Part shown: in pieces, positions 1-57,002 of the stretch
How positions within the stretch are numbered: position 1 is the first letter of the stretch
Layout of the letters: each line of letters begins with the position of its first letter
Assembly (NCBI GenBank): GCA_021325275.1
Contig: JAJPHL010000049.1
Coordinates: 1-57,002, forward strand
Direction of reading: 5' to 3'
From: Terriglobia bacterium
GTDB lineage: Bacteria > Acidobacteriota > Terriglobia > JAJPHL01
DNA length: 57,002 nucleotides
Made by a program: the position numbers and the translations under genes
The notes under the pieces: model-generated
Databases searched by the model: none
Told to the model about the DNA's origin: nothing
The model's input: the letters and a program-made list of their open reading frames with translations, nothing else

Positions 1-1
1 G

Positions 2-553
2 CAAAGCACCACGTTCACGGTCACCGTAAAGAGCTTGAACGGCTTCAACAGTCCGGTCAGCTTGGCGGCGATCAACCTGCCGCCGGGCTATAGCTCGGCC
101 TACTGGAACTCGCCGTCGGTCACGCCATCCGCTAACGGCCAAGTGACCGGCACGCTGACCATCAATACCACGACCGGCACTTCGACCGGTAGTTTCACGA
201 CCACGCTCCGGGCCTCGGCCAGCGGGTACGCCACCAAGGACATCCCTGTGATCATCACGATCCAGAAGATAACTCCCTCTGTTTCGCGCATCAGCCCAAC
301 GTCTCCTTCAAAGAAGGCTGGCAATCAGGCGGTTAGCGTTTATGGCAGCAACTTTCAGTCAGGACTAACGGTGACCGTGGTCTTTCCCAACGGTTCCCGC
401 AGCACGCTGAGCGGGACCGGTCAGATTCAGGCCGTTTCCAGCACAGGATTCACGATGATCGTTAACTTCAATAACAACGCTGGACTGTACTCGATCATCG
501 TCAACAACCCGGGCGGCACTGGATCAAATGCGTTCTCGTTTTTCGTTCAGTAG
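2..553 (+). CDS. C-terminal part of a secreted Ig-like/IPT-domain protein (5' end outside window)
   Basis: The reading frame is open from base 2, so this is the tail of a longer gene that starts before the window. About 183 residues are visible. The first half is a Ser/Thr/Gly-rich beta-sandwich repeat (FTVTVKSLNGF, then GSFTTTLRASASGYA) of the kind found in bacterial cell-surface Ig-like arrays. The second half (from about residue 95) reads as an IPT/TIG domain, with VSRISPTSPSKKAGNQ and AVSVYGSNF, and ends in a GLYSIIVNNPGG-type strand. Such arrays are common at the C-termini of Solibacter-type secreted proteins. Its catalytic or adhesive partner domain, if any, cannot be seen. Codon use and style match the right-hand core genes better than the accessory block that follows. 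Confidence 0.75.
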   Translation, partial: QSTTFTVTVKSLNGFNSPVSLAAINLPPGYSSAYWNSPSVTPSANGQVTGTLTINTTTGTSTGSFTTTLRASASGYATKDIPVIITIQKITPSVSRISPTSPSKKAGNQAVSVYGSNFQSGLTVTVVFPNGSRSTLSGTGQIQAVSSTGFTMIVNFNNNAGLYSIIVNNPGGTGSNAFSFFVQ

Positions 554-712
554 AACCGCGGTGTCAGCCAAACCGCCCGAATCTCGGCAGCTAGCTGTTG
601 AGGTTCGGGACGGTGGGGCGTTTAGCGAATGAAGGGCATGAACAAGAGGCGGGCGCGGAGAACCTGAATAAACCGTCTTTCTGGGCCCGAGTTCCGGGCT
701 GAAAGGCTTCCC

Positions 713-1453
713 TTACTCCTTCTCTGCCACAATCAAGCTCATGCCATAGTGCCTAATCACACACTCGGCATGGGCAAAGCCCGCCTCTCTGAGCCAAGTG
801 AGCAGATCCGGCACGGCATCCGGTATGTTCTCGGTCTTCCAATGATCGCACCACGCTTGCGCGACAGCGTTTGGAACCGCCGCTTTCGCGTGGCGGGAAG
901 CATCGGCGAAGGATATCTCTTCAATTCGCTCGCTACGAAACTTCGTCCAATCGATCATCAGGAACGTTCCGCCCGAAGACAGCGCCTGCCAAATTCGGTG
1001 AAAGAGCTTTTTCTTCTCAGCAGGATTGAGATGGTGGATGCTGAGTGCTGAAACGCAGACATCAAATCGACCGGGAAAAGGCACGGACCGAAAGTCTGCC
1101 TGCTTCAACTCCAGGCGCGCAGAGTAACGGTCAAGTCGCGCCCGAGCGTGCTTGAGCATGTCGTCGAAGAGGTCAATTCCGACAATGGAAGAGTGTGGGT
1201 ATGCCTCTAGGAACACCTGGGACGTCTTACCGGTTCCGCAGCCCAAGTCTAGGATGCGGACTGGCTCACTTCTGCCGTTTGGAACCAACGTCAACAGCGC
1301 TTGGTGCATCTGGCGATAAAATGGGATCGCCAGTTCCGCATGTTCGTCGTAGTTGTCCTGCTGGACAAAGAAGAAAGTCTCGCGTCGAATCACGGCTGGT
1401 TGCGCTACTCCACCCAACTCATGTACCGGCAGATGCTTTCGCGTGATCGCCAT
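713..1453 (-). CDS. class I SAM-dependent methyltransferase
   Basis: A 246-residue Rossmann-fold methyltransferase. Motif I (LDLGCGTG) lies at residues 68-75, the acidic cofactor residue follows in VGIDLFD at about 91-97, and a motif IV-like stretch (VCVSALSIHHL) lies near residue 130. The post-motif LSSGGTFLMIDW supports the fold. The ATG at 1451-1453 is chosen because a GGAGG sits 6 bases upstream; a longer reading to 1594 would run deep into the gene upstream. The start overlaps the end of that AAA+ gene by 35 bases, so the two are probably translationally coupled. It is the last gene of the importer/signalling operon. The substrate is unknown; family resemblance is to small-molecule methyltransferases (trans-aconitate/CmoA-like), with no DNA-methylase signature seen. 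Confidence 0.85.
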   Translation of the reverse strand: MAITRKHLPVHELGGVAQPAVIRRETFFFVQQDNYDEHAELAIPFYRQMHQALLTLVPNGRSEPVRILDLGCGTGKTSQVFLEAYPHSSIVGIDLFDDMLKHARARLDRYSARLELKQADFRSVPFPGRFDVCVSALSIHHLNPAEKKKLFHRIWQALSSGGTFLMIDWTKFRSERIEEISFADASRHAKAAVPNAVAQAWCDHWKTENIPDAVPDLLTWLREAGFAHAECVIRHYGMSLIVAEKE

Positions 1454-3233
1454 GGAACGCCTCCAAGACTTTGCCGAGACCGAGTATCCGCTCCCCGGGC
1501 CAGCTTTCTTTCGGGTCTGACTCGCCGAAATTCTTGCAGAAATCCTCCCATGGGGGGAAGCTAGACCTGGACCAGCCGATTGCTTCGATGACATTGCTTA
1601 TCACCTTCTCATACTCTGGAACATTATCTACGACCCTGAGCAACATTGCAAGCTTGCGGCAAGCGAGCGATTCGGGACCGTCACGGTCATTAACCCAACC
1701 AGGATCCTTAGCCATGCACTGCATCGCACCTCGAAGTGTCCGGTAGGCTAGGTTACATCGCGGATCATCCTTTGAAGCTCCTGAGGCCGAGAGTTGCTTC
1801 ACTAGAGCACCGAATGCAGCGAGGAATTTTACGTAAGGGTGTTTACCCTTCCAATGGAGCACCTCTTGAAACAGCACCTCGAACGACTTCGCAGATGCTG
1901 ACGAGCGCGTCGGAGATCCCTCCGCGTCAACTGGCTGGCTAGCGAAACTGAAGTGATTTGGCTTGATCGGTTCGCCTCTTGCCCTTGCTAGTTCGATAGC
2001 TCTCTCAAGAGCACCCCTCAAGTCGGCAATATTTCCTGGCCACGCTTGGTCTTTCAAACTCGTGACAGCGTCGTCAGAGAGAATCAGGCTTTCCGCAGGG
2101 GCAATCTCCTGAACCAAGGCCCCTCCGAGTGGACCGACATCCTCAATGCGTTCCCGCAGGGCGGGTACTTTTATCGCAAAGAAGGCGGTGCGAAGGTAGC
2201 TGCCGAGCTCATCCCGTAAACGGCCCTGGGCGACAAGGCTGGCTAGGTCCGCGCTTGTGGTCGTGATCAATTGTAACTCCGCCTTGTGGATGGTGTTACT
2301 GCCGAGTTGAGGATACTCAAGGTCCTGGAAGAAGCGAAGTATCCTAGCCTGTTGCTCAAGGGGGACTTCTCCGACCTCATCAACAAACAGCGTGCCTTTC
2401 TCCGCTTCCTCCAACCAGCCAGGAATACCCACAACCATCTGAGGGGCATTCTGATCATACTGGAATGTCGTGCGACCTAGAAACGCCTTGTGAAATTCCG
2501 CCCCGCTGACGCGCACAAAGTTATATCGAGATCGTGCGGAGTGGGCATGGACGAATCTTGCCAGATACTCCTTCCCAGTACCTGGTTCTCCCTGTATCAG
2601 AACCCGAATCATAGATCTAGCCGCCGTTAGTGCGCATTTGGCAACCCACTGCATTTCAGAGGAAACACAGTGCATCTCCTGCATGACTGCAGGGCGTCGC
2701 GCCAAGTCATCCGCGTTCAGCGCATTCTGCCAAGCATCCCGGGCAAGCAGGAGCAATCTTGCTCGTAGCACCTCGCTGGCTTTGTCTGGATCGCCGTTCA
2801 AGACTGACTTATTGCAGCAGTCGAACCAACCCTTGCTCATGCCAGCTTCCACCTGCTCATTTGCTCGACCTTCCCAACCGGTGAGGAGAATAATCCTTCG
2901 TTCGTCGACCGACGCTCGCACCAAGTAGCGTGCAACTTGTAATCCGTAGTAGCGGAGATCTGCGTGGTCATAGTCAACGTCTAAGAGAAACAGCGCATCT
3001 TTCCGCTTCGATAGAGCGTCGACCCGAGAACGAGACAGAACCATGTTCCGGCCAACCTCTCGCGACGGAGGCCGTGCAATTCCATCATCATCTAGAAACA
3101 GGCCTTTACCTTCCCCTCCAGGAAGAACATGCTCGCACTCGACTCTACATCCCAGATCCTCTGCGAGCAATGCGCAGGCCTTCTCTACAATAGGAACATG
3201 CGTGATGGCGTCATCCAGGTATGCTACGAGCAT
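1419..3233 (-). CDS. sigma-54-type AAA+ protein with receiver-like N-terminus, lacking GAFTGA
   Basis: About 604 residues from the chosen start. Residues 1-140 resemble a degenerate receiver domain: an acidic start (YLDD), FLLDVDYD near 82-89 where the phospho-acceptor would be, and IILLTGWEG near 114-122. Residues 185-425 are an NtrC-type AAA+ module with Walker A GEPGTGKE (215-222), Walker B TLFVDEVGE (281-289) and the AWPGNIADLRG motif (397-407). The GAFTGA loop that contacts sigma-54, expected around 250-265, is absent; the sequence there is FLGRTTFQYDQNAP. No C-terminal Fis-type HTH is obvious in the roughly 180-residue tail. It may therefore be a regulatory ATPase rather than a sigma-54 activator. 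The ATG at 3233 has GGAG 10 bases upstream; in-frame starts at 3287 and 3326 are possible. It overlaps the upstream gene by 23 bases. Confidence 0.75.
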   Translation of the reverse strand: MLVAYLDDAITHVPIVEKACALLAEDLGCRVECEHVLPGGEGKGLFLDDDGIARPPSREVGRNMVLSRSRVDALSKRKDALFLLDVDYDHADLRYYGLQVARYLVRASVDERRIILLTGWEGRANEQVEAGMSKGWFDCCNKSVLNGDPDKASEVLRARLLLLARDAWQNALNADDLARRPAVMQEMHCVSSEMQWVAKCALTAARSMIRVLIQGEPGTGKEYLARFVHAHSARSRYNFVRVSGAEFHKAFLGRTTFQYDQNAPQMVVGIPGWLEEAEKGTLFVDEVGEVPLEQQARILRFFQDLEYPQLGSNTIHKAELQLITTTSADLASLVAQGRLRDELGSYLRTAFFAIKVPALRERIEDVGPLGGALVQEIAPAESLILSDDAVTSLKDQAWPGNIADLRGALERAIELARARGEPIKPNHFSFASQPVDAEGSPTRSSASAKSFEVLFQEVLHWKGKHPYVKFLAAFGALVKQLSASGASKDDPRCNLAYRTLRGAMQCMAKDPGWVNDRDGPESLACRKLAMLLRVVDNVPEYEKVISNVIEAIGWSRSSFPPWEDFCKNFGESDPKESWPGERILGLGKVLEAFHGDHAKASAGT

Positions 3234-5907
3234 CGGCCGGCTTCTCCGTCTCAAAGTGAATTTCGATAATTCCGTTGCCTGATTCATTACACACTCGTTG
3301 GCGCGTCGAGCCCATTGCCCGCGCAACCGAGAAAGTCAAGTAAAACCCGCGCTTTCGCTGCCAATAGTCCATGTCACTGGTTTCTGAATCCCATTTCTGT
3401 ACATCCTCGAATTCGCTTGAAGTGATGACGCGAATCACGCCACCACCGGAGATCTCCATCACAATTGTAGACTCTTGAGCCGATACGCGCTGGGCCAGCA
3501 GGTCGAGCAAGAGGAGCGTGAGGTCTGCGGTCGCCCGCCGCCTGCGCGACTCATCTATCTCTTCCCGATAGTCGTCGGATAAGGCCCGCACCCAGAGCCG
3601 GGTCGCCTTGCGACCTCTCATCTCGAGCTTCGTCTTCTTACGCCGCTCAAAGTAAGCTTGAAACGACAGGAATACGTCTCCAAAGGCATCACCGAAACAC
3701 ACGTCGATGCACGGCGTGGAGCGGGACTTTTGGAACTCCGGTAAGGTCACGAGGGAGTTTTCAATCAGGCCGAGAAACCCGAGTACGAGTACCGACTGCT
3801 CGCTCGCATCGTTACTCGTTAGGGACCGGATGGTTCTCGTCAGATGTTGGAGCCAGTCTACCTGCTCTCGTTGCATGTCCCAGGCCTGCTGGTTCTTGAC
3901 GACCTCCTCTTGGAGGAGCTCCCCTTCGATGTTGGCGGTGCTGAAGAGAACCGGTAGAGCGACTCGGAGTCGCTCTAGGACGGGATCGACCTGCTCGGCG
4001 TCCAGGTTGTACGGCTGGCTTGCTAAGTCATCTTCGAGCATGACAATCAGCCCACTACGCATCCGCTCTCGAGATTGGAACGGTTCGAAGGACGCAGAGG
4101 ACTCCATCCGGGACTCGCCGCTCGCAGGTACAAAAACCCAGCGGAGCGGTGCTTCCCAGTGCGATCTCACAAGAACGTGGACTGGCGCAACGAGACGGTT
4201 GATCTGCTTGAGAGTTACTTGACCGGCCTCAGTTACCCGATCGTCCTGCTCGAAAGATGTGAGTCTCGCCGCCAAAAGTTGTGGATCTTCAATGAGGAGA
4301 TCTCGGATGCCGTTCTCTACGCTACGAAATGTGACTAGATCTCCGCCCGCCGAAGCGAGGAGCGCAGTACAAAGACCCAAAAGCACTTGAACGTCGCCGT
4401 TGCTGGACCGTGGGTGAAGATCGAGAATGATCCGGGCTCCGCGCCTCCCTAGCCAGCCACGAACGAGTGATCCCATGTCCCCCGGGTGAAGATTCCCATC
4501 CTCAGCCCCTCGGAGGCGCGTATAGAGATACGTGATACAGGACGTGAGGCGTTTCGTTGGTCGTCCCTCACGATCAACTAAGCCCAGCAACACGAAGTCC
4601 TCGTGGAGCGAAGATGTTCGTGTGTACGTCCCATCAGAGCTCCGCGCTATTCCCAGGTGGCTTTCTAACTCCGCTGCGTATCCGAGCGTCGACAAATCGC
4701 TCATGGCACCACCGCGCTCCTCGTACACCCACTCAATGCTGGCGGTCAGATCGTAAGGGCCCTTCAACGAGCGATTCTGGCTCAAGAGAGCGCGCAGTCG
4801 GCGGATGAGCAACCACTGCAAGAGAAAGGCTGTAGCTTGACCATCCGAGATTGAAACAAGCCGTTCCTGCCGTTCCCAGGCAGCGAGGGCCGTTCCATTT
4901 TCAGCGCTATCGAAAATGCGCTGGATTGGTGGGTGGCCGTATACTTTGCGGGCAGTGAGTCGAGCTACTGCTGTTGCGTGCCAGCGGAGAGGGAGAGTCG
5001 CATCCTCCCAGCCTCGCTCTGTGGGGGCCCTAGTTGGAAGTTGCAGGAATGCAAAACCCGAGAAGAATGAATACCAGAACGCTCGAGCACCACGCTCTAA
5101 CGATGCCCTGAGGATAGGAGCGGCGACCACTATGCCTAGCGCCTCCAACCACCGGCGAAACTCCGGCGCGGTTAAATAGCACTGGGTGAATCGCTGCGAG
5201 TTATGTGCTGCTTCCAATTGATCGGGCCCTGAAAAACGATAGAAAAATGGACACACCTCCGCGTCAGCCCAGAATTGTTCAGCATGAGTGCTTCGACCGC
5301 TTACTGGTTCGGTATGGTCGCTCTGTCGTGTATCGGCGAGATAGTCCCTCTGCATCTCTGGAGTCACGCAGCCACCGACAGGGCACGGTGACAGATCTCG
5401 ATGCTCATTCAGACGTTCACCAAGTTCATCCGCAAGGGAGCCGAGCGTGGAGTTTCTAATGCCAAAAGGGTTGCCGATCCAGCGCCCATGTTCCGCTTTC
5501 CTGCGGGCTTCGAACGCTCCCTTATCCCATCCACCACGGGTCGCTCGATAGCATCGGATTCGCAGAAGCTCCTGTTGGTCGAGCTTTGTCAGGCTCTCCC
5601 AAGGTTCCCACTTTACATCCGGGTGCACCAGTTCACACTGCTCGTACTTGCGGCAACCTGTGAACCTTCCTACCGGCGCTTGATTTGGCGACGCTCCCGC
5701 AATTGCGGAAAGGCGCATACCATCTTTCTTTGGGCGGTTGGAATTGCACCAGCTAGGTTCGGGGCCCCCAAAAGCATAGCCAAACTGGCGCTTCTGGATT
5801 TGGACGAGGTGGTTGCTACCCTCTAGCCTCTGCGCAGACAGACCCCCGCCATCCTGCGCCCTCGCAGCCTGGTCAACGACAGGCGGAGGTTCTCTTTTCT
5901 TAGGCAT
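3211..5907 (-). CDS. large unknown protein, Cys-rich N-terminal part, possible GHKL-like C-terminus
   Basis: An 898-residue soluble protein whose family I do not recognise. Eight cysteines fall within residues 54-243 (54, 85, 91, 119, 175, 180, 219, 243), including CRKYEQC and CPVGGC, which suggests metal or redox binding. Residues 245-330 include a moderately hydrophobic helical stretch. The last 47 residues (KRGFYLTFSVARAMG, then a glycine-rich NESGNGIIEIHFE strand) resemble the end of a histidine-kinase-like ATPase domain, preceded by VMEISGGGVIRV; the ATP-lid and N-box are not convincing. The start ATG overlaps the ABC ATPase stop codon (ATGCCTAA arrangement), so translation is probably coupled to the importer. 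Its place between importer and AAA+ gene suggests a sensor or transducer role; this is inference. Confidence 0.6.
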   Translation of the reverse strand: MPKKREPPPVVDQAARAQDGGGLSAQRLEGSNHLVQIQKRQFGYAFGGPEPSWCNSNRPKKDGMRLSAIAGASPNQAPVGRFTGCRKYEQCELVHPDVKWEPWESLTKLDQQELLRIRCYRATRGGWDKGAFEARRKAEHGRWIGNPFGIRNSTLGSLADELGERLNEHRDLSPCPVGGCVTPEMQRDYLADTRQSDHTEPVSGRSTHAEQFWADAEVCPFFYRFSGPDQLEAAHNSQRFTQCYLTAPEFRRWLEALGIVVAAPILRASLERGARAFWYSFFSGFAFLQLPTRAPTERGWEDATLPLRWHATAVARLTARKVYGHPPIQRIFDSAENGTALAAWERQERLVSISDGQATAFLLQWLLIRRLRALLSQNRSLKGPYDLTASIEWVYEERGGAMSDLSTLGYAAELESHLGIARSSDGTYTRTSSLHEDFVLLGLVDREGRPTKRLTSCITYLYTRLRGAEDGNLHPGDMGSLVRGWLGRRGARIILDLHPRSSNGDVQVLLGLCTALLASAGGDLVTFRSVENGIRDLLIEDPQLLAARLTSFEQDDRVTEAGQVTLKQINRLVAPVHVLVRSHWEAPLRWVFVPASGESRMESSASFEPFQSRERMRSGLIVMLEDDLASQPYNLDAEQVDPVLERLRVALPVLFSTANIEGELLQEEVVKNQQAWDMQREQVDWLQHLTRTIRSLTSNDASEQSVLVLGFLGLIENSLVTLPEFQKSRSTPCIDVCFGDAFGDVFLSFQAYFERRKKTKLEMRGRKATRLWVRALSDDYREEIDESRRRRATADLTLLLLDLLAQRVSAQESTIVMEISGGGVIRVITSSEFEDVQKWDSETSDMDYWQRKRGFYLTFSVARAMGSTRQRVCNESGNGIIEIHFETEKPADARSIPG

Positions 5908-6670
5908 TGAGTATGAAGCGTCGGAGATCTTTGTCTTCTGGACAATCGAGCACACGCTCGGGTGATCCTTGTTCGCGAATAACTCCGTCAACCATGTACA
6001 CCACCCAGTCTGACATTCGCCGAACCAGGTTCAAGCGATGGCTGATAGAAACAACCGTACCTCCTTTCGTTGCGAACTCGGCGACTCGCCCTGTGACACG
6101 CTCGGTCCACTCAGGGTCCAACGCAGAAGTGATCTCATCCAGGAGTAGAAATCGCGGGCGCAGCACTAGACAGCGAGCAATCACCAAGCGTTGTCGCATT
6201 CCGCCTGACAAAACATGCGGTAGTGCTCTGCTCCGTGGAAGCAGCTCAAATCGCTCTAGCTCTTCTGCCGCGCGGTCCTCGGCTTCTCCCTTCGATAGGC
6301 CTAATTTCGATTCGAGCGGAAGCGTTAGGTTTTCCAAAAGGCTCAGATGAGGCCAAGGCTCAGCTCCTTGCAGGATGACGCCGATTACCCGCCCTCGTAG
6401 GCCTTCTGCCTCGGGCGAACCCAGTGTCCAATCTCGGCCGTCCACACTGATCGTTCCTGCATCGGCGCGGTCGATTCCGGCTAGGATGCGGATAAGTGTC
6501 GACTTCCCGCAGCCGTTGGCTCCAAGCAAAGAACAGACTTGTCCGGCCCTAAGCTGAAGGGACACGGGCCCCGTACCGCGTCCGTTGGCAAACCGCTTGA
6601 CCAGACCAGTCCACGCTAGCGAGGGTACTGACCCCGTCGTATTGGATCGGACTTCTGGCATGGTCACCAT
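5900..6670 (-). CDS. ABC importer ATP-binding protein, polar amino acid type
   Basis: A 256-residue ABC ATPase that would power uptake by the adjacent permease. Walker A GANGCGKST is at 50-58, the signature LSGGMRQR at 154-161, Walker B FLLLDEITSALDP at 174-186 and the H-loop histidine in SISHR at 211. Length and the D-loop context fit the GlnQ/HisP group. The Q-loop region reads VILQGAEPWPHLS. It begins 4 bases after the permease stop, and its own stop overlaps the start of the 898-residue protein. A second in-frame ATG three codons in (6661) is possible. The substrate cannot be read from the sequence. Confidence 0.9.
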   Translation of the reverse strand: MVTMPEVRSNTTGSVPSLAWTGLVKRFANGRGTGPVSLQLRAGQVCSLLGANGCGKSTLIRILAGIDRADAGTISVDGRDWTLGSPEAEGLRGRVIGVILQGAEPWPHLSLLENLTLPLESKLGLSKGEAEDRAAEELERFELLPRSRALPHVLSGGMRQRLVIARCLVLRPRFLLLDEITSALDPEWTERVTGRVAEFATKGGTVVSISHRLNLVRRMSDWVVYMVDGVIREQGSPERVLDCPEDKDLRRFILNA

Positions 6671-6674
6671 AAGC

Positions 6675-7355
6675 CTATGTTTCCGCTGACCGTCGCTCCA
6701 CGTGCTCTTTCGTTTCTAACCGCCTCGACCAGATCGTGCCGGGCAGTAATAATACCAGAAAAGCTACGGCCAGTGCAGTATAAAACTCTAGAGGCCGATA
6801 AACTTGGCTCGCAAGATCCGTCGTCTTCTGCAGCAGTTCTGGAACAGCAATTACTGACGCCAAGACTGATAGTTTGATGCTATTTATATATTGGCCCACG
6901 AGGGGTGGGATCATGTTCCTGATCGCGATCGGCAGAACCACAAACCGTAAGGTCTGTCGCTGGCTCAGCCCACAACTAAGACCTCCCTCCACTAACGTAG
7001 TTGGCACGGCCTCAATTCCCGCTCGGATGATCTCCGCCGCGAAGGCAGAGAGATTGATGCTGAGCACAGCTACTGCGCAAGTCCAGGGTGTGAACTGGGC
7101 ACCACGAACCAAGACTGGTATACAGAAGAAGGCCCAGATGAGCAGGACGAGAATGGGAATGGTACGGAAGACATCAACGTAGGCGATCGCGAGGTACCGA
7201 ACTACCGCGAACCGCGATCCTCGACATGCTGCGATAATCATCCCCAGGACCGAGCCGAGAACGAGCACCACAACATTCAGTTTGATCGTGACCCATGCCG
7301 CTGCGATCAACGCCGCTCTATAGGTCCAGACCCATCCAAAGTCCCACTGGTACAC
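6675..7355 (-). CDS. ABC importer permease, HisM/GlnP family
   Basis: A 226-residue inner-membrane permease with about five hydrophobic segments (near residues 15-40, 48-60, 65-85, 88-110 and 190-210). The cytoplasmic EAA loop is recognisable as EGGLSCGLSQRQTLRFVVLP, the docking site for the ABC ATPase. The stretch DVFRTIPILVLLIW is typical of the polar amino acid permease family (P-[ILV]-[LV]-V). Only one permease gene is present, so it would work as a homodimer. It follows the binding-protein gene by 9 bases and precedes the ATPase by 4, giving a complete single-permease importer in one operon. Confidence 0.9.
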   Translation of the reverse strand: MYQWDFGWVWTYRAALIAAAWVTIKLNVVVLVLGSVLGMIIAACRGSRFAVVRYLAIAYVDVFRTIPILVLLIWAFFCIPVLVRGAQFTPWTCAVAVLSINLSAFAAEIIRAGIEAVPTTLVEGGLSCGLSQRQTLRFVVLPIAIRNMIPPLVGQYINSIKLSVLASVIAVPELLQKTTDLASQVYRPLEFYTALAVAFLVLLLPGTIWSRRLETKEHVERRSAET

Positions 7356-7364
7356 GGCCCACCT

Positions 7365-8282
7365 CTACTTTCCGCCCTGAGGGAGCTTCCAATAATCCGG
7401 GTAAGACATCGCCGGGAACTGAAGTTCTTTTTTCTCGTGAAGGAGCGGGATTCCGTACTTACTCTCATAGCGATATGTATCGCCCACATCCTCCATATAC
7501 CCAATCGCGGTATCTACGTAAAGAAGCCACCGTGTATCGTCTGGGCGCACCGCCCATGCGAAGTACGTCGGTGCAATCGGTGTCTTCGCAAGCGCCTCTT
7601 CCAACTCAGGATGCTCTCTCAAGTAGGTGAAGACCGTAAGTTGGTTCATCAGGCCAACATCTGCCTGCCCGGCAGAAACCGCCGCAAGAGGCAGCGTCAG
7701 ATCGGGTCCGGTGAGTCTGACGATTTCCGCATTCTTGAAGTTCTCGCGTACGAAATCGTCGATTGCGCTTCCTTGCTTCGTCGCCACCCGGAGGCCCTTT
7801 CGGTCAAGTGCCTGCCAGTTTCCGTAACGAGACGCTTGGCCACGCTTACTCACGCCGGTGTAGCCGGCATAGAAAATTGGTCTCGTGAACAAGACAGCTG
7901 TGGCACGTTGTGGAGTAGCGAATGTGGCTCCGATGCAGAGATCGAACTGCCGGGCCTGCAATCCCGCGACGAAGTTGGCGAGGTCAACTTTGTGGTAAAC
8001 AACTTTCGCATCCAGTGCCCGCCCGATCGCCTCGATCATGTCAATGAAGACGCCCGATCGCTGGTGTGTACTGGGGTCCTCCATTATTGTCGGCTCAAAC
8101 AGGAAATAGCCAACGTCCAATTGCTTCGTTGTCCTGATGCGTTCCAACGTGCCTTCCGGCTGAGTCTGGAGCCGGGTTCCTCCCCCGGTTCCTGACCCGC
8201 AACCGACTGCCGTCAGCGATGCAACGACGAGCAGAGCGAGCAGCACGATCTTGTTACGGTCTTGCGCTGAGATCCGAGTCAT
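7365..8282 (-). CDS. extracellular solute-binding lipoprotein, family 3
   Basis: A 305-residue periplasmic binding protein and first gene of the operon. The N-terminus has a basic start, a hydrophobic core and a near-consensus lipobox ending in Cys28 (LTAVGC), so it is probably a lipoprotein. The mature part shows the family 3 pattern: TKQLDVGYFLFEPTI, an IDMIEAIGRAL ligand-lobe helix, DLCIGATFATPQRA and LRVATKQGSAIDDFV at the hinge/second lobe. Family 3 proteins bind polar amino acids, opines or related small solutes and deliver them to GlnP/HisM-type permeases, which lie directly downstream. It is divergent from the molybdoenzyme gene, so both may answer to the same signal in the intergenic region. 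Confidence 0.9.
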   Translation of the reverse strand: MTRISAQDRNKIVLLALLVVASLTAVGCGSGTGGGTRLQTQPEGTLERIRTTKQLDVGYFLFEPTIMEDPSTHQRSGVFIDMIEAIGRALDAKVVYHKVDLANFVAGLQARQFDLCIGATFATPQRATAVLFTRPIFYAGYTGVSKRGQASRYGNWQALDRKGLRVATKQGSAIDDFVRENFKNAEIVRLTGPDLTLPLAAVSAGQADVGLMNQLTVFTYLREHPELEEALAKTPIAPTYFAWAVRPDDTRWLLYVDTAIGYMEDVGDTYRYESKYGIPLLHEKKELQFPAMSYPDYWKLPQGGK

Positions 8283-8583
8283 GGTCTACCTTCCTGTTGC
8301 TAAATGGACTCCCACCTCCCGACAAGCACGCGATTTGCCAAGCGGCAACCGATTGAAACGACGTGGCTTTACCGAACACGCATTCCTCCGAATTGGCTAG
8401 GTTCCGTGGACGTAGCCGCTACGTAGCAAGAACGTAGCAACGCGAGCTGGGTCGACGTAAGGCCCAACCAGACCTTATGAAGTCCATCTCGTCAGGTCGA
8501 TCTTAACCATCAACGGGTTACCGATGCCGAAATGCTACCAAATGCATTTGTCAGAACGGCGAGCCAGTTGCTACTCTTACGGT
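8283..8583. promoter_or_regulatory. divergent intergenic region with three helically phased ACGTAGC repeats
   Basis: This 301-base gap separates the binding-protein gene (minus) from the molybdoenzyme gene (plus) and must hold both promoters. ACGTAGC occurs at 8410-8416, 8421-8427 and 8432-8438, an exact 11-base pitch, with a partial copy (ACGTA) at 8455-8459. Repeats at one helical turn are a common layout for cooperative binding of a regulator to one DNA face. No clear sigma-54 (GG-N10-GC) element was found by eye, in line with the operon's AAA+ protein lacking GAFTGA. I see no coding region other than a possible 20-codon upstream extension of the molybdoenzyme from 8524. Confidence 0.5.
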
Positions 8584-10938
8584 ATGGAAGTCCAAGGCTA
8601 CTGCGCTCTCTGCCGATCCCGGTGCGGCACAGTGAACGTGGTCGACGGAGGGATTCTTGTACAGGTCAGAGCGAACCCGGCGCATCCAACCGGAACCGGC
8701 ATCTGTCCGAAAGGCGAGGCCGCCCCGGAGATCGTTTACAACGAGAATCGGTTGCTCTACCCACTCAGACGAACCGCTCCGAAGGGCAGCAGCGATCCAG
8801 GCTGGGAACGTATCTCGTGGGACGTGGCTCTCGACACCGTCGCAAATCATCTAGCCCGCATCAAGGCTCAACATGGTGCCGAAGCTGTGGGGTTTTCGGT
8901 TGCCACTCCCAGCGGGACTCCTCTCGTCGATAGCATCGAGTGGATTGATCGTTTCATCCGCTGCTTCGGAAGTCCGAATACGTACGGCGGCGTCGAGATT
9001 TGCAATTGGCACAAGGACGTTGCCCACACCTTCACGTTCGGGTGCGCAACCCCGGCCGCCGATTATTCGAATTCCGATCTAATCATTCTCTGGGGCCATA
9101 ATCCACCTAACGTATGGCTTGCGCAGGCACACGCGATCGCAAGGGGTCGCTCCCGCGGCGCGAAGCTGATGGTCGTTGATCCCAGGGCAACGAGTCTCGC
9201 GAAAGGCGCCGAGCACTGGTTAAGAGTTAGGCCTGGCTCCGATGCTGCCCTCGCCCTCGGTCTGATTCACCTTCTTATCGAAACAGAAAGCTATGATCAG
9301 GGTTTCGTGCGGACATGGACAAACGCTCCCTTCCTCGTTCGAAGCGACACCGGACGTTTCCTTACCACACGGGACATCGATCCCAGTGCGGAAACCCCCG
9401 CTAACGTCGTTTGGCACCTCGGACGTAGCGAGCCGCAACCCTACGATGCCTCGCAGGACCACTCTGCGGACTCTGACCATTTCGCTCTGAACGGGACGTT
9501 CTCCGTCTTCCTGCCGGCTTCGGGAAACGCCGTCACTTGTCGACCGGCATTTGATCTCCTCCGAGAACAGGCTTCCAAGTATCCGCCTGCGCGCGTGGCG
9601 GATCTCACTTGGCTCGATGAACGTCAGCTTCGTGGGGCTGCCAGGACGCTAGCGAAGTCCAGGCATGTTTCATATCACGCTTGGACTGGAGTTGCTCAGC
9701 ATACGAACGCTACTCAGATGGAGCGATCCATCGCAGTGCTCTACTCGCTCACTGGGTGTTTCGACACCAAAGGTGGCAACGTTGTCTACAGGAAGCCTCC
9801 CGTCAATCCCGCTACCTCACCAGATCTGCTAGATCCCGGTCAGGCGGCAAAAGCGATTGGCCTCGATCGTTTTCCGCTTGGGCCGCCGGCTCAAGGTCGC
9901 ATCGTCGGGCGGGACTTCTTCCAAGCCATTCTCACAGCCGATCCCTACCCGATTAAGGCTCTGGTAGCCTTCGGCGGAAATCCAGTGCTTGCCCAGGTTG
10001 GTACGGCGCGCGTTCAAGAAGCTCTCCGCCGCGTTGAGTTCTACGTGCATTGCGATCTCTTTCACACTCCTACGTCGGATTATGCGGATATCATTCTCCC
10101 CACCAACTCGCCGTGGGAGCACGATGCTCTGAAAGTCGGCTTCGAGATCAGCGCAGAAGCGGAAGAGCTTGTCATGCTCCGCCAGAAGGTAGTGCTTCCA
10201 CGAGGGGAATCCAAAGCAGACTACCAAATCGTATTCGAACTGGCTGAGAAGCTTGGGATGGGGGGCCAGTTTTTCGACGGGAACATCGAGACCGCGTGGA
10301 ACCACGTGCTTTCTCCCCTAGGGGCCACAGTAGACAAGTTGAGGCTGAACCCGGAAGGCGTTCGCTATCCGCAACAACAGGGACATGCAAAGTATGCCGA
10401 GCATATAGCGACGGGTGTGCGAGGATTCGCGACAGAAACCCGCCGGGCCGAAATCTATTCAGAGAAGCTTCTTCGGCATGGCTATCCCCCACTCCCGCAG
10501 TTCAGTGAGCCGACCGACGGTCCGAACAGCGATCCTCAGTTTCCGCTGATCCTAAGTTCAACCAAGAATCGCAACTTCTGTCAAAGCCAACACAGGAGCG
10601 TTCCCTCGCTCCGCAAGCGGTCTCCGGTTCCGTTAGTCTTGATTCACCCGAGTTTGGCTCAACAGAAGGGGGTGCGGGAGGGAGATTGGGTGGAACTCAC
10701 CACACGTATCGGTGCCGCTAGGTTCGTTGCACACTTCGATGAATCCTTGCACGAACGGGTTGTACTCGCTGAGCATGGTTGGTGGGAGGCTTGCCCCGAA
10801 GTTGCACAACCTGGGTATCCGGTTCTCGGCCCGGGCTCCTCGAACTTCAATGCGCTCATTTCGTGGGATCACACCGACCCAATTAGCGGATCTGTCCCCC
10901 AGCGTTCCTTCGCATGCGACGTGCGACCTTGTGCCTAG
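8584..10938 (+). CDS. molybdopterin-dependent oxidoreductase (DMSO reductase superfamily), [4Fe-4S]
   Basis: A 784-residue molybdenum (or tungsten) bis-MGD enzyme. The N-terminal [4Fe-4S] motif uses Cys7, Cys10, Cys14 and Cys41 (CALCRSRCG, then ICPKG). The likely metal-ligand cysteine is Cys140 in GGVEICNWHKDVA. The GHNPPNVW and GAKLMVVDPRAT stretches are MGD-binding, and the C-terminal quarter (from about residue 655) is the usual molydopterin dinucleotide-binding domain. No twin-arginine signal is seen, so it should be cytoplasmic, and no FeS or membrane subunit is encoded nearby. The start at 8584 matches the family's usual N-terminus just before the cluster; 8524 is an in-frame alternative, and neither has a good Shine-Dalgarno. 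Nearest families are the BisC/acetylene hydratase-like group; the reaction is unknown. Confidence 0.9.
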   Translation: MEVQGYCALCRSRCGTVNVVDGGILVQVRANPAHPTGTGICPKGEAAPEIVYNENRLLYPLRRTAPKGSSDPGWERISWDVALDTVANHLARIKAQHGAEAVGFSVATPSGTPLVDSIEWIDRFIRCFGSPNTYGGVEICNWHKDVAHTFTFGCATPAADYSNSDLIILWGHNPPNVWLAQAHAIARGRSRGAKLMVVDPRATSLAKGAEHWLRVRPGSDAALALGLIHLLIETESYDQGFVRTWTNAPFLVRSDTGRFLTTRDIDPSAETPANVVWHLGRSEPQPYDASQDHSADSDHFALNGTFSVFLPASGNAVTCRPAFDLLREQASKYPPARVADLTWLDERQLRGAARTLAKSRHVSYHAWTGVAQHTNATQMERSIAVLYSLTGCFDTKGGNVVYRKPPVNPATSPDLLDPGQAAKAIGLDRFPLGPPAQGRIVGRDFFQAILTADPYPIKALVAFGGNPVLAQVGTARVQEALRRVEFYVHCDLFHTPTSDYADIILPTNSPWEHDALKVGFEISAEAEELVMLRQKVVLPRGESKADYQIVFELAEKLGMGGQFFDGNIETAWNHVLSPLGATVDKLRLNPEGVRYPQQQGHAKYAEHIATGVRGFATETRRAEIYSEKLLRHGYPPLPQFSEPTDGPNSDPQFPLILSSTKNRNFCQSQHRSVPSLRKRSPVPLVLIHPSLAQQKGVREGDWVELTTRIGAARFVAHFDESLHERVVLAEHGWWEACPEVAQPGYPVLGPGSSNFNALISWDHTDPISGSVPQRSFACDVRPCA

Positions 10939-10952
10939 AACGAAGACCGTTT

Positions 10953-10985
10953 CCCTTCGGGCCGCATTCAAGAGCGGCCCGAGGG
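10953..10985. terminator. hairpin between convergent genes
   Basis: A perfect 8-base stem (CGGGCCGC at 10958-10965 with GCGGCCCG at 10974-10981) encloses an 8-base loop and is extended by CCCT/AGGG with one bulged T. It lies between the convergent ends of the molybdoenzyme and MCE-like lipoprotein genes. No T-run follows on either strand, so intrinsic termination is uncertain. Confidence 0.4.
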
Positions 10986-10999
10986 TCGCGGGATGGAGA

Positions 11000-11455
11000 T
11001 CACTGTCCGACCTGCCGCAGGATCCACTCGCGGGTTGAAGCAAACGCCTCCTGGGCGCGGGCTTCGCCCAAGATGGCCGCCAGTTGTACCATTCCGTTTG
11101 CACCCAAGACGCCCGCTTGCGGCACTGCATCCGCCGCGGATGCCGGCAGCGCGAAGCCCACCAAACATGGGACGCCGGCACCATCGGCGGTCGCCAAGAA
11201 GACCACGCGTTGCGGCAACGCTTCTGAACGAGCCGTGACGCGCACCACGATCTTCCCTTTTTGTAGGGAGGCCTCTCGAACGGTGCCAACCCGCACACCA
11301 TTGAAGAAAACGGGAGACCCGTCGGAAACCACGGGCGCAGACGGGAAGACGACGTTGAGCGAGTTCGGTTCCTGGATCATGCTGCAGCCCACCAGTAACC
11401 ACATAACAGCCACCAGCGTGGCGAAAGTGATGATCTTGTTGAGTTTGTTTTTCAT
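11000..11455 (-). CDS. small MlaD/MCE-like lipoprotein
   Basis: A 151-residue protein with a lysine-rich start, a hydrophobic core and a good lipobox ending at Cys24 (WLLVGC), predicted to be a lipoprotein. Residues about 33-75 match the core of an MlaD/MCE domain: SLNVVFPSAPVVSDG, then PVFFNGVRVGTV and a K-IVVRV strand. Typical MCE proteins carry this domain on a TM helix and a long C-terminal tail; here only a short tail follows. The ATG at 11455 is chosen over 11491 because AAGGAG lies 7 bases upstream and the signal peptide then starts correctly. It starts 11 bases after the VWA gene stop, so the two form an operon. MCE proteins bind lipids or hydrophobic molecules; a shared envelope role is inferred. 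Confidence 0.7.
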   Translation of the reverse strand: MKNKLNKIITFATLVAVMWLLVGCSMIQEPNSLNVVFPSAPVVSDGSPVFFNGVRVGTVREASLQKGKIVVRVTARSEALPQRVVFLATADGAGVPCLVGFALPASAADAVPQAGVLGANGMVQLAAILGEARAQEAFASTREWILRQVGQ

Positions 11456-11466
11456 ATGCTTGCTCC

Positions 11467-13119
11467 TTATCGGTTCTGTAGTTGCTTCCAAAAGCTCGGC
11501 GTGGCCTCCGTGTAGAAGGCGACTTGGGAGTCAGGAAAGGTAATCGTCAATCGTGACGTGCGGTCTTGCGCCTCATTGGCGCGGCTCTCCACCGGGCCTT
11601 TGGACGGCACTAGCAGAAAGAGAAGGATGCTGGTCGCCGGCACGGAAAAGCTCTTCGCGCTCGCCTTTAGACTGCAACTGGACCAGCCGTCCGTAATGAC
11701 CATCACGACCCGGCTGCGGGCCGTTGCCTTAACGACCGCCTCCACCAAGGCAGTGCAATTGCCCACAGGCGGGCCATCTTCAATGCTGACGAGCTTCTGT
11801 TGAATGTCGCGTAGAACTTGGCTACGCCCAACGGTAGCGCGGCTCACGACAGACTTCGCTTGCTCTTGGCACTCCTTTGCCGCGCGGATCTGGTGCGCGT
11901 CATTGAAGACCGGATAAATGGCCGCCAAGGCACCGGTAGTCGTGCCGGCCGGCGCTTGCTTTTGACAGGCCACAGGTGTCGATGGAATCGTGGGAATGCT
12001 GTACTCCCACAGCGTAAAGTACGGGTCCCCGGAGAACATCGCCACTCGAAGGACAGCGCAGTCCCCAGAGTTGAGAATCTCGCCTAGGCGCGCCGAAACG
12101 CCATTCACCGCATCTCGCCGAGCTACATCATCTGTAGACCGTGAAACATCAACGAGAATCTCGCACGACTTCGGCGTGGATAATACAGGAGGCTGGAGAC
12201 CAGCCGCTTGACTCTTCGCGGCGAACGAAAGGACCAGCAGTACGGCGGCAGCGGCGCTGGCAGAAGAGCTGGGGAATGGTGTAGGAGCAGCGCCCCCCGA
12301 GGGCGCTGCTCCGGCGGCTCCAGTAGAGTCTCCACTGCCGGCATCTTCTTGCGCTTTCAAATCAGCTTCCAGAGCTTCCACATGGCGCGTGTAGGATTCG
12401 ATTTGGGACTCCACACGCTCAAGACGACGCGTATAGTAGCCCTCGCCGAAAATGGCGAACATCCCCACGCCGGCGAACGCCGCCGCGAAGCCGGTGCACA
12501 CAGCCAACACCCACAACGAGAGTTGGATAATACCCTCAACACTTTCGGCGGAATTGGCGGACGTGTTGCGGCCCAGCAGGAACACCGCCAACGCAGTCGC
12601 AACCACCATCCCGGACACCAACGCCCCGATTTTTGCCAAGCGGAGCGTCCTTGCTGGACGGTCTGGGTCATGCGCGATTGCGTGGGTCAAGGTATGGGTG
12701 ATCAGTAGCCACGCGGTGGCCACCCAAGAACAGAAGAACGCCCATGTCTCGACGCCGAGATTACCCATGCGCGAAGTGGCGTTGAAAAGCAGAACAAGAG
12801 CACTCTCACCTTCAAAGAAGACCACGAGCAAGGACGACAAGAAGACCCCCAACAGCCAGTGCTGGCCGGCCAGATCCAGTTGAATCCGCTGCGCGAGGTG
12901 CATCTTCAAGCGAGTCGCCACGGCGAGCAGCCGGTCTAGCACTGAGCGGCTCCGGCGCAGTTCCTCGCGGATCTGTTCGATCCGCAGCGGGCGGAATACG
13001 ATTTCCGTGATGTCGCGAAGCCGCTGATGCAGATCCGGCTCGCGCAGAACAATGGCGCGGATTACCAAGAGAATGGAGACGAGCGCCACTTGACCAAGGA
13101 CGAAGTAGAGCAACAACAT
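11467..13119 (-). CDS. multi-pass membrane protein with C-terminal VWA domain
   Basis: A 550-residue protein. Hydrophobic segments lie near residues 3-22, 88-110, 126-146, 164-184, 198-222 and 286-302, with a helical/coiled stretch at 228-260 and a Gly/Ala/Ser/Pro-rich linker at 260-290. From about 318 to the end is a von Willebrand factor A domain: the MIDAS motif DVSRS is at 324-328 and a later VVMVITDGWSSC strand completes the metal site. The VWA domain follows the last TM, so its location depends on topology. VWA domains mediate metal-dependent protein contacts, often with AAA+ ATPases, but no MoxR partner is present here. It is followed at 11 bases by the MCE-like lipoprotein, its most likely partner. 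I know no named family for this layout. Confidence 0.8.
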   Translation of the reverse strand: MLLLYFVLGQVALVSILLVIRAIVLREPDLHQRLRDITEIVFRPLRIEQIREELRRSRSVLDRLLAVATRLKMHLAQRIQLDLAGQHWLLGVFLSSLLVVFFEGESALVLLFNATSRMGNLGVETWAFFCSWVATAWLLITHTLTHAIAHDPDRPARTLRLAKIGALVSGMVVATALAVFLLGRNTSANSAESVEGIIQLSLWVLAVCTGFAAAFAGVGMFAIFGEGYYTRRLERVESQIESYTRHVEALEADLKAQEDAGSGDSTGAAGAAPSGGAAPTPFPSSSASAAAAVLLVLSFAAKSQAAGLQPPVLSTPKSCEILVDVSRSTDDVARRDAVNGVSARLGEILNSGDCAVLRVAMFSGDPYFTLWEYSIPTIPSTPVACQKQAPAGTTTGALAAIYPVFNDAHQIRAAKECQEQAKSVVSRATVGRSQVLRDIQQKLVSIEDGPPVGNCTALVEAVVKATARSRVVMVITDGWSSCSLKASAKSFSVPATSILLFLLVPSKGPVESRANEAQDRTSRLTITFPDSQVAFYTEATPSFWKQLQNR

Positions 13120-13691
13120 ACGACCCCCTTATTGTTCGGCCCTGCCGCTAGGCTCCGGGCCAAGATTCGCGGAGCACTTCGCTTCATGGCTCCTGCGTCC
13201 TTTGGAAGAGCATGTCGTGCACCAAACCACATCCATCGGTACGACTGGCCCAGAACAAAAGGAATCAGGCAGTTCGAAGGAACGCTGAAGAGAACATTGC
13301 GAGGCGGACCGGTTTCAGGCGCTACGTTGCTGAGACGTTTGCGATGCGTAGACGAAGGGGGAATCGAGCCGCTAGGTTAAGAAACGTGACGGAGGATCAT
13401 GGAAGTTCCCCGATTGTATAGCTCTGCAGATTTTCCGAGGCTAGCGACTCGGCAACTCATTTTGCGAGCAGCGCGAGTTATGAAGTGGTTCTCAATCGCG
13501 TGCATCTGTGAACAAGCACGAAGAGTTCCTGCCCAAACGCCGCCGCCCGAGGGATGTTACCCGGCGCGCTAAGCCAAGTTAAACTTCGGCGGATTTGAGT
13601 CGGCAGAATATCGTATCCAGTCGATCATTTCACCGGACCGCCACATTTGGGTGTGTTGGCGTGACTGGTATAGTTGTAAGATGCTTGGAGA
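13120..13691. other. 572-base stretch without a convincing gene
   Basis: No reading frame here has a plausible start, ribosome site and protein-like composition on either strand. It must contain the promoter for the VWA/MCE operon (reading left) and for the membrane-anchored unknown protein (reading right). A 24-codon basic frame at 13509-13583 lacks a ribosome site and is not called. No clear hairpin or repeat was seen. Confidence 0.5.
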
Positions 13692-14777
13692 ATGAGCATC
13701 AATCTTCCCACACTGCTCTGCTTGAGTTCAGGCTTGACGCCACAATATAAGCTTGATGTGCTGCGTTCGCTCGCCCTGCCAAAAGGCGGATATATCCAAT
13801 ATCGATACGGCGAAGATATTGTTTCCGACGGTCTGCACGACCGCCTCGAAGGTAACGGATTGACAGGTGCAAAGGTCTTGCTTGCCCACGTCGACTGCTC
13901 CCCGGCTATTCGGAAGGTCGGCGCTAACTGTCCCATCATGCCATGTCGGCACGCCACACTCATCGGTTCGCGAAGGATCGGTACGCGCTTCTTCTTAGAA
14001 CTACGCATGGAGGAATTCGCTACCTGCTCAGACCTCACCGGTTTCCAGCTTGCTGTAACCGGAAACCGACCGCGATGGCCAGATGAGGCAGGGAAGGAGA
14101 ATCCCATTGGTCACTGGTGCTTGGAGTCACAGGCCGGACGAGAGTGCTCAGCCGCAACTGATCTGACCGCTTGGGAGGCCGTGGTAACCGCGCTGCGGGG
14201 GACAGAGGACTTTCGTGAGCAGCCTTTCTTCTTTGCAATCGAAGGATTGGCTGTCCGCAAAGATAAAACTCTTTTGGAGCCACAGCACGCCGAGTACCAC
14301 CTCAAGGCAGAAACAGACTACGATCTGCGAATCTATCATTTTCATCCGGAAGGCGATTCCAAAACGATGGCGGGAAGTGCAGGAGTCGTCAAGGTGGAAC
14401 TCGCAGCACCCTACCTCGAACCTGTCACGAATCCTGCGATGTCGATCGATTCGCCTTATGACATCAAGACATTCCACATGAGAACCCTATCTGCAACGAA
14501 AGAGGAGTTTGCTTCGATCGTCGTGCGGATCGATGACAGGAATACGGATAAGCCCTTTGAAAACCAACCCGAACTTTATATTCCCGTGCGAGTCGAGCAA
14601 TCATTCTGGCGCCCATTTCTCGTGACTCTGCTGCTGGGAGGACTGCTAGCGATACAGCAACAAGTCACGATAGCCGTGACGAAAGGCTGGCCAAGCCTCA
14701 GTGTCACGTTAGGTACGTGCGTGCTCGGCCTTCTTATTGCGGCAGTCGCTGTGCTGGGGCTGAAAAGGCCTGTCTAG
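13692..14777 (+). CDS. unknown protein with two C-terminal membrane helices
   Basis: A 361-residue protein whose family I do not recognise. Residues 1-300 are mainly soluble and beta-rich, with several cysteines (in HVDCSPA, ANCPIMPC, ATCSDL, HWCLES and RECSAA). Two hydrophobic segments near 302-325 and 336-357 would anchor it to the membrane, leaving a very short C-terminus. There is no signal peptide, so the large domain may be cytoplasmic. GGAGA lies directly before the ATG, closer than ideal, so the start is only moderately certain. It is convergent with the YunG-like gene (10-base gap). Confidence 0.65.
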   Translation: MSINLPTLLCLSSGLTPQYKLDVLRSLALPKGGYIQYRYGEDIVSDGLHDRLEGNGLTGAKVLLAHVDCSPAIRKVGANCPIMPCRHATLIGSRRIGTRFFLELRMEEFATCSDLTGFQLAVTGNRPRWPDEAGKENPIGHWCLESQAGRECSAATDLTAWEAVVTALRGTEDFREQPFFFAIEGLAVRKDKTLLEPQHAEYHLKAETDYDLRIYHFHPEGDSKTMAGSAGVVKVELAAPYLEPVTNPAMSIDSPYDIKTFHMRTLSATKEEFASIVVRIDDRNTDKPFENQPELYIPVRVEQSFWRPFLVTLLLGGLLAIQQQVTIAVTKGWPSLSVTLGTCVLGLLIAAVAVLGLKRPV

Positions 14778-14786
14778 CTGACGCCA

Positions 14787-15341
14787 CTAGGCTCGTTGAT
14801 TGGCTGTCGCGTTTTTATCGCGTTGCTGTGTTCTGCGCGGAGAGCTAGTGGCAGGTTGTGTTTCCAGTTTCTTGAGTACGATATCGACTAGGCGATCATA
14901 CCGGCGCCGCGTGTCTGGATACCCGAGCACATACTCTCGGAGCACCGTTGAGGGTTCTTGCGCTCTGGCACTATGGCCGAATTGATGGCGGGTCAAGTCT
15001 ACCTCGGAGAGATCAGGCAGGCGATTCCAGTAATGTTCGACACCATTAACCGAACCGCGCAAGAGGTCGCCGCCCAGGAGGTCCTGGACGATCAGCGCTG
15101 TAACGGCGCACTGTCCCCATGCGCGATTGTCGGGCGACCAGCGAGTCGGATCATAAGATGTCTCGCGTTCCCAACACTGCCGAAGGAACTCCGCAAGTTC
15201 CTCTCGCCTCGGGGCGCGCTTCCCCCAACTCGGATAACGCGTCTGGCCAACCGAAGGCACTCTCTGATGGCTCACAAGCCTAAGGATACCACTGATCGAC
15301 CACGCGGGGTCAGGCCGCGCGGCGAGACCGAAAGACGACAC
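14787..15341 (-). CDS. YunG-like protein
   Basis: A 184-residue protein of unknown function. The central part carries the pattern I associate with the YunG family: GQCAVTALIVQDLLGGDLLR, then VEHYWNRLPDLSEVDLTRHQF and a closing YPDTRRRYDRLVDIVLKKL helix. The invariant-looking Cys in GQCAVTA, the His in EHYWN and the Asp in EVDLT would suit a papain-like catalytic layout, but this is inference. The first 45 residues are poorly conserved-looking and the true start may be further in. The Lys/Arg/Gln-rich C-terminal tail looks disordered. It is divergent from the GHKL operon that begins 172 bases away, and may be an accessory to it or independent cargo. Confidence 0.65.
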   Translation of the reverse strand: MSSFGLAARPDPAWSISGILRLVSHQRVPSVGQTRYPSWGKRAPRREELAEFLRQCWERETSYDPTRWSPDNRAWGQCAVTALIVQDLLGGDLLRGSVNGVEHYWNRLPDLSEVDLTRHQFGHSARAQEPSTVLREYVLGYPDTRRRYDRLVDIVLKKLETQPATSSPRRTQQRDKNATANQRA

Positions 15342-15513
15342 CCGAGTTCGCGGAGGTTCGAGATTGCGTTTTGTATCAGTAGCTTATGATGCATGCGCAC
15401 AAAACAACTGGGGATTGCACATTTTTAAGTGAAGACACGCCGGGTGCTCGTTCCCCCGACGAGCCTCCAATCCCGCTGCCTATGCGCAGCCTACGAAACG
15501 GAGAAACACAGTT

Positions 15514-17421
15514 ATGGAAGTTCAGCGATTTCCACGCCTCCTCGCAGATAACCTGCTGTCCGAGGTTGAACGCCAGCAGAAATACCTCGACAAACTCCCC
15601 AAAGGCTTTCAATTTCCCCTCTTCAACGCCATGCAGGCGCTGGAGTCCCAGCGGCGCAACGGGTATCGCAACACCGCCTCGGCCGCACGCGAACTCATCG
15701 ACAACAGTATTGAAGCTGGCGCAAAACGCATCCACGTGATCTTCGAAAAGAGCACCAAGGGTCGAGAAGTTGTGACCTCGGTCGCCGTCATCGACGATGG
15801 CGCGGGCATGCTGGCGGATATGGCGCGGTTTGCATTGAGTTGGGGTGGCGGCACGCACTTCGATGATCCCAACTTCATTGGTCGCTTTGGATTCGGACTG
15901 CCCAACGCGTCGATCAACCAAACACGTCGCGTCGAGGTCTATACCCGAACCGAAGGGCAGGAGACCATTACTAAGGCGTGGCTCGACGCGAACGAACTGC
16001 CTGAGCACGGTCTCCAGACGATACCCAAACCCACGACGGGCGACCTGCCGCGGTTCGTGCAAGGCTACCTGGAGAGAACCGGCATGGGGTTCCAGCACGG
16101 GACTGTGGTCGTCTGGGTTCAGCCAGATCGGCTCACGTATAAAATGCCGGCGTCTCTCAAAGACCATCTACTCGATGATTTTGGCACGACGTACCGCTAT
16201 CTGCTGGACGACCTCGAAATGATCGTCGAAGGCGTGAAGGTCGAGCGGGTCGATCCGCTGTTCCTTGATCCGAAGGGGCGCTTTTACCTGCCTCCTGACG
16301 AGGGGGGCGCTATCGCCGAAGAAGATCGTACGCTCCCGGTGTTGCTCTACCGCGATAACGACGGGACCGTTCACGCGCGCAAACTCAAGGATCAAGCCGA
16401 AGTCGACAGCGTGCGGGGCAAGAAGAAGCACGGCAAGGAAGAAGTCTTGGCGGTCGGCGCGATCAATTTCCGTGTTGCGAACTTTCCGTTGGGCCTAGTT
16501 GTTGGAAGACGTGGTGACGCGGACATCGCGCCAAAGGAGCATGCCAAGAAGCGTTTTGAGATCCGTCAGTCGCGGCGCGGCATGTCGTTCGTGCGGGCTG
16601 GCCGCGAGATCGAAACCGTTGACGCCTTTCCGCGGTCCTCTAAGGACATCGCCTCGGGTTTAGGGAAGTGGCCGCACCTGGAGGGCTACGCGTACCACTG
16701 GGGTATCGAAGTGCGCTTCTCGCCAGACTTGGATGACATCTTCGGGATCACGAATGACAAACAGCGCGTCCGCCCGCTCGAGGATTTCTGGCGACTCCTG
16801 GCTGAGGAAGGCGTGGACACTCTCTTGCACCGGATGAATGCACAGCAGGGCACTTGGCGGCGCGATGCCGCGAAGGCAGCAAACAGGCCTGAGGCGTCCG
16901 CGGAACCGTCGCCGGCGGAAATGGCGGCCAGCATCGTTGAGACCGTCGTTGGCAAGCCGACGCCGATTCCCGAACACGAGCGCCCCAACGTCCAGGAGAA
17001 GTTCACCAAGGCAGTCCAAGAACACGCCGAGGTCACTGGCAAGCCCGTGGACGAGGTCGCGAAGGCCGTCGAGGCAGAAGCGAAGCGTCGCCCCCACAAA
17101 ATCGAATACTTCGAAGACCCGTACGCTCCCTTCTATCGGCCCGACTGGGGGCTGGGGTCGCAAGTCGTCGTGTGGATCAACCGCAAGCACCCGTTCTACG
17201 AAACGTTCTACACGGCGTCGATGAGCAAGCTAGCCAGGGAAGGACTGGATCTCTTCCTCATCGCGCTCGCGAAAGCCGAGTTGAACGCCTCCGATCCGAC
17301 GGCGCGCCTCTGGTACGAACACCAGCGGAGCAAGGTGTGGAGCGAGTTTCTTGCCATCGCGATGAAGGACTTGGCTGCCAGATTTCCTGGCGAGGAAGGC
17401 GAGACCGACCTCGCCGCGTAA
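15514..17421 (+). CDS. MORC/MutL-like GHKL ATPase, large paralogue
   Basis: A 635-residue protein and first gene of the candidate defence block. Residues about 45-290 hold a GHKL ATPase of the MutL/MORC type: N-box ARELIDNSIEAGA with Glu60 and Asn64, G1 box DDGAGM (94-99) and lid/G2 box IGRFGFGLPNAS (122-133). A second domain follows (about 290-430), ending in the conserved-looking SRRGMSFVRAGREIE and SPDLDDIFGITNDKQRV. A charged Ala/Glu/Pro-rich linker spans roughly 445-530, then a C-terminal module (WINRKHPFYETFY, DLFLIALAKAEL). The same order of motifs occurs in the 496-residue protein at 18217, so the two are full-length paralogues. GHKL ATPases of this type dimerise on ATP binding; nucleic-acid clamping is inferred from MutL/MORC. 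Confidence 0.88.
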   Translation: MEVQRFPRLLADNLLSEVERQQKYLDKLPKGFQFPLFNAMQALESQRRNGYRNTASAARELIDNSIEAGAKRIHVIFEKSTKGREVVTSVAVIDDGAGMLADMARFALSWGGGTHFDDPNFIGRFGFGLPNASINQTRRVEVYTRTEGQETITKAWLDANELPEHGLQTIPKPTTGDLPRFVQGYLERTGMGFQHGTVVVWVQPDRLTYKMPASLKDHLLDDFGTTYRYLLDDLEMIVEGVKVERVDPLFLDPKGRFYLPPDEGGAIAEEDRTLPVLLYRDNDGTVHARKLKDQAEVDSVRGKKKHGKEEVLAVGAINFRVANFPLGLVVGRRGDADIAPKEHAKKRFEIRQSRRGMSFVRAGREIETVDAFPRSSKDIASGLGKWPHLEGYAYHWGIEVRFSPDLDDIFGITNDKQRVRPLEDFWRLLAEEGVDTLLHRMNAQQGTWRRDAAKAANRPEASAEPSPAEMAASIVETVVGKPTPIPEHERPNVQEKFTKAVQEHAEVTGKPVDEVAKAVEAEAKRRPHKIEYFEDPYAPFYRPDWGLGSQVVVWINRKHPFYETFYTASMSKLAREGLDLFLIALAKAELNASDPTARLWYEHQRSKVWSEFLAIAMKDLAARFPGEEGETDLAA

Positions 17422-17492
17422 CGCAGAAACCTGAACCCGGCGGCCTGGCTTTTGGGGACCTTCCCCTGAAGTTTGGCCGCCGCACTTTGTCC

Positions 17493-17522
17493 TTGCACAC
17501 CCGTCCCATTGAGGTGTACATT
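17493..17522 (+). promoter_or_regulatory. possible sigma-70-type promoter upstream of the sigma-like gene
   Basis: TTGCAC (17493-17498) and TACATT (17517-17522) are separated by 18 bases in the 218-base gap between the first GHKL gene and the sigma-like gene. It could give the last three genes their own transcript. The match is weak and was found by eye only. Confidence 0.2.
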
Positions 17523-17639
17523 TCTTGGTCGAAGGCGCTGCAGGTGCGGCCTACGTGCCGCCTATGCCCCCGGGCGCTGCGATAGCCTTCAAAGCAGAAT
17601 TTGAACGGTTATCGTGGCCCCAAGGAGGGACCATTACCC

Positions 17640-18203
17640 ATGCCTGTAGACCTCAGCGTAGCGCTCGTCGGATTTCAAACTGGTGATCCACAAGCACGCC
17701 AAGAATTCCCTATTATTGCTGGACCAACCCTGCTTAAGTACGCACGCTACCTTGGGTGTCTGCTGCCCAAGGATGTCATCCGGGAAGTGCCACAAGAGGC
17801 GTTGATCATTCTCCTGTCCTCAGGTGTAACACCGTTTGATCCGGCACGCGGCAAAGCTACCGCATATTTGTTCGGCGCGGTGCGCAACGCGGTCCAACGC
17901 GTGCGCGCGAGCTACTGCCCTCCCGGTACCAAAACCCGCTACGACAAAAGACAGCGTGTACCCGATTTTCAGCCCGTTCCCTTCGACGAAGCGCGGGACC
18001 CTGCAACGCAGCAGAACCTCGCGGCGGTCCACGGGGTCATCGACCTTTGGCGCGGGGTACCCGCCGTCCTGGCGGAGATCGTCCACGAAGTCTTCGTGGT
18101 GGGACTCGCGGTCGGTGAGGTCGCGCGGCGGCGCGGCATGAGCAGGTTCGCAGTACATCGTCAACTCCGCACCTTCATCGATAGCAAACAACACATCCTG
18201 TAA
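17640..18203 (+). CDS. ECF sigma-like / HTH protein within the GHKL-DruA block
   Basis: A 187-residue protein with the shape of an ECF sigma factor. Residues about 60-100 (FDPARGKATAYLFGAVRNA) resemble region 2, with the DP.KG..A.yLf...RN pattern, and residues about 150-183 (VGLAVGEVARRRGMSRFAVH) form a region 4-type helix-turn-helix. The first 55 residues add an extra helical segment. The ATG at 17640 is chosen; AGGAGG lies about 12 bases upstream, a long spacing, and a TTG at 17601 is the in-frame alternative. Its stop is 13 bases before the next gene. It could drive or autoregulate the operon, or be a DNA-binding subunit of the system; the sequence does not decide. Confidence 0.7.
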   Translation: MPVDLSVALVGFQTGDPQARQEFPIIAGPTLLKYARYLGCLLPKDVIREVPQEALIILLSSGVTPFDPARGKATAYLFGAVRNAVQRVRASYCPPGTKTRYDKRQRVPDFQPVPFDEARDPATQQNLAAVHGVIDLWRGVPAVLAEIVHEVFVVGLAVGEVARRRGMSRFAVHRQLRTFIDSKQHIL

Positions 18204-18216
18204 CGAGGCCATCCCC

Positions 18217-19707
18217 GTGCCTACCACACGAAAAACCAGCCAGGGGTGTCCGATCGTCCTACCCGCGACGTTTGTCCAAGCGATTCGAGACGCGGGCTAC
18301 AAGAACACCAGCGCGGCCTTGGCCGAACTCATCGACAATAGCATCGAAGCAGGCGCCCACAATGTAGCGATTGATCTCGTCGGCCCGCCATCCTCGCCCT
18401 TGGTCATTCGCGTAACCGACGACGGAACAGGCATGACACCCAACGTCTTGCAACTCGCCCTGCAGTTTGGCGGCAGCACTCGATTCAACGGACGCTCTGG
18501 CACCGGGCGCTACGGCATGGGACTTCCCTGCAGTTCCCTCAGCCAGGCACGACGCGTCGGCGTCTTCTCCTGGACCCACCCCACCGCCAATTGGTTCACC
18601 TACCTCGACATCGACGAGATCACGACCCAGAAAAGCTCACGCATTCCGCCGGTGCGGCTGGCGAGGAGCACGTCTCCAACGCCCTCCGGTACGGTCGTCG
18701 AGCTCTCGCGGTGCGACCGCATTGACTACAAGCGCCTTGGCGTGCTTCTCGAGCGCCTGCATCGTGACCTCGGGCGCATCTTCCGTCGAGCCCTCCTCGG
18801 TGGCCTCCAACTTCGGATCAACGAGCGTCCGGTGCGTTCGATCGACCCACTCTTCCTCGAAGGCCACACGGAAATCGGGTTAGCCGAGGCGTTCGGGCCT
18901 CCGATGGAGTTCCCCATCACTATTCCCGAGAAGAGTGCTGCCTCGGTGGTGCTGGTGCGGTTCTCGTTGTTGCCGGTGGCGCGTTGGCACGGATTCTCCA
19001 ATGAGGAGAAGTCGCGACACGGGATTTCGAAGGCGGCTGGCGTGTCGATCGTTCGCGGTGGTCGCGAAATTGATCGCGGTTGGTTCTTCATGGGGGGGAA
19101 ACGCCGTGAAAACTACGACGACTGGTGGCGGTGCGAAGTTCAGTTCTCACCCTTGCTCGATGAGCTCTTCGGCCTGACGCACACGAAGCAGCGCGTGTAC
19201 CCAACGGATGCCCTCAACAGTATCCTTTCCCCACATCTTGAAGCGGCGGCGCACCAACTTAATGCCCGCGTACGCACTGCGTTTCAAGCGGTCGCGCAAC
19301 AGGCCGCAGTCTCCAGCGGTGAACGTCGTGCGCAGCAAAATGATATGCTCCTCGAACCGTTAAAAATTGCCGCGCCGCATCGCAGCACCCTACCTCCGTC
19401 GTTGGTGCAAGGGCTGCGCTATCGCCTTGAGCGGCGGCGCTTGCCTGGTGCCGATTTGTTTCTTCCCACGCTGGTGGGTGACGAAGTGCGTGTGGCGCTC
19501 AACACGCATCACGTGTTTTATGATCAGGTATACGCGAAGATCTTGTCGCGCGGTCAGGTGCGTTCTTTGGAGGCGCTTGAAGCAGTGGATCTCTTGTTCT
19601 TGGCGTTTGGTCGGGCGGAGTGTTCGCTGCGTCGCGGCGTGGCCCGCGAAGGTGCGGCGCGTGTCCGTGAGCGGTGGAGTACGATCCTTGGTACGTTTTT
19701 CTCATGA
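18217..19707 (+). CDS. MORC/MutL-like GHKL ATPase, small paralogue
   Basis: A 496-residue paralogue of the protein encoded at 15514. N-box LAELIDNSIEAGA (Glu38, Asn41), G1 box DDGTGM (68-73) and G2 box GTGRYGMGLPCSS (95-107) are intact. The later shared motifs are also present: GVSIVRGGREIDRGWFF, SPLLDELFGLTHTKQRV and a C-terminal NTHHVFYDQVY ... LLFLAFGRAE. It lacks most of the charged linker of the larger paralogue. GTG start with GAGG 10 bases upstream; 13 bases from the sigma-like gene and 15 bases before the DruA-like gene, so the three are an operon. Codon third positions in its second half are strongly G/T-biased. Two intact but different ATPases suggest a heteromeric clamp. Confidence 0.88.
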   Translation: MPTTRKTSQGCPIVLPATFVQAIRDAGYKNTSAALAELIDNSIEAGAHNVAIDLVGPPSSPLVIRVTDDGTGMTPNVLQLALQFGGSTRFNGRSGTGRYGMGLPCSSLSQARRVGVFSWTHPTANWFTYLDIDEITTQKSSRIPPVRLARSTSPTPSGTVVELSRCDRIDYKRLGVLLERLHRDLGRIFRRALLGGLQLRINERPVRSIDPLFLEGHTEIGLAEAFGPPMEFPITIPEKSAASVVLVRFSLLPVARWHGFSNEEKSRHGISKAAGVSIVRGGREIDRGWFFMGGKRRENYDDWWRCEVQFSPLLDELFGLTHTKQRVYPTDALNSILSPHLEAAAHQLNARVRTAFQAVAQQAAVSSGERRAQQNDMLLEPLKIAAPHRSTLPPSLVQGLRYRLERRRLPGADLFLPTLVGDEVRVALNTHHVFYDQVYAKILSRGQVRSLEALEAVDLLFLAFGRAECSLRRGVAREGAARVRERWSTILGTFFS

Positions 19708-19722
19708 GATGGGAATCGAACA

Positions 19723-21741
19723 GTGGCTGATCGACTAATCTTGGCGCCAGATCTTGATGACAAGGGGAAGGCGCGGTTCCGCGAACTCTGCGCGCAACTG
19801 CACGCAATCCTTGCGACTGGCGACCGTGCCTTGGCTGTTCCTCAAGTACTGGCAAGCTTGGTTGAAACGGGCCGTTGTCCGTCCACCGGAGACCTGAAGG
19901 TACTAGTTGCAATCCACGTCGTTTGCGATCTCGTCTGTCAGGGATGGACGCTAGAAGTGGCGGGTGATGAGGTGGCGATGCTTTTGGAGGACTCGTCGGG
20001 TCGCTCCAAAGAGATCGTGCGCAAAGGTCACCTGATCGAGCGGGACGAGCAACTTCGCGAGCCGTCGGTCGCCGAGTTCGTCAGGGGGATGGAACGCCGT
20101 CGACTGACGTCGCAGGGATGGCACTCCATCTATTCCGTCATGCGCGATGGACGGCAACTGGCGCAAGCACTCGCTAGCGCAGAAGACCCAAGCACCATTA
20201 TCAAGCCATACGTTCAGGCCGTCGAAACAGGCAAAGTGTGTGAGGAAACCGGCTTGGTCCTGAGTGATATCTGGCGATACTTCCGGCACACGTGGGTCAC
20301 AGCATATCGCAGCGTACCAGGGCGTAGCATGATGGTCTTGGTCCGCGACGCTGCCTGCAAACACCATCCCGTGATTGGTATCGGTGCCCTTGGGAGCGCT
20401 GTCGTCCAACAGAGTGTCCGTGACAGGTGGATCGGATGGCATGCCGCCAATGGCATTCCACCTCTTCTTGACAAGCCGGTGCCGGCGACCGCTCGTTGGT
20501 TGTGCAAGCGCCTCGACGACCAGCTCCGCACGATCTACAAAGCCGATCTATTCCGCAGTGAGTTGTTAAAGCCATCGGATCTGCGTCGACCGTCGGAACG
20601 GGTGATCGCGCGCCTGCGCACGCGCGCTGAGAAGGCAATGGTTGCGCACCGGCTGAACCCACAAAAGGCGGTGCACAAGCGCAGTTTGTCCGACGGTGCG
20701 CCGACGCGCGGTGAATGGCGTGCTCGCGCGGAATCCAACCTGTTTCTCGCAAAGCGTTGTAAGTTGCTAGCGAGCCTGCTAGGTATTCAACTCGCGTTCA
20801 ATGAACACCTGCGGAACGCCAAACGCAAGAAGCAGGTTGCGCTTGCCTTTAGCCAGGGTAAGGTGCGTGCCGCTATTGGGCGATTGGTGCGCCTGCTCAA
20901 GGCCGATCACGTCGGGATCAACCTGATGGACATCACCGTTTGCGGTGCGATCGCGCCCTACAATGCACTTTTGGGCGGGAAATTGGTCTGCCTGATGCTG
21001 GCGAGCCCGATAGTCGTCGAAGCATACCGAAAACGATACGGAAAACAACAGAGCCTTATCGCCTCCTGCATGAAAGGAGAGCGCGTCATTAGGAAACCCG
21101 ACCTCGTTCTGCTCGGCACGACGAGCCTCTACGGGATCGGCTCCAGCCAATACAATCGAATCAGAGTCGACGCAGAACAACTCGGCGGCGCACCAGGAGC
21201 ACGCATCGAATACGTCGAACTTGGTGCAAGCGTCGGGTTCGGCTCCTTTCACTTCAGCGACGAAACTGTCGAACTCATCAACGTCCTTCTCGGACGCGTC
21301 AAAGAGGGGCGACGCGTCAACAGCATCTTCGGCGAAGGCGTCAACCCACTCATGAGAAAAATCAGAGAAGCACTCGACCTCCTGGGTATGGGAAGCGACA
21401 ATATCCTCAAACACGGCAACCGACGCATCGTCTATGCCGTGCCGCTCGCCACCAACTTTAGAGAAATACTCCTCGGCCTCCAACAACGACCAAAATACAT
21501 CGTCCCAACGAAGGACCCTGAAGCAGGAACCAACGCGCTCGCCAACTATTGGACCAACCGCTGGCTCCAGAAAAGAATCGAACGACCAGGAATCCTACAG
21601 CAGGTGGCAACACATACTACGGACTACCCAATACACCATGGAGCAAGGGTCACTCTACCCGACGATGAAGAAAACATCCCACCACTCCTTAAAAACATGG
21701 ACGCAGCGGGCCTAGCGGCTCAGCAAGTACCGGCGGTATAA
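19723..21741 (+). CDS. DUF4338 / DruA-family protein (Druantia-related)
   Basis: A 672-residue protein. From about residue 185 it shows the motifs I associate with the DUF4338 (Druantia DruA) family: WRYFRHTW (184-191), VPGRSMMVLVRDA (198-210), HPVIGIGALGS (215-225), RDRWIGW (233-239), then CGAIAPYNALLGGKLV from Cys407, TTSLYG (466-471), SSQYNR and a late SFHFSDETVELINVLL. Residues 1-180 are a helical N-terminal extension. DruA is a component of type I Druantia phage defence; its biochemical role is not established to my knowledge. The other Druantia proteins, including the large DruE helicase, are not here; instead two GHKL ATPases and a sigma-like protein precede it. GTG start, with only a weak upstream GGGA. 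Codon third positions in the last third are A/C-biased, unlike its first part. Confidence 0.8.
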   Translation: MADRLILAPDLDDKGKARFRELCAQLHAILATGDRALAVPQVLASLVETGRCPSTGDLKVLVAIHVVCDLVCQGWTLEVAGDEVAMLLEDSSGRSKEIVRKGHLIERDEQLREPSVAEFVRGMERRRLTSQGWHSIYSVMRDGRQLAQALASAEDPSTIIKPYVQAVETGKVCEETGLVLSDIWRYFRHTWVTAYRSVPGRSMMVLVRDAACKHHPVIGIGALGSAVVQQSVRDRWIGWHAANGIPPLLDKPVPATARWLCKRLDDQLRTIYKADLFRSELLKPSDLRRPSERVIARLRTRAEKAMVAHRLNPQKAVHKRSLSDGAPTRGEWRARAESNLFLAKRCKLLASLLGIQLAFNEHLRNAKRKKQVALAFSQGKVRAAIGRLVRLLKADHVGINLMDITVCGAIAPYNALLGGKLVCLMLASPIVVEAYRKRYGKQQSLIASCMKGERVIRKPDLVLLGTTSLYGIGSSQYNRIRVDAEQLGGAPGARIEYVELGASVGFGSFHFSDETVELINVLLGRVKEGRRVNSIFGEGVNPLMRKIREALDLLGMGSDNILKHGNRRIVYAVPLATNFREILLGLQQRPKYIVPTKDPEAGTNALANYWTNRWLQKRIERPGILQQVATHTTDYPIHHGARVTLPDDEENIPPLLKNMDAAGLAAQQVPAV

Positions 21742-21874
21742 GGTTGTGGCGCTTAAGACTGGCGAAGGATCGGGAAAACGCGCCCGCCGATGCGCTCAGC
21801 GGTCGTCTAGGTGAGGCCGCTCGAACGGCGTCGATGGCGAACATTCGGAAAAAACATAAACATTTCGGCGATGC

Positions 21875-21898
21875 GCGGCGATGCGCATCCATCGCCGC
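21875..21898 (-). terminator. hairpin downstream of tRNA-Val
   Basis: A perfect 9-base inverted repeat (GCGGCGATG with CATCGCCGC) around a 6-base loop lies 19 bases beyond the tRNA 3' end. Read on the minus strand it is followed, after about 20 bases, by a T-run (21850-21855). The stem overlaps a tandem 10-base duplication GGCGATGCGC (21867-21886). It may terminate the tRNA transcript, or be a remnant of an insertion junction. Confidence 0.4.
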
Positions 21899-21916
21899 AT
21901 GTGTTTGAAACGAAAA

Positions 21917-21993
21917 TGGTGGGCCTGTAGAGACTCGAACTCTAGACCTCTACCGTGTCAAGGTAGCGCTCTAACCAACTGAGCTACAGGCCC
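21917..21993 (-). tRNA. tRNA-Val (anticodon GAC)
   Basis: Read on the minus strand this 77-base sequence folds as a complete cloverleaf: acceptor GGGCCTG/CAGGCCC, D-stem GCTC/GAGC, anticodon stem CTACC/GGTAG with loop TTGACAC, and T-stem TAGAG/CTCTA around TTCGAGT. The anticodon is GAC (valine), and the terminal CCA is encoded. Its 3' end points toward the accessory region, so it may have been the integration site for that block; the coordinates mark where gene content and base composition change. Confidence 0.97.
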
Positions 21994-22127
21994 GCATTGA
22001 AACCGCCAAGCAGACCCACAGTTTATCACGTAACTTCACAATCGACTCTCGCCGAGTTAAGAATGGCAAAGCAAATCCCATGCGCGCACTCTTGGGTGTA
22101 AAGTGAAATCATCGGGAGAGGGAAACC

Positions 22128-22940
22128 ATGAAAATCTCAATGGAGAAAAAAGCAACGCTGCTCGTGATTCTGCTGTGCGCCGCACCCATGTGGGCCGACA
22201 CGCAAGCGGGACTCGAGGCATTCAAGAACAAGGACTACGAAAAAGCTTACAAAGAATGGCGCGCGTCCGCCGATGCCGGATTCGCCGACGCGCAATTCGA
22301 TCTCGGCGTGCTCTACGCCCATGGACTCGGTGTGAAGCAGGATCTCGGTGAAGCCGAGCGCTGGTATCGCCGCTCCGCCGAGCAGGGCTATCCCGACGCC
22401 GAGTTCGCGCTCGGAGAAATGTACGCGCGTGGATGGTCCGCCGGCGCGCGCGATCAAGCCGCCGCGCAGCGCTGGATGAATCTGGAGAGTTCCGAAGGAT
22501 ACATGCCGTCGCCGGACTGGGACAACATCGCCGATTACGGCATGGCCAAGGACGTGAAGCAAGCCGCGTACTGGTATCGCCTCGCCGCGGAAAAAGGTCT
22601 GGCCGAAGCGCAGTACAGTTTGGGGCGCCTCTACGCCACGGGCAAGGGCGTGCCGCACGACGAAGAGCAAGCTACCAATTGGGTGCGCGTCGCGGCGAGC
22701 CAGGGATATCCGCCGGCCGAAGCGCGACTCGGCACGCGTTACGCCACCGGCAACGGCACTACGCAGGACGATCGCTTGGCGTATTTTTGGCTCACGCTCG
22801 CGTATCTGCACGGCGAGAAGAGCGCCGAGAAATTGCGCGCCGCCGAAGCCGCCAAGCTCAAACCCGCGGACGTCAACGCCACCGACCTGCAAGCGCAGCG
22901 TTGGAAGCCGCGGACCATCGTGAAGAGCGCGAAACCGTAA
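22128..22940 (+). CDS. secreted Sel1-repeat (SLR) protein
   Basis: A 270-residue protein with a signal peptide (MKISMEKKATLL..., hydrophobic core, cleavage near MWA-DT at 23). It contains about five Sel1-like repeats of roughly 36 residues, for example ADAQFDLGVLYAHGLGVKQD, then AEFALGEMYARGW, AQYSLGRLYATGKGVPHDEE and AEARLGTRYATGNGTTQDD. Sel1 repeats form alpha-solenoids that bind partner proteins. GGAGAGGG sits 5 bases before the ATG. A 15-base gap separates it from the next plus-strand gene, with which it may be co-transcribed. No specific partner can be named. Confidence 0.9.
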   Translation: MKISMEKKATLLVILLCAAPMWADTQAGLEAFKNKDYEKAYKEWRASADAGFADAQFDLGVLYAHGLGVKQDLGEAERWYRRSAEQGYPDAEFALGEMYARGWSAGARDQAAAQRWMNLESSEGYMPSPDWDNIADYGMAKDVKQAAYWYRLAAEKGLAEAQYSLGRLYATGKGVPHDEEQATNWVRVAASQGYPPAEARLGTRYATGNGTTQDDRLAYFWLTLAYLHGEKSAEKLRAAEAAKLKPADVNATDLQAQRWKPRTIVKSAKP

Positions 22941-22955
22941 CACAAAAACTCGTCC

Positions 22956-24263
22956 ATGCTACTGGCCCTCTACGCGATCGCGTTGTTGCTAGGACAGAGC
23001 CCGCGCGACCCAAATGCCGTTTTGGAGCAGGCGCGCACGAAACTGCAAGCGCTCACGCGACGCTTGGCCAACTACACGTGTGTCGAGACGATTGATCGAA
23101 AGTATTTTCGAGCGCCTGAAAATCGGCGTCCTGTCGCGCTGAATGTTCCGCGTTCCTGCCATGCGGGAGAAGATCGAAACAAAGAAAGTATCGCATCATA
23201 TGAAAGCGGCGTTCTTGAATGGACCGACCGGCTGCGATTCGAAGTCGCGGTGACGGGCACGGGGGAAATTCTCTCGCGGCCCGGCGCTACGCGGTTTGAT
23301 TCGCGCGACGTCGATTCCATCGTGCGCTTCGGTCCCATCGGCACGGGATCGTTTGGTTCGTATTTGATCGGCGTGTTCGACAATCCCGCGACCGCGTTCA
23401 GTTACGTCGGGCCGCAAGGCGCGCGCTTCGAGTATCGCTATCAAGTGTCCGTCGAAGGCAGCAAGTATAGCGTGAAGGTGGGAACGTTGTGGCAGCCGAT
23501 GGCGTATCACGGAACGTTTTTGCTCGATCCCGAAACGCTCGATCTCGAGCGATTCACCGTGACCGCCGACAATCTACCGCCGCAAACGTGGATTTGCGAC
23601 GCGGAGACGACGCTCGATTTCACGGGCGTGCGCATTCGCGTGGCCGACACGTTGCTGCCGCGCGAAAGCACCATGCAAATTCGCATGCAGGACGGTCGTT
23701 CCACCACCAACATCACCACATTTTCCAGCTGTCGCGCGTATCAAGCGGAGTCGGCGCTGGTTTTTGACGAAGCGCCGGAGGCCGCGAACACGGCGGCGCG
23801 ACCCCAGTTTCGGATGGGCGCCGCTACTCCCATCGGATTGCCCGTGACGCTCGCGCTCTCGGCGCTTATCGATACGGACACCGTGGCGTCAGGTGATTTA
23901 GTCTCTGCCACAGTCGAATCGAGCGTGGCGCGCCCGGGATCCGGAGAAGTTTTGATTCCTGCCGGCGCTGTTGTGCGCGGACGCATCACCCGCGTCGAGC
24001 ATCACATGCTGCCGAAGCCGTATTTCCTCATTGGACTTTCGTTCGCGCGCCTGGAAGTCGGCGGCGTGCCGTCGTTGTTCGCCGCGCGCCTCGATCCACC
24101 GCAACAGTTAACAGAAGAGTTGAGTGTTGAGCTGCCGGTACAAAGCGGCGGCGTGACGTTCTGGAACAACGGCACGATACTGATCCCGACGAAAGCCATG
24201 CGCGCGACTTTACCGGCTGGATATCGCATGACTTGGTCGACGCTCGCTACGCCGGGCAGATAG
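22956..24263 (+). CDS. secreted protein of unknown function
   Basis: A 435-residue protein with a short signal peptide (MLLALYAIALLLGQS). The mature start, LQALTRRLANYTCVETIDRKYF, is a pattern I associate with uncharacterised acidobacterial secreted proteins. The middle is beta-rich with paired cysteines (in RSCHAGED, TWICDAETTL and FSSCRAYQ), suiting an oxidising periplasm. The last third (LIPAGAVVRGRITRVEHH) resembles the beta-barrel core of TrbI/VirB10-like or FlgA-like domains, a weak impression. It ends convergently to the S9 peptidase gene, with a palindromic repeat between. No function can be assigned. Confidence 0.75.
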   Translation: MLLALYAIALLLGQSPRDPNAVLEQARTKLQALTRRLANYTCVETIDRKYFRAPENRRPVALNVPRSCHAGEDRNKESIASYESGVLEWTDRLRFEVAVTGTGEILSRPGATRFDSRDVDSIVRFGPIGTGSFGSYLIGVFDNPATAFSYVGPQGARFEYRYQVSVEGSKYSVKVGTLWQPMAYHGTFLLDPETLDLERFTVTADNLPPQTWICDAETTLDFTGVRIRVADTLLPRESTMQIRMQDGRSTTNITTFSSCRAYQAESALVFDEAPEAANTAARPQFRMGAATPIGLPVTLALSALIDTDTVASGDLVSATVESSVARPGSGEVLIPAGAVVRGRITRVEHHMLPKPYFLIGLSFARLEVGGVPSLFAARLDPPQQLTEELSVELPVQSGGVTFWNNGTILIPTKAMRATLPAGYRMTWSTLATPGR

Positions 24264-24276
24264 AAAACAAAAAGCA

Positions 24277-24350
24277 ACCGCAGATGAACGCAGATAAACG
24301 CAGATGAGAAATCGATGTTTTATCTGCGTTTATCTGTGTTCATCTGCGGT
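24277..24350. repeat. large imperfect palindrome built of CAGATxAACG units
   Basis: The left arm (24277-24305) and right arm (24322-24350) are inverted copies of about 29 bases with one mismatch, joined by a 16-base spacer. Each arm is made of repeated CAGATGAACG/CAGATAAACG units. It sits exactly between two convergent genes and would form a long hairpin on both strands, so it may act as a bidirectional terminator. Similar ATCTGCGTTTATCTGCG elements are, to my recollection, dispersed in several environmental phyla. Confidence 0.85.
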
Positions 24351-24364
24351 AAGGTTTTCTGCCG

Positions 24365-27145
24365 TTAATTTCCTCCGCGTCGACGCTGCTGTTGTTGTTG
24401 CTGCTGTTGCTGACCGTTCTGTCCACCACGACCCGGCGGCGTGGTCTTGGGACTCAGCGGCGTTTCGCGATTCAGTTCCCACATGTCGACGCTCTGATCG
24501 AAATCGCCGAGCAAGTACTTGCAGAAATAGTCCATGCGCACCCACGAGAAATAGTCGCCGGCCGTGGTGTAGGCGTGACGCTGTCCCGGCAGCACGATCA
24601 TGTCGAAGCGCTTGCGCGCTTTGATCAGCGAGTCGATCAAACGCATGGTGTTCGCGGGATGCACGTTGTTGTCGATGTCGCCGGTGGAGAGCAGCAGGTG
24701 GCCTTTCAAGTTTTTCGCGATCTCCGAATTCTTCTCGATCGCGTATTCGAACGACGCCTCGCCGTCCTTGCCCGGAACTTCTTTCACGCCGTGATGCTTC
24801 TCGCTCCACGTGTTGTTGTAGACATTGTTCTCGTGATTGCCGGATTCCGACACCGCTACTTTGAAAAAGTCCGGGTAGACGAGCATCGCCGCTGTTGACA
24901 TAAACCCACCACCAGAATGTCCGGTGATGCCGACGCGATCGATGTCGATGAACTTGTAGCGCGCCGCCAAGTCTTCGACGACGCGTTTCTTGTCGGCGAG
25001 TCCGTAGTCGCGCAGATTGCCGTAGCCGTAGGTGTGATACCACTTCGAGCGGTGCGGATTGCCGCCGCGATTGCCGATCTCGATCACGATGAATCCAAGA
25101 TTCGCCATGGTCATGTTGGCGCTGCGCGGCGTGAATACTTGCGTTACCGATTCGGTCTGCGGTCCCGGATAAACGTACTCGACGATCGGATACTTCTTGT
25201 TGGGATCGAAATCGAACGGCTTGTACATCACGCCGTAAAGGTCCGTGATACCGTCGTCGGCTTTTGCGGTGAACGGCTCGGGAAAGCGGTATCCCGCGGC
25301 GACGAGCGGCGCGACGTCGACGGTTTCGAGCGGCATCACCGCCGTCCCTTGCGCGTCGTAAAGCACCGCGACCGGCGCCGTGTTCACGCGGGAGCTGTTG
25401 TTGACGAAATAATGTCCGCTGTCGGCCATGTCCACGGTGTGGTGGGCGTCGCCGGGATCGAGCAACTTCGTGCCGCTGCCATCGAGCTTGGCAGCGTAGA
25501 AATGCATGTAGTAGGGATTCTCGCCGTCTTCGTGGCCGGAAGCGGTCATGTACAACATCCGCGGCCTACTCGGGTTGTCCGTTGGCGGATCGACGAAAGA
25601 GATATCCTCGGCGACGTATTCGCCCTTGTCGATTTGGTTCTTCAGTTTTCCCGCACTGTCGTAGAGATAGTAATGTCCCCACCCGTCGCGTTCACTCCAC
25701 CAGATGATTTCCGAGCCGTCGCTGGAAATTCTCGCCGGCTTCGTCTCAATGTAGACGTTCATCCGCTCTTCGATGAGCGTTTTCACCTCGCCGGTTGTCG
25801 TGTCGACCGAGCAAAGGTCGACGCGGTGCAGGTCGCGGCTGGCGCGCGTGATGTGCAGCGTCGCGTTGGCGGGACCGGCCCACAACGGCTCCGTTTTTTC
25901 ATGCTCGATGCGCATGCGCGACGACGGACGCTCCGTTTCAACGCGTAGGGTTTGATCCTTGAACGCAGGCGCTTTCACGATTAAACGTTTTTTCGACGCC
26001 ACGTCGAAAACTTCAACTTGCGTTTGCGGGATGTTGAGGTCGCCGGGCATGGCGTAGCGATACGTTTCGAGCGTGGGACGCGGCTCGCCCAAGTTGTGGA
26101 TCACCCACAGCTTTTCCACCTTGCGGGAATCGCGGCGCACCAGCGCGAACTTGGCGGAATCGCGCGACCACGCGATGTTGCCCGCGGCCACGCGCGCGTT
26201 CTTGTTGTCTTGGGTACGGCCGGCGTCGTCTCCGGTGCCTTGTTGCTGGTCCTGTTGTTGTTGCTGCTGCTGTTGTTCCTGCTGTTGGAGTTGTTGCTGC
26301 GCGTCGATGCCGTATCCGAAATCTTCTTCACCGTCGGTGGTGATTTGCGTTTCTTGGATCGTGGGATCGTCGGCCTTCTTCAGCGCCTTGGCGTAGTTCG
26401 CAGCGTCCATCATGTAGAGATTGTGATTGCGCGCGAAAAGGACGATCTTGTCGTCGGGCGAAATGTTGGCCCAAATCGGTTTGCGCGGAGTACGCTCGTC
26501 GAGCAAATTCAGCTTGCCGGTCGCCAAGTCGTACTCGAAGGCCAACAATTTTTGATCGCGCCCGGCGACGGGACCGCGGGGAGGGCCGCCACCCTGTTGT
26601 TGGGGATCGTCATCGTCCATGTCGTTGTCGCCGGAGTTGTCGTCGGCGTCCGAATTCCGCGACTCAATCGGCGGAGGCGCGGCCGCGGGTTTTTTCTCGC
26701 CGGGGATCACGGCGTCGCGCGGGACGACGACCTCAAAATCAAACGCGCTATCGTTTTTCACAAAGCGGATCGTCGTGATCGGCAAATGCTGCGAGTCGTA
26801 AGGGAGTCCCGTGGCGGCGGTGAGTTGCGACGCCATTTTCACGGGATCGAAGACCGGCGTTTTCGATTTCTTCACCGGATCGACCATCCAGAACTTGCGG
26901 CCCTTGGTGTTTTCGAAGGAATACCAGAAGCGGTCGCCGGAATCGAGCCAGCGCGGCGTGACCGACGTGTCGAAAACCAGCTTGCCGACTTTCTGGCGCG
27001 TCCATTGCGCGGCGAGCTCGTAATTTGCTTTGACCGCGGGCTTCGTGGACGTTTCTTTCGGCGCGTCGTCGTTGACCCAAGCAATGGCCGGCAGTGTAGC
27101 GACGAGCGACAGAACAAGGATCGAAGTGGATAGGCGTGTTTTCAT
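24365..27145 (-). CDS. DPP-IV-like S9 family serine peptidase, secreted
   Basis: A 926-residue peptidase. A signal peptide (MKTRLSTSILVLSLVATLPA) leads into a beta-propeller domain of about 600 residues resembling DPPIV_N, then an alpha/beta-hydrolase domain from about 650. The nucleophile is Ser744 in GHSGGGF; the catalytic Asp lies in TGDIDNNVH and the His in PGQRHAY. Family members remove N-terminal dipeptides (X-Pro) or cleave short peptides in the periplasm. Two glutamine-rich tracts are unusual: one near residues 280-300 in the propeller and one at the extreme C-terminus before RRRGGN. Both come from CAG/CAA repeats and look like recent slippage insertions in surface loops. The mature enzyme should be periplasmic. 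Confidence 0.9.
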   Translation of the reverse strand: MKTRLSTSILVLSLVATLPAIAWVNDDAPKETSTKPAVKANYELAAQWTRQKVGKLVFDTSVTPRWLDSGDRFWYSFENTKGRKFWMVDPVKKSKTPVFDPVKMASQLTAATGLPYDSQHLPITTIRFVKNDSAFDFEVVVPRDAVIPGEKKPAAAPPPIESRNSDADDNSGDNDMDDDDPQQQGGGPPRGPVAGRDQKLLAFEYDLATGKLNLLDERTPRKPIWANISPDDKIVLFARNHNLYMMDAANYAKALKKADDPTIQETQITTDGEEDFGYGIDAQQQLQQQEQQQQQQQQDQQQGTGDDAGRTQDNKNARVAAGNIAWSRDSAKFALVRRDSRKVEKLWVIHNLGEPRPTLETYRYAMPGDLNIPQTQVEVFDVASKKRLIVKAPAFKDQTLRVETERPSSRMRIEHEKTEPLWAGPANATLHITRASRDLHRVDLCSVDTTTGEVKTLIEERMNVYIETKPARISSDGSEIIWWSERDGWGHYYLYDSAGKLKNQIDKGEYVAEDISFVDPPTDNPSRPRMLYMTASGHEDGENPYYMHFYAAKLDGSGTKLLDPGDAHHTVDMADSGHYFVNNSSRVNTAPVAVLYDAQGTAVMPLETVDVAPLVAAGYRFPEPFTAKADDGITDLYGVMYKPFDFDPNKKYPIVEYVYPGPQTESVTQVFTPRSANMTMANLGFIVIEIGNRGGNPHRSKWYHTYGYGNLRDYGLADKKRVVEDLAARYKFIDIDRVGITGHSGGGFMSTAAMLVYPDFFKVAVSESGNHENNVYNNTWSEKHHGVKEVPGKDGEASFEYAIEKNSEIAKNLKGHLLLSTGDIDNNVHPANTMRLIDSLIKARKRFDMIVLPGQRHAYTTAGDYFSWVRMDYFCKYLLGDFDQSVDMWELNRETPLSPKTTPPGRGGQNGQQQQQQQQQRRRGGN

Positions 27146-27299
27146 GCAACCCCCTGAGGTTTCCGCGAGAAGCTAGCGTACCACTATCGGTTGCCGGTTG
27201 TGGATACTGGTTTGCCGGAAAAACGAGGCGTTGCTCTCGTCAACCAGCCGCGCGCGCTTTAAGCAATCGTAAAGGTAAAAGGCGTTCAATGGGTTGTAG

Positions 27300-28517
27300 G
27301 TGCTTACGGCGTTTATCATTCGGCAAGCGCTGCGTGCATTGAGCCGTAACAAACTGCGCAGCGCGCTCACGGTGCTCGGCGTGATGATTGGCATCGGCGC
27401 GGTGATTTGCGTCGTGGCGATCGGCACGGCGGGGTCGGATCGCATCCAAGAACAACTCGGACTCCTCGGTGACAACCTGGTGTGGGTGGAAGCTGGCGGA
27501 CGCAACGTCTCCGGCGTGCGCACCGGCACGGGACAAACGAAAACGCTGATCATGGACGATCTCCGCGCGATCGCGGCGCAAGTTTCCGAGATCAGGGCGT
27601 GCTCGCCGCAATCCGACGGACGCGTGCAGGTGATTTACGCGAATCAAAATTGGTCGACGAGTTATCGCGGCGTGACGCCGGAATACTTTGACGTCCGCAA
27701 ATGGACCATCATCGAAGGCGGATCGTTCACCAACGACGACGTGGATCGCGCGTCGAACGTGGCGGTGATCGGCGGCACGATCCGCGACGTACTTTTCGGT
27801 ACAGATGATCCGTTGGGCAAAGTGATCCGCGTGAAGGGACTGCCGACGCGCGTCGTGGGATTGCTGCAATCGAAAGGGCAATCGACGATGGGACAGGATC
27901 AAGACGACGTGATCATGATCCCCTACACGACGGCGCAGAAGAAAGTCAACGGCAATTCCTGGCTCGACGATGTGATGTGCTCGGCCGTGTCGCGCGACGC
28001 GATCGATCCGGCCACGGACTCCATCACCAAGCTGATGATGGAGCGTCATCACATTCGCGAGGGACAAGATCCCGATTTCAACATTCGCCGGCCCGAGGAT
28101 CAGATCAACGCGCAGTTGGAAGCGAGCCGCACGTTCACGCTGCTGCTGGTCGCGGTGGCCTGCGTGTCGTTGTTGGTGGGCGGCATCGGCATCATGAACG
28201 TGATGCTGGTTTCGGTGACGGAGCGCACGCGCGAAATCGGAATCCGCATGGCCGTGGGCGCGACCGAAGGCAGCATTCAAGTGCAATTCCTGGGCGAAGC
28301 GGTGATGCTGAGTTTGGTCGGCGGCGCCGCGGGAATCCTGCTGGGCGTGGGCGGATCGCACCTGATCGGCGGAATGTTGCAGTGGCCGATGCGCATTTCT
28401 CTCGGCGCGATCGCGACGGCGGCGGCCTTTTCGGTGGCGGTGGGCGTGTTCTTCGGATTTTATCCCGCGCGCAAGGCGTCGCGATTGGATCCGATCGAGG
28501 CGCTGCGGTTCGAGTAA
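27300..28517 (+). CDS. MacB/FtsX-type ABC transporter permease (orphan)
   Basis: A 405-residue membrane protein with the MacB arrangement: TM helix near residues 20-45 (LTVLGVMIGIGAVICVVAIG), a periplasmic MacB_PCD domain (about 50-270), and three further TM helices at about 280-305, 325-350 and 370-395 (FtsX domain, ending YPARKASRLDPIEALR). MacB-type permeases couple cytoplasmic ATP hydrolysis to periplasmic work on outer-membrane or efflux partners rather than transporting across the inner membrane. Here no ATPase domain is fused and none is adjacent, so it must use a partner encoded elsewhere. GTG start, with AGG 4 to 6 bases upstream. Seven residues from the end the motif is intact. Confidence 0.88.
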   Translation: MLTAFIIRQALRALSRNKLRSALTVLGVMIGIGAVICVVAIGTAGSDRIQEQLGLLGDNLVWVEAGGRNVSGVRTGTGQTKTLIMDDLRAIAAQVSEIRACSPQSDGRVQVIYANQNWSTSYRGVTPEYFDVRKWTIIEGGSFTNDDVDRASNVAVIGGTIRDVLFGTDDPLGKVIRVKGLPTRVVGLLQSKGQSTMGQDQDDVIMIPYTTAQKKVNGNSWLDDVMCSAVSRDAIDPATDSITKLMMERHHIREGQDPDFNIRRPEDQINAQLEASRTFTLLLVAVACVSLLVGGIGIMNVMLVSVTERTREIGIRMAVGATEGSIQVQFLGEAVMLSLVGGAAGILLGVGGSHLIGGMLQWPMRISLGAIATAAAFSVAVGVFFGFYPARKASRLDPIEALRFE

Positions 28518-28527
28518 AATCCAGTTG

Positions 28528-29127
28528 ATGCTGAATCGCGATCAAGTGCTCGAAGCTTTCCACCGGCTTTCGTCGCGCCTGGCCTCTCGCGGATTGATCG
28601 GGGAGATCCATCTGCTGGGCGGCGCGGTGATGATGCTCGCGTTTCAGGCCCGTGAAGCGACCAAGGACGTTGACGCGATTTTTGCGCCCGCACGGGAAAT
28701 TCGCGAGGCGGCCGCCGACGTTGCGCGGGAAATGTCGCTCGATCCCGACTGGTTGAACGACGGAGCCAAGGGTTTTGCATCATCCTCCGGCGATTACACT
28801 GATCGAACGCTGCCTCAGTACGCGAATCTACGCGTGCTGACGCCGGCGCCGGAATATATGCTGGCCATGAAAGTGATGGCGGCGCGAGCCGCCGCGGGAA
28901 CCGAGCGCGGCGACAAAGACGATATCCGCTTGCTGATGAAACAACTGACGCTTTCTAGCGCCGAGGAAGTGATGGATATCGTGGAACGGTATTATCCGGC
29001 GTCGCAGATTCTGCGCGCTCGCGATATATTGTGGATGAGATCGTCGGAGAAAGCGGTGGCCAATGAATTCCGCGAAACGTCCACGAAGCCTGGCAGAAGC
29101 GGCGGAATGGTCGGCGACGTATCGTGA
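28528..29127 (+). CDS. nucleotidyltransferase-fold protein (DUF6036/AbiEii-like)
   Basis: A 199-residue protein. HLLGGAVMMLAFQAREATKDVDAIF near residues 28-55 matches a minimal nucleotidyltransferase core: a GG(A/S) helix start followed by a strand with TKDVDA, the acidic pair for metal binding. The centre (APEYMLAMKVMAAR, then GDKDDIRLLMKQL) is the conserved helical part of DUF6036/AbiEii-type proteins. Such folds are frequent in toxin-antitoxin and abortive-infection pairs. It starts 10 bases after the permease gene, and its last 65 bases overlap the next gene in a different frame, which argues for coupled expression with that small protein. Confidence 0.75.
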   Translation: MLNRDQVLEAFHRLSSRLASRGLIGEIHLLGGAVMMLAFQAREATKDVDAIFAPAREIREAAADVAREMSLDPDWLNDGAKGFASSSGDYTDRTLPQYANLRVLTPAPEYMLAMKVMAARAAAGTERGDKDDIRLLMKQLTLSSAEEVMDIVERYYPASQILRARDILWMRSSEKAVANEFRETSTKPGRSGGMVGDVS

Positions 29128-29452
29128 TTTCGGATACAACGTTGCTGATTTTCTGCACGAGTTCAAGTACCATCCATCGTTTGACTCGCTCGCCGGCGAG
29201 CCGGCGCTCCTGGCTGATCGTTTTCCGGAAGGGCGCATCGCCGATTGCTACCTCGCCGCTGTCGCCGTGGAGTTGGCGACGCAACTCAACCACGCGCGAC
29301 CGGGATGGTCGCAGCATCCGCGGCGATTCAGCCACTACCCGTGGTTTGCCTCGCCGGGACCGCACATGCGCGCGCTGTTGCTTCTGGAGAGTCCACCGGG
29401 ATTCCGCGAACGCAATCTGTTCGTGACGGCCAACGCCTTGTCAGTCGCATAG
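29063..29452 (+). CDS. small unknown protein overlapping the nucleotidyltransferase gene
   Basis: A 129-residue protein without signal peptide or membrane segment. It looks genuine because of balanced composition and helix-like stretches (SLAEAAEWSATYRDFGYN, LADRFPEGRIADCYLAAVAVEL) and because it continues 325 bases beyond the overlap. I do not recognise the family. The 65-base overlap with the upstream gene and their shared direction suggest a two-gene module, as in toxin-antitoxin pairs, but there is no toxin motif to confirm this. The ATG at 29063 has a GGTGG a few bases upstream. The true start could be a little further in. Confidence 0.55.
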   Translation: MNSAKRPRSLAEAAEWSATYRDFGYNVADFLHEFKYHPSFDSLAGEPALLADRFPEGRIADCYLAAVAVELATQLNHARPGWSQHPRRFSHYPWFASPGPHMRALLLLESPPGFRERNLFVTANALSVA

Positions 29453-29561
29453 CGTCGCACTTTACGGTGTTACTATTCAGTCCCGCGTTATTTTTCACGC
29501 GCTTCCATCCTTATTTGGCTGTATCCTAGCAAGTGAAAGTTGATTCCGCCGGAGGTGTGTC

Positions 29562-30940
29562 ATGATCGCTCGAACTCTTGTAGTCTCCACGATTCTCACC
29601 ATTGCCGCGGCCGCCGCGCCCGCGCCTACAACATCGGTCACGTTCCACAAAGACGTTGAACCGATCATGCAGCGCAACTGCCAGACGTGCCATCGTCCGG
29701 GCGAAGCGGCGCCGATGTCGTTGCTGAGCTACAAGGATGTTCGCCCGTGGGTGAAGAGCATTCGCGAAAAAGTCGCGACCAAGCAGATGCCGCCTTGGCC
29801 CGCCGATCCGCACTACGGGAAGTTCGAGAACGATCGCTCGCTCTCGCAGAAGGACCTCGAGACGATGCTCGCTTGGATCGATGCCGGCGCGCCCGAAGGC
29901 AAAGCCTCCGATGCTCCCAAGCCGGTCGCTTGGGTGGAAGGATGGTCGATCGGCCAGCCTGAGGCGATCATCAAGATGCCGAATCCCGTCAAGGTGCCGC
30001 CGTCGGGCGTGATCGAGTATCAGTATGTGATCGTGCACACCAATTTCACCGAGGACAAGTGGGTCCATGCCGCCGAAGCGCGTCCGGGCAATCGCGCGCT
30101 GGTGCATCACATTCTCGCGTTCGTGCGCGAGCCGGGAAACAAATGGTTGTCGGAGTATCCGGTGGGCGTGGCGTTCGTGCCGGATCGCGGAGATCGCAGC
30201 CGCCGTGCTCGTTCCGGCGATGGCGAAGGCGGTGCGCCGCCGAGCGCGGAAGATCGCCCGCGAGCCCAGGCCTCGATGCAGCAAGGCGAGTTGCTGCAAG
30301 GATACGCTCCGGGAGTGCCCGCGGCGATTCTGCGCCCGGGTCAGGCGAAACTGATCAAGGCGGGATCGGACATCGTATTCCAACTGCACTACACCGCGAA
30401 CGGCACGTCCGGCGAGGATGAGAGCGAGGTTGGCCTGATTTTCTCGAAAGAGCCGCCGAAGGAGCGCGTTTTCACGCTGGCCGCGCAGAACGGGAAGTTC
30501 AAGATTCCCGCGGGCGACGCGAACTACAAAGTGGAATCGGAATTCACGCTCGGCGACAACGCGAAGCTCGTGCAACTCGCGCCGCACATGCATTTGCGCG
30601 GCAAGGATTTCGAATATCCGTCGTCTATCCGGACGGCCGCACGGAGACCCTGCTGAACGTGCCACACTACGATTTCAACTGGCAGGTCTTCTACGATCTC
30701 TCGACGCAGTTGGATTTGCCGAAGGGAACGAAGATCGAGTGCACCGCGCACTTCGATAATTCCGCCGCCAACAAGGCGAATCCCGATCCGACGAAGGAAG
30801 TCACGTGGGGCGATCAGAGCTGGGAAGAAATGATGATCGGCTTCTTCGACGTCGCGATTCCCGCGGGACAAGATCCGCGCACGGTGTTCCCGCGTCCTGA
30901 GAAGAAACCGGGTGCGAAAGCGGCGGGTACGAGCGAGTAA
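29562..30940 (+). pseudogene. secreted cytochrome c-like/monooxygenase-type protein, interrupted by a frameshift
   Basis: Read across one frame change this encodes about 458 residues. A signal peptide (MIARTLVVSTILTIAAAAA) is followed by a haem-binding CQTCH motif (residues 44-48) in a planctomycete/acidobacterial cytochrome c-type domain (FHKDVEPIMQRNC..., EAAPMSLLSYKDVRPW). The later part ([31 protein letters not shown]) resembles the histidine-rich copper type II ascorbate-dependent monooxygenase fold. Near 30620, after KDFEY, the frame shifts by one missing base: reading stops at 30656 while the expected continuation ([15 protein letters not shown] to the end) runs in the next frame to 30940. 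Because the downstream part is intact, the break is recent or a sequencing error. Confidence 0.75.
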
Positions 30941-30949
30941 ACCGGTTTC

Positions 30950-31018
30950 TGGTTGCTAGTGCCGGTTGCTGGTTAAATCTAGGTTTTACCAGCAACCCGG
31001 ACCAGCAACCAGCAACCG
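30950..31018. repeat. inverted array of GGTTGCTGGT units between convergent genes
   Basis: Units of GGTTGCTGGT on the left (30951-30974) and ACCAGCAACC on the right (30988-31018) form an imperfect inverted repeat that would fold into a hairpin. It fills the gap between the convergent cytochrome-like gene and hpnH, so it may serve as a two-way terminator. Related GGTTGC-type units recur near 27188 and 44871-44901. Confidence 0.7.
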
Positions 31019-31020
31019 CG

Positions 31021-32484
31021 TTATTCTTCCGTTTCCGGCAACAACTCAATGTTAGTCTCTCCGGCAGCCTTGCGCTCGGCGTATTTCTTGATCCACGCCT
31101 GCCAGCTCTTGCCGTCGGCCCAATCGCGGCCGGAGAAAACCACTTCTTCAATTTCCGAATATCCCACGCTGACGCGGCGGCGATCGGTGGCCAGCATAAT
31201 CCGCAGTTTCGACTCTTCCACGGTATTCCCACGCACTCGATCGAAGACGTAGCCTTCCAGTTTCGAGCCATCCTTCAGTTGGATGGTCACGTCGCCGCGA
31301 TAATCGAAGGCTTGCTCCAGGCCGTCGTCGATTTTCTGGCCGCGCTGAAACTTCACGCCTTGTAGAGGCGCGTCGACAGGCGCCGGCGATCCAGTTTGCA
31401 GCAGATCGATTTGCACCAGCGGCGATTGATGCTTTTCCATTTCCAGTTCGCGCTGCGCCGTGGCGTCGAGATACTGCGGGAAGAGCGTCGCTTTCGCCGT
31501 TTCCCAAAGCCCCTTCAGCGATCCGAATGTGTAATCCACCGCCGACGCTTCGTAGCCCGAGTGCACCATGCAGTTCGCGCACTTCGGATTGCCCGAGGCG
31601 TGACCGTATTTCTCCCACTTCGTCGACTCCAGCAACTCCGCGAACGTCTCGGCGTAGCCGTCCTGCATCAAGTAGCACGGCTTCTGCCAGCCGAACACGG
31701 TGTACGTGGGCATCCCCCACGGCGTGCATTCGAAGTCGCGGCGTCCCATCAGGAATTCCAGGAAGAGCGGTGACATATTGAATCGCCAATTCGGCCGGCG
31801 ATTCGATAGAAGCCGCCGAAATAAAGTTCGACTCGCGTCGCGTCCCGCGAAATGCTGCTGGTCGGGTGCTTTCCCGTAGGAATATCCCGGCGACAGCATC
31901 AAGCCCTCGACGCCTGCGTTCATCATGTCGTCGAAAAATCCGCGGACCGCTTTCGTATCGGCGCCGTCGAAGAGCGTGGTGTTTGTGGTCACGCGGAATC
32001 CACGCTTGACCGCCTCGTGAATCGCCGCCAGCGCGATGTCGTAGCCGCCTTCTTTGCACACTGAAAGGTCATGATGCTCCTTGTCGCCGTCCATGTGCAC
32101 GGAAAAACTCAGATACTTGCTCGGAGTGAAGAGATGGATCTTTTCCTTGAGCAGCAGACCATTTGTACAAAGATAAACGTATTTTTTCCGCGCGGTGATG
32201 CCCGCCACGATCTCGTGGATCTGCGGGTGCATCAACGGCTCGCCGCCGGGGATAGCCACAGTGGGCGCGCCGCATTCGTCGACGGCGCGGAAACATTCGT
32301 CCGGCGTGAGATTCTGCTTCAGGATATGGCCGGGATACTGAATCTTGCCGCAACCGGCGCACGCCAAGTTGCAGCGCAGGAGAGGCTCCAGCATCAAGGT
32401 CAGGGGATATTGCTTGCGTCCCTTCAGCTTTTGGCGGACTACGTAGCTGGCTACGGTCCACATCTGCGAGACGGGAATCGGCAT
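31021..32484 (-). CDS. hpnH: HpnH-type radical SAM protein (adenosyl-hopane synthesis) with C-terminal extension
   Basis: A 487-residue radical SAM enzyme. The cluster motif is C38xxxC42xxC45 (RCNLACAGCGK), the start MPIPVSQMWTVASYV is characteristic of HpnH, and IPGGEPLMHP, SVHMDGD and LMLSPGYSY are further HpnH hallmarks. HpnH adds the 5'-deoxyadenosyl group to diploptene, the first step of extended hopanoid (bacteriohopanepolyol) synthesis. About 340 residues is usual; here roughly 130 more follow, containing FDYRGDVTIQLKDGSKLEG and FSGRDWADGKSWQAWIKKY, which look like a small beta-barrel plus helix of unknown role. No other hopanoid genes are in the window, so it is separated from that cluster. 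Confidence 0.9.
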   Translation of the reverse strand: MPIPVSQMWTVASYVVRQKLKGRKQYPLTLMLEPLLRCNLACAGCGKIQYPGHILKQNLTPDECFRAVDECGAPTVAIPGGEPLMHPQIHEIVAGITARKKYVYLCTNGLLLKEKIHLFTPSKYLSFSVHMDGDKEHHDLSVCKEGGYDIALAAIHEAVKRGFRVTTNTTLFDGADTKAVRGFFDDMMNAGVEGLMLSPGYSYGKAPDQQHFAGRDASRTLFRRLLSNRRPNWRFNMSPLFLEFLMGRRDFECTPWGMPTYTVFGWQKPCYLMQDGYAETFAELLESTKWEKYGHASGNPKCANCMVHSGYEASAVDYTFGSLKGLWETAKATLFPQYLDATAQRELEMEKHQSPLVQIDLLQTGSPAPVDAPLQGVKFQRGQKIDDGLEQAFDYRGDVTIQLKDGSKLEGYVFDRVRGNTVEESKLRIMLATDRRRVSVGYSEIEEVVFSGRDWADGKSWQAWIKKYAERKAAGETNIELLPETEE

Positions 32485-32546
32485 CTGTATATTTTACACG
32501 AAAGAGCCCGCCGGCTGGACGGCGAAACACAACGTGCCGTACTCCG

Positions 32547-33458
32547 CTACTTCGGTGTGGGCGCAAACGGCTCGATCGGGTCGGCGATGCGCGTGGGATC
32601 CACGGCCGCGATCAGGTGATGAAGCGAGTAAAAATCGGTCATCCCGTCCCATTCCCTCTGGCCGATCTTTTGGTAGACGCCGGGGGGCTGGCCGTTATTG
32701 GCGCGAAAGTATCCGCAAACGGTGTAACCGGCGTCCCACAGGAGGCGCACGACTTCGCGTCCCACCGGCGCCCCATGCAATTCCACCACGACAATCGGTT
32801 GATGCGCGGCGAGCGTGCGGCGCCCTCCGCGCAGAACCATGGCTTCGGCTCCCTCCACGTCCAGCTTGATGACCGCAGGCGGCGGAACGGCTCCGCTGGA
32901 TACCAGCGAGTCCATTGTGGCGACGTCCACGGTGATGGTGACGGCGGCAAATTTGTACTGCGCATGCGATTGGCTCGGCTCGCCCTGACTCACCGCGTCG
33001 AGCGTTCCCGAAGCGAACGTCACGTTATCTTTTTGAAAGACTCCTTGGCCGTCGCTTTCCGCAAGCGCGGTGGGAACAATTTGTACGCGCGATTCGATGG
33101 CGCCGAGGCGCAAGTTGTGTTTCAAGTGCTTCACGTTTTCCGGCACCGGCTCGAATGCGATCACGCGCGCCGCTTGAAAACACTGCAACGCGCAGCGCGT
33201 GTACAAGCCGGCATTGGCGCCGACATCGAAAATGACGTCTCCGGGACGCACCGCGCGTTGTAATGCGCCCAGCATGAAGCCCTCATTGGTCAGAGGATCA
33301 TGCAGCCAATATCCGCGGTTGCGCCGCACGTAAATTCGAAACGCCCCGATCTCCGGCAACTGGATGGTCCACGGTATGTCGGGGATGATGCGCAGAACCA
33401 TGCGTCCGAACCAAGGCCGGACACGGACTTGATGATGCAGCCAACGAAGGGGATTCAT
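32547..33458 (-). CDS. FkbM family methyltransferase
   Basis: A 303-residue SAM-dependent methyltransferase of the FkbM type. Motif I is VIFDVGANAGLYTRC near residues 74-88, followed by the acidic RVIAFEPVPENVKHL, and the FkbM-typical IKLDVEGAEAMVLRGG in the second half. Residues 1-60 form an N-terminal extension (RWFGRMVLRIIPDIPW). These enzymes O-methylate sugars, polyketides or lipids in envelope and natural-product pathways. It lies 62 bases downstream-in-reverse of hpnH and on the same strand, possibly co-transcribed with it, which would suit modification of a lipid or glycan; that link is inference. Confidence 0.85.
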   Translation of the reverse strand: MNPLRWLHHQVRVRPWFGRMVLRIIPDIPWTIQLPEIGAFRIYVRRNRGYWLHDPLTNEGFMLGALQRAVRPGDVIFDVGANAGLYTRCALQCFQAARVIAFEPVPENVKHLKHNLRLGAIESRVQIVPTALAESDGQGVFQKDNVTFASGTLDAVSQGEPSQSHAQYKFAAVTITVDVATMDSLVSSGAVPPPAVIKLDVEGAEAMVLRGGRRTLAAHQPIVVVELHGAPVGREVVRLLWDAGYTVCGYFRANNGQPPGVYQKIGQREWDGMTDFYSLHHLIAAVDPTRIADPIEPFAPTPK

Positions 33459-33568
33459 ACATGCTCAGGCGAGCGCGTTGATCTTATCAATCGCGCGAGA
33501 GAAACGCCAGTCTACCACTGAGCAATATCGCTCAGACTCGACGGGCGCGAGCGCGTCATGATGAGATC

Positions 33569-35452
33569 ATGCGAAAGCCAGGCGGCTTTCAGCCGATCGA
33601 AAACTACGGCGCGATCGGCAACATGCGATCGATCGCGCTGGTGAGTATCGAAGGCTCCATCGACTTTCTTTGCTTTCCGCATTTCGATTCCCCCACGATT
33701 TTTGCGGCGCTGCTCGATCCCGCGCGCGGCGGATCGTTCACGCTTCGTCCCGAACTCGAGGGGATGCGCACCAAGCAAATGTATCTGCCCGACACGAATA
33801 TTTTGTTGACGCGCTTTCTCTCCGACTCGGGCGTCGCCGAAGTCACCGACTTCATGCCGGTGGTCGCGAACGGCGGGAAGGGAAAGCCCGGCTACGGTCA
33901 TCACATCATCCGCATGGTGCGCGTCGTGAAGGGCCAAGTGCGATTCACGATGCGTTGCGCGCCGCGCTTCGACTACGGACGTGCCGTGCATCGCGCGCAC
34001 AAGATGAGTGACGCAATCTGTTTCGACCCGCGCGGCTCCGATCTTCCGGCGATGGCGCTGCACGCCACGTTTCCGCTGCATCTGGCCGGCGGCGATGCGC
34101 ACGCGACGTTCAAGCTGAACGCCGGGGAAACGGCGATGATCGCGTTCGGGCAGCTTGACGAAGAAGAGACCACGCCGGGTGCAGTGCTCGAGCACGAGCG
34201 CGTGGAACAGCACTTCCGCGAGACATCGCAGTTCTGGCGCAATTGGATCGCGCAGTCGCGATACACGGGGCGCTGGCGCGAGATGGTCAATCGATCCGCG
34301 CTGGTGCTGAAAATGTTGTGCAGCGCCGAGCACGGATCGCTGATCGCCGCCGCGACCTTTGGCCTTCCCGAACATCTCGGCGGCGAACGCAATTGGGACT
34401 ATCGCTACACCTGGCTGCGCGATTCCTCGTTCAGCATGTATGCGTTCATGCGTCTGGGACTCACCGACGAAATGCGCGCCTTCGCACACTGGATTCGCGA
34501 GCGAATCCGCGACGACGCCGTCCACGGTCCGCTGCAAGTGATGTATCGCGCCAACGGCGACCGGAAATTGAACGAGATCAAGCTCGAGTCACTTTGTGGC
34601 TATCATGGCTCGCGCCCGGTGCGCATCGGCAACGCCGCGTACAAACAACTTCAGCTCGATATTTACGGCGAGTTGATGGACGCCGTCTATCTCGCCAACA
34701 AATACGGCGACGGCCTTTCCTACGACGGCTTGCACAGCTTGCAGCGTATTCTCGATTGGCTCGCGAAAAACTGGAAGCGCGCCGACGAAGGGATTTGGGA
34801 AGTGCGTGGCGGACGGCGCCACTTCTTGCATTCGCGCCTGATGTGCTGGGTGGCGTTCGATCGCATGATCCGCTTATCCGAGAAGCGCTCGCTAGCCGGC
34901 CCCATCGACAAGTGGCGCCAGATTCGCGACACAATTTACCAGGACATCTTCAAGAATTACTGGAATCCCAAACTCAACGCGTTCGTGCAGTCGCGCGGCG
35001 GATCGCGGCTCGATGCCGCCGTGCTGCTGATGCCGCTGATGCGTTTCGTGAGTCCCGTGGATCGCCGCTGGCTTTCGACACTCGATGCCATCGAGAAAAC
35101 GCTGACCGAAGACGCGCTGGTTTATCGCTATGATCCCGAACCGAAGAGCCGCCGCCGCAAAGGCGCGCGATCCCCCGTCGATGGACTGCGCGGCGCGGAG
35201 GGCAGTTTTACAGCGTGTTCATTTTGGTTTGTCGAATGCTTGGCCCGCGCGCATCAAACGGAAAAGGCGCGCTTGTTGTTCGACAAAATGCTCGGATACG
35301 CGAATCACCTGGGGCTTTACTCGGAGCAAGTCGGGTCGGGCGGCGAGCATCTGGGAAATTTTCCGCAGGCCTTCACGCATTTGGCGTTGATCAGCGCGGC
35401 AACGTATCTCGATCGCGCGCTTTCGGGCGCCGATCACAGCACGTGGCGATAG
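33569..35452 (+). CDS. glycoside hydrolase family 15 (glucoamylase/trehalase-like)
   Basis: A 627-residue protein without a signal peptide. The N-terminal part (PIENYGAIGNMRSIALVS, GSIDFLCFPHFDSPTIFAALLD) is the super-sandwich domain typical of bacterial GH15. The catalytic (alpha/alpha)6 barrel from about residue 235 includes the family marker NWDYRYTWLRDSSFSMYAF, GYHGSRPVRIGNAAY and, near the end, ADAVLLMP-like and EGSFTACSFWFVECLA stretches carrying the general acid/base region. GH15 enzymes release glucose from starch-type glucans or split trehalose, both plausible for cytoplasmic glycogen/trehalose turnover. Length agrees with the family. It is divergent from the FkbM gene. Confidence 0.92.
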   Translation: MRKPGGFQPIENYGAIGNMRSIALVSIEGSIDFLCFPHFDSPTIFAALLDPARGGSFTLRPELEGMRTKQMYLPDTNILLTRFLSDSGVAEVTDFMPVVANGGKGKPGYGHHIIRMVRVVKGQVRFTMRCAPRFDYGRAVHRAHKMSDAICFDPRGSDLPAMALHATFPLHLAGGDAHATFKLNAGETAMIAFGQLDEEETTPGAVLEHERVEQHFRETSQFWRNWIAQSRYTGRWREMVNRSALVLKMLCSAEHGSLIAAATFGLPEHLGGERNWDYRYTWLRDSSFSMYAFMRLGLTDEMRAFAHWIRERIRDDAVHGPLQVMYRANGDRKLNEIKLESLCGYHGSRPVRIGNAAYKQLQLDIYGELMDAVYLANKYGDGLSYDGLHSLQRILDWLAKNWKRADEGIWEVRGGRRHFLHSRLMCWVAFDRMIRLSEKRSLAGPIDKWRQIRDTIYQDIFKNYWNPKLNAFVQSRGGSRLDAAVLLMPLMRFVSPVDRRWLSTLDAIEKTLTEDALVYRYDPEPKSRRRKGARSPVDGLRGAEGSFTACSFWFVECLARAHQTEKARLLFDKMLGYANHLGLYSEQVGSGGEHLGNFPQAFTHLALISAATYLDRALSGADHSTWR

Positions 35453-35495
35453 TCTTGGCGCGGCGGCAAGCCACCGCACTCCCAAAGGGCCGTGA

Positions 35496-38108
35496 TTATT
35501 TCGCGCGCGCGGCGGCCAGTCCTGCTTCGGCGCGCGCTAAATCTGCTTGAATCGGTTTGTTGGCGGGATCATTCTTGGCGGCGGTCGCCGCGACGTCGCG
35601 TGCTCGCGTGTAATCTTCCCGCGCGCCGGAAAGATCGCCCAATTTTATCTGCGCGTCGCCGGCGGCCATCAGCGCGCGTCCACAGTGCGTTTCCGTGTAG
35701 GCATCGGATTTCACTGCGCCGCATAAGATGGCCACGCCGCGCGTGGCTTGATCGAGTGCGCCCCGCGCGTCGTTCATCGCCAGCATCGTTTCGGACATCT
35801 TGCGAAAGCTGATTCCGACATCGGCGCGGAATTCGAAGCTGTTGGGATCGCGTTTCCTGAGGGCCTCGGCGATTTCCAGGGACTTCCTGTTGTGCGGAAG
35901 CGCCGTGCGCGGATCGTTGGCTTTGTTCAACGCCGACGCGTAGTGGTTTTCCGCCACCGACAAGCTGCGCGCGTACAGCGTGTTCTGCGGATCGACGGCA
36001 ATCAGTTTGTTCAAAATGTCCTCGGTGCGATCGAGGTAGGGAAGCGCCTTGTCGGTGTGGCCGGCGTTGTAGAGCAAGATCGCCACGCCGAGCAGCGATC
36101 CGGAGAGTTCGAATTGAGTGGTGGAATTGTTGGCGTTTCGTTGTGACGCTCGTTCGATGTAGTTCACGCTCTCTTCCATGTGTGCGGCGGCGTCGTCGGA
36201 ACGGCCAAGACTCGCTTCGGCTTGCGCGAGCGTCTGCAGGGTTTCGCCGCGCTGCCGCAGGACGCGCTCGTCGCCCGCGACGCGGCCATCGAGCTCGCGC
36301 GCAGTTTGTTCAGCGCGCTTGTAATACTCCAGCGACTCGGTACCGCGCCCGAGATTCTGCATGCCGCCGCCCCCGCCATACAGGTCGCCGAGTTCGCGCA
36401 GCGTTTCAATCAACGCGACCGCGGTATCGACGTCGCCGGGCTCGAGCGCCAAAGCCGCTTCGTTCAACTGGCGCGCGCGCTGAAAACTGGTTTCCGCGGT
36501 ATGCAGGTCGCCTGTGGCAAACAGCAGCGACGCCTGCACATCGTACGCCGCCGCCGCGGAACGCCGCGCTGCCACGCCGTGATCGCGTTTCAGCAATGCA
36601 TCCGCTACGGCCACGGCTTTGCGCGCACTGGCCAGCGCGCCCGCGGTGTCGCCGAGATTTCCCTGGTAACTGTTGCCTTGTACGTTGCCGATGCGTACGT
36701 ACGCGTCGACAAGTTCGCGCTGGAGTTCCGGATCGTCGGCTTCTTTCGCGAGACTATCGAGATAGGTCAGCGCATCTTTCACGAGGCGGGCGCGCACCGG
36801 CGTGGACCCCGGCAGCGGCTCGATGGCGTCGTGATAATCGAAGACCACGGCGTGCGCCAGGCGGCGCACTTCGTTGAAGCGCCGCTCGGCGCGCGCGCGC
36901 GCTTGGCTGACGAGCACGAGTCCCGTGGCCATGGTGATAAAAACGGCCGCCGCCGCCGCGACCGCGATCTTGTTGCGGCGCACAAACTTTGCCGCGACGT
37001 AGGAGAACGATTGCCCACGCGCCAACACCGGCAGGCCCTCGAGATAATTGCGAATGTCTTCGGAGAATTGATCCGCCGATGCGTATCTCTTTGATGGTTC
37101 CTTACTGAGGGCTTTCAAAAGGATGTTTTCCACGTCGCCGCGCAGCTCGCGATTGCGCTCGCTCGGCTTTACGGGATCTTCCTCACAAACGGCGCGCATC
37201 AACTCGTGGGTGGCGCGCTGCGGATCGCGATACGGCGAGTGTCCGGTGAGCAGTTCGTAGAAAACCACGCCGAGCGAATAAATGTCGCTGGCGGTGGTGA
37301 CATTTTCTCCGCGCACTTGCTCGGGACTCGCGTAACGCACGGTCATCAGACGCATCCCCGCTTCGGTGGGCGGAAACGCGGCCTCGCTGGAGTCCGGCGC
37401 GGGTTCGAAAACTTTGGCCAGTCCGAAATCGAGAAGTTTTGGCGTGCCGTCGGCGGTCACCAAAATATTTCCCGGCTTTAAGTCGCGATGGATCACCATG
37501 CGTTGATGCGCGTAATGGACCGCCGCGCAAATTTGTCGCGCCAGCACGAGGCGATCGTCGATCCTCAGGTGATTGGCGTTCGCGTACGCCGCCGGCGTGA
37601 CGCCTTCGATAAACTCCATCACCAGATACGGCATGCCCTCGCGATCGGCGCCGCCATCAAGCAATCGCGCGATGTTGGGATGTTCGAGATTCGCGAGAAT
37701 CTGGCGTTCAGAGCGGAAGCGCGTTGTGATTTGATCGGCGTCGAGGCCGCGCTTGATGCGTTTCAGCGCGACGTTCTTCTCGTATTGAGTATCGGCGCGC
37801 ACGGCGCGATAGACCTTGCCCATTCCGCCGGCGCCAATCACCGCGGTAATGCGATACGCGCCGACCATTTCTCCGATTGCAGGATCGGTCACGGGATTCG
37901 AGCGCGATGCTTCCCTGGTTTCCATCGCGGCGTTTTCCAGCGCCGTGCGTTGCCACGCCAAATCCTGTGACGCCGCTTCATCGGCGGCCAGCAGCGCGCG
38001 GAGTTCCGAAAGCGCTTCGGTGTCGCCGGCGCATTGTTCGCGCAAGAACTTTTCGCGCACCTCGCCTTCGAGCGTTACGGCGCGATCGAAAAGTTCATTC
38101 AGGTCCAT
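35496..38108 (-). CDS. Ser/Thr protein kinase with TM helix and TPR-type C-terminal region
   Basis: An 870-residue Hanks-type kinase. Kinase domain at about 85-345: glycine loop GAGGMGKVY (92-100), Lys116 in VALKRIKRG, catalytic HRDLKPGN (207-214) with Asp209, and DFG at 227-229. One TM helix near 385-405 (KIAVAAAAAVFITMATGLVLV) separates it from a long helical extracytoplasmic region with TPR-like repeats to the end. Residues 1-80 are a helical N-terminal segment common in acidobacterial kinases that pair with ECF sigma factors. It starts 13 bases after the ECF sigma gene, so sigma factor and kinase form one operon; kinase control of the sigma factor is the usual proposal for such pairs. Confidence 0.93.
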   Translation of the reverse strand: MDLNELFDRAVTLEGEVREKFLREQCAGDTEALSELRALLAADEAASQDLAWQRTALENAAMETREASRSNPVTDPAIGEMVGAYRITAVIGAGGMGKVYRAVRADTQYEKNVALKRIKRGLDADQITTRFRSERQILANLEHPNIARLLDGGADREGMPYLVMEFIEGVTPAAYANANHLRIDDRLVLARQICAAVHYAHQRMVIHRDLKPGNILVTADGTPKLLDFGLAKVFEPAPDSSEAAFPPTEAGMRLMTVRYASPEQVRGENVTTASDIYSLGVVFYELLTGHSPYRDPQRATHELMRAVCEEDPVKPSERNRELRGDVENILLKALSKEPSKRYASADQFSEDIRNYLEGLPVLARGQSFSYVAAKFVRRNKIAVAAAAAVFITMATGLVLVSQARARAERRFNEVRRLAHAVVFDYHDAIEPLPGSTPVRARLVKDALTYLDSLAKEADDPELQRELVDAYVRIGNVQGNSYQGNLGDTAGALASARKAVAVADALLKRDHGVAARRSAAAAYDVQASLLFATGDLHTAETSFQRARQLNEAALALEPGDVDTAVALIETLRELGDLYGGGGGMQNLGRGTESLEYYKRAEQTARELDGRVAGDERVLRQRGETLQTLAQAEASLGRSDDAAAHMEESVNYIERASQRNANNSTTQFELSGSLLGVAILLYNAGHTDKALPYLDRTEDILNKLIAVDPQNTLYARSLSVAENHYASALNKANDPRTALPHNRKSLEIAEALRKRDPNSFEFRADVGISFRKMSETMLAMNDARGALDQATRGVAILCGAVKSDAYTETHCGRALMAAGDAQIKLGDLSGAREDYTRARDVAATAAKNDPANKPIQADLARAEAGLAAARAK

Positions 38109-38121
38109 GAACGGTGGAAAT

Positions 38122-38685
38122 CTAGATGGCGGTTTGCAACTTGTCCTGCAGATACGCCCGCGCGAATCGCCAATCGCGCTCCACGGTGGCCAGTGATAAT
38201 TCCATGGCCTTGGCGATCTCCGGGAACTCGAGTCCGCCGAAGAAGCGCAGCACGACGACTTGCGCGTTGCGCGGATAGCGCGCCGACATGCGATCGAGCG
38301 CCTGATCGACCGCCAGAATATCGATGACCGGCGGATTGGGCGGCGCGGGCGGCTCGATACCGCCGGAATCGCGCTTGGCGGCGCGGCGCGCGCGCGCGTG
38401 ATCCACCAGAATGCGGCGCATCATTTGCGCCACGACTGCGATGAACTGGCCGCGGCCTTTCCAGTCGAAGTCGCGCACCGCGGCTACTCGCAAGTACGCC
38501 TCGTGCACCAGTGCGGTGGGCTGCAGCGTGTCGGCGTTCGACTCGCCGGACAAATAGTAAGCGGCCAGGCGTCGCAGATCGCGATAAACCAATTCGGTTA
38601 CACGTTCCAGCGCCTGGTCGTCACCGGCTTGCCAAAGCCGCAGCCATTCTGTGACGCTTTCCTCAAGCTCCATTGATACGGCCAT
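38122..38685 (-). CDS. ECF sigma factor (acidobacterial TIGR02999-like group)
   Basis: A 187-residue sigma factor. Region 2 lies at about 20-100: AYYLSGESNADTLQPTALVHEAYLR, then the FIAVVAQMMRRILVDHARARRAAKR stretch that is diagnostic of the ECF group often found with Ser/Thr kinases. Region 4 is near 130-180 (RYPRNAQVVVLRFFGGLEFPEIAKAMELS and WRFARAYLQDKL). It precedes the kinase gene by 13 bases. No anti-sigma factor is encoded here, consistent with regulation by the linked kinase. Its target promoters cannot be deduced. Confidence 0.92.
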   Translation of the reverse strand: MAVSMELEESVTEWLRLWQAGDDQALERVTELVYRDLRRLAAYYLSGESNADTLQPTALVHEAYLRVAAVRDFDWKGRGQFIAVVAQMMRRILVDHARARRAAKRDSGGIEPPAPPNPPVIDILAVDQALDRMSARYPRNAQVVVLRFFGGLEFPEIAKAMELSLATVERDWRFARAYLQDKLQTAI

Positions 38686-38779
38686 TGTAACCGGACGCGG
38701 GCGTTGACGCTAGGTTCGCTGCGAAAAGGCCCAGGGTCGTCGGGGCCGCCGGCTCGCCGCTGATCGGGTTGACAACTGG

Positions 38780-41161
38780 TCACTCGTGACGCAGCGCGAT
38801 CACCGGCTCCACGCGCGCGGCGCGTCGCGCCGGAATGAAGCACGCCGCCATCGCGACAATCGCCAGCAGCGCGGCGACCAATCCAAGCGTCGCGGCATCG
38901 TTCGGCTCTACGCCGAACAGCAAACTTTCGAGCGATTTTCCGAGCGCCAGCGTCGCACCGATGCCGATCACCACGCCGCCCGCGGCCAAGCGCATTCCTT
39001 GAGTGGCGACCAGACGCAAAACGTCGGCAACGCGCGCGCCCAGGGCCATGCGAATGCCGATCTCGCGGCTGCGTTGCGCCACCGAATACGACATCACGCC
39101 GTAAATCCCCACCGCCGCCAGCGCCAACGCGACGCCCGCGAAAATCGCGAAGAGGCGCATCTGGAAAAGGCGCGTACTGGAATTGGTTTCAAAAACCTTT
39201 TCCATCGTGCGAATGTCGTAGACCGGCTGATCTTTGTCGATCGCCAGAACGGCTTCGCGCACGCTCGGCCCGAGCGGCGTTAGGTCGCCTGTGCCGCGAA
39301 TCACCAGCGCCATTGAGTTGCGATTCGCGTTTTCTCCGAAGCAGGAATAGATTTCCGGCATCGGCGGCACTTCGAGTCCATGCTGCCGGACATCTCCGAC
39401 GATGCCGACCACGTCCGTGCGGTTCGTTCCGTTCAAGATTCCGCCATGCAGCGCGCTCTTTCCCGGCCAGAAGCGCCGCGCCATCGTTTCGTTGATCACC
39501 GCGACGAACGCGCCCTTCACCTCATCCTGTTTTTCGCAAACGCGCCCTTGCTTCACTGGGATTCCCATGGTGCGGAAATAATCCGGTGTGACGGTGGAGA
39601 ATTCGACAAGAGGTCCGGTCCATGTCTTGCCGTCCGTCGCTTGTCCTTCGATCTTCACCGTTCCGTTGTTGCCGCCCAGCAGCGGAAGTTTCGAAGTGAT
39701 CGCCGCGCTCTCCACGCCGGGGAGCGCGGAGACGCGTTGCAACAAAGAACGATAGAACGCCAGGCGGCTGTCGAGGTTGTATTTCGTACCCGGCAGGGAG
39801 ATGAACATCGTGAGCACGCGCGTGGTGTCGAATCCCAGATCGAGCGCCGAGAGCCGCATGAAACTTTTCACCATCAATCCCGATCCGGCGAGCAGCACCA
39901 TCGACAACGCCAGTTCCGCAACGACCAACGCGGCGCGCAAACGATTTCCCGCGGCGCCTGCGCCCGCGCGTCCGCCTTCCTTCAACGTTTCGTTCAAATT
40001 CGGCCGCTGCAAGGCGGGCGCCAGGCCAAACAGAATTCCCGTGACAAAGGAAACCAGCACGGTGAAGCCGAGAACCGCATTGTTCACGTCGACTTCTTTG
40101 AGTCGCGGAAGATTCGTTCCCGTGGTGGTTCGCAGCACGTTCACGCCCCAATACGCGAGGAGCAATCCCAACGCGCCGCCGGCCAGCGAGAGAATCACGC
40201 TTTCGACGAGAAGCTGTCGCACTAATCGCCAACGCGACGCGCCGAGCGCGCTGCGCACGGCCATCTCGCGGCTGCGCGCCGACGCGCGCACCAGCAGCAG
40301 ATTCGCTACATTCGCGCACGCGATCAACAGCACGAACGCGACCGCGCCGAGCATCGCCAGCAGCACGGGACGCACCGTGCCCACTTGGCGCTCGAGCATC
40401 GGAACGGCGCGCGCGCCGATGTCGGTGTTTGGTCCCGGAAATTGCTGTTCGAGTTGCTTGGCGATCACTTGGATGTCGCCTTCGGCTTGCGCGACAGCGA
40501 CGCCGGGCTTGAGTCGCGCGACCACTTGATAGGAGTGGCTGCCGCGCGTCTTGCGAAGCTCGTCCACGTTAGCGGGCGTCCACAGATCGGCGACCGGCAC
40601 GGCCTGAAATTCCGCCGGCATCACGCCGATGATTTGGTAGCTTTCGCCGTCGAGCGACAGCGCGCGGCCCACGGCGGTGGGATCGCCGCCGAAATGCTGT
40701 TGCCAAAACGCGTGACTGACGATGGCGACATGGTCGCGCCCCGATTCCTCTTCTTCCGCGGCAAAATCGCGGCCGATGAACGGCGACACGCCGAGGATCG
40801 AGAACATTTGCGGACTGACAACGCCTTTGAGGACGCGCGTGGGCTGGTCGAATCCCGTGAGATTTGCGGGCGGCGTGAGATACAAGGCCATCGCGGTGAA
40901 GGAATGGTTGCGCTCGCGCCAATCGAGAAAATCGGCGCCGCAAAGGGGCGCGAAGGGAAGCTGCGGCTCGGTCTCAAAGAGCCGCACCAGCGCGTCGGGA
41001 TCGCGATAAGGCAGTGGCCGGATCAACACCGAGTTCACGACGCTGAAGATGGCGGTGTTTGCGCCGATCCCGAGCGCCAGCGCGATCAACGCGACAGCGG
41101 TGAACCCCGGCGATTTTGCCAAAACGCGGAACGCGTAACGAATGTCACGAAGCATGGTCAA
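38780..41161 (-). CDS. ADOP-type duplicated FtsX/MacB permease
   Basis: A 793-residue membrane protein with the acidobacterial duplicated orphan permease layout: two MacB_PCD/FtsX halves in tandem. The N-terminus MLRDIRYAFRVLAKSPGFT and the first TM (ALIALALGIGANTAIFSVVN) are the family's signature. Three TM helices follow near residues 270-380, a linker TM near 420-440, a second periplasmic domain, and three final TM helices from about 680 ending in IPARRAARVEPVIALRHE. No ATPase is adjacent, as usual for ADOPs, so the energy source is unknown. It is one of two orphan permeases in the window. A 95-base gap separates it from the ECF sigma gene ahead on the same strand. Confidence 0.92.
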   Translation of the reverse strand: MTMLRDIRYAFRVLAKSPGFTAVALIALALGIGANTAIFSVVNSVLIRPLPYRDPDALVRLFETEPQLPFAPLCGADFLDWRERNHSFTAMALYLTPPANLTGFDQPTRVLKGVVSPQMFSILGVSPFIGRDFAAEEEESGRDHVAIVSHAFWQQHFGGDPTAVGRALSLDGESYQIIGVMPAEFQAVPVADLWTPANVDELRKTRGSHSYQVVARLKPGVAVAQAEGDIQVIAKQLEQQFPGPNTDIGARAVPMLERQVGTVRPVLLAMLGAVAFVLLIACANVANLLLVRASARSREMAVRSALGASRWRLVRQLLVESVILSLAGGALGLLLAYWGVNVLRTTTGTNLPRLKEVDVNNAVLGFTVLVSFVTGILFGLAPALQRPNLNETLKEGGRAGAGAAGNRLRAALVVAELALSMVLLAGSGLMVKSFMRLSALDLGFDTTRVLTMFISLPGTKYNLDSRLAFYRSLLQRVSALPGVESAAITSKLPLLGGNNGTVKIEGQATDGKTWTGPLVEFSTVTPDYFRTMGIPVKQGRVCEKQDEVKGAFVAVINETMARRFWPGKSALHGGILNGTNRTDVVGIVGDVRQHGLEVPPMPEIYSCFGENANRNSMALVIRGTGDLTPLGPSVREAVLAIDKDQPVYDIRTMEKVFETNSSTRLFQMRLFAIFAGVALALAAVGIYGVMSYSVAQRSREIGIRMALGARVADVLRLVATQGMRLAAGGVVIGIGATLALGKSLESLLFGVEPNDAATLGLVAALLAIVAMAACFIPARRAARVEPVIALRHE

Positions 41162-41303
41162 CCCCCTACGTCGTGAGACGGAGGGAGTCGCGAATGGTTA
41201 GCGGGCTGTTAGCGTGCGCAATTCATCTTCGTCTAGAAGCGCCGCGTACAAGTCGAAAAGTGCTACTCTAGCGGCATTCCAACTTGCAGCTTGGAGGCTG
41301 GGC

Positions 41304-42209
41304 TTGCCACAAAATCACGCCAAGCTTTGGGAGTACGCCGACGCCGGACTCTGGCTGGGCGATGCCGCCGGGAAATGCATTGCCATCAATCCGGCGCTCC
41401 GGCGACTCCTGAACAATCTCGCGGCCGCCGATTTTGCCACGCTCACCTCCGGCGACCTCGCGCTCGCCAAAGCGTACCGGGAGCTCCGCCGCGATTCGCC
41501 CGTCACCGTGCGGCTCACAATTGGAGGGGGCTCGCGGCGCGCGCATCCCGTGCGAATCACACTCGCGCGACTCCCGAATCACCGCGTGCTCATCACGTTT
41601 TTCGACGCCGCGCACGAAACCGCCGCTCAGCACGATCTCGACGCGGTTGCGCAAGCCTTCGCCTCCGGTGTCGGCGAGCATTTGCTCGAAGGACTCGTGT
41701 TGTCGCTCTCGCTCACAGTGCCCGCTGACTTTGTGTTCATCTCGCGCCTCGCGGGAAAAGCGCGCGACCATCTCCAGACCGTCGCGTTCGCCGAGGACGG
41801 CGTGCTGCAACCCAACCGCACGTATCCGCTGGCCGGCGCGCCCTGTGCCGATGTCATCCGAGTCAAAGGAATTAGCATCCATGAATCGCACGTGGCGCGA
41901 CGTTTTCCCGCCGACAAACTGTTGGTCAAGAGCGGCGCACAATCGTACGCGGGTGCGCCGCTCGCCGATTCCGTCGGGCGTGTGTTGGGATTGATGGCCG
42001 TGCTCGATCGCCGGCCGTTCGACGATCCCGCGCGCGTGGCGCGACTGCTGAAAATCTATGCCGCCAGGGCGGCGCTGGAGCTCGAGCGCATGGCCATCGA
42101 TCAGCGCGAGTTGCATCGCGCGAAATCGCGCGCATCGCTTACAGACGCAGCGCGGAAACCAAGACCTGGAAGCGCGATTTCTCGCGCAGTGGCCGCAAAA
42201 GAGGATTGA
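41304..42209 (+). CDS. PAS/GAF domain regulatory protein
   Basis: About 301 residues. The N-terminal LWEYADAGLWLGDAAGKCIAINPAL is a PAS-type sensor start; residues about 110-275 form a GAF-like domain (VAQAFASGVGEHLLEGLVLSLSL, SYAGAPLADSVGRVLGLMAVLD, ARAALELERM). No kinase, cyclase or HTH output is present, so it may act through a partner. A TTG at 41304 is chosen as start because GGAGG lies 6 bases upstream; the frame is open back to a GTG at 41214, but that part is Ser/Ala-rich and does not look like protein. Its last 71 bases overlap the TolB-like gene tail to tail. Confidence 0.65.
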   Translation: MPQNHAKLWEYADAGLWLGDAAGKCIAINPALRRLLNNLAAADFATLTSGDLALAKAYRELRRDSPVTVRLTIGGGSRRAHPVRITLARLPNHRVLITFFDAAHETAAQHDLDAVAQAFASGVGEHLLEGLVLSLSLTVPADFVFISRLAGKARDHLQTVAFAEDGVLQPNRTYPLAGAPCADVIRVKGISIHESHVARRFPADKLLVKSGAQSYAGAPLADSVGRVLGLMAVLDRRPFDDPARVARLLKIYAARAALELERMAIDQRELHRAKSRASLTDAARKPRPGSAISRAVAAKED

Positions 42210-43989
42210 TTCGCAAGAACGCAGCCCGCGGAGACCGCGCCATCACCGCGCCTTCCAGCGAATCGAGCGCGTCTTCGTATTCCTCCAGTCCGATTTGCAC
42301 CATCATCAGCGCGATCGGGTCCATGTAGCGCGAATCGGACGCTTCGCGCATTTTTTGCAAGCGATCGAGCGCTTCGTCGCGCTGACCGCAGCGCGCGAGC
42401 ACGGCCGCTTCCATGCCGTCCATCACGTCGTTCGCCGGTCCCGCCGCACCCGAGGAAATCTCGCGCCGTGCATCTTCCCAACGCTCGGTGACGAAATAAA
42501 GGATCAACTGGAAGAGCCGGGCCGCGGAGTTTTGCGGTGAAAGATCGCGCGCTTCCTGCAGCCAATGCTCGCAATCGGCGATGCGTCCGCCGAAAAAATG
42601 CGCCACGCCCACTTCCAGCGTCATGCGATGCGACAACGGATCCAGTTCCCACGCACGGATGAACGATTGCAGCGCCTCGTCGACGCGTCCCGCGACCAGC
42701 GCACAGCGTCCGATGATGGCGTGCGCAAAACTGCAGCTTGGGTTGAGATCAAGCGCCGAAATCGCCGTGGCTTCCGCGCCGGGCCAGTCCCATTCCAGAT
42801 GAAACAGCACACCGGCGAGCGATGCGTACGCTTCCGCCAAATTCGGATCCACCCGCAAGGCTTCGAGCGCCGCCCTTCGCGCCTTGGGAAGAACTTCGCG
42901 CGGACGCCGCCAGCCCATGAACGCCATCCACTGATACGCGTCGGCGATTCCGGTGTAGGGAAGGGCGTAGTCGGGACAATACGTAGCGGCGCGTTGAAAA
43001 TCGCGCAGGGCGGCGTGGCAGCGCTCCGGCGTACCTTCGTCCCATTTGTGCCGGCCGGAAAGATACAAGCGATATGCTTCGAGATTCGGCGGCGCGGGCG
43101 GGGCCGCGGCAGTTTCGTGCGCGGGACGAAGTTGCACATGCAGCGCGGCAGCCAGTTCGTGCGCGATCTCTTCCTGCACCGCGAAAATATCTTCCGTTTG
43201 GCGATCGAAGCTGCGAGCCCACAGCGTTTGTCCACTCGCGGAGTCGATGGCCGTGGCGGAAATTCGCAAGATGTTGCCGGCTTGCCGGACGCTTCCTTCG
43301 ATCAGCGTGCCCACACCCAGGGCGCGGCTCGCCACGGCGGGTCCCGCGGGATTCCGTTGCAGCGCGGCGGCCGTCGACATGCCGAGCACGCGCAACTCCG
43401 GGATCGCGGTGAGCTTGTGGATCACTTCCTCGGTAATACCGTTACAAAAAAGTTGTTGCTCGGGATCGGCGCTGAGGTTGATAAATGGCAGCACCGCGAT
43501 CGTATTATGATCGAGTGGTTTTTGATCAAGGCCAGCAGAAACCGCCGCGGTTTCCGCAACAGTGTGACGCAGGAAAAGCGGCACGTAGCTGCCGGGTTGG
43601 AAGTGAATCCGGACGTCATCGCCCCGGCCGGCACTTTCGTAGTACTGCTTCAGTTTTTGGCGCAGGCGCTGCGCTTCCACGCGCACAATGGAATCGACGC
43701 GCGGATCGTAATCCGATCCGCGATCAAAAACCTCCCGCGCCAGCGTATATTCCTTCACGCTTCCGGTGTCGCCGGCCAGTGTTAAATCGACCACCAGCGT
43801 CAGAAACTTGCAGAGACGCTGCGATCCGGAAAACTGCTTGCTGACCAGGATTTTCTGTAACGCCGTTTGGACTTCCGTGGCAGTCGGCGCAGCGGCCGTA
43901 AGTGCTTGACCGGTTTGAATTTGAGAACGAGTTGGGGCGCTGGCCGAGGCTACCGTTGGGGCCGGTCCAGATGGTGTGCGCTCGTCCAT
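42139..43989 (-). CDS. TolB-like/FlgO domain regulator with TPR repeats
   Basis: A 616-residue protein in three parts. Residues about 35-135 (LQKILVSKQFSGSQRLCKF, VKEYTLAREVFDRG, DYDPRVDSIVRVEAQRLR) are a module widespread in acidobacterial adenylate cyclase- and CadC-like regulators. Residues about 160-280 are a TolB/FlgO-type domain (AVLPFINLSADPEQQLFCNGITEEVIHKL; TLIEGSVRQAGNILRI). From about 290 to the end are TPR-like helices (EALRVDPNLAEAYASLAGVL; QSFIRAWELDPLSHR). No transmembrane helix separates the parts, unlike many relatives. A regulatory scaffold role is likely; the ligand is unknown. Confidence 0.85.
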   Translation of the reverse strand: MDERTPSGPAPTVASASAPTRSQIQTGQALTAAAPTATEVQTALQKILVSKQFSGSQRLCKFLTLVVDLTLAGDTGSVKEYTLAREVFDRGSDYDPRVDSIVRVEAQRLRQKLKQYYESAGRGDDVRIHFQPGSYVPLFLRHTVAETAAVSAGLDQKPLDHNTIAVLPFINLSADPEQQLFCNGITEEVIHKLTAIPELRVLGMSTAAALQRNPAGPAVASRALGVGTLIEGSVRQAGNILRISATAIDSASGQTLWARSFDRQTEDIFAVQEEIAHELAAALHVQLRPAHETAAAPPAPPNLEAYRLYLSGRHKWDEGTPERCHAALRDFQRAATYCPDYALPYTGIADAYQWMAFMGWRRPREVLPKARRAALEALRVDPNLAEAYASLAGVLFHLEWDWPGAEATAISALDLNPSCSFAHAIIGRCALVAGRVDEALQSFIRAWELDPLSHRMTLEVGVAHFFGGRIADCEHWLQEARDLSPQNSAARLFQLILYFVTERWEDARREISSGAAGPANDVMDGMEAAVLARCGQRDEALDRLQKMREASDSRYMDPIALMMVQIGLEEYEDALDSLEGAVMARSPRAAFLRINPLLRPLREKSRFQVLVSALRL

Positions 43990-44184
43990 GTTGCTGCCTC
44001 TCGGGCCGTCGTTCTTAATGGGCGCTTAACAAAACTTAGCACCACTCGTCGCCTTGCTACGAACGCGCGGCCCCTGTTACCTTACGCGTCCTGACTGCCA
44101 CAAATCCAGTCAATCGTTTTAATATCATATCCGAAGCGATAAGCAATCCCCCTCAATCTGTGTCTGGGAGAAGTATCCGAAAAA

Positions 44185-44823
44185 ATGAGTTTTCACTCTG
44201 GGGCGCGTATGAGCCCCCTATTGCTACAATGCGGTTTATCGGCGGCGTTTGAGTCATCGGGTGAAGCGGCGGCGATTGCGGATCACGCGGGAATTGTGCA
44301 GATCTGCAACCAGGCGATGGAGTATCTCACAGGTTATTCTCGTTCGGAAATTACCGGAAAACCGTTAAATATTATTGAAGGCGCGGAAGATAGCGATTGG
44401 ATCGACGAAATGCGCCAGTCGTTGCGAAGCGGCAAGTCGTGGTCGAGCGAATTCTTGAGCCGGAAAAAAGATGGGACGAGTTACGCCATGGAGGTGCAAC
44501 TGACGCCGTTCCTGTTTCCCTTTTCGAACTCCGGCCAGCCGTTCGGAATCATCGCGAACTATCGTCCCGTGATCGCCGTGGGGCGCTGGCAAGCGCATTT
44601 GAGTCAACCCCCGAACCTCGAAGCGATGGGACGCCAGGCGCTGCGCATGGGTCATGAGGTAAGCAACGTGATCAGCGTGGTGAACGTGTGCAGCGAGTGG
44701 CTGCTCTCGCGCATGGAGCACGATCATCCGTTTTACGATCGCACCAACAAGATTCGCCAAGCGGGTCAGCGAGGCGCGGAGATGCTTCACCAGTTGTTGA
44801 CGGTGGGGCCGGTGGAGCGATAG
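44185..44823 (+). CDS. PAS domain protein with a histidine-kinase-like dimerisation segment but no ATPase
   Basis: A 212-residue protein. Residues about 25-130 are a clear PAS domain (AAAIADHAGIVQICNQAMEYLTGYSRSEITGKP; LSRKKDGTSYAMEVQLTPF). Residues 150-205 resemble a HisKA/DHp helix pair, with the phospho-acceptor-like GHEVSNVISVVN and a second helix NKIRQAGQRGAEMLHQLLTVG. The gene then stops, without any HATPase_c domain. It could be phosphorylated by another kinase, dimerise with one, or be the remnant of a truncated kinase. A second in-frame ATG at 44209 is possible. The 3' flank carries a simple repeat. Confidence 0.8.
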   Translation: MSFHSGARMSPLLLQCGLSAAFESSGEAAAIADHAGIVQICNQAMEYLTGYSRSEITGKPLNIIEGAEDSDWIDEMRQSLRSGKSWSSEFLSRKKDGTSYAMEVQLTPFLFPFSNSGQPFGIIANYRPVIAVGRWQAHLSQPPNLEAMGRQALRMGHEVSNVISVVNVCSEWLLSRMEHDHPFYDRTNKIRQAGQRGAEMLHQLLTVGPVER

Positions 44824-44826
44824 AGC

Positions 44827-44864
44827 GAAATCAAAAATCAAAAATCAAAAATCAAAAGGCAAAA
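44827..44864. repeat. short TCAAAAA / GGCAAAA heptamer run
   Basis: About four copies of TCAAAAA/ATCAAAA pass into GGCAAAAG directly after the PAS gene stop. The same order of units recurs at much greater length at the right end of the window. It is followed by GGTTGCTGGTTGCC units (44874-44901) like those at 30950-31018. Confidence 0.85.
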
Positions 44865-44937
44865 GTGAACGACGGTTGCTGGTTGCCTGTGCTGGTTGCC
44901 GGAAGGGCGAATTCAGGACCGCGCTGGCGCAACCGTT

Positions 44938-46908
44938 CTACCGATTCACAGGCATTTCGGCGATCCAGTGAAATCCCGTCGAGAGCAACCGCGAGTTGCG
45001 CAACCAAATCTCCACGTTCTTGCCGGCGAGCGTTCCTTGTAGCCGCAACAAACCGTCCGGCGTTTCGGCATACGTAAGGACATCCGCGGCGCCGCCCGGC
45101 TGCGACAGCGTAATCGTGCGCCTCGCGGTGTCGGCGGTGGCGGGATACGAACTGCGCGCGTCGTTGGCAGCGATCACGTCGACGATTTTTTCTTTTTCCC
45201 ACATGAATTTTTTCCACCGCGCCGGATCGGTTTGCAGCGTCACGATCTGGCCGTCGCGCACGAATCGTTCCACTTCATAGAGACCATAGAGTGGCGGCCG
45301 GACCACGCTGGCGACGCGCTGCCGATACGACTGATAGCTGCCCGTGAGCGTCTGGCTCAGCAGCCAACAAATCGCGCCCGCCTTGAGTACCAGCGAGGTC
45401 CAGCGCACCCAGCGATTCTCCGGCACCGGTGGATGTGCGGTCGACGGCGGCGTCGTCCGATTCAGGAAAAGGAAACTGAACAGGCGTCCGGCGTCGGGCG
45501 CCACAATGTACGCCGCTGCCAGAATCAGCGAGAACGAATAGAGTTTCACGGGGATGTCGAAACACATGTTCAGCACGAGCACGTGGGTCATCACCATGAC
45601 CGACATCAGCGCGCCCGCCAACGCGGTTCGGCGGAAGAGCAGCAGAATTCCGCAAAGAACCTCGCACGCGCCGCAAAAAGCCTCATACGCGACCGAGGTG
45701 CCGATGAAGGTCCAGGCAATTCCCATGGGAGAAAAGTCGCCCCACGGTTCCATCAGGCGCCGGAAACTCGGCGCGGGCATCTGCAACGGAAAAACCTTGG
45801 CGAAGCCGTAGCCGAAAAGCGTACCGGCCAGTGAGTAGCGCACCAGAAGGCGCATCCAAGTGTTCAGCGCGGCGTAGTTGGCGCGCCAGCGATCGAGAAT
45901 CGCCCACACCAGCGTGACGGCCGCGGAAATCGCCAGCATGTTGAACGCTTCCATCCAGTTCAGGGCCTTATCGCCGCTGCCGGTGATCTTGGGCACGATC
46001 GCGTCGCCGCTCAAATGGAACACGTGGACGGCCGACCATACGTTCAAGTTGTTCCACATCGCGTCGGGCAGCGCGCGGAGCAGAAGATTGCAGAAAAACA
46101 GCATGAAAAGCAGGCGTGTCGCCGGATTCCAACGCGGAGCTTCTGGGCCCAGCTGTGGAAGCAGTGCGTTCGCCAAGTGTGGACGCGTGGCCGGCAACCA
46201 CATCAGGAAGGCGAACACCAGGACGATCACCGCCGGAATGAACAAGTCCCACTTGCCAAGCGTCGGCATCGGCCGTCCCGACGATTGCACGGCCACCTTC
46301 GCGAGTTCCGCTTCGGTGGCGTCGCGCACAACGTCGAACGTCATGCCGTCGACCCACGCTTTACCGTGACCAAGCGACATCACGCCGAAGTAGATCGCAG
46401 TGGCGTCTTTGTTTACCGCGCCGCCGATCTCGGCTTGCACCCACTGCGGCGTGGTCACCGGGCGATTGTCCATGTTGTCGAACAGCCCGATCCCGCTTGT
46501 GCCGCGATCCACACGCAGCCACATTTGTGTGCGGTCGCTCGAACCCGACGGTTCGGCTTTCAGCCACGCACGCAGCCGAATGATCTTGCCGCGATACGGC
46601 GTCGCGTCGATGCCTTGCGTTACCGTGCCGAAACCATCGGACTGCGTCGAGCCGATCACCACGGCGCAATTTCCTCCGTTCTTGCAGCCGTCGTGGCGAA
46701 TCTCGGTGGTGTAGCCGTTGGTCCGCGAGCCTCCCCAGCTTTTCGGAAACTTTCCAATCTCGCCGTCTTGAAACGAGAGATTCTGGGGCGAGGGAGGGAG
46801 CGCGGGCGTGCCGCTTTGCGCGGCAAGAGCGGCGGACAGTGAAAGCGCCACGAGAATCGAAGCCCGAAAGCATGGGGCAAGAACGCGCATTGGGGGGAGC
46901 CTAAGCAT
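44938..46908 (-). CDS. secreted/membrane protein with carbohydrate-binding-like and DoxX-like domains
   Basis: A 656-residue protein. A signal peptide (ending near LSAALAAQSG) leads to a beta-sandwich domain at about 40-215 (LSFQDGEIGKFPKSWGGSR; HDGCKNGGNCAVVIGS), which is the lipocalin/CBM-like domain seen in acidobacterial peptidases. A TM helix near 228-246 follows, then several more from about 280 to 530 with a DoxX/HTTM-like pattern (RYSLAGTLFGYGFAKVFP; EVLCGILLLFRRTALAGALMSVMVM). The last 120 residues are soluble and beta-rich (VRPPLYGLYEVERFVRDGQIV). DoxX proteins are membrane proteins of poorly defined redox role. The start at 46908 has GGCGG upstream; 46890 is an alternative. Confidence 0.8.
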   Translation of the reverse strand: MLRLPPMRVLAPCFRASILVALSLSAALAAQSGTPALPPSPQNLSFQDGEIGKFPKSWGGSRTNGYTTEIRHDGCKNGGNCAVVIGSTQSDGFGTVTQGIDATPYRGKIIRLRAWLKAEPSGSSDRTQMWLRVDRGTSGIGLFDNMDNRPVTTPQWVQAEIGGAVNKDATAIYFGVMSLGHGKAWVDGMTFDVVRDATEAELAKVAVQSSGRPMPTLGKWDLFIPAVIVLVFAFLMWLPATRPHLANALLPQLGPEAPRWNPATRLLFMLFFCNLLLRALPDAMWNNLNVWSAVHVFHLSGDAIVPKITGSGDKALNWMEAFNMLAISAAVTLVWAILDRWRANYAALNTWMRLLVRYSLAGTLFGYGFAKVFPLQMPAPSFRRLMEPWGDFSPMGIAWTFIGTSVAYEAFCGACEVLCGILLLFRRTALAGALMSVMVMTHVLVLNMCFDIPVKLYSFSLILAAAYIVAPDAGRLFSFLFLNRTTPPSTAHPPVPENRWVRWTSLVLKAGAICWLLSQTLTGSYQSYRQRVASVVRPPLYGLYEVERFVRDGQIVTLQTDPARWKKFMWEKEKIVDVIAANDARSSYPATADTARRTITLSQPGGAADVLTYAETPDGLLRLQGTLAGKNVEIWLRNSRLLSTGFHWIAEMPVNR

Positions 46909-47015
46909 GATCCGCCTATAGTAGCTGGAAAACCGGCGAGTGGGGCCTAGTGCTGACGGTCATCGGGCTTCCGTGAGCGTGTGCTATACTCGCCCGCGGG
47001 AGGAACGTTCTTCAC

Positions 47016-48641
47016 ATGCAAAGAACCGCATCAATCGCTTTCGCTCTGTGTTTTTTCATCGCATCTTTCGCAATCGCCCAGCCATCCGTCCCCCAGGGTG
47101 GCGTGGTGAGCGCGGCCAGTCTGCTGCCGGCCGGTGCGCCAGGCTATCAAGTTGCACCGGGAAGCATCGTATCTATTTTCGGCTCGAACCTCGCGACGTC
47201 GGCGGGTGCCAACGGCGTCGGCGCCTCGGCGCTTCCGCTGCCCACTTCGTTGGGCGGCGCGAGCGTGACCATCGGCGGCGTCACTGCCGGGTTGTTTTTC
47301 GTCAGCAACGGCCAGATCAACGCGCAAGTTCCCTATACCGTCGCGCTCGGCGCTTCGGTGCCGGTGGTCGTGACTACGTCCGCCGGATCGAGCTCGCCCT
47401 CCACGGTTCCCGTGGTAGCGGCCGCTCCGGCGATCTTCACGTACAGTCAAAACGGATTGGGCAACGCGGCCGCGCAGAACTATGTCAGCGCCGGCAGTAC
47501 GCCCGCCAACGGATTTACCACGGCTATCGCGCAAGGCGGCATCTTGATTGTCTACGGCACGGGCGGCGGGTCGCTCGGCAGTTCCACGCCGGCGAATGGC
47601 GCGGCGTGCGGGGGAGGACAATTTCCCGGCTCGGTGTCCGCGACCATCGCGGGACAGTCGGTCACGGTGCAATACGCCGGCTGCGCGCCGGGATTCGTGG
47701 GTCTCGATCAGTGGAACATCCAGCTTCCGAACACAATTCCCTCCGGATGCAGTGTGCCGATTCAAGTGTCGGTGGGCGGAGTCCTGAGCAACGCCGCGAC
47801 GATTGCAGTCTCCAGCAGCGGCAATTGCGCGACAGCAGCGACGGGCCAGCCCTTTGCGGGACCGGGCCAAAGCCTCGGTTCGGTGCAGATCATCAACACC
47901 GCGATCTCGATTCCTGGCTTGTTCTCGCAGACTAGCGGTTCGGCGAGCGGCTCGTTCCAAAAGTATGGCGCCACGGCGTTTAGCAACATGGGAGGGATTC
48001 CGCCGGCGCAAGCGGGCTGCTTTGTGCAAACCACCAAGTCCAGCAGCAGTTCCCCTTCGACTGCTACGGTTCTTGGCACGACCGGGCTAGACGCCGGAAC
48101 CATTACTCTCAAGGCGCCTTCCGGAACCTACACGCTGACGGAGAATCCGACGGGAACTTATTCGACGGCCGTTTCGGGCATTCCGGCGTTGACCGCGGGA
48201 ACTTACACGGTAACCGCCACGGGCGCCTCGGGCGGCGTTGGGCCGTTCACGAGCACGTTGAATGTTCCGGGAATCCTGAACGTGACCAACCCAGGTTTCA
48301 CGGGAACATCGTTCAGCCAATCGCAAGGGCTGTCGGCCACGATGACCTGTCCCGATCCGGCGGGCGAGATCGTTGCCTTGGTTCTTTCGACGACGAGCAA
48401 CAATATCCAAGGCGAAGCGATCTGCACGTTCACGTGTTCCAGCAATATCGTGATTCCCTCGAGCGTGCTCAAGCAACTGCCGGTCAGTGCATCGGGCCAG
48501 GCGGAGGTTGGTTACTTCTTCCTGCCCCCAAACAACAACGCGGGTGTTACGTCCGCGCAGTTCACGGCGACCGGCTTGAACTTTGGCCTGTTCTACATGC
48601 TGAATTATTACTTCACGGGGAACTTGACGCTCACGCAGTAA
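47016..48641 (+). CDS. secreted TIGR03437-type protein (Solibacter family)
   Basis: A 541-residue exported protein with a signal peptide (MQRTASIAFALCFFIASFAIA). The first 230 residues are the C-rich, Gly/Ser/Val-rich domain I associate with TIGR03437, a family expanded in Solibacter: VVSAASLLPAGAPGYQVAPG, SIVSIFGSNLATSA, GLFFVSNGQINAQVPY and QYAGCAPGFVGLDQWN. The rest is Thr/Ser-rich beta sandwich repeats (about 320-450) and ends in NYYFTGNLTLTQ. It is probably a cell-surface or extracellular protein of unknown function. GGAGGAACG lies about 10 bases before the ATG. It is the strongest lineage marker in the window. Confidence 0.9.
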   Translation: MQRTASIAFALCFFIASFAIAQPSVPQGGVVSAASLLPAGAPGYQVAPGSIVSIFGSNLATSAGANGVGASALPLPTSLGGASVTIGGVTAGLFFVSNGQINAQVPYTVALGASVPVVVTTSAGSSSPSTVPVVAAAPAIFTYSQNGLGNAAAQNYVSAGSTPANGFTTAIAQGGILIVYGTGGGSLGSSTPANGAACGGGQFPGSVSATIAGQSVTVQYAGCAPGFVGLDQWNIQLPNTIPSGCSVPIQVSVGGVLSNAATIAVSSSGNCATAATGQPFAGPGQSLGSVQIINTAISIPGLFSQTSGSASGSFQKYGATAFSNMGGIPPAQAGCFVQTTKSSSSSPSTATVLGTTGLDAGTITLKAPSGTYTLTENPTGTYSTAVSGIPALTAGTYTVTATGASGGVGPFTSTLNVPGILNVTNPGFTGTSFSQSQGLSATMTCPDPAGEIVALVLSTTSNNIQGEAICTFTCSSNIVIPSSVLKQLPVSASGQAEVGYFFLPPNNNAGVTSAQFTATGLNFGLFYMLNYYFTGNLTLTQ

Positions 48642-48665
48642 ACGCACGCGAGCTACGCAAATCGT

Positions 48666-48700
48666 CGCGGGGCAGACTCCTTCTGCCCCGCGATTTTTTT
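48666..48700 (+). terminator. rho-independent terminator
   Basis: A perfect 11-base stem (CGCGGGGCAGA with TCTGCCCCGCG) around a 5-base loop is followed at once by ATTTTTTT. It ends the TIGR03437 gene transcript, and the hairpin part may also serve the convergent S53 peptidase gene, whose stop codon overlaps the T-run. Confidence 0.93.
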
Positions 48701-51700
48701 ATTGCTCAGGTGAAATCGCCGGGGCGGTTCGCGGCGGACGCGGTGGTCCAAACCGCGCGACTCCGCTGTCCTGCGTCGGCGCGATAATGTGCGGCTGGAA
48801 GATAGTGCCGGCCGCGTTTTCCATCGTCACATTGATCGCGCCCGCCGTGTAGCCCGACGCTTGACCCTGTTGCACCACGTTCACCGTCTGCGAAACCGGC
48901 ACGCAGAATCCGCCGTATCCCGTAATACCCGGCTGAATGTATCCGCCCGCCACCACGCCGCCTTCAAATCCTCCCGATCCTGTCACGCCACCCAGGTTCG
49001 AGATCATTTGCATTTGAAATGTTCCCGCGGGCGAGCCGGAATTCGACGTCACCGCCACGGTGTAGTATTGGCCCGGCAGCAATGTGATTGTCGTGAAGTT
49101 CAGCGGCGGCGTTCCACTTCTCGAAGTGATGAGAGCGTTGACGCCATTCGAACCGATTTGCGTCACGGTCGCGGTCAAATTCAACGTTCCGGCGCTCAAT
49201 GGTTGCGCCGAAATGCCGATCGTCACAGGAAATCCGCCTAGGTTCGAGGGCATCTTGAATTGCCCGAATCCTGGATTCGTTCCGCTCGCACCGAACGCGC
49301 CGCCGAGATTGAACCCGCCAGAGAGCAATCCTTGCGCCACGGCGACGATCAAACTGTAATTTCCGGAGACCGCGCCGGGCGCCAGATTCGCTTGCGCGAC
49401 GTAAAAACTGCTGCTGCAAATCCCCGTCGACGGCAGCGAGTAATTCAAATTCTGATCGGGCGCCACGCCGCCGGTGTAGCCAAGCTTCACCGGCACGTTG
49501 ATGTATTGCGGTACTGCATTCACCGCTTGGAACGCCAACGTGGCGGAGTAAACGCCCGCCGCAAGCGCCGCGCTCCCCGGGGGATTTCGCGTGGCCGTCA
49601 CCGTGACCGTGCCGGGTCCGGTGCCCGACAGCGGATACACCGAGAGCCAACTCGAAGCGCGATTCGTCGGCAGAATCGAAACGCTCCACTGCAATCCGGC
49701 GGTGGCGTTGATCGACACGGTCTGCGACGTGCTCGCCGCCCCCGGATTCGTCAGCGAGAAGACGAGGTTGCTCGAGCCCAGCGACAACGTGCCCGGCTGC
49801 GAGGATGGTCCTTGGAACAGCGTGGAGAGCGTGGCGGAAACGGGGAATCCGTTTGTGTCGGTGCCCTCCACGTCGTAGATGATTGTTTCGCCGGGCGTGA
49901 TGTTCGACCAGCAGATGCCGGCTTGTAATCCGCCGAGCGACGGCAACGTAGTGGCTCCGAAATACGCCCCGATTTGCGTGGATAAATCCGTGGGACCGCT
50001 GGAAAGCCCCGCGGTGAATTTCGTTAGCGTGACGGCAAAGCCGTTTTCCTCTTGCAGGCTGAGATTCTGCAACCACTGGCAATTCGAACTGGCCCTGATA
50101 TTTTGCTCCACGACGTTTGGCTCGCCGGTCAGCAGCAGCGACGCGCTGATCTGGGCCCCATAGAACGGCACGGAAAGTTGCTGGCTCCACGTACGCCCGC
50201 CTGCGTCCACGCCGCTGAAAACGAACACCACGTTGCCGGGTACGGTGAATCCTTGCGACCGCAAGCTGGCTTGGACCGTGCCGTGCGCCGCGATATTGGC
50301 ACTGGTGAAAAATCCGCTGATATCCGAACTGTAGTCCTGCCCGTTGATGCTGAATCCGGTCAGTGTGGTCGCCACGCCCGCCGCTTCGGAGAGTTTCAGC
50401 GTGTAGAAAAAATTGTACCCGTCCGAATCGGCCGTGGTTTGGTACACGGGATTCGGAGTGATCGACGGAAGCACCGCGGAATTGGCCGTCGGCAGCGTTA
50501 CGCTGAGCGTCACCGTTCCCGACGACGATCCGTAGTTTGTCCCGCCCGCGTAGACGGCGGTGACCGTGTAGTTGCCCGCGGTCTGCAACTGGCTGCCGAA
50601 CACGGTGATCGTAGCGGCGGAGTTCGAAAGCGTCGCCGTGCCGAGCGAAGTGGTGCCCAAGTTGAACGATACGCTTCCGGTGACGGTGCCCGCTGTGCCC
50701 ACGGGCCGGATCGTGGCGGTGAGTTGCGTGCTGGCGCTGAGCGAAAAGTTGGCCGGACTCGCCGAAACGCTCGTCGTAGTGTTGGTAAGTTGTCCGTTCC
50801 ATCGCGTGATCAGCGCGTTGGCGTCCACCGAGCCCAAGCCGGTGACGAGATCGTAGCCCGTGCCGGCGGAATATCCCATCGATCCGTTAGAGCAATTCGT
50901 GCTGCCGGTTCGGCAAGGGACAATGTTGTTGCCCTGCACGATGTCGTGAAAAATTCCGCTCGATTGCGAGAGGCGGTAGAGCGTGGGATTGATATTTCCC
51001 ATTCCCGCCCTCGACTGAAATCCCTGGGACACTTGATACTGATTCAGGATCGCCACGAGTCCCGCGAAACTCGGCGCGGCCGCCGACGTTCCGCTCCAGC
51101 ATTGGTCCTGTCCGCTATCCACCGTGCGATAACAATCGTGACCCGCGGCGGTCATCGCGATGTCGGGCACGCCGCGCTGCGTGAAGTTGATGCCGGTGCC
51201 GGTTTGCCACGACGGTCGCGAGTAGAAAATGCTCAATCCGCCACCCGACGACGCGATGCCGCTGGAATTGCTTTCGTTCCACGCGACTTCGGGAATGTAG
51301 CCGGTGGCCGAGACGCCGGTGGAACTGTTGCTGGAGTTCCAGAAGTTTCCCGACCCTTCGTTGAACATGGTCCCGCCAACGCCCGTGACTTCCGGAATGC
51401 TGGCGAAAATATTGGTCGATAACCCATGAGACGCCGGTGTGGCCGAGGAGGAAAACGCCGCATCGCAGCCGGCCGAACCGGAATCGTCGGATGAAACCAT
51501 CCAAGTGATTCCCTGAACGTTGGCCTGTTGCGCCACTTGCTGCACCGTACCGTTGAAACTGGTGCCGGAATATTGCAATTCGCACGATCCGTAGCTGAAG
51601 CTGATGACGGGCGCTAGATTTTGATTCACAGCGTAAACAACCGAGTTGTAGACGTTCGTGGAATAAACGAAATAAATCGTGGCGCCCTTGGCGATGGCGC

Positions 51701-52631
51701 CCGACCACTCCAAATCGAGGTTGGCTTCGCCGATATCGTTGCTCGACGTGCCCGGATCGGCGCTGCCCGGCACCAGGCGAAGAATCGGCGCGCGTGCGGG
51801 CAATCCGTACTCACTGCGGAACTTCGCCATGTCGTTGATGTTCACATCGGTCTGTCCCGCGACCACGATGGATTGTCCCGTGCCGTCGAAGCCCGCGTTA
51901 TAGAGCGCGTTCACATCGTAGATCGCGGCCCAATCTCCGGGCGCGAGCGTGTGCGATCCGCCGCTCGTGAAGTCGACGCGATGTCCCGAGGGATCTTGTT
52001 GCGGTTTCGGGGCGGGGCGCGCGCGCCGCGCGGGATGCGGCACGAAATCATCGAGGCCCACGATGCCCTGCACCAGCGGATGGATCGCCGTGGGTACCGA
52101 CGGTTCTTTAGAATTGGCGAAATGCATTTCGCCGTTCACGCGATAGTTGTGGATTTCCGTGTGAAAAAGCGCTTCCACTTGCGCCACGGTTCCATTGGCG
52201 ACGATCGTTGTCCGGCCGCGTCCAATGTCGTCGATCGCGAGACCGCCCGCTTTCATCCACGCAGTGATTTTGTCGACGTCGGTTTGCGATATACCAAAGC
52301 GCTCCGCGTATTCTTCGGGCGAAAGCCAGCGGTGATAGTCCGGCGACGTGGGATCCTGCTGGTCTTTGAGGAGTTTTTCCAGCGCCATCTGTTGCGCCGG
52401 CGAGGGCTTCAGGGTCACCGTGATCAAGCGCAGCCAGCGCGCGGGATCGGCGCGTCCTGTGTCATGTTCGGCGCGGGCGAACGTGTGAACGTTGCCTTTC
52501 AGCGCGGTCATACGCGACGAGTCGACGGCGGCGCTGATGCGATCGGATTGCGCGCGTGCGCCAGTTGCGAGAAACGTCACGATGAGCAATGCGGCAGCTA
52601 AGCAGAATATGGCTCGATCGAATCGGTTCAT
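48699..52631 (-). CDS. sedolisin (S53) family peptidase with Ig-like C-terminal domains
   Basis: A 1310-residue exported protein. After the signal peptide (MNRFDRAIFCLAAALLIV) comes a pro-kumamolisin activation domain at about 50-195 (LTVTLKPSPAQQMALEKLL; SPDYHRWLSPEEYAERFG). The catalytic domain spans about 225-605: the Glu/Asp pair in GEANLDLEW, an Asp in VSSDDSGSAG and the nucleophile Ser in CWSGTSAAAPSFAG. A Big_3-type Ig domain follows (about 615-710), then further beta-rich regions, including one (about 950-1060) shared with Solibacter surface proteins. S53 enzymes are acid-active endopeptidases; secretion and acidobacterial origin suit a role in peptide degradation outside the cell. 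The C-terminal end is not a known anchor. Confidence 0.93.
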   Translation of the reverse strand: MNRFDRAIFCLAAALLIVTFLATGARAQSDRISAAVDSSRMTALKGNVHTFARAEHDTGRADPARWLRLITVTLKPSPAQQMALEKLLKDQQDPTSPDYHRWLSPEEYAERFGISQTDVDKITAWMKAGGLAIDDIGRGRTTIVANGTVAQVEALFHTEIHNYRVNGEMHFANSKEPSVPTAIHPLVQGIVGLDDFVPHPARRARPAPKPQQDPSGHRVDFTSGGSHTLAPGDWAAIYDVNALYNAGFDGTGQSIVVAGQTDVNINDMAKFRSEYGLPARAPILRLVPGSADPGTSSNDIGEANLDLEWSGAIAKGATIYFVYSTNVYNSVVYAVNQNLAPVISFSYGSCELQYSGTSFNGTVQQVAQQANVQGITWMVSSDDSGSAGCDAAFSSSATPASHGLSTNIFASIPEVTGVGGTMFNEGSGNFWNSSNSSTGVSATGYIPEVAWNESNSSGIASSGGGLSIFYSRPSWQTGTGINFTQRGVPDIAMTAAGHDCYRTVDSGQDQCWSGTSAAAPSFAGLVAILNQYQVSQGFQSRAGMGNINPTLYRLSQSSGIFHDIVQGNNIVPCRTGSTNCSNGSMGYSAGTGYDLVTGLGSVDANALITRWNGQLTNTTTSVSASPANFSLSASTQLTATIRPVGTAGTVTGSVSFNLGTTSLGTATLSNSAATITVFGSQLQTAGNYTVTAVYAGGTNYGSSSGTVTLSVTLPTANSAVLPSITPNPVYQTTADSDGYNFFYTLKLSEAAGVATTLTGFSINGQDYSSDISGFFTSANIAAHGTVQASLRSQGFTVPGNVVFVFSGVDAGGRTWSQQLSVPFYGAQISASLLLTGEPNVVEQNIRASSNCQWLQNLSLQEENGFAVTLTKFTAGLSSGPTDLSTQIGAYFGATTLPSLGGLQAGICWSNITPGETIIYDVEGTDTNGFPVSATLSTLFQGPSSQPGTLSLGSSNLVFSLTNPGAASTSQTVSINATAGLQWSVSILPTNRASSWLSVYPLSGTGPGTVTVTATRNPPGSAALAAGVYSATLAFQAVNAVPQYINVPVKLGYTGGVAPDQNLNYSLPSTGICSSSFYVAQANLAPGAVSGNYSLIVAVAQGLLSGGFNLGGAFGASGTNPGFGQFKMPSNLGGFPVTIGISAQPLSAGTLNLTATVTQIGSNGVNALITSRSGTPPLNFTTITLLPGQYYTVAVTSNSGSPAGTFQMQMISNLGGVTGSGGFEGGVVAGGYIQPGITGYGGFCVPVSQTVNVVQQGQASGYTAGAINVTMENAAGTIFQPHIIAPTQDSGVARFGPPRPPRTAPAISPEQ

Positions 52632-52785
52632 GTGGCCCTCACTAGATCACGACAACCCTGGCCGCAGCCCTTTCGCGGCGGAGCGAATGCACGACATCAT
52701 GCCATGGATTGCGCGCGGCGGGTGTCATAAAATATGATGGAACCGCTGCCCAACGATCTGAAGAGCCGCAGCGGAGGAGGTTCGA

Positions 52786-53082
52786 TTGGCGGTTAAACCA
52801 AGAGGTTCCGTCCCGGAGGGCAGTGCGCCGGTTTCCGAAGTGGTGGCCACGCTCAGCGACGGCCACAAAGTAAAGCGCCGCATCCTGCACATGCGCGCGT
52901 GCAACGAAAAAGACGAGAAGGGCAAGCTTTGCTGCGGCCATTTGAAGCGTTGGTATGGTTACGGCGACGAAATCGGCACGAAGTACGGTCCCGATCCGGA
53001 AGTTTATCGCTGCGAACGATGCAAGACGCTTTACGTTCCCGCCGAAGGCGAGCCGGCGCGCACTCGCACGCTCTCGTTCTAG
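52786..53082 (+). CDS. small protein with four-cysteine zinc-ribbon-like motif
   Basis: A 98-residue protein with cysteines in ACNEKDEKG and LCCGHL and a closing CERCKTLYVP pair, probably binding zinc. A basic N-terminus (MAVKPRGSVPEG, then HKVKRRIL) suggests nucleic-acid contact, but this is inference. The start is a TTG at 52786, supported by GGAGGAGG 5 bases upstream; no ATG fits. The family is not known to me. A short 20-codon frame from 52734 overlaps the start in another frame. The gene is 30 bases before the LeuA-family gene, so the two may be co-transcribed. Confidence 0.7.
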   Translation: MAVKPRGSVPEGSAPVSEVVATLSDGHKVKRRILHMRACNEKDEKGKLCCGHLKRWYGYGDEIGTKYGPDPEVYRCERCKTLYVPAEGEPARTRTLSF

Positions 53083-53112
53083 GGCGTTCACTATAACGCC
53101 GCGTAGCATCCT

Positions 53113-54336
53113 ATGATGGCCACCGAGCTCTCCGAGCTGATCTACGACTGGAATACGGCCGGCAAGAACGCGCTTGTCCCCACCCGTCCCGTGGCCGTGA
53201 CCGATGAAACGCTACGCGACGGTTTGCAATCGCCGTCGGTACGCGATCCTTCCATCGAAGACAAAGTCCGCATCCTGCATTTGCTGAACACGCTGGGCGT
53301 GGAACAGGCCGACATCGGATTGCCGGGTGCGTCGCCGCGCGCGCATGCCGACGTGGAGCGCTTGTGCCGCGAAATCGCCGCCAACAAAATGGCGATTCAT
53401 CCGTACTGCGCGGCGCGCACGGTAGAAGCGGACATCAAGCCTGTTATCGATGTCGCGCACACCACCGGCGTCGATCTTGAGGTCGCGATGTTTCTGGGAT
53501 CAAGCCAGATTCGCCGCTACACCGAGGGCTGGACCATCGATTTTCTCGTTCGCACGACTGAAAAAGCCGTGAGCTACGCGGTAGCGGCCGGGTTGCCGGT
53601 GACGTTTGTCACCGAAGACACGTCGCGCACCGATCCCGAGACTGTGCGGCGCATTTTTCGCACGGCGATCGATTGCGGCGCCACCGCGGTGATCGCCACC
53701 GACACCGTGGGTCACGCGACGCCCGAAGGCGCGCAGCGCTTGGTGCGCTTTATGCGCGAAGTGATTGGACGCGATCGCGTGCGCCTGGAATGGCACGGCC
53801 ATCGCGATCGCGGCTTAGGACTGGCGAATGCGCTGGCCGCGGCGGCGGCGGGCGCGGACGCGATCCACGGAACGATCTTGGGGATCGGCGAGCGCAGTGG
53901 AAATGCGGAAACGGATTTGATCCTCGTGAATCTGCAAATGCTCGGCTGCATCTCGCGCGATCTTTCGCCGTTGAAGGAATTATGCGAAACGGTGTCGCGC
54001 GCCACTGGCGTGGCGATCCCGCCGTCGCATCCGGTTTTCGGCGCGGATGCTTTCCGCACGGCCACCGGCGTCCACGCAGCGGCGATCGTGAAGGCGTTTC
54101 AGAAAAACGATGCGGCGCTCGCCGACGCCGTTTATTGCAGTGTGCCGGCGCGGCTTTTCGGCTGTGAGCAAATCATCGAGATTGGGCCGATGTCCGGTCG
54201 CTCCAACGTGCAATTCTGGTGCTCGCGGCACGGTGTCGAGTACAACGAACAAATCGCCGACCGCATTTTCAAGCGCGCCAAGGCGTCGAACCACGTCTTG
54301 TCACACGAAGAGATTCTCTCGGCCATATCGGGTTAG
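53113..54336 (+). CDS. LeuA/homocitrate synthase-family (DRE-TIM) acyltransferase
   Basis: A 407-residue enzyme. VTDETLRDGLQSPSV near residues 28-42 is the DRE-TIM signature (TLRDG.Q), the metal-binding H-x-H-x-D is WHGHRDRGLGLAN, and GIGERSGNAETDLILVNL is the later conserved GERxGNA motif. Residues 290-400 (HPVFGADAFRTATGVHAAAI) form the linker and short C-terminal part; there is no LeuA allosteric domain, so it is not a typical full-length 2-isopropylmalate synthase. Candidate reactions are citramalate, homocitrate or isopropylmalate synthesis from acetyl-CoA and a 2-oxo acid. Two adjacent ATGs (53113, 53116) are equally possible starts, with no strong ribosome site. Confidence 0.85.
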   Translation: MMATELSELIYDWNTAGKNALVPTRPVAVTDETLRDGLQSPSVRDPSIEDKVRILHLLNTLGVEQADIGLPGASPRAHADVERLCREIAANKMAIHPYCAARTVEADIKPVIDVAHTTGVDLEVAMFLGSSQIRRYTEGWTIDFLVRTTEKAVSYAVAAGLPVTFVTEDTSRTDPETVRRIFRTAIDCGATAVIATDTVGHATPEGAQRLVRFMREVIGRDRVRLEWHGHRDRGLGLANALAAAAAGADAIHGTILGIGERSGNAETDLILVNLQMLGCISRDLSPLKELCETVSRATGVAIPPSHPVFGADAFRTATGVHAAAIVKAFQKNDAALADAVYCSVPARLFGCEQIIEIGPMSGRSNVQFWCSRHGVEYNEQIADRIFKRAKASNHVLSHEEILSAISG

Positions 54337-54358
54337 ATTTTTTTCAAGTTTTTTCTTT

Positions 54359-55054
54359 ATGCAGATCTTAGTCGTCGAAGACGAACGCAAGATGGCCAAG
54401 CTCCTCGATCAAGGCCTGACCGAGGAGGGCCACTCTGTCACACTGGCCAGCGAAGGTCGCGAGGGTTTCGATCTTGCCGCCGGCGGCGCGTTCGACGTGA
54501 TCGTGCTCGACGTGATGCTGCCCGGCATCGACGGCTTGGAAGTGGCGCGACGCTTACGCGCCAAAGGCAATCGCACGCCGATCTTGATGCTGACGGCTCG
54601 CGACGCCAGCCACGATGTGGTCGCGGGGCTCGATTGCGGCGCCGACGACTATCTCACCAAGCCGTTTTCTTTCGAAGTGCTCTTGGCGCATCTGCGCGCG
54701 GTGGCGCGCCGCGGGCCGATCGCGCGATCGGTCACGCTCAGCGCCGGTTCGTTGACGCTCGATCCCGCGACGCACGAAGTCCGCCGCGACGGCAAGCCGC
54801 TGGCGATCAGCCGCACGGAATTTTCGCTGCTGGAAATGCTGATGCGCAACGCCGGCCGCGTGGTGTCGCGCGACGCGCTGATCGCCGGCGTGTGGGGATG
54901 GGACGCCGAAGTGGAAAACAACACGCTCGACGTTTTCGTGCACTTGTTGCGCGCGAAAGTGGAGCCGCCCGGTGGTCCGCGCGAGATCTTCACCGTTCGC
55001 GGCGTCGGCTACCGCATGAAATCGCACGGGGAATTGCAGGGAGGCGAGCAGTGA
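54359..55054 (+). CDS. OmpR/PhoB-family response regulator
   Basis: A 231-residue response regulator. The receiver domain has the acidic pocket VVEDE at 5-9, phospho-acceptor Asp51 in VIVLDVMLPG, Thr79 in LMLTAR and Lys101 in YLTKPF. The winged-helix DNA-binding domain follows (about 130-225), with GSLTLDPATHEVRR, EFSLLEMLMRNAGRVVSR and FTVRGVGYRM. The ATG at 54359 is chosen because the receiver starts there (MQILVVEDE); the frame is open further upstream only through the end of the previous gene. There is no Shine-Dalgarno, only a T-rich leader (54338-54358). Its stop overlaps the start of the sensor kinase gene. Confidence 0.92.
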   Translation: MQILVVEDERKMAKLLDQGLTEEGHSVTLASEGREGFDLAAGGAFDVIVLDVMLPGIDGLEVARRLRAKGNRTPILMLTARDASHDVVAGLDCGADDYLTKPFSFEVLLAHLRAVARRGPIARSVTLSAGSLTLDPATHEVRRDGKPLAISRTEFSLLEMLMRNAGRVVSRDALIAGVWGWDAEVENNTLDVFVHLLRAKVEPPGGPREIFTVRGVGYRMKSHGELQGGEQ

Positions 55055-56397
55055 CGATTCGCCTGCGCCTGACGCTCTACTATTCCGCTGTGCTGCTGGC
55101 GGGTTTGCTGCTTTTCAGCGCGTCGATTTGGTTGACGCTGGAGCGCCAACTCGTGGCCGGCATCGATGCGCGGCTCGATCAACGTGTGGCGAGTCTTGGC
55201 ACGATGCTCTCGGTCGAGAAGAACGAACCCGATCTTCGCGAGGAAGCGCAGGAATTCGAGAAGGCTTCGGGCCCAGGGTGGCTGGAGCTACGCGATTCCA
55301 CCGGGAACTTCTTGCTGTCGCCAAATCGGCTGTTGACGGTTTCGGATTTTGAAGTGGGCGGACCATCCACCGTGATCCGCGAGGGACGGCGCATTCGCCT
55401 GCGCAGCGTGAAAGTGTTGGGCTTTTCCGCGGCCACCGCGATTCCGCTCGACGAAATGGATGCCGTCCTCGGCGATCTGAAGCGCCTTCTGGTGTGGCTG
55501 ATTCCCCTCGACTTGGCTGCCGCATGCCTCGGCGGATACTGGATCAGCCGGCGGGCGCTGCGTCCCGTGACGGCGATGACGCGCGAGGCCGCCGCGGTGA
55601 CCGCGCAAAACTTGAGCGCGCGCCTCCGTGTTCCTTCCACCGGCGACGAATTACGAGATCTCGCGGCCACGTTCAACGATGTGCTGGCGCGCCTGGAAGC
55701 GTCGCTGGGGCGCGTGCGGCAATTCACGAGCGACGCGTCGCACGAATTGCGTACGCCCGTCTCGTTGATCCAAGCGACGGCGGAGCTGGCGCTCCGGCGG
55801 CCACGCACCGAAGCCGAATATCGGCAGTCGCTCGCGCAGATCGAGGAAGAAGCGCGGCGCATGGGCGCGCTCACCGAATCATTGCTGACGCTGGCGCGCG
55901 CCGACGCGGGCGCGCTCGAAATGCCGCTAGCCGCCACCGATCTGAATCGCGTGGTGGAGGAAGTGGTGCATTCCAGCGCGGCGATCGGCGAATCGCGCAG
56001 CGTGCGAGTAACGGCCGACGTGAAGCCGCCGGTCGTGAGTGCCGCGAACGAAGCAGGCATCCGCCGTCTGCTGCTGATCCTGGTGGACAATGCGCTGAAA
56101 CACACGCCCGCCGGCGGTGTCGTTACGGTGTCGGCGCTGCCGGTCGGTGGCGGTGTCGAGCTGGAAGTGCGCGACAACGGTGTGGGCATTCCCGGCGAGG
56201 CGCTGCCGCATATCTTCGAGCGATTCTTTTCGGCCGACGCCTCGCATGGCGGCGCGGGCGCCGGTCTCGGTCTCTCGATCGCGCAGGCGATCGCCGAAGC
56301 GCACGGGTCGAAGATTGCCGTTGAAAGCGCGCCGGGTGAGGGATCGCGATTTTCTCTGCTCTTAAGGGAAGCTTCAGTTTCCCACGCTACGCTGTAG
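55051..56397 (+). CDS. sensor histidine kinase
   Basis: A 448-residue membrane kinase, cognate to the response regulator just before it. TM helices lie near 9-31 and 150-172, enclosing a periplasmic sensor of about 115 residues. A HAMP domain follows (about 173-225), then HisKA with the phosphorylated His231 in SDASHELRTPV, and HATPase_c with N-box LVDNALKHTP, G1 VRDNGVGIPGEA, and G2 GGAGAGLGLSIAQ. The GTG start at 55051 overlaps the regulator's stop (GTGA), with GGAGG 7 bases upstream, so translation is coupled. The signal is unknown; EnvZ/HAMP-type kinases of this length commonly respond to metals or envelope stress. Confidence 0.93.
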   Translation: MTIRLRLTLYYSAVLLAGLLLFSASIWLTLERQLVAGIDARLDQRVASLGTMLSVEKNEPDLREEAQEFEKASGPGWLELRDSTGNFLLSPNRLLTVSDFEVGGPSTVIREGRRIRLRSVKVLGFSAATAIPLDEMDAVLGDLKRLLVWLIPLDLAAACLGGYWISRRALRPVTAMTREAAAVTAQNLSARLRVPSTGDELRDLAATFNDVLARLEASLGRVRQFTSDASHELRTPVSLIQATAELALRRPRTEAEYRQSLAQIEEEARRMGALTESLLTLARADAGALEMPLAATDLNRVVEEVVHSSAAIGESRSVRVTADVKPPVVSAANEAGIRRLLLILVDNALKHTPAGGVVTVSALPVGGGVELEVRDNGVGIPGEALPHIFERFFSADASHGGAGAGLGLSIAQAIAEAHGSKIAVESAPGEGSRFSLLLREASVSHATL

Positions 56398-56412
56398 TGC
56401 GGAGGCATTCCC

Positions 56413-56850
56413 ATGAAAGTATTTCTCGCAGTGTTGTTGTGCGCCGCATTCGCTGTCGCGGCCGAAACCAAAATCGAAAAGAAAGATCTTCCCGCCGCCG
56501 TTCAAAAGGCTGCCGACGAGCAAACCAAAGGCGCCCAGATCAAGGGCTACAGCAAGGAAATCGAAAAAGGCAAGACGCTTTACGAAGTCGAGACGAGCGT
56601 GAACGGCCACGGCCGCGATCTCACCTTCGACGCCACGGGCAAACTTGTCGAGACGGAAGAAGAAATCGCTATCGACCGAGTACCCGCGGCGGCGAAGGCG
56701 GCGATCGAGAAAGCCTCGACTGGCGGAAAGCTGAACAAAGTGGAAGCCGTGACCCACGACAACAAAACGGTCTACGAAGCGTCGATTACCAAGGGCGGGA
56801 AGAAGTCGGAAGTGCTTTTTAATGGCGATGGAACGAAAGGCAAGGAATAG
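56413..56850 (+). CDS. secreted PepSY-like protein
   Basis: A 145-residue protein with a signal peptide (MKVFLAVLLCAAFAVAA). The mature part has two PepSY-like repeats: LPAAVQKAADEQTKG with SKEIEKGKTLYEVET, and VPAAAKAAIEKASTGG with VTHDNKTVYEASI. PepSY-type proteins are periplasmic and have been linked to peptidase inhibition or signalling. It starts 15 bases after the kinase gene, so it may belong to the two-component operon as a periplasmic accessory or target. A ribosome site (GGAGG, 11 bases upstream) precedes the ATG. Confidence 0.85.
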   Translation: MKVFLAVLLCAAFAVAAETKIEKKDLPAAVQKAADEQTKGAQIKGYSKEIEKGKTLYEVETSVNGHGRDLTFDATGKLVETEEEIAIDRVPAAAKAAIEKASTGGKLNKVEAVTHDNKTVYEASITKGGKKSEVLFNGDGTKGKE

Positions 56851-56870
56851 CTGGGGGAATCAAAAAACCG

Positions 56871-57002
56871 AAATCAAAAATCAAAAATCAAAAATCAAAA
56901 GGCAAAAGGCAAAAGGCAAAAGGCAAAAGGCAAAAGGCAAAAGGCAAAAGGCAAAAGGCAAAAGGCAAAAGGCAAAAGGCAAAAGGCAAAAGGCAAAAGG
57001 CA
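56871..57002. repeat. heptanucleotide tandem repeat running off the window
   Basis: Three to four TCAAAAA units (56871-56900) are followed by uninterrupted GGCAAAA units from 56901 to the last base (about 14.6 copies). The array continues beyond the window, so its full length is unknown. It lies in the 3' flank of the PepSY-like gene. No spacers are present, so it is not a CRISPR array. Confidence 0.95.

What the first reader, a model, noticed from the sequence alone, without database searches (positions are those of the whole stretch)
15514..21741. Candidate undescribed defence operon: two MORC/MutL-like GHKL ATPases, a sigma-like protein and a DruA-family protein
Four co-directional genes, three of them separated by only 13-15 bases, combine two different but paralogous GHKL ATPases (intact N, G1 and G2 boxes), an ECF sigma-like HTH protein, and a DUF4338/DruA-family protein. 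DruA is known from Druantia phage defence, where the other members are different and include a large helicase; none of those are here. GHKL ATPases of the MORC/MutL type occur in prokaryotic restriction-like systems. The location beside a tRNA gene in an accessory block adds weight. I know of no named system with this combination.
Basis: partly seen in the sequence, partly recalled or inferred. Interest (0 to 1): 0.88.

Follow-up and report, generated by a model that had tools for sequence, protein, structure and literature searches.

The report
RNA-leashed sigma factor in Druantia-like operon
Four neighbouring genes (two DNA-clamp-like ATPases of the MORC/MutL kind, a sigma-like transcription protein and a DruA protein) form a real gene set shared across bacterial phyla that looks like an undescribed relative of the Druantia anti-virus systems, and in its closer relatives the sigma gene sits behind a strongly conserved folded RNA leader, hinting that this defence is switched on through RNA and transcription.

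Summary
In detail: GHKL1 (15514-17421), a sigma-like gene (start better at 17640), GHKL2 (18217-19707) and a long DruA (19723-21741), all intact. The set is not a chance cluster. Of 80 loci holding a long DruA, 78 carry a GHKL gene beside it. All 14 loci with a GHKL1-type ATPase also carry a sigma-like gene next to it; none of 68 loci without GHKL1 does. GHKL2-DruA usually adjoins a Druantia-I helicase (DruE). The sigma+GHKL1 loci mostly lack DruE in their whole genome, the window's included, and sister DruAs switch between the two arms. So GHKL1+sigma looks like an exchangeable arm that stands in for DruE. Predicted folds: DruA contains a GNAT (acyltransferase) fold; GHKL1 is MORC-like. Defence is inferred from kinship and neighbourhood, untested. 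The tRNA link is local. I found no named system with this make-up.

The parts
13692..14777 (+). c16: 361-aa protein with a hydrophobic, probably membrane-anchored C terminus; candidate partner or effector
   Evidence: no Pfam/PADLOC/NCBIfam hit; homologues near GHKL/DruA at L015, L017, L021, L022, L023, L024, L086, L090, viral L136; absent from the other 395 Acidobacteriota genomes sampled
14787..15341 (-). YunG-family protein, recurrent partner of c16
   Evidence: PF24585 2.8e-32; beside c16 in L015, L021, L022-L024, L086, L090; exact start unsure
15475..15490 (+). hairpin GCUGC-CUAUGC-GCAGC before the GHKL1 Shine-Dalgarno, homologous to hairpin P3 of the sigma leader
   Evidence: present before GHKL1 in window, L017, L019, L020, L008, L010; with the sigma-leader copies 100% of cells paired, covariation 0.465 vs 0.151+-0.047, 0/500 shuffles
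15514..17421 (+). GHKL1: 635-aa MORC/MutL-like GHKL ATPase
   Evidence: HATPase_c_3 5e-16; MORC2 is the best PDB profile hit (2e-12) and best Foldseek hit (3e-12)
17493..17517 (+). promoter-like TTGCACA ... TACATT; the -10-like box ends about 10 nt before the leader element
   Evidence: equivalent -10-like box 8-10 nt before the element in L017, L020, L008, L010
17531..17650 (+). structured leader of the sigma gene (conserved core 17531-17590); predicted to sequester SD and start region of the sigma gene
   Evidence: model R1: 65-78 bits only before sigma genes, next best 19.7 bits in 1.78 Mb; only copy in 396 genomes above 31 bits; fold z -4.1; 64/64 nt identical between Leisingera and Roseivivax plasmids; no Rfam family
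17640..18203 (+). diverged ECF-sigma-like protein, 187 aa
   Evidence: adjacent to GHKL1 in 14/14 loci
18217..19707 (+). GHKL2: 496-aa MORC/MutL-like GHKL ATPase, near-constant neighbour of DruA
   Evidence: HATPase_c_3 5e-23; directly upstream of DruA in nearly all loci
19723..21741 (+). DruA (DUF4338, long form), contains a GNAT fold interrupted by a helical insertion (about residues 240-400)
   Evidence: PF14236 7e-35, PDLC00001 594 bits; AF2 pLDDT 90; VIA-align rows 1-23 all acyltransferase-type folds, top Z 8.8
21917..21993 (-). tRNA-Val(GAC), context only
   Evidence: ARAGORN and Rfam

Best explanation
A Druantia-related defence operon made of a shared core (MORC-like ATPase GHKL2 plus GNAT-fold DruA) and an exchangeable arm (MORC-like ATPase GHKL1 plus its own sigma factor) that takes the place of the DruE helicase arm. 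Proposed working: the sigma mRNA is made at a low level but its folded leader hides the ribosome-binding and start region, so little sigma is made; on infection the leader is opened or bypassed (by a signal, or by loss of a bound system protein), sigma accumulates and directs RNA polymerase to the operon and its neighbours, and the two MORC-like ATPases with DruA act on the invading DNA as ATP-driven clamps. Shown here: the gene set, its conservation, the arm exchange, the leader and its conserved pairing, the folds (by prediction). Inferred: defence, sigma as activator, start-site occlusion as regulation, clamp action and any acyl transfer by DruA.
For: Sigma next to GHKL1 in 14/14 loci versus 0/68 others (Fisher 5e-16). 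12 of 14 sigma loci lack DruE locally against 57/68 others with DruE or another helicase/FtsK (1e-6); whole genomes or records of the sigma loci searched have no DruE except L020 and the L010 plasmid. Sister DruAs swap arms: window/L014, L017/L018, L022-L023/L024. Leader: specific, covarying; homologous leaders fold to the same architecture, z -3.9 to -4.4 (L010 -2.4). MORC-like and GNAT folds. Neighbours in other loci include DruE/DruD, short pAgo with TIR, E1-E2-JAB, HEC-01, a mad8-like gene and a RES-Xre pair. Found on mobilizable plasmids and virus-like contigs.
Against: No experiment shows protection. The leader is recognised only in the GHKL1 clade of Acidobacteriota and Alphaproteobacteria, not in the Bacteroidota, Verrucomicrobia or Betaproteobacteria loci. 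Three virus-like contigs have GHKL1 and DruA with no sigma detected. The window sigma is diverged and falls below Pfam thresholds alone. The HMMs for GHKL1 and sigma were built from these same loci. Loci come partly from incomplete MAGs and are not independent events.
Confidence: 0.5

Rival explanations
1. The sigma-like protein is not an activator but a targeting subunit: it brings the MORC-like ATPases to RNA polymerase or promoters on invading DNA, which the clamps then compact and silence, like eukaryotic MORC proteins.
For: GHKL1 is closest to MORC2 in sequence profile and fold; the sigma type varies from ECF-like to a full sigma-70 while GHKL1 stays, as if only RNA polymerase binding mattered; sigma is adjacent to GHKL1 specifically.
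Against: The conserved leader on the sigma gene argues that sigma dosage is the regulated step; no structure of a sigma-GHKL1 complex could be predicted here.
Confidence: 0.2
2. A decayed or accessory piece of Druantia I: the helicase was lost and the four genes do little on their own.
For: GHKL2-DruA sits beside DruE in most loci; L020 and L010 have both arms.
Against: DruE-less loci with intact genes occur in several phyla, GHKL1+sigma is rare in ordinary DruE loci, and the leader is under strong constraint.
Confidence: 0.1
3. A regulatory or maintenance operon of mobile elements (stress response, copy control) rather than defence.
For: Carried on mobilizable plasmids and, in L019, near a Tn7-like transposase; no nuclease is evident in the four genes.
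Against: DruA is a known defence-system family, neighbours are defence-type genes in about 8 of 14 loci, occurrence is very patchy (1 of 396 genomes in the phylum).
Confidence: 0.15
4. The leader is conserved because it codes for a short leader peptide (M[PT]P...), not as RNA.
For: An AUG follows hairpin P3 in all sigma leaders; window, L017 and L020 read MPPGAAxAFK.
Against: The reading frame is not kept in L019 (MTPKSLQQ) or L008 (MTPERCAR, stop); the non-coding 5' half is equally conserved; covariation in P3 including the GHKL1 copies.
Confidence: 0.12

Closest known systems
Druantia type I (DruABCDE; Doron et al. 2018, from own knowledge; PADLOC DruA1/DruD1/DruE1 models)
   Same: DruA of the PADLOC DruA1 type; in sister loci the GHKL2-DruA pair adjoins DruD1 and DruE1
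   Different: no DruE, DruB, DruC or DruD here, nor DruE/DruD in the whole genome; two GHKL ATPases and a sigma-like protein instead
Prokaryotic MORC / paraMORC operons (Iyer et al. 2008, PMC2292703)
   Same: MORC-like GHKL plus S5 ATPases in defence-like operons, some with two GHKL families
   Different: those pair with SFII helicases, methylases and nucleases; the paper's text contains no mention of sigma
MZA system (MzaB)
   Same: GHKL ATPase domain related (E 2e-21)
   Different: 75.8 bits against a cut-off of 850; no other Mza gene among the neighbours
CapK/CapS control of immune operons (PMC13373217)
   Same: a GHKL protein tied to transcription control of a defence operon
   Different: CapK is an anti-sigma-kinase type GHKL with a STAS/HTH repressor partner, not a MORC-type ATPase with a sigma factor
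GHKL + DEAD helicase + phospholipase-D operons on plasmids (L139, L140, L142)
   Same: nearest GHKL relatives outside the DruA group (about 30% identity)
   Different: no DruA and no sigma; beside Dnd/PAPS-type genes

Membership tests
Druantia type I | DruA (DUF4338) protein | tested here: met
   PF14236 7e-35; PDLC00001 594 bits over 26-654
Druantia type I | DruE large helicase | tested here: not met
   none in the four-gene neighbourhood; whole genome has only weak generic helicase hits, best 46 bits, none at 1e-30
Druantia type I | DruB, DruC, DruD | tested here: not met
   no PADLOC hit in the seven genes from 13.7 to 22.9 kb; no DruD homologue in the genome
MZA | MzaB equivalog score | tested here: not met
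   75.8 and 49.5 bits against 850
MORC/paraMORC-type GHKL ATPases | N, G1 and G2 motifs of the GHKL domain | tested here: met
   invariant D63/N64, D94/G96/G98, G123/G126/G128 in 12-14 GHKL1 sequences
MORC/paraMORC-type GHKL ATPases | GHKL followed by S5 domain fold | tested here: met
   Foldseek top hits MORC2, MutL and MORC3 over about 450 columns; model pLDDT 77
MORC-type restriction operons | linked SFII helicase and nuclease | tested here: not met
   none among the neighbours
ECF sigma factors | sigma regions 2 and 4 | tested here: met
   weak for the window alone (2e-4); 5 of 6 family members match TIGR02937 (1.9e-7); profile match to bona fide sigma set, E 4e-8
ECF sigma factors | directs RNA polymerase to promoters | not testable with these tools
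   needs biochemistry or RNA-seq
GNAT acyltransferases | GNAT fold | tested here: met
   VIA rows 1-23 all acyltransferase-type folds, Z 5.1-8.8, on residues about 160-240 and 400-580; Foldseek alone not significant; literature says DUF4338 is GNAT (PMC10853773)
GNAT acyltransferases | acyl-CoA binding and catalysis | not tested
   invariant GGK(L) at 418-421 is a candidate CoA loop only
Known Rfam RNA families (for the leader) | match to a family model | tested here: not met
   only the tRNA hits in 13-22.2 kb at E up to 1

The most novel reading that the evidence does not exclude
The folded leader is itself an infection sensor (or a non-coding RNA part of the complex, bound by a GHKL or DruA protein through the hairpin shared by the sigma and GHKL1 messages), so that phage takeover of RNA or translation releases a dedicated sigma factor that switches on MORC-clamp silencing of the invader: an RNA- and sigma-gated prokaryotic counterpart of MORC silencing, using an arm interchangeable with the Druantia helicase.
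Probability: 0.18. Interest if true: 0.92.

Novelty: new variant of a known kind. Interest (0 to 1): 0.72.

Why it matters
It identifies GHKL2-DruA as a common two-gene core that works with two alternative arms, which bears on what DruA does in Druantia, an open question. It puts a dedicated sigma factor and a conserved structured RNA inside a defence-type operon; control of immune operons by their own sigma factor with an RNA leader has, as far as I found, not been described. The lab-tractable plasmids of Roseivivax THAF30/THAF40 and Leisingera S132 make both ideas testable by simple deletions and reporters.

Tried and rejected
Integration at the tRNA: no copy of the tRNA end elsewhere in the window, no tRNA at 17 related loci. 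Leader as a genome-wide repeat: single copy in the genome. Leader as known RNA: no Rfam hit. Leader in the virus collection: none by pattern. Plasmid hits for the element: only the three plasmids already known. Phage records: no GHKL1 homologue at 1e-15. A shared sigma-type promoter: TTGCACA with a downstream xATACT-like box precedes GHKL1 and sigma in the Roseobacter plasmids and sigma in the window, but was not found in L017, L019 or L020, so not claimed. Foldseek alone for DruA was not significant; the VIA second look carries the GNAT reading. Wider GHKL1 searches show it is rare: only the window in 396 Acidobacteriota genomes and only the query genome in 395 genomes of the L022 class at full length.
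Full report
CHECK. GHKL1 (635 aa) and GHKL2 (496 aa) are paralogous GHKL ATPases; DruA is the long, 672-aa form that matches the full PADLOC DruA1 model. The sigma-like ORF is better started at ATG 17640, behind AAGGAGG. Gaps are 218, 13 and 15 nt. A tRNA-Val lies downstream.

IS THE SET REAL? A scan of species-level genomes with a DruA alignment gave 80 loci. In 78 a GHKL gene lies beside DruA (the two without are a 3.5-kb contig, L081, and L089). I classed GHKL genes by two profiles. GHKL1-type genes occur in window, L008, L010, L016, L017, L019, L020, L021, L022, L023, L029, L035, L066 and L090; each of the 14 has a sigma-like gene adjacent or one to two genes away, in four different positions (between GHKL1 and GHKL2; upstream; downstream and convergent; divergent block). 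Sigma identity is independently supported by Pfam sigma regions in L016, L066 and L035 and in L021, L022, L029 and L090. None of the 68 loci without GHKL1 has one by the same profiles (Fisher 5e-16). The profiles were made from these loci, and rows are related, so the P value is descriptive. One locus (L009, Paracoccus) has an ambiguous GHKL and no sigma; three virus-like contigs have GHKL1 with DruA but no sigma found.

TWO ARMS. In most other loci GHKL2-DruA adjoins a large helicase of the PADLOC DruE1 model (1934 bits in L020), a DruD1 protein (346 bits), an unnamed 700-1000-aa protein and often a PD-(D/E)XK nuclease. Of 68 loci without GHKL1, 57 have DruE or another helicase/FtsK in the fetched stretch; ten of the remaining 11 are cut short by a contig edge. 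Of 14 GHKL1+sigma loci only L010 and L020 have DruE. Whole-genome searches agree: no DruE at 1e-30 in the window genome nor in those of L016, L019, L021, L022, L029, L035, L066, L090; L017 has only a 137-bit helicase (some are incomplete MAGs). The window genome also has no DruD. On the DruA tree, sister DruAs differ in arm (window/L014, L017/L018, L022-L023/L024). Hence the reading that GHKL2-DruA is a core and GHKL1+sigma replaces DruE.

FOLDS. AlphaFold2 of DruA from 55 locus sequences has pLDDT 90. Foldseek alone gives nothing significant but a scatter of acetyltransferases; VIA-align ranks acyltransferase-type folds in rows 1-23, top Z 8.8 (KKT23), on residues about 160-240 and 400-580, with a helical insertion between. 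This agrees with the published remark that DUF4338 is a GNAT domain (PMC10853773). GHKL1 is MORC-like by profile (MORC2, 2e-12) and fold (pLDDT 77, so less certain).

THE LEADER. Aligning upstream regions showed a block before the sigma gene shared by window, L017, L020 and the Roseobacter plasmids, later also L019. Its core is 58-64 nt. Between Roseivivax and Leisingera the 64 nt are identical while the sigma gene is 73% and the DNA just upstream 60% identical. A covariance model finds it only before sigma genes (65-78 bits; next 19.7 bits in 1.78 Mb) and, among 396 Acidobacteriota genomes, only in the window (76 bits; next 31); nearly all of these hits trained the model, so what counts is the gap. 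A -10-like box ends 8-10 nt before it in five loci, so the transcript should start at the element. The whole leader to the start codon folds into one architecture in window, L017, L020 and L008 (z -3.9 to -4.4; L010 -2.4), with the conserved GCAGGU pairing to the AUGCCUGC start region and CCCCC pairing with the Shine-Dalgarno in window, L017 and L020. A second, mutually exclusive multi-branch fold can form from the core but is about 15-20 kcal/mol weaker for the full leader; in L019 it is the predicted fold. Its pairs are 96% kept, with modest covariation. The central hairpin also occurs before the Shine-Dalgarno of GHKL1 in the same six loci; over both sets all cells are paired, with four pair types at one position and a covariation score of 0.465 against 0.151 +- 0.047 (0/500 shuffles). 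The simplest reading is a cis-acting RNA that holds back sigma, and perhaps GHKL1; a protein bound to the shared hairpin is a guess.

NEIGHBOURS. c16 (membrane-anchored, unknown) and YunG precede GHKL1 in the window; c16 homologues occur near GHKL/DruA in nine other loci but in no other of 396 Acidobacteriota genomes. Other loci adjoin short pAgo/TIR (L022; same gene clusters in L023), E1-E2-JAB (L029), HEC-01 (L021), a mad8-like gene (L090), RES-Xre (L141). Related GHKLs outside this group sit with DEAD helicase and PLD nuclease and have neither DruA nor sigma.

MECHANISM. Shown: gene set, arm exchange, leader conservation, predicted folds. Inferred: that sigma is limiting and is freed on infection; that it then activates the operon or neighbours; that the MORC-like ATPases clamp invading DNA with DruA. 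The main rival is sigma as a targeting subunit for MORC silencing. I give 0.5 to the first as a whole and 0.2 to the second.

KNOWN OR NEW. Papers found on Druantia, YprA helicases, MORC operons and GHKL regulators do not describe GHKL with DruA or a sigma factor in such an operon. The library lacks many subscription journals. I file it as a new variant near Druantia I, not a member: the defining helicase is absent by test.

Noticed in passing
window 13692-15341: c16 and YunG may be a separate small system that travels with DruA/GHKL loci; a c25 variant with YunG occurs at L022-L024 and a copy on virus-like contig L136.
   Followed up: partly
L020:12642-15572 and cluster 3 in about 55 loci: A 700-1000-aa protein between DruA and DruD in GHKL-containing Druantia loci has no Pfam or PADLOC match.
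   Followed up: no
L046, L049, L071, L080 and 13 other loci: A small gene (about 130 aa conserved part) sits directly upstream of GHKL2 in actinobacterial Druantia loci; no convincing Pfam match.
   Followed up: partly
L028, L030, L031, L032, L037: Another arm beside GHKL2-DruA: an SNF2-like helicase (about 1030 aa), an unknown 340-aa protein and a NERD/UvrD-like protein.
   Followed up: no
window 17438-17481: A long hairpin directly after the GHKL1 stop codon, separate from the sigma leader; it may be a terminator or processing site.
   Followed up: no
L008, L010, L141 upstream of GHKL1, GHKL2 and sigma; window 17493: TGCACA followed 17-19 nt later by (G/T)ATACT-like boxes; possible shared promoter class, not seen in L017, L019 or L020.
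   Followed up: partly
L022 and L023: One Bacteroidota genome carries two diverged copies of the sigma-GHKL1-GHKL2-DruA block, both followed by the same short-pAgo-type gene clusters.
   Followed up: partly
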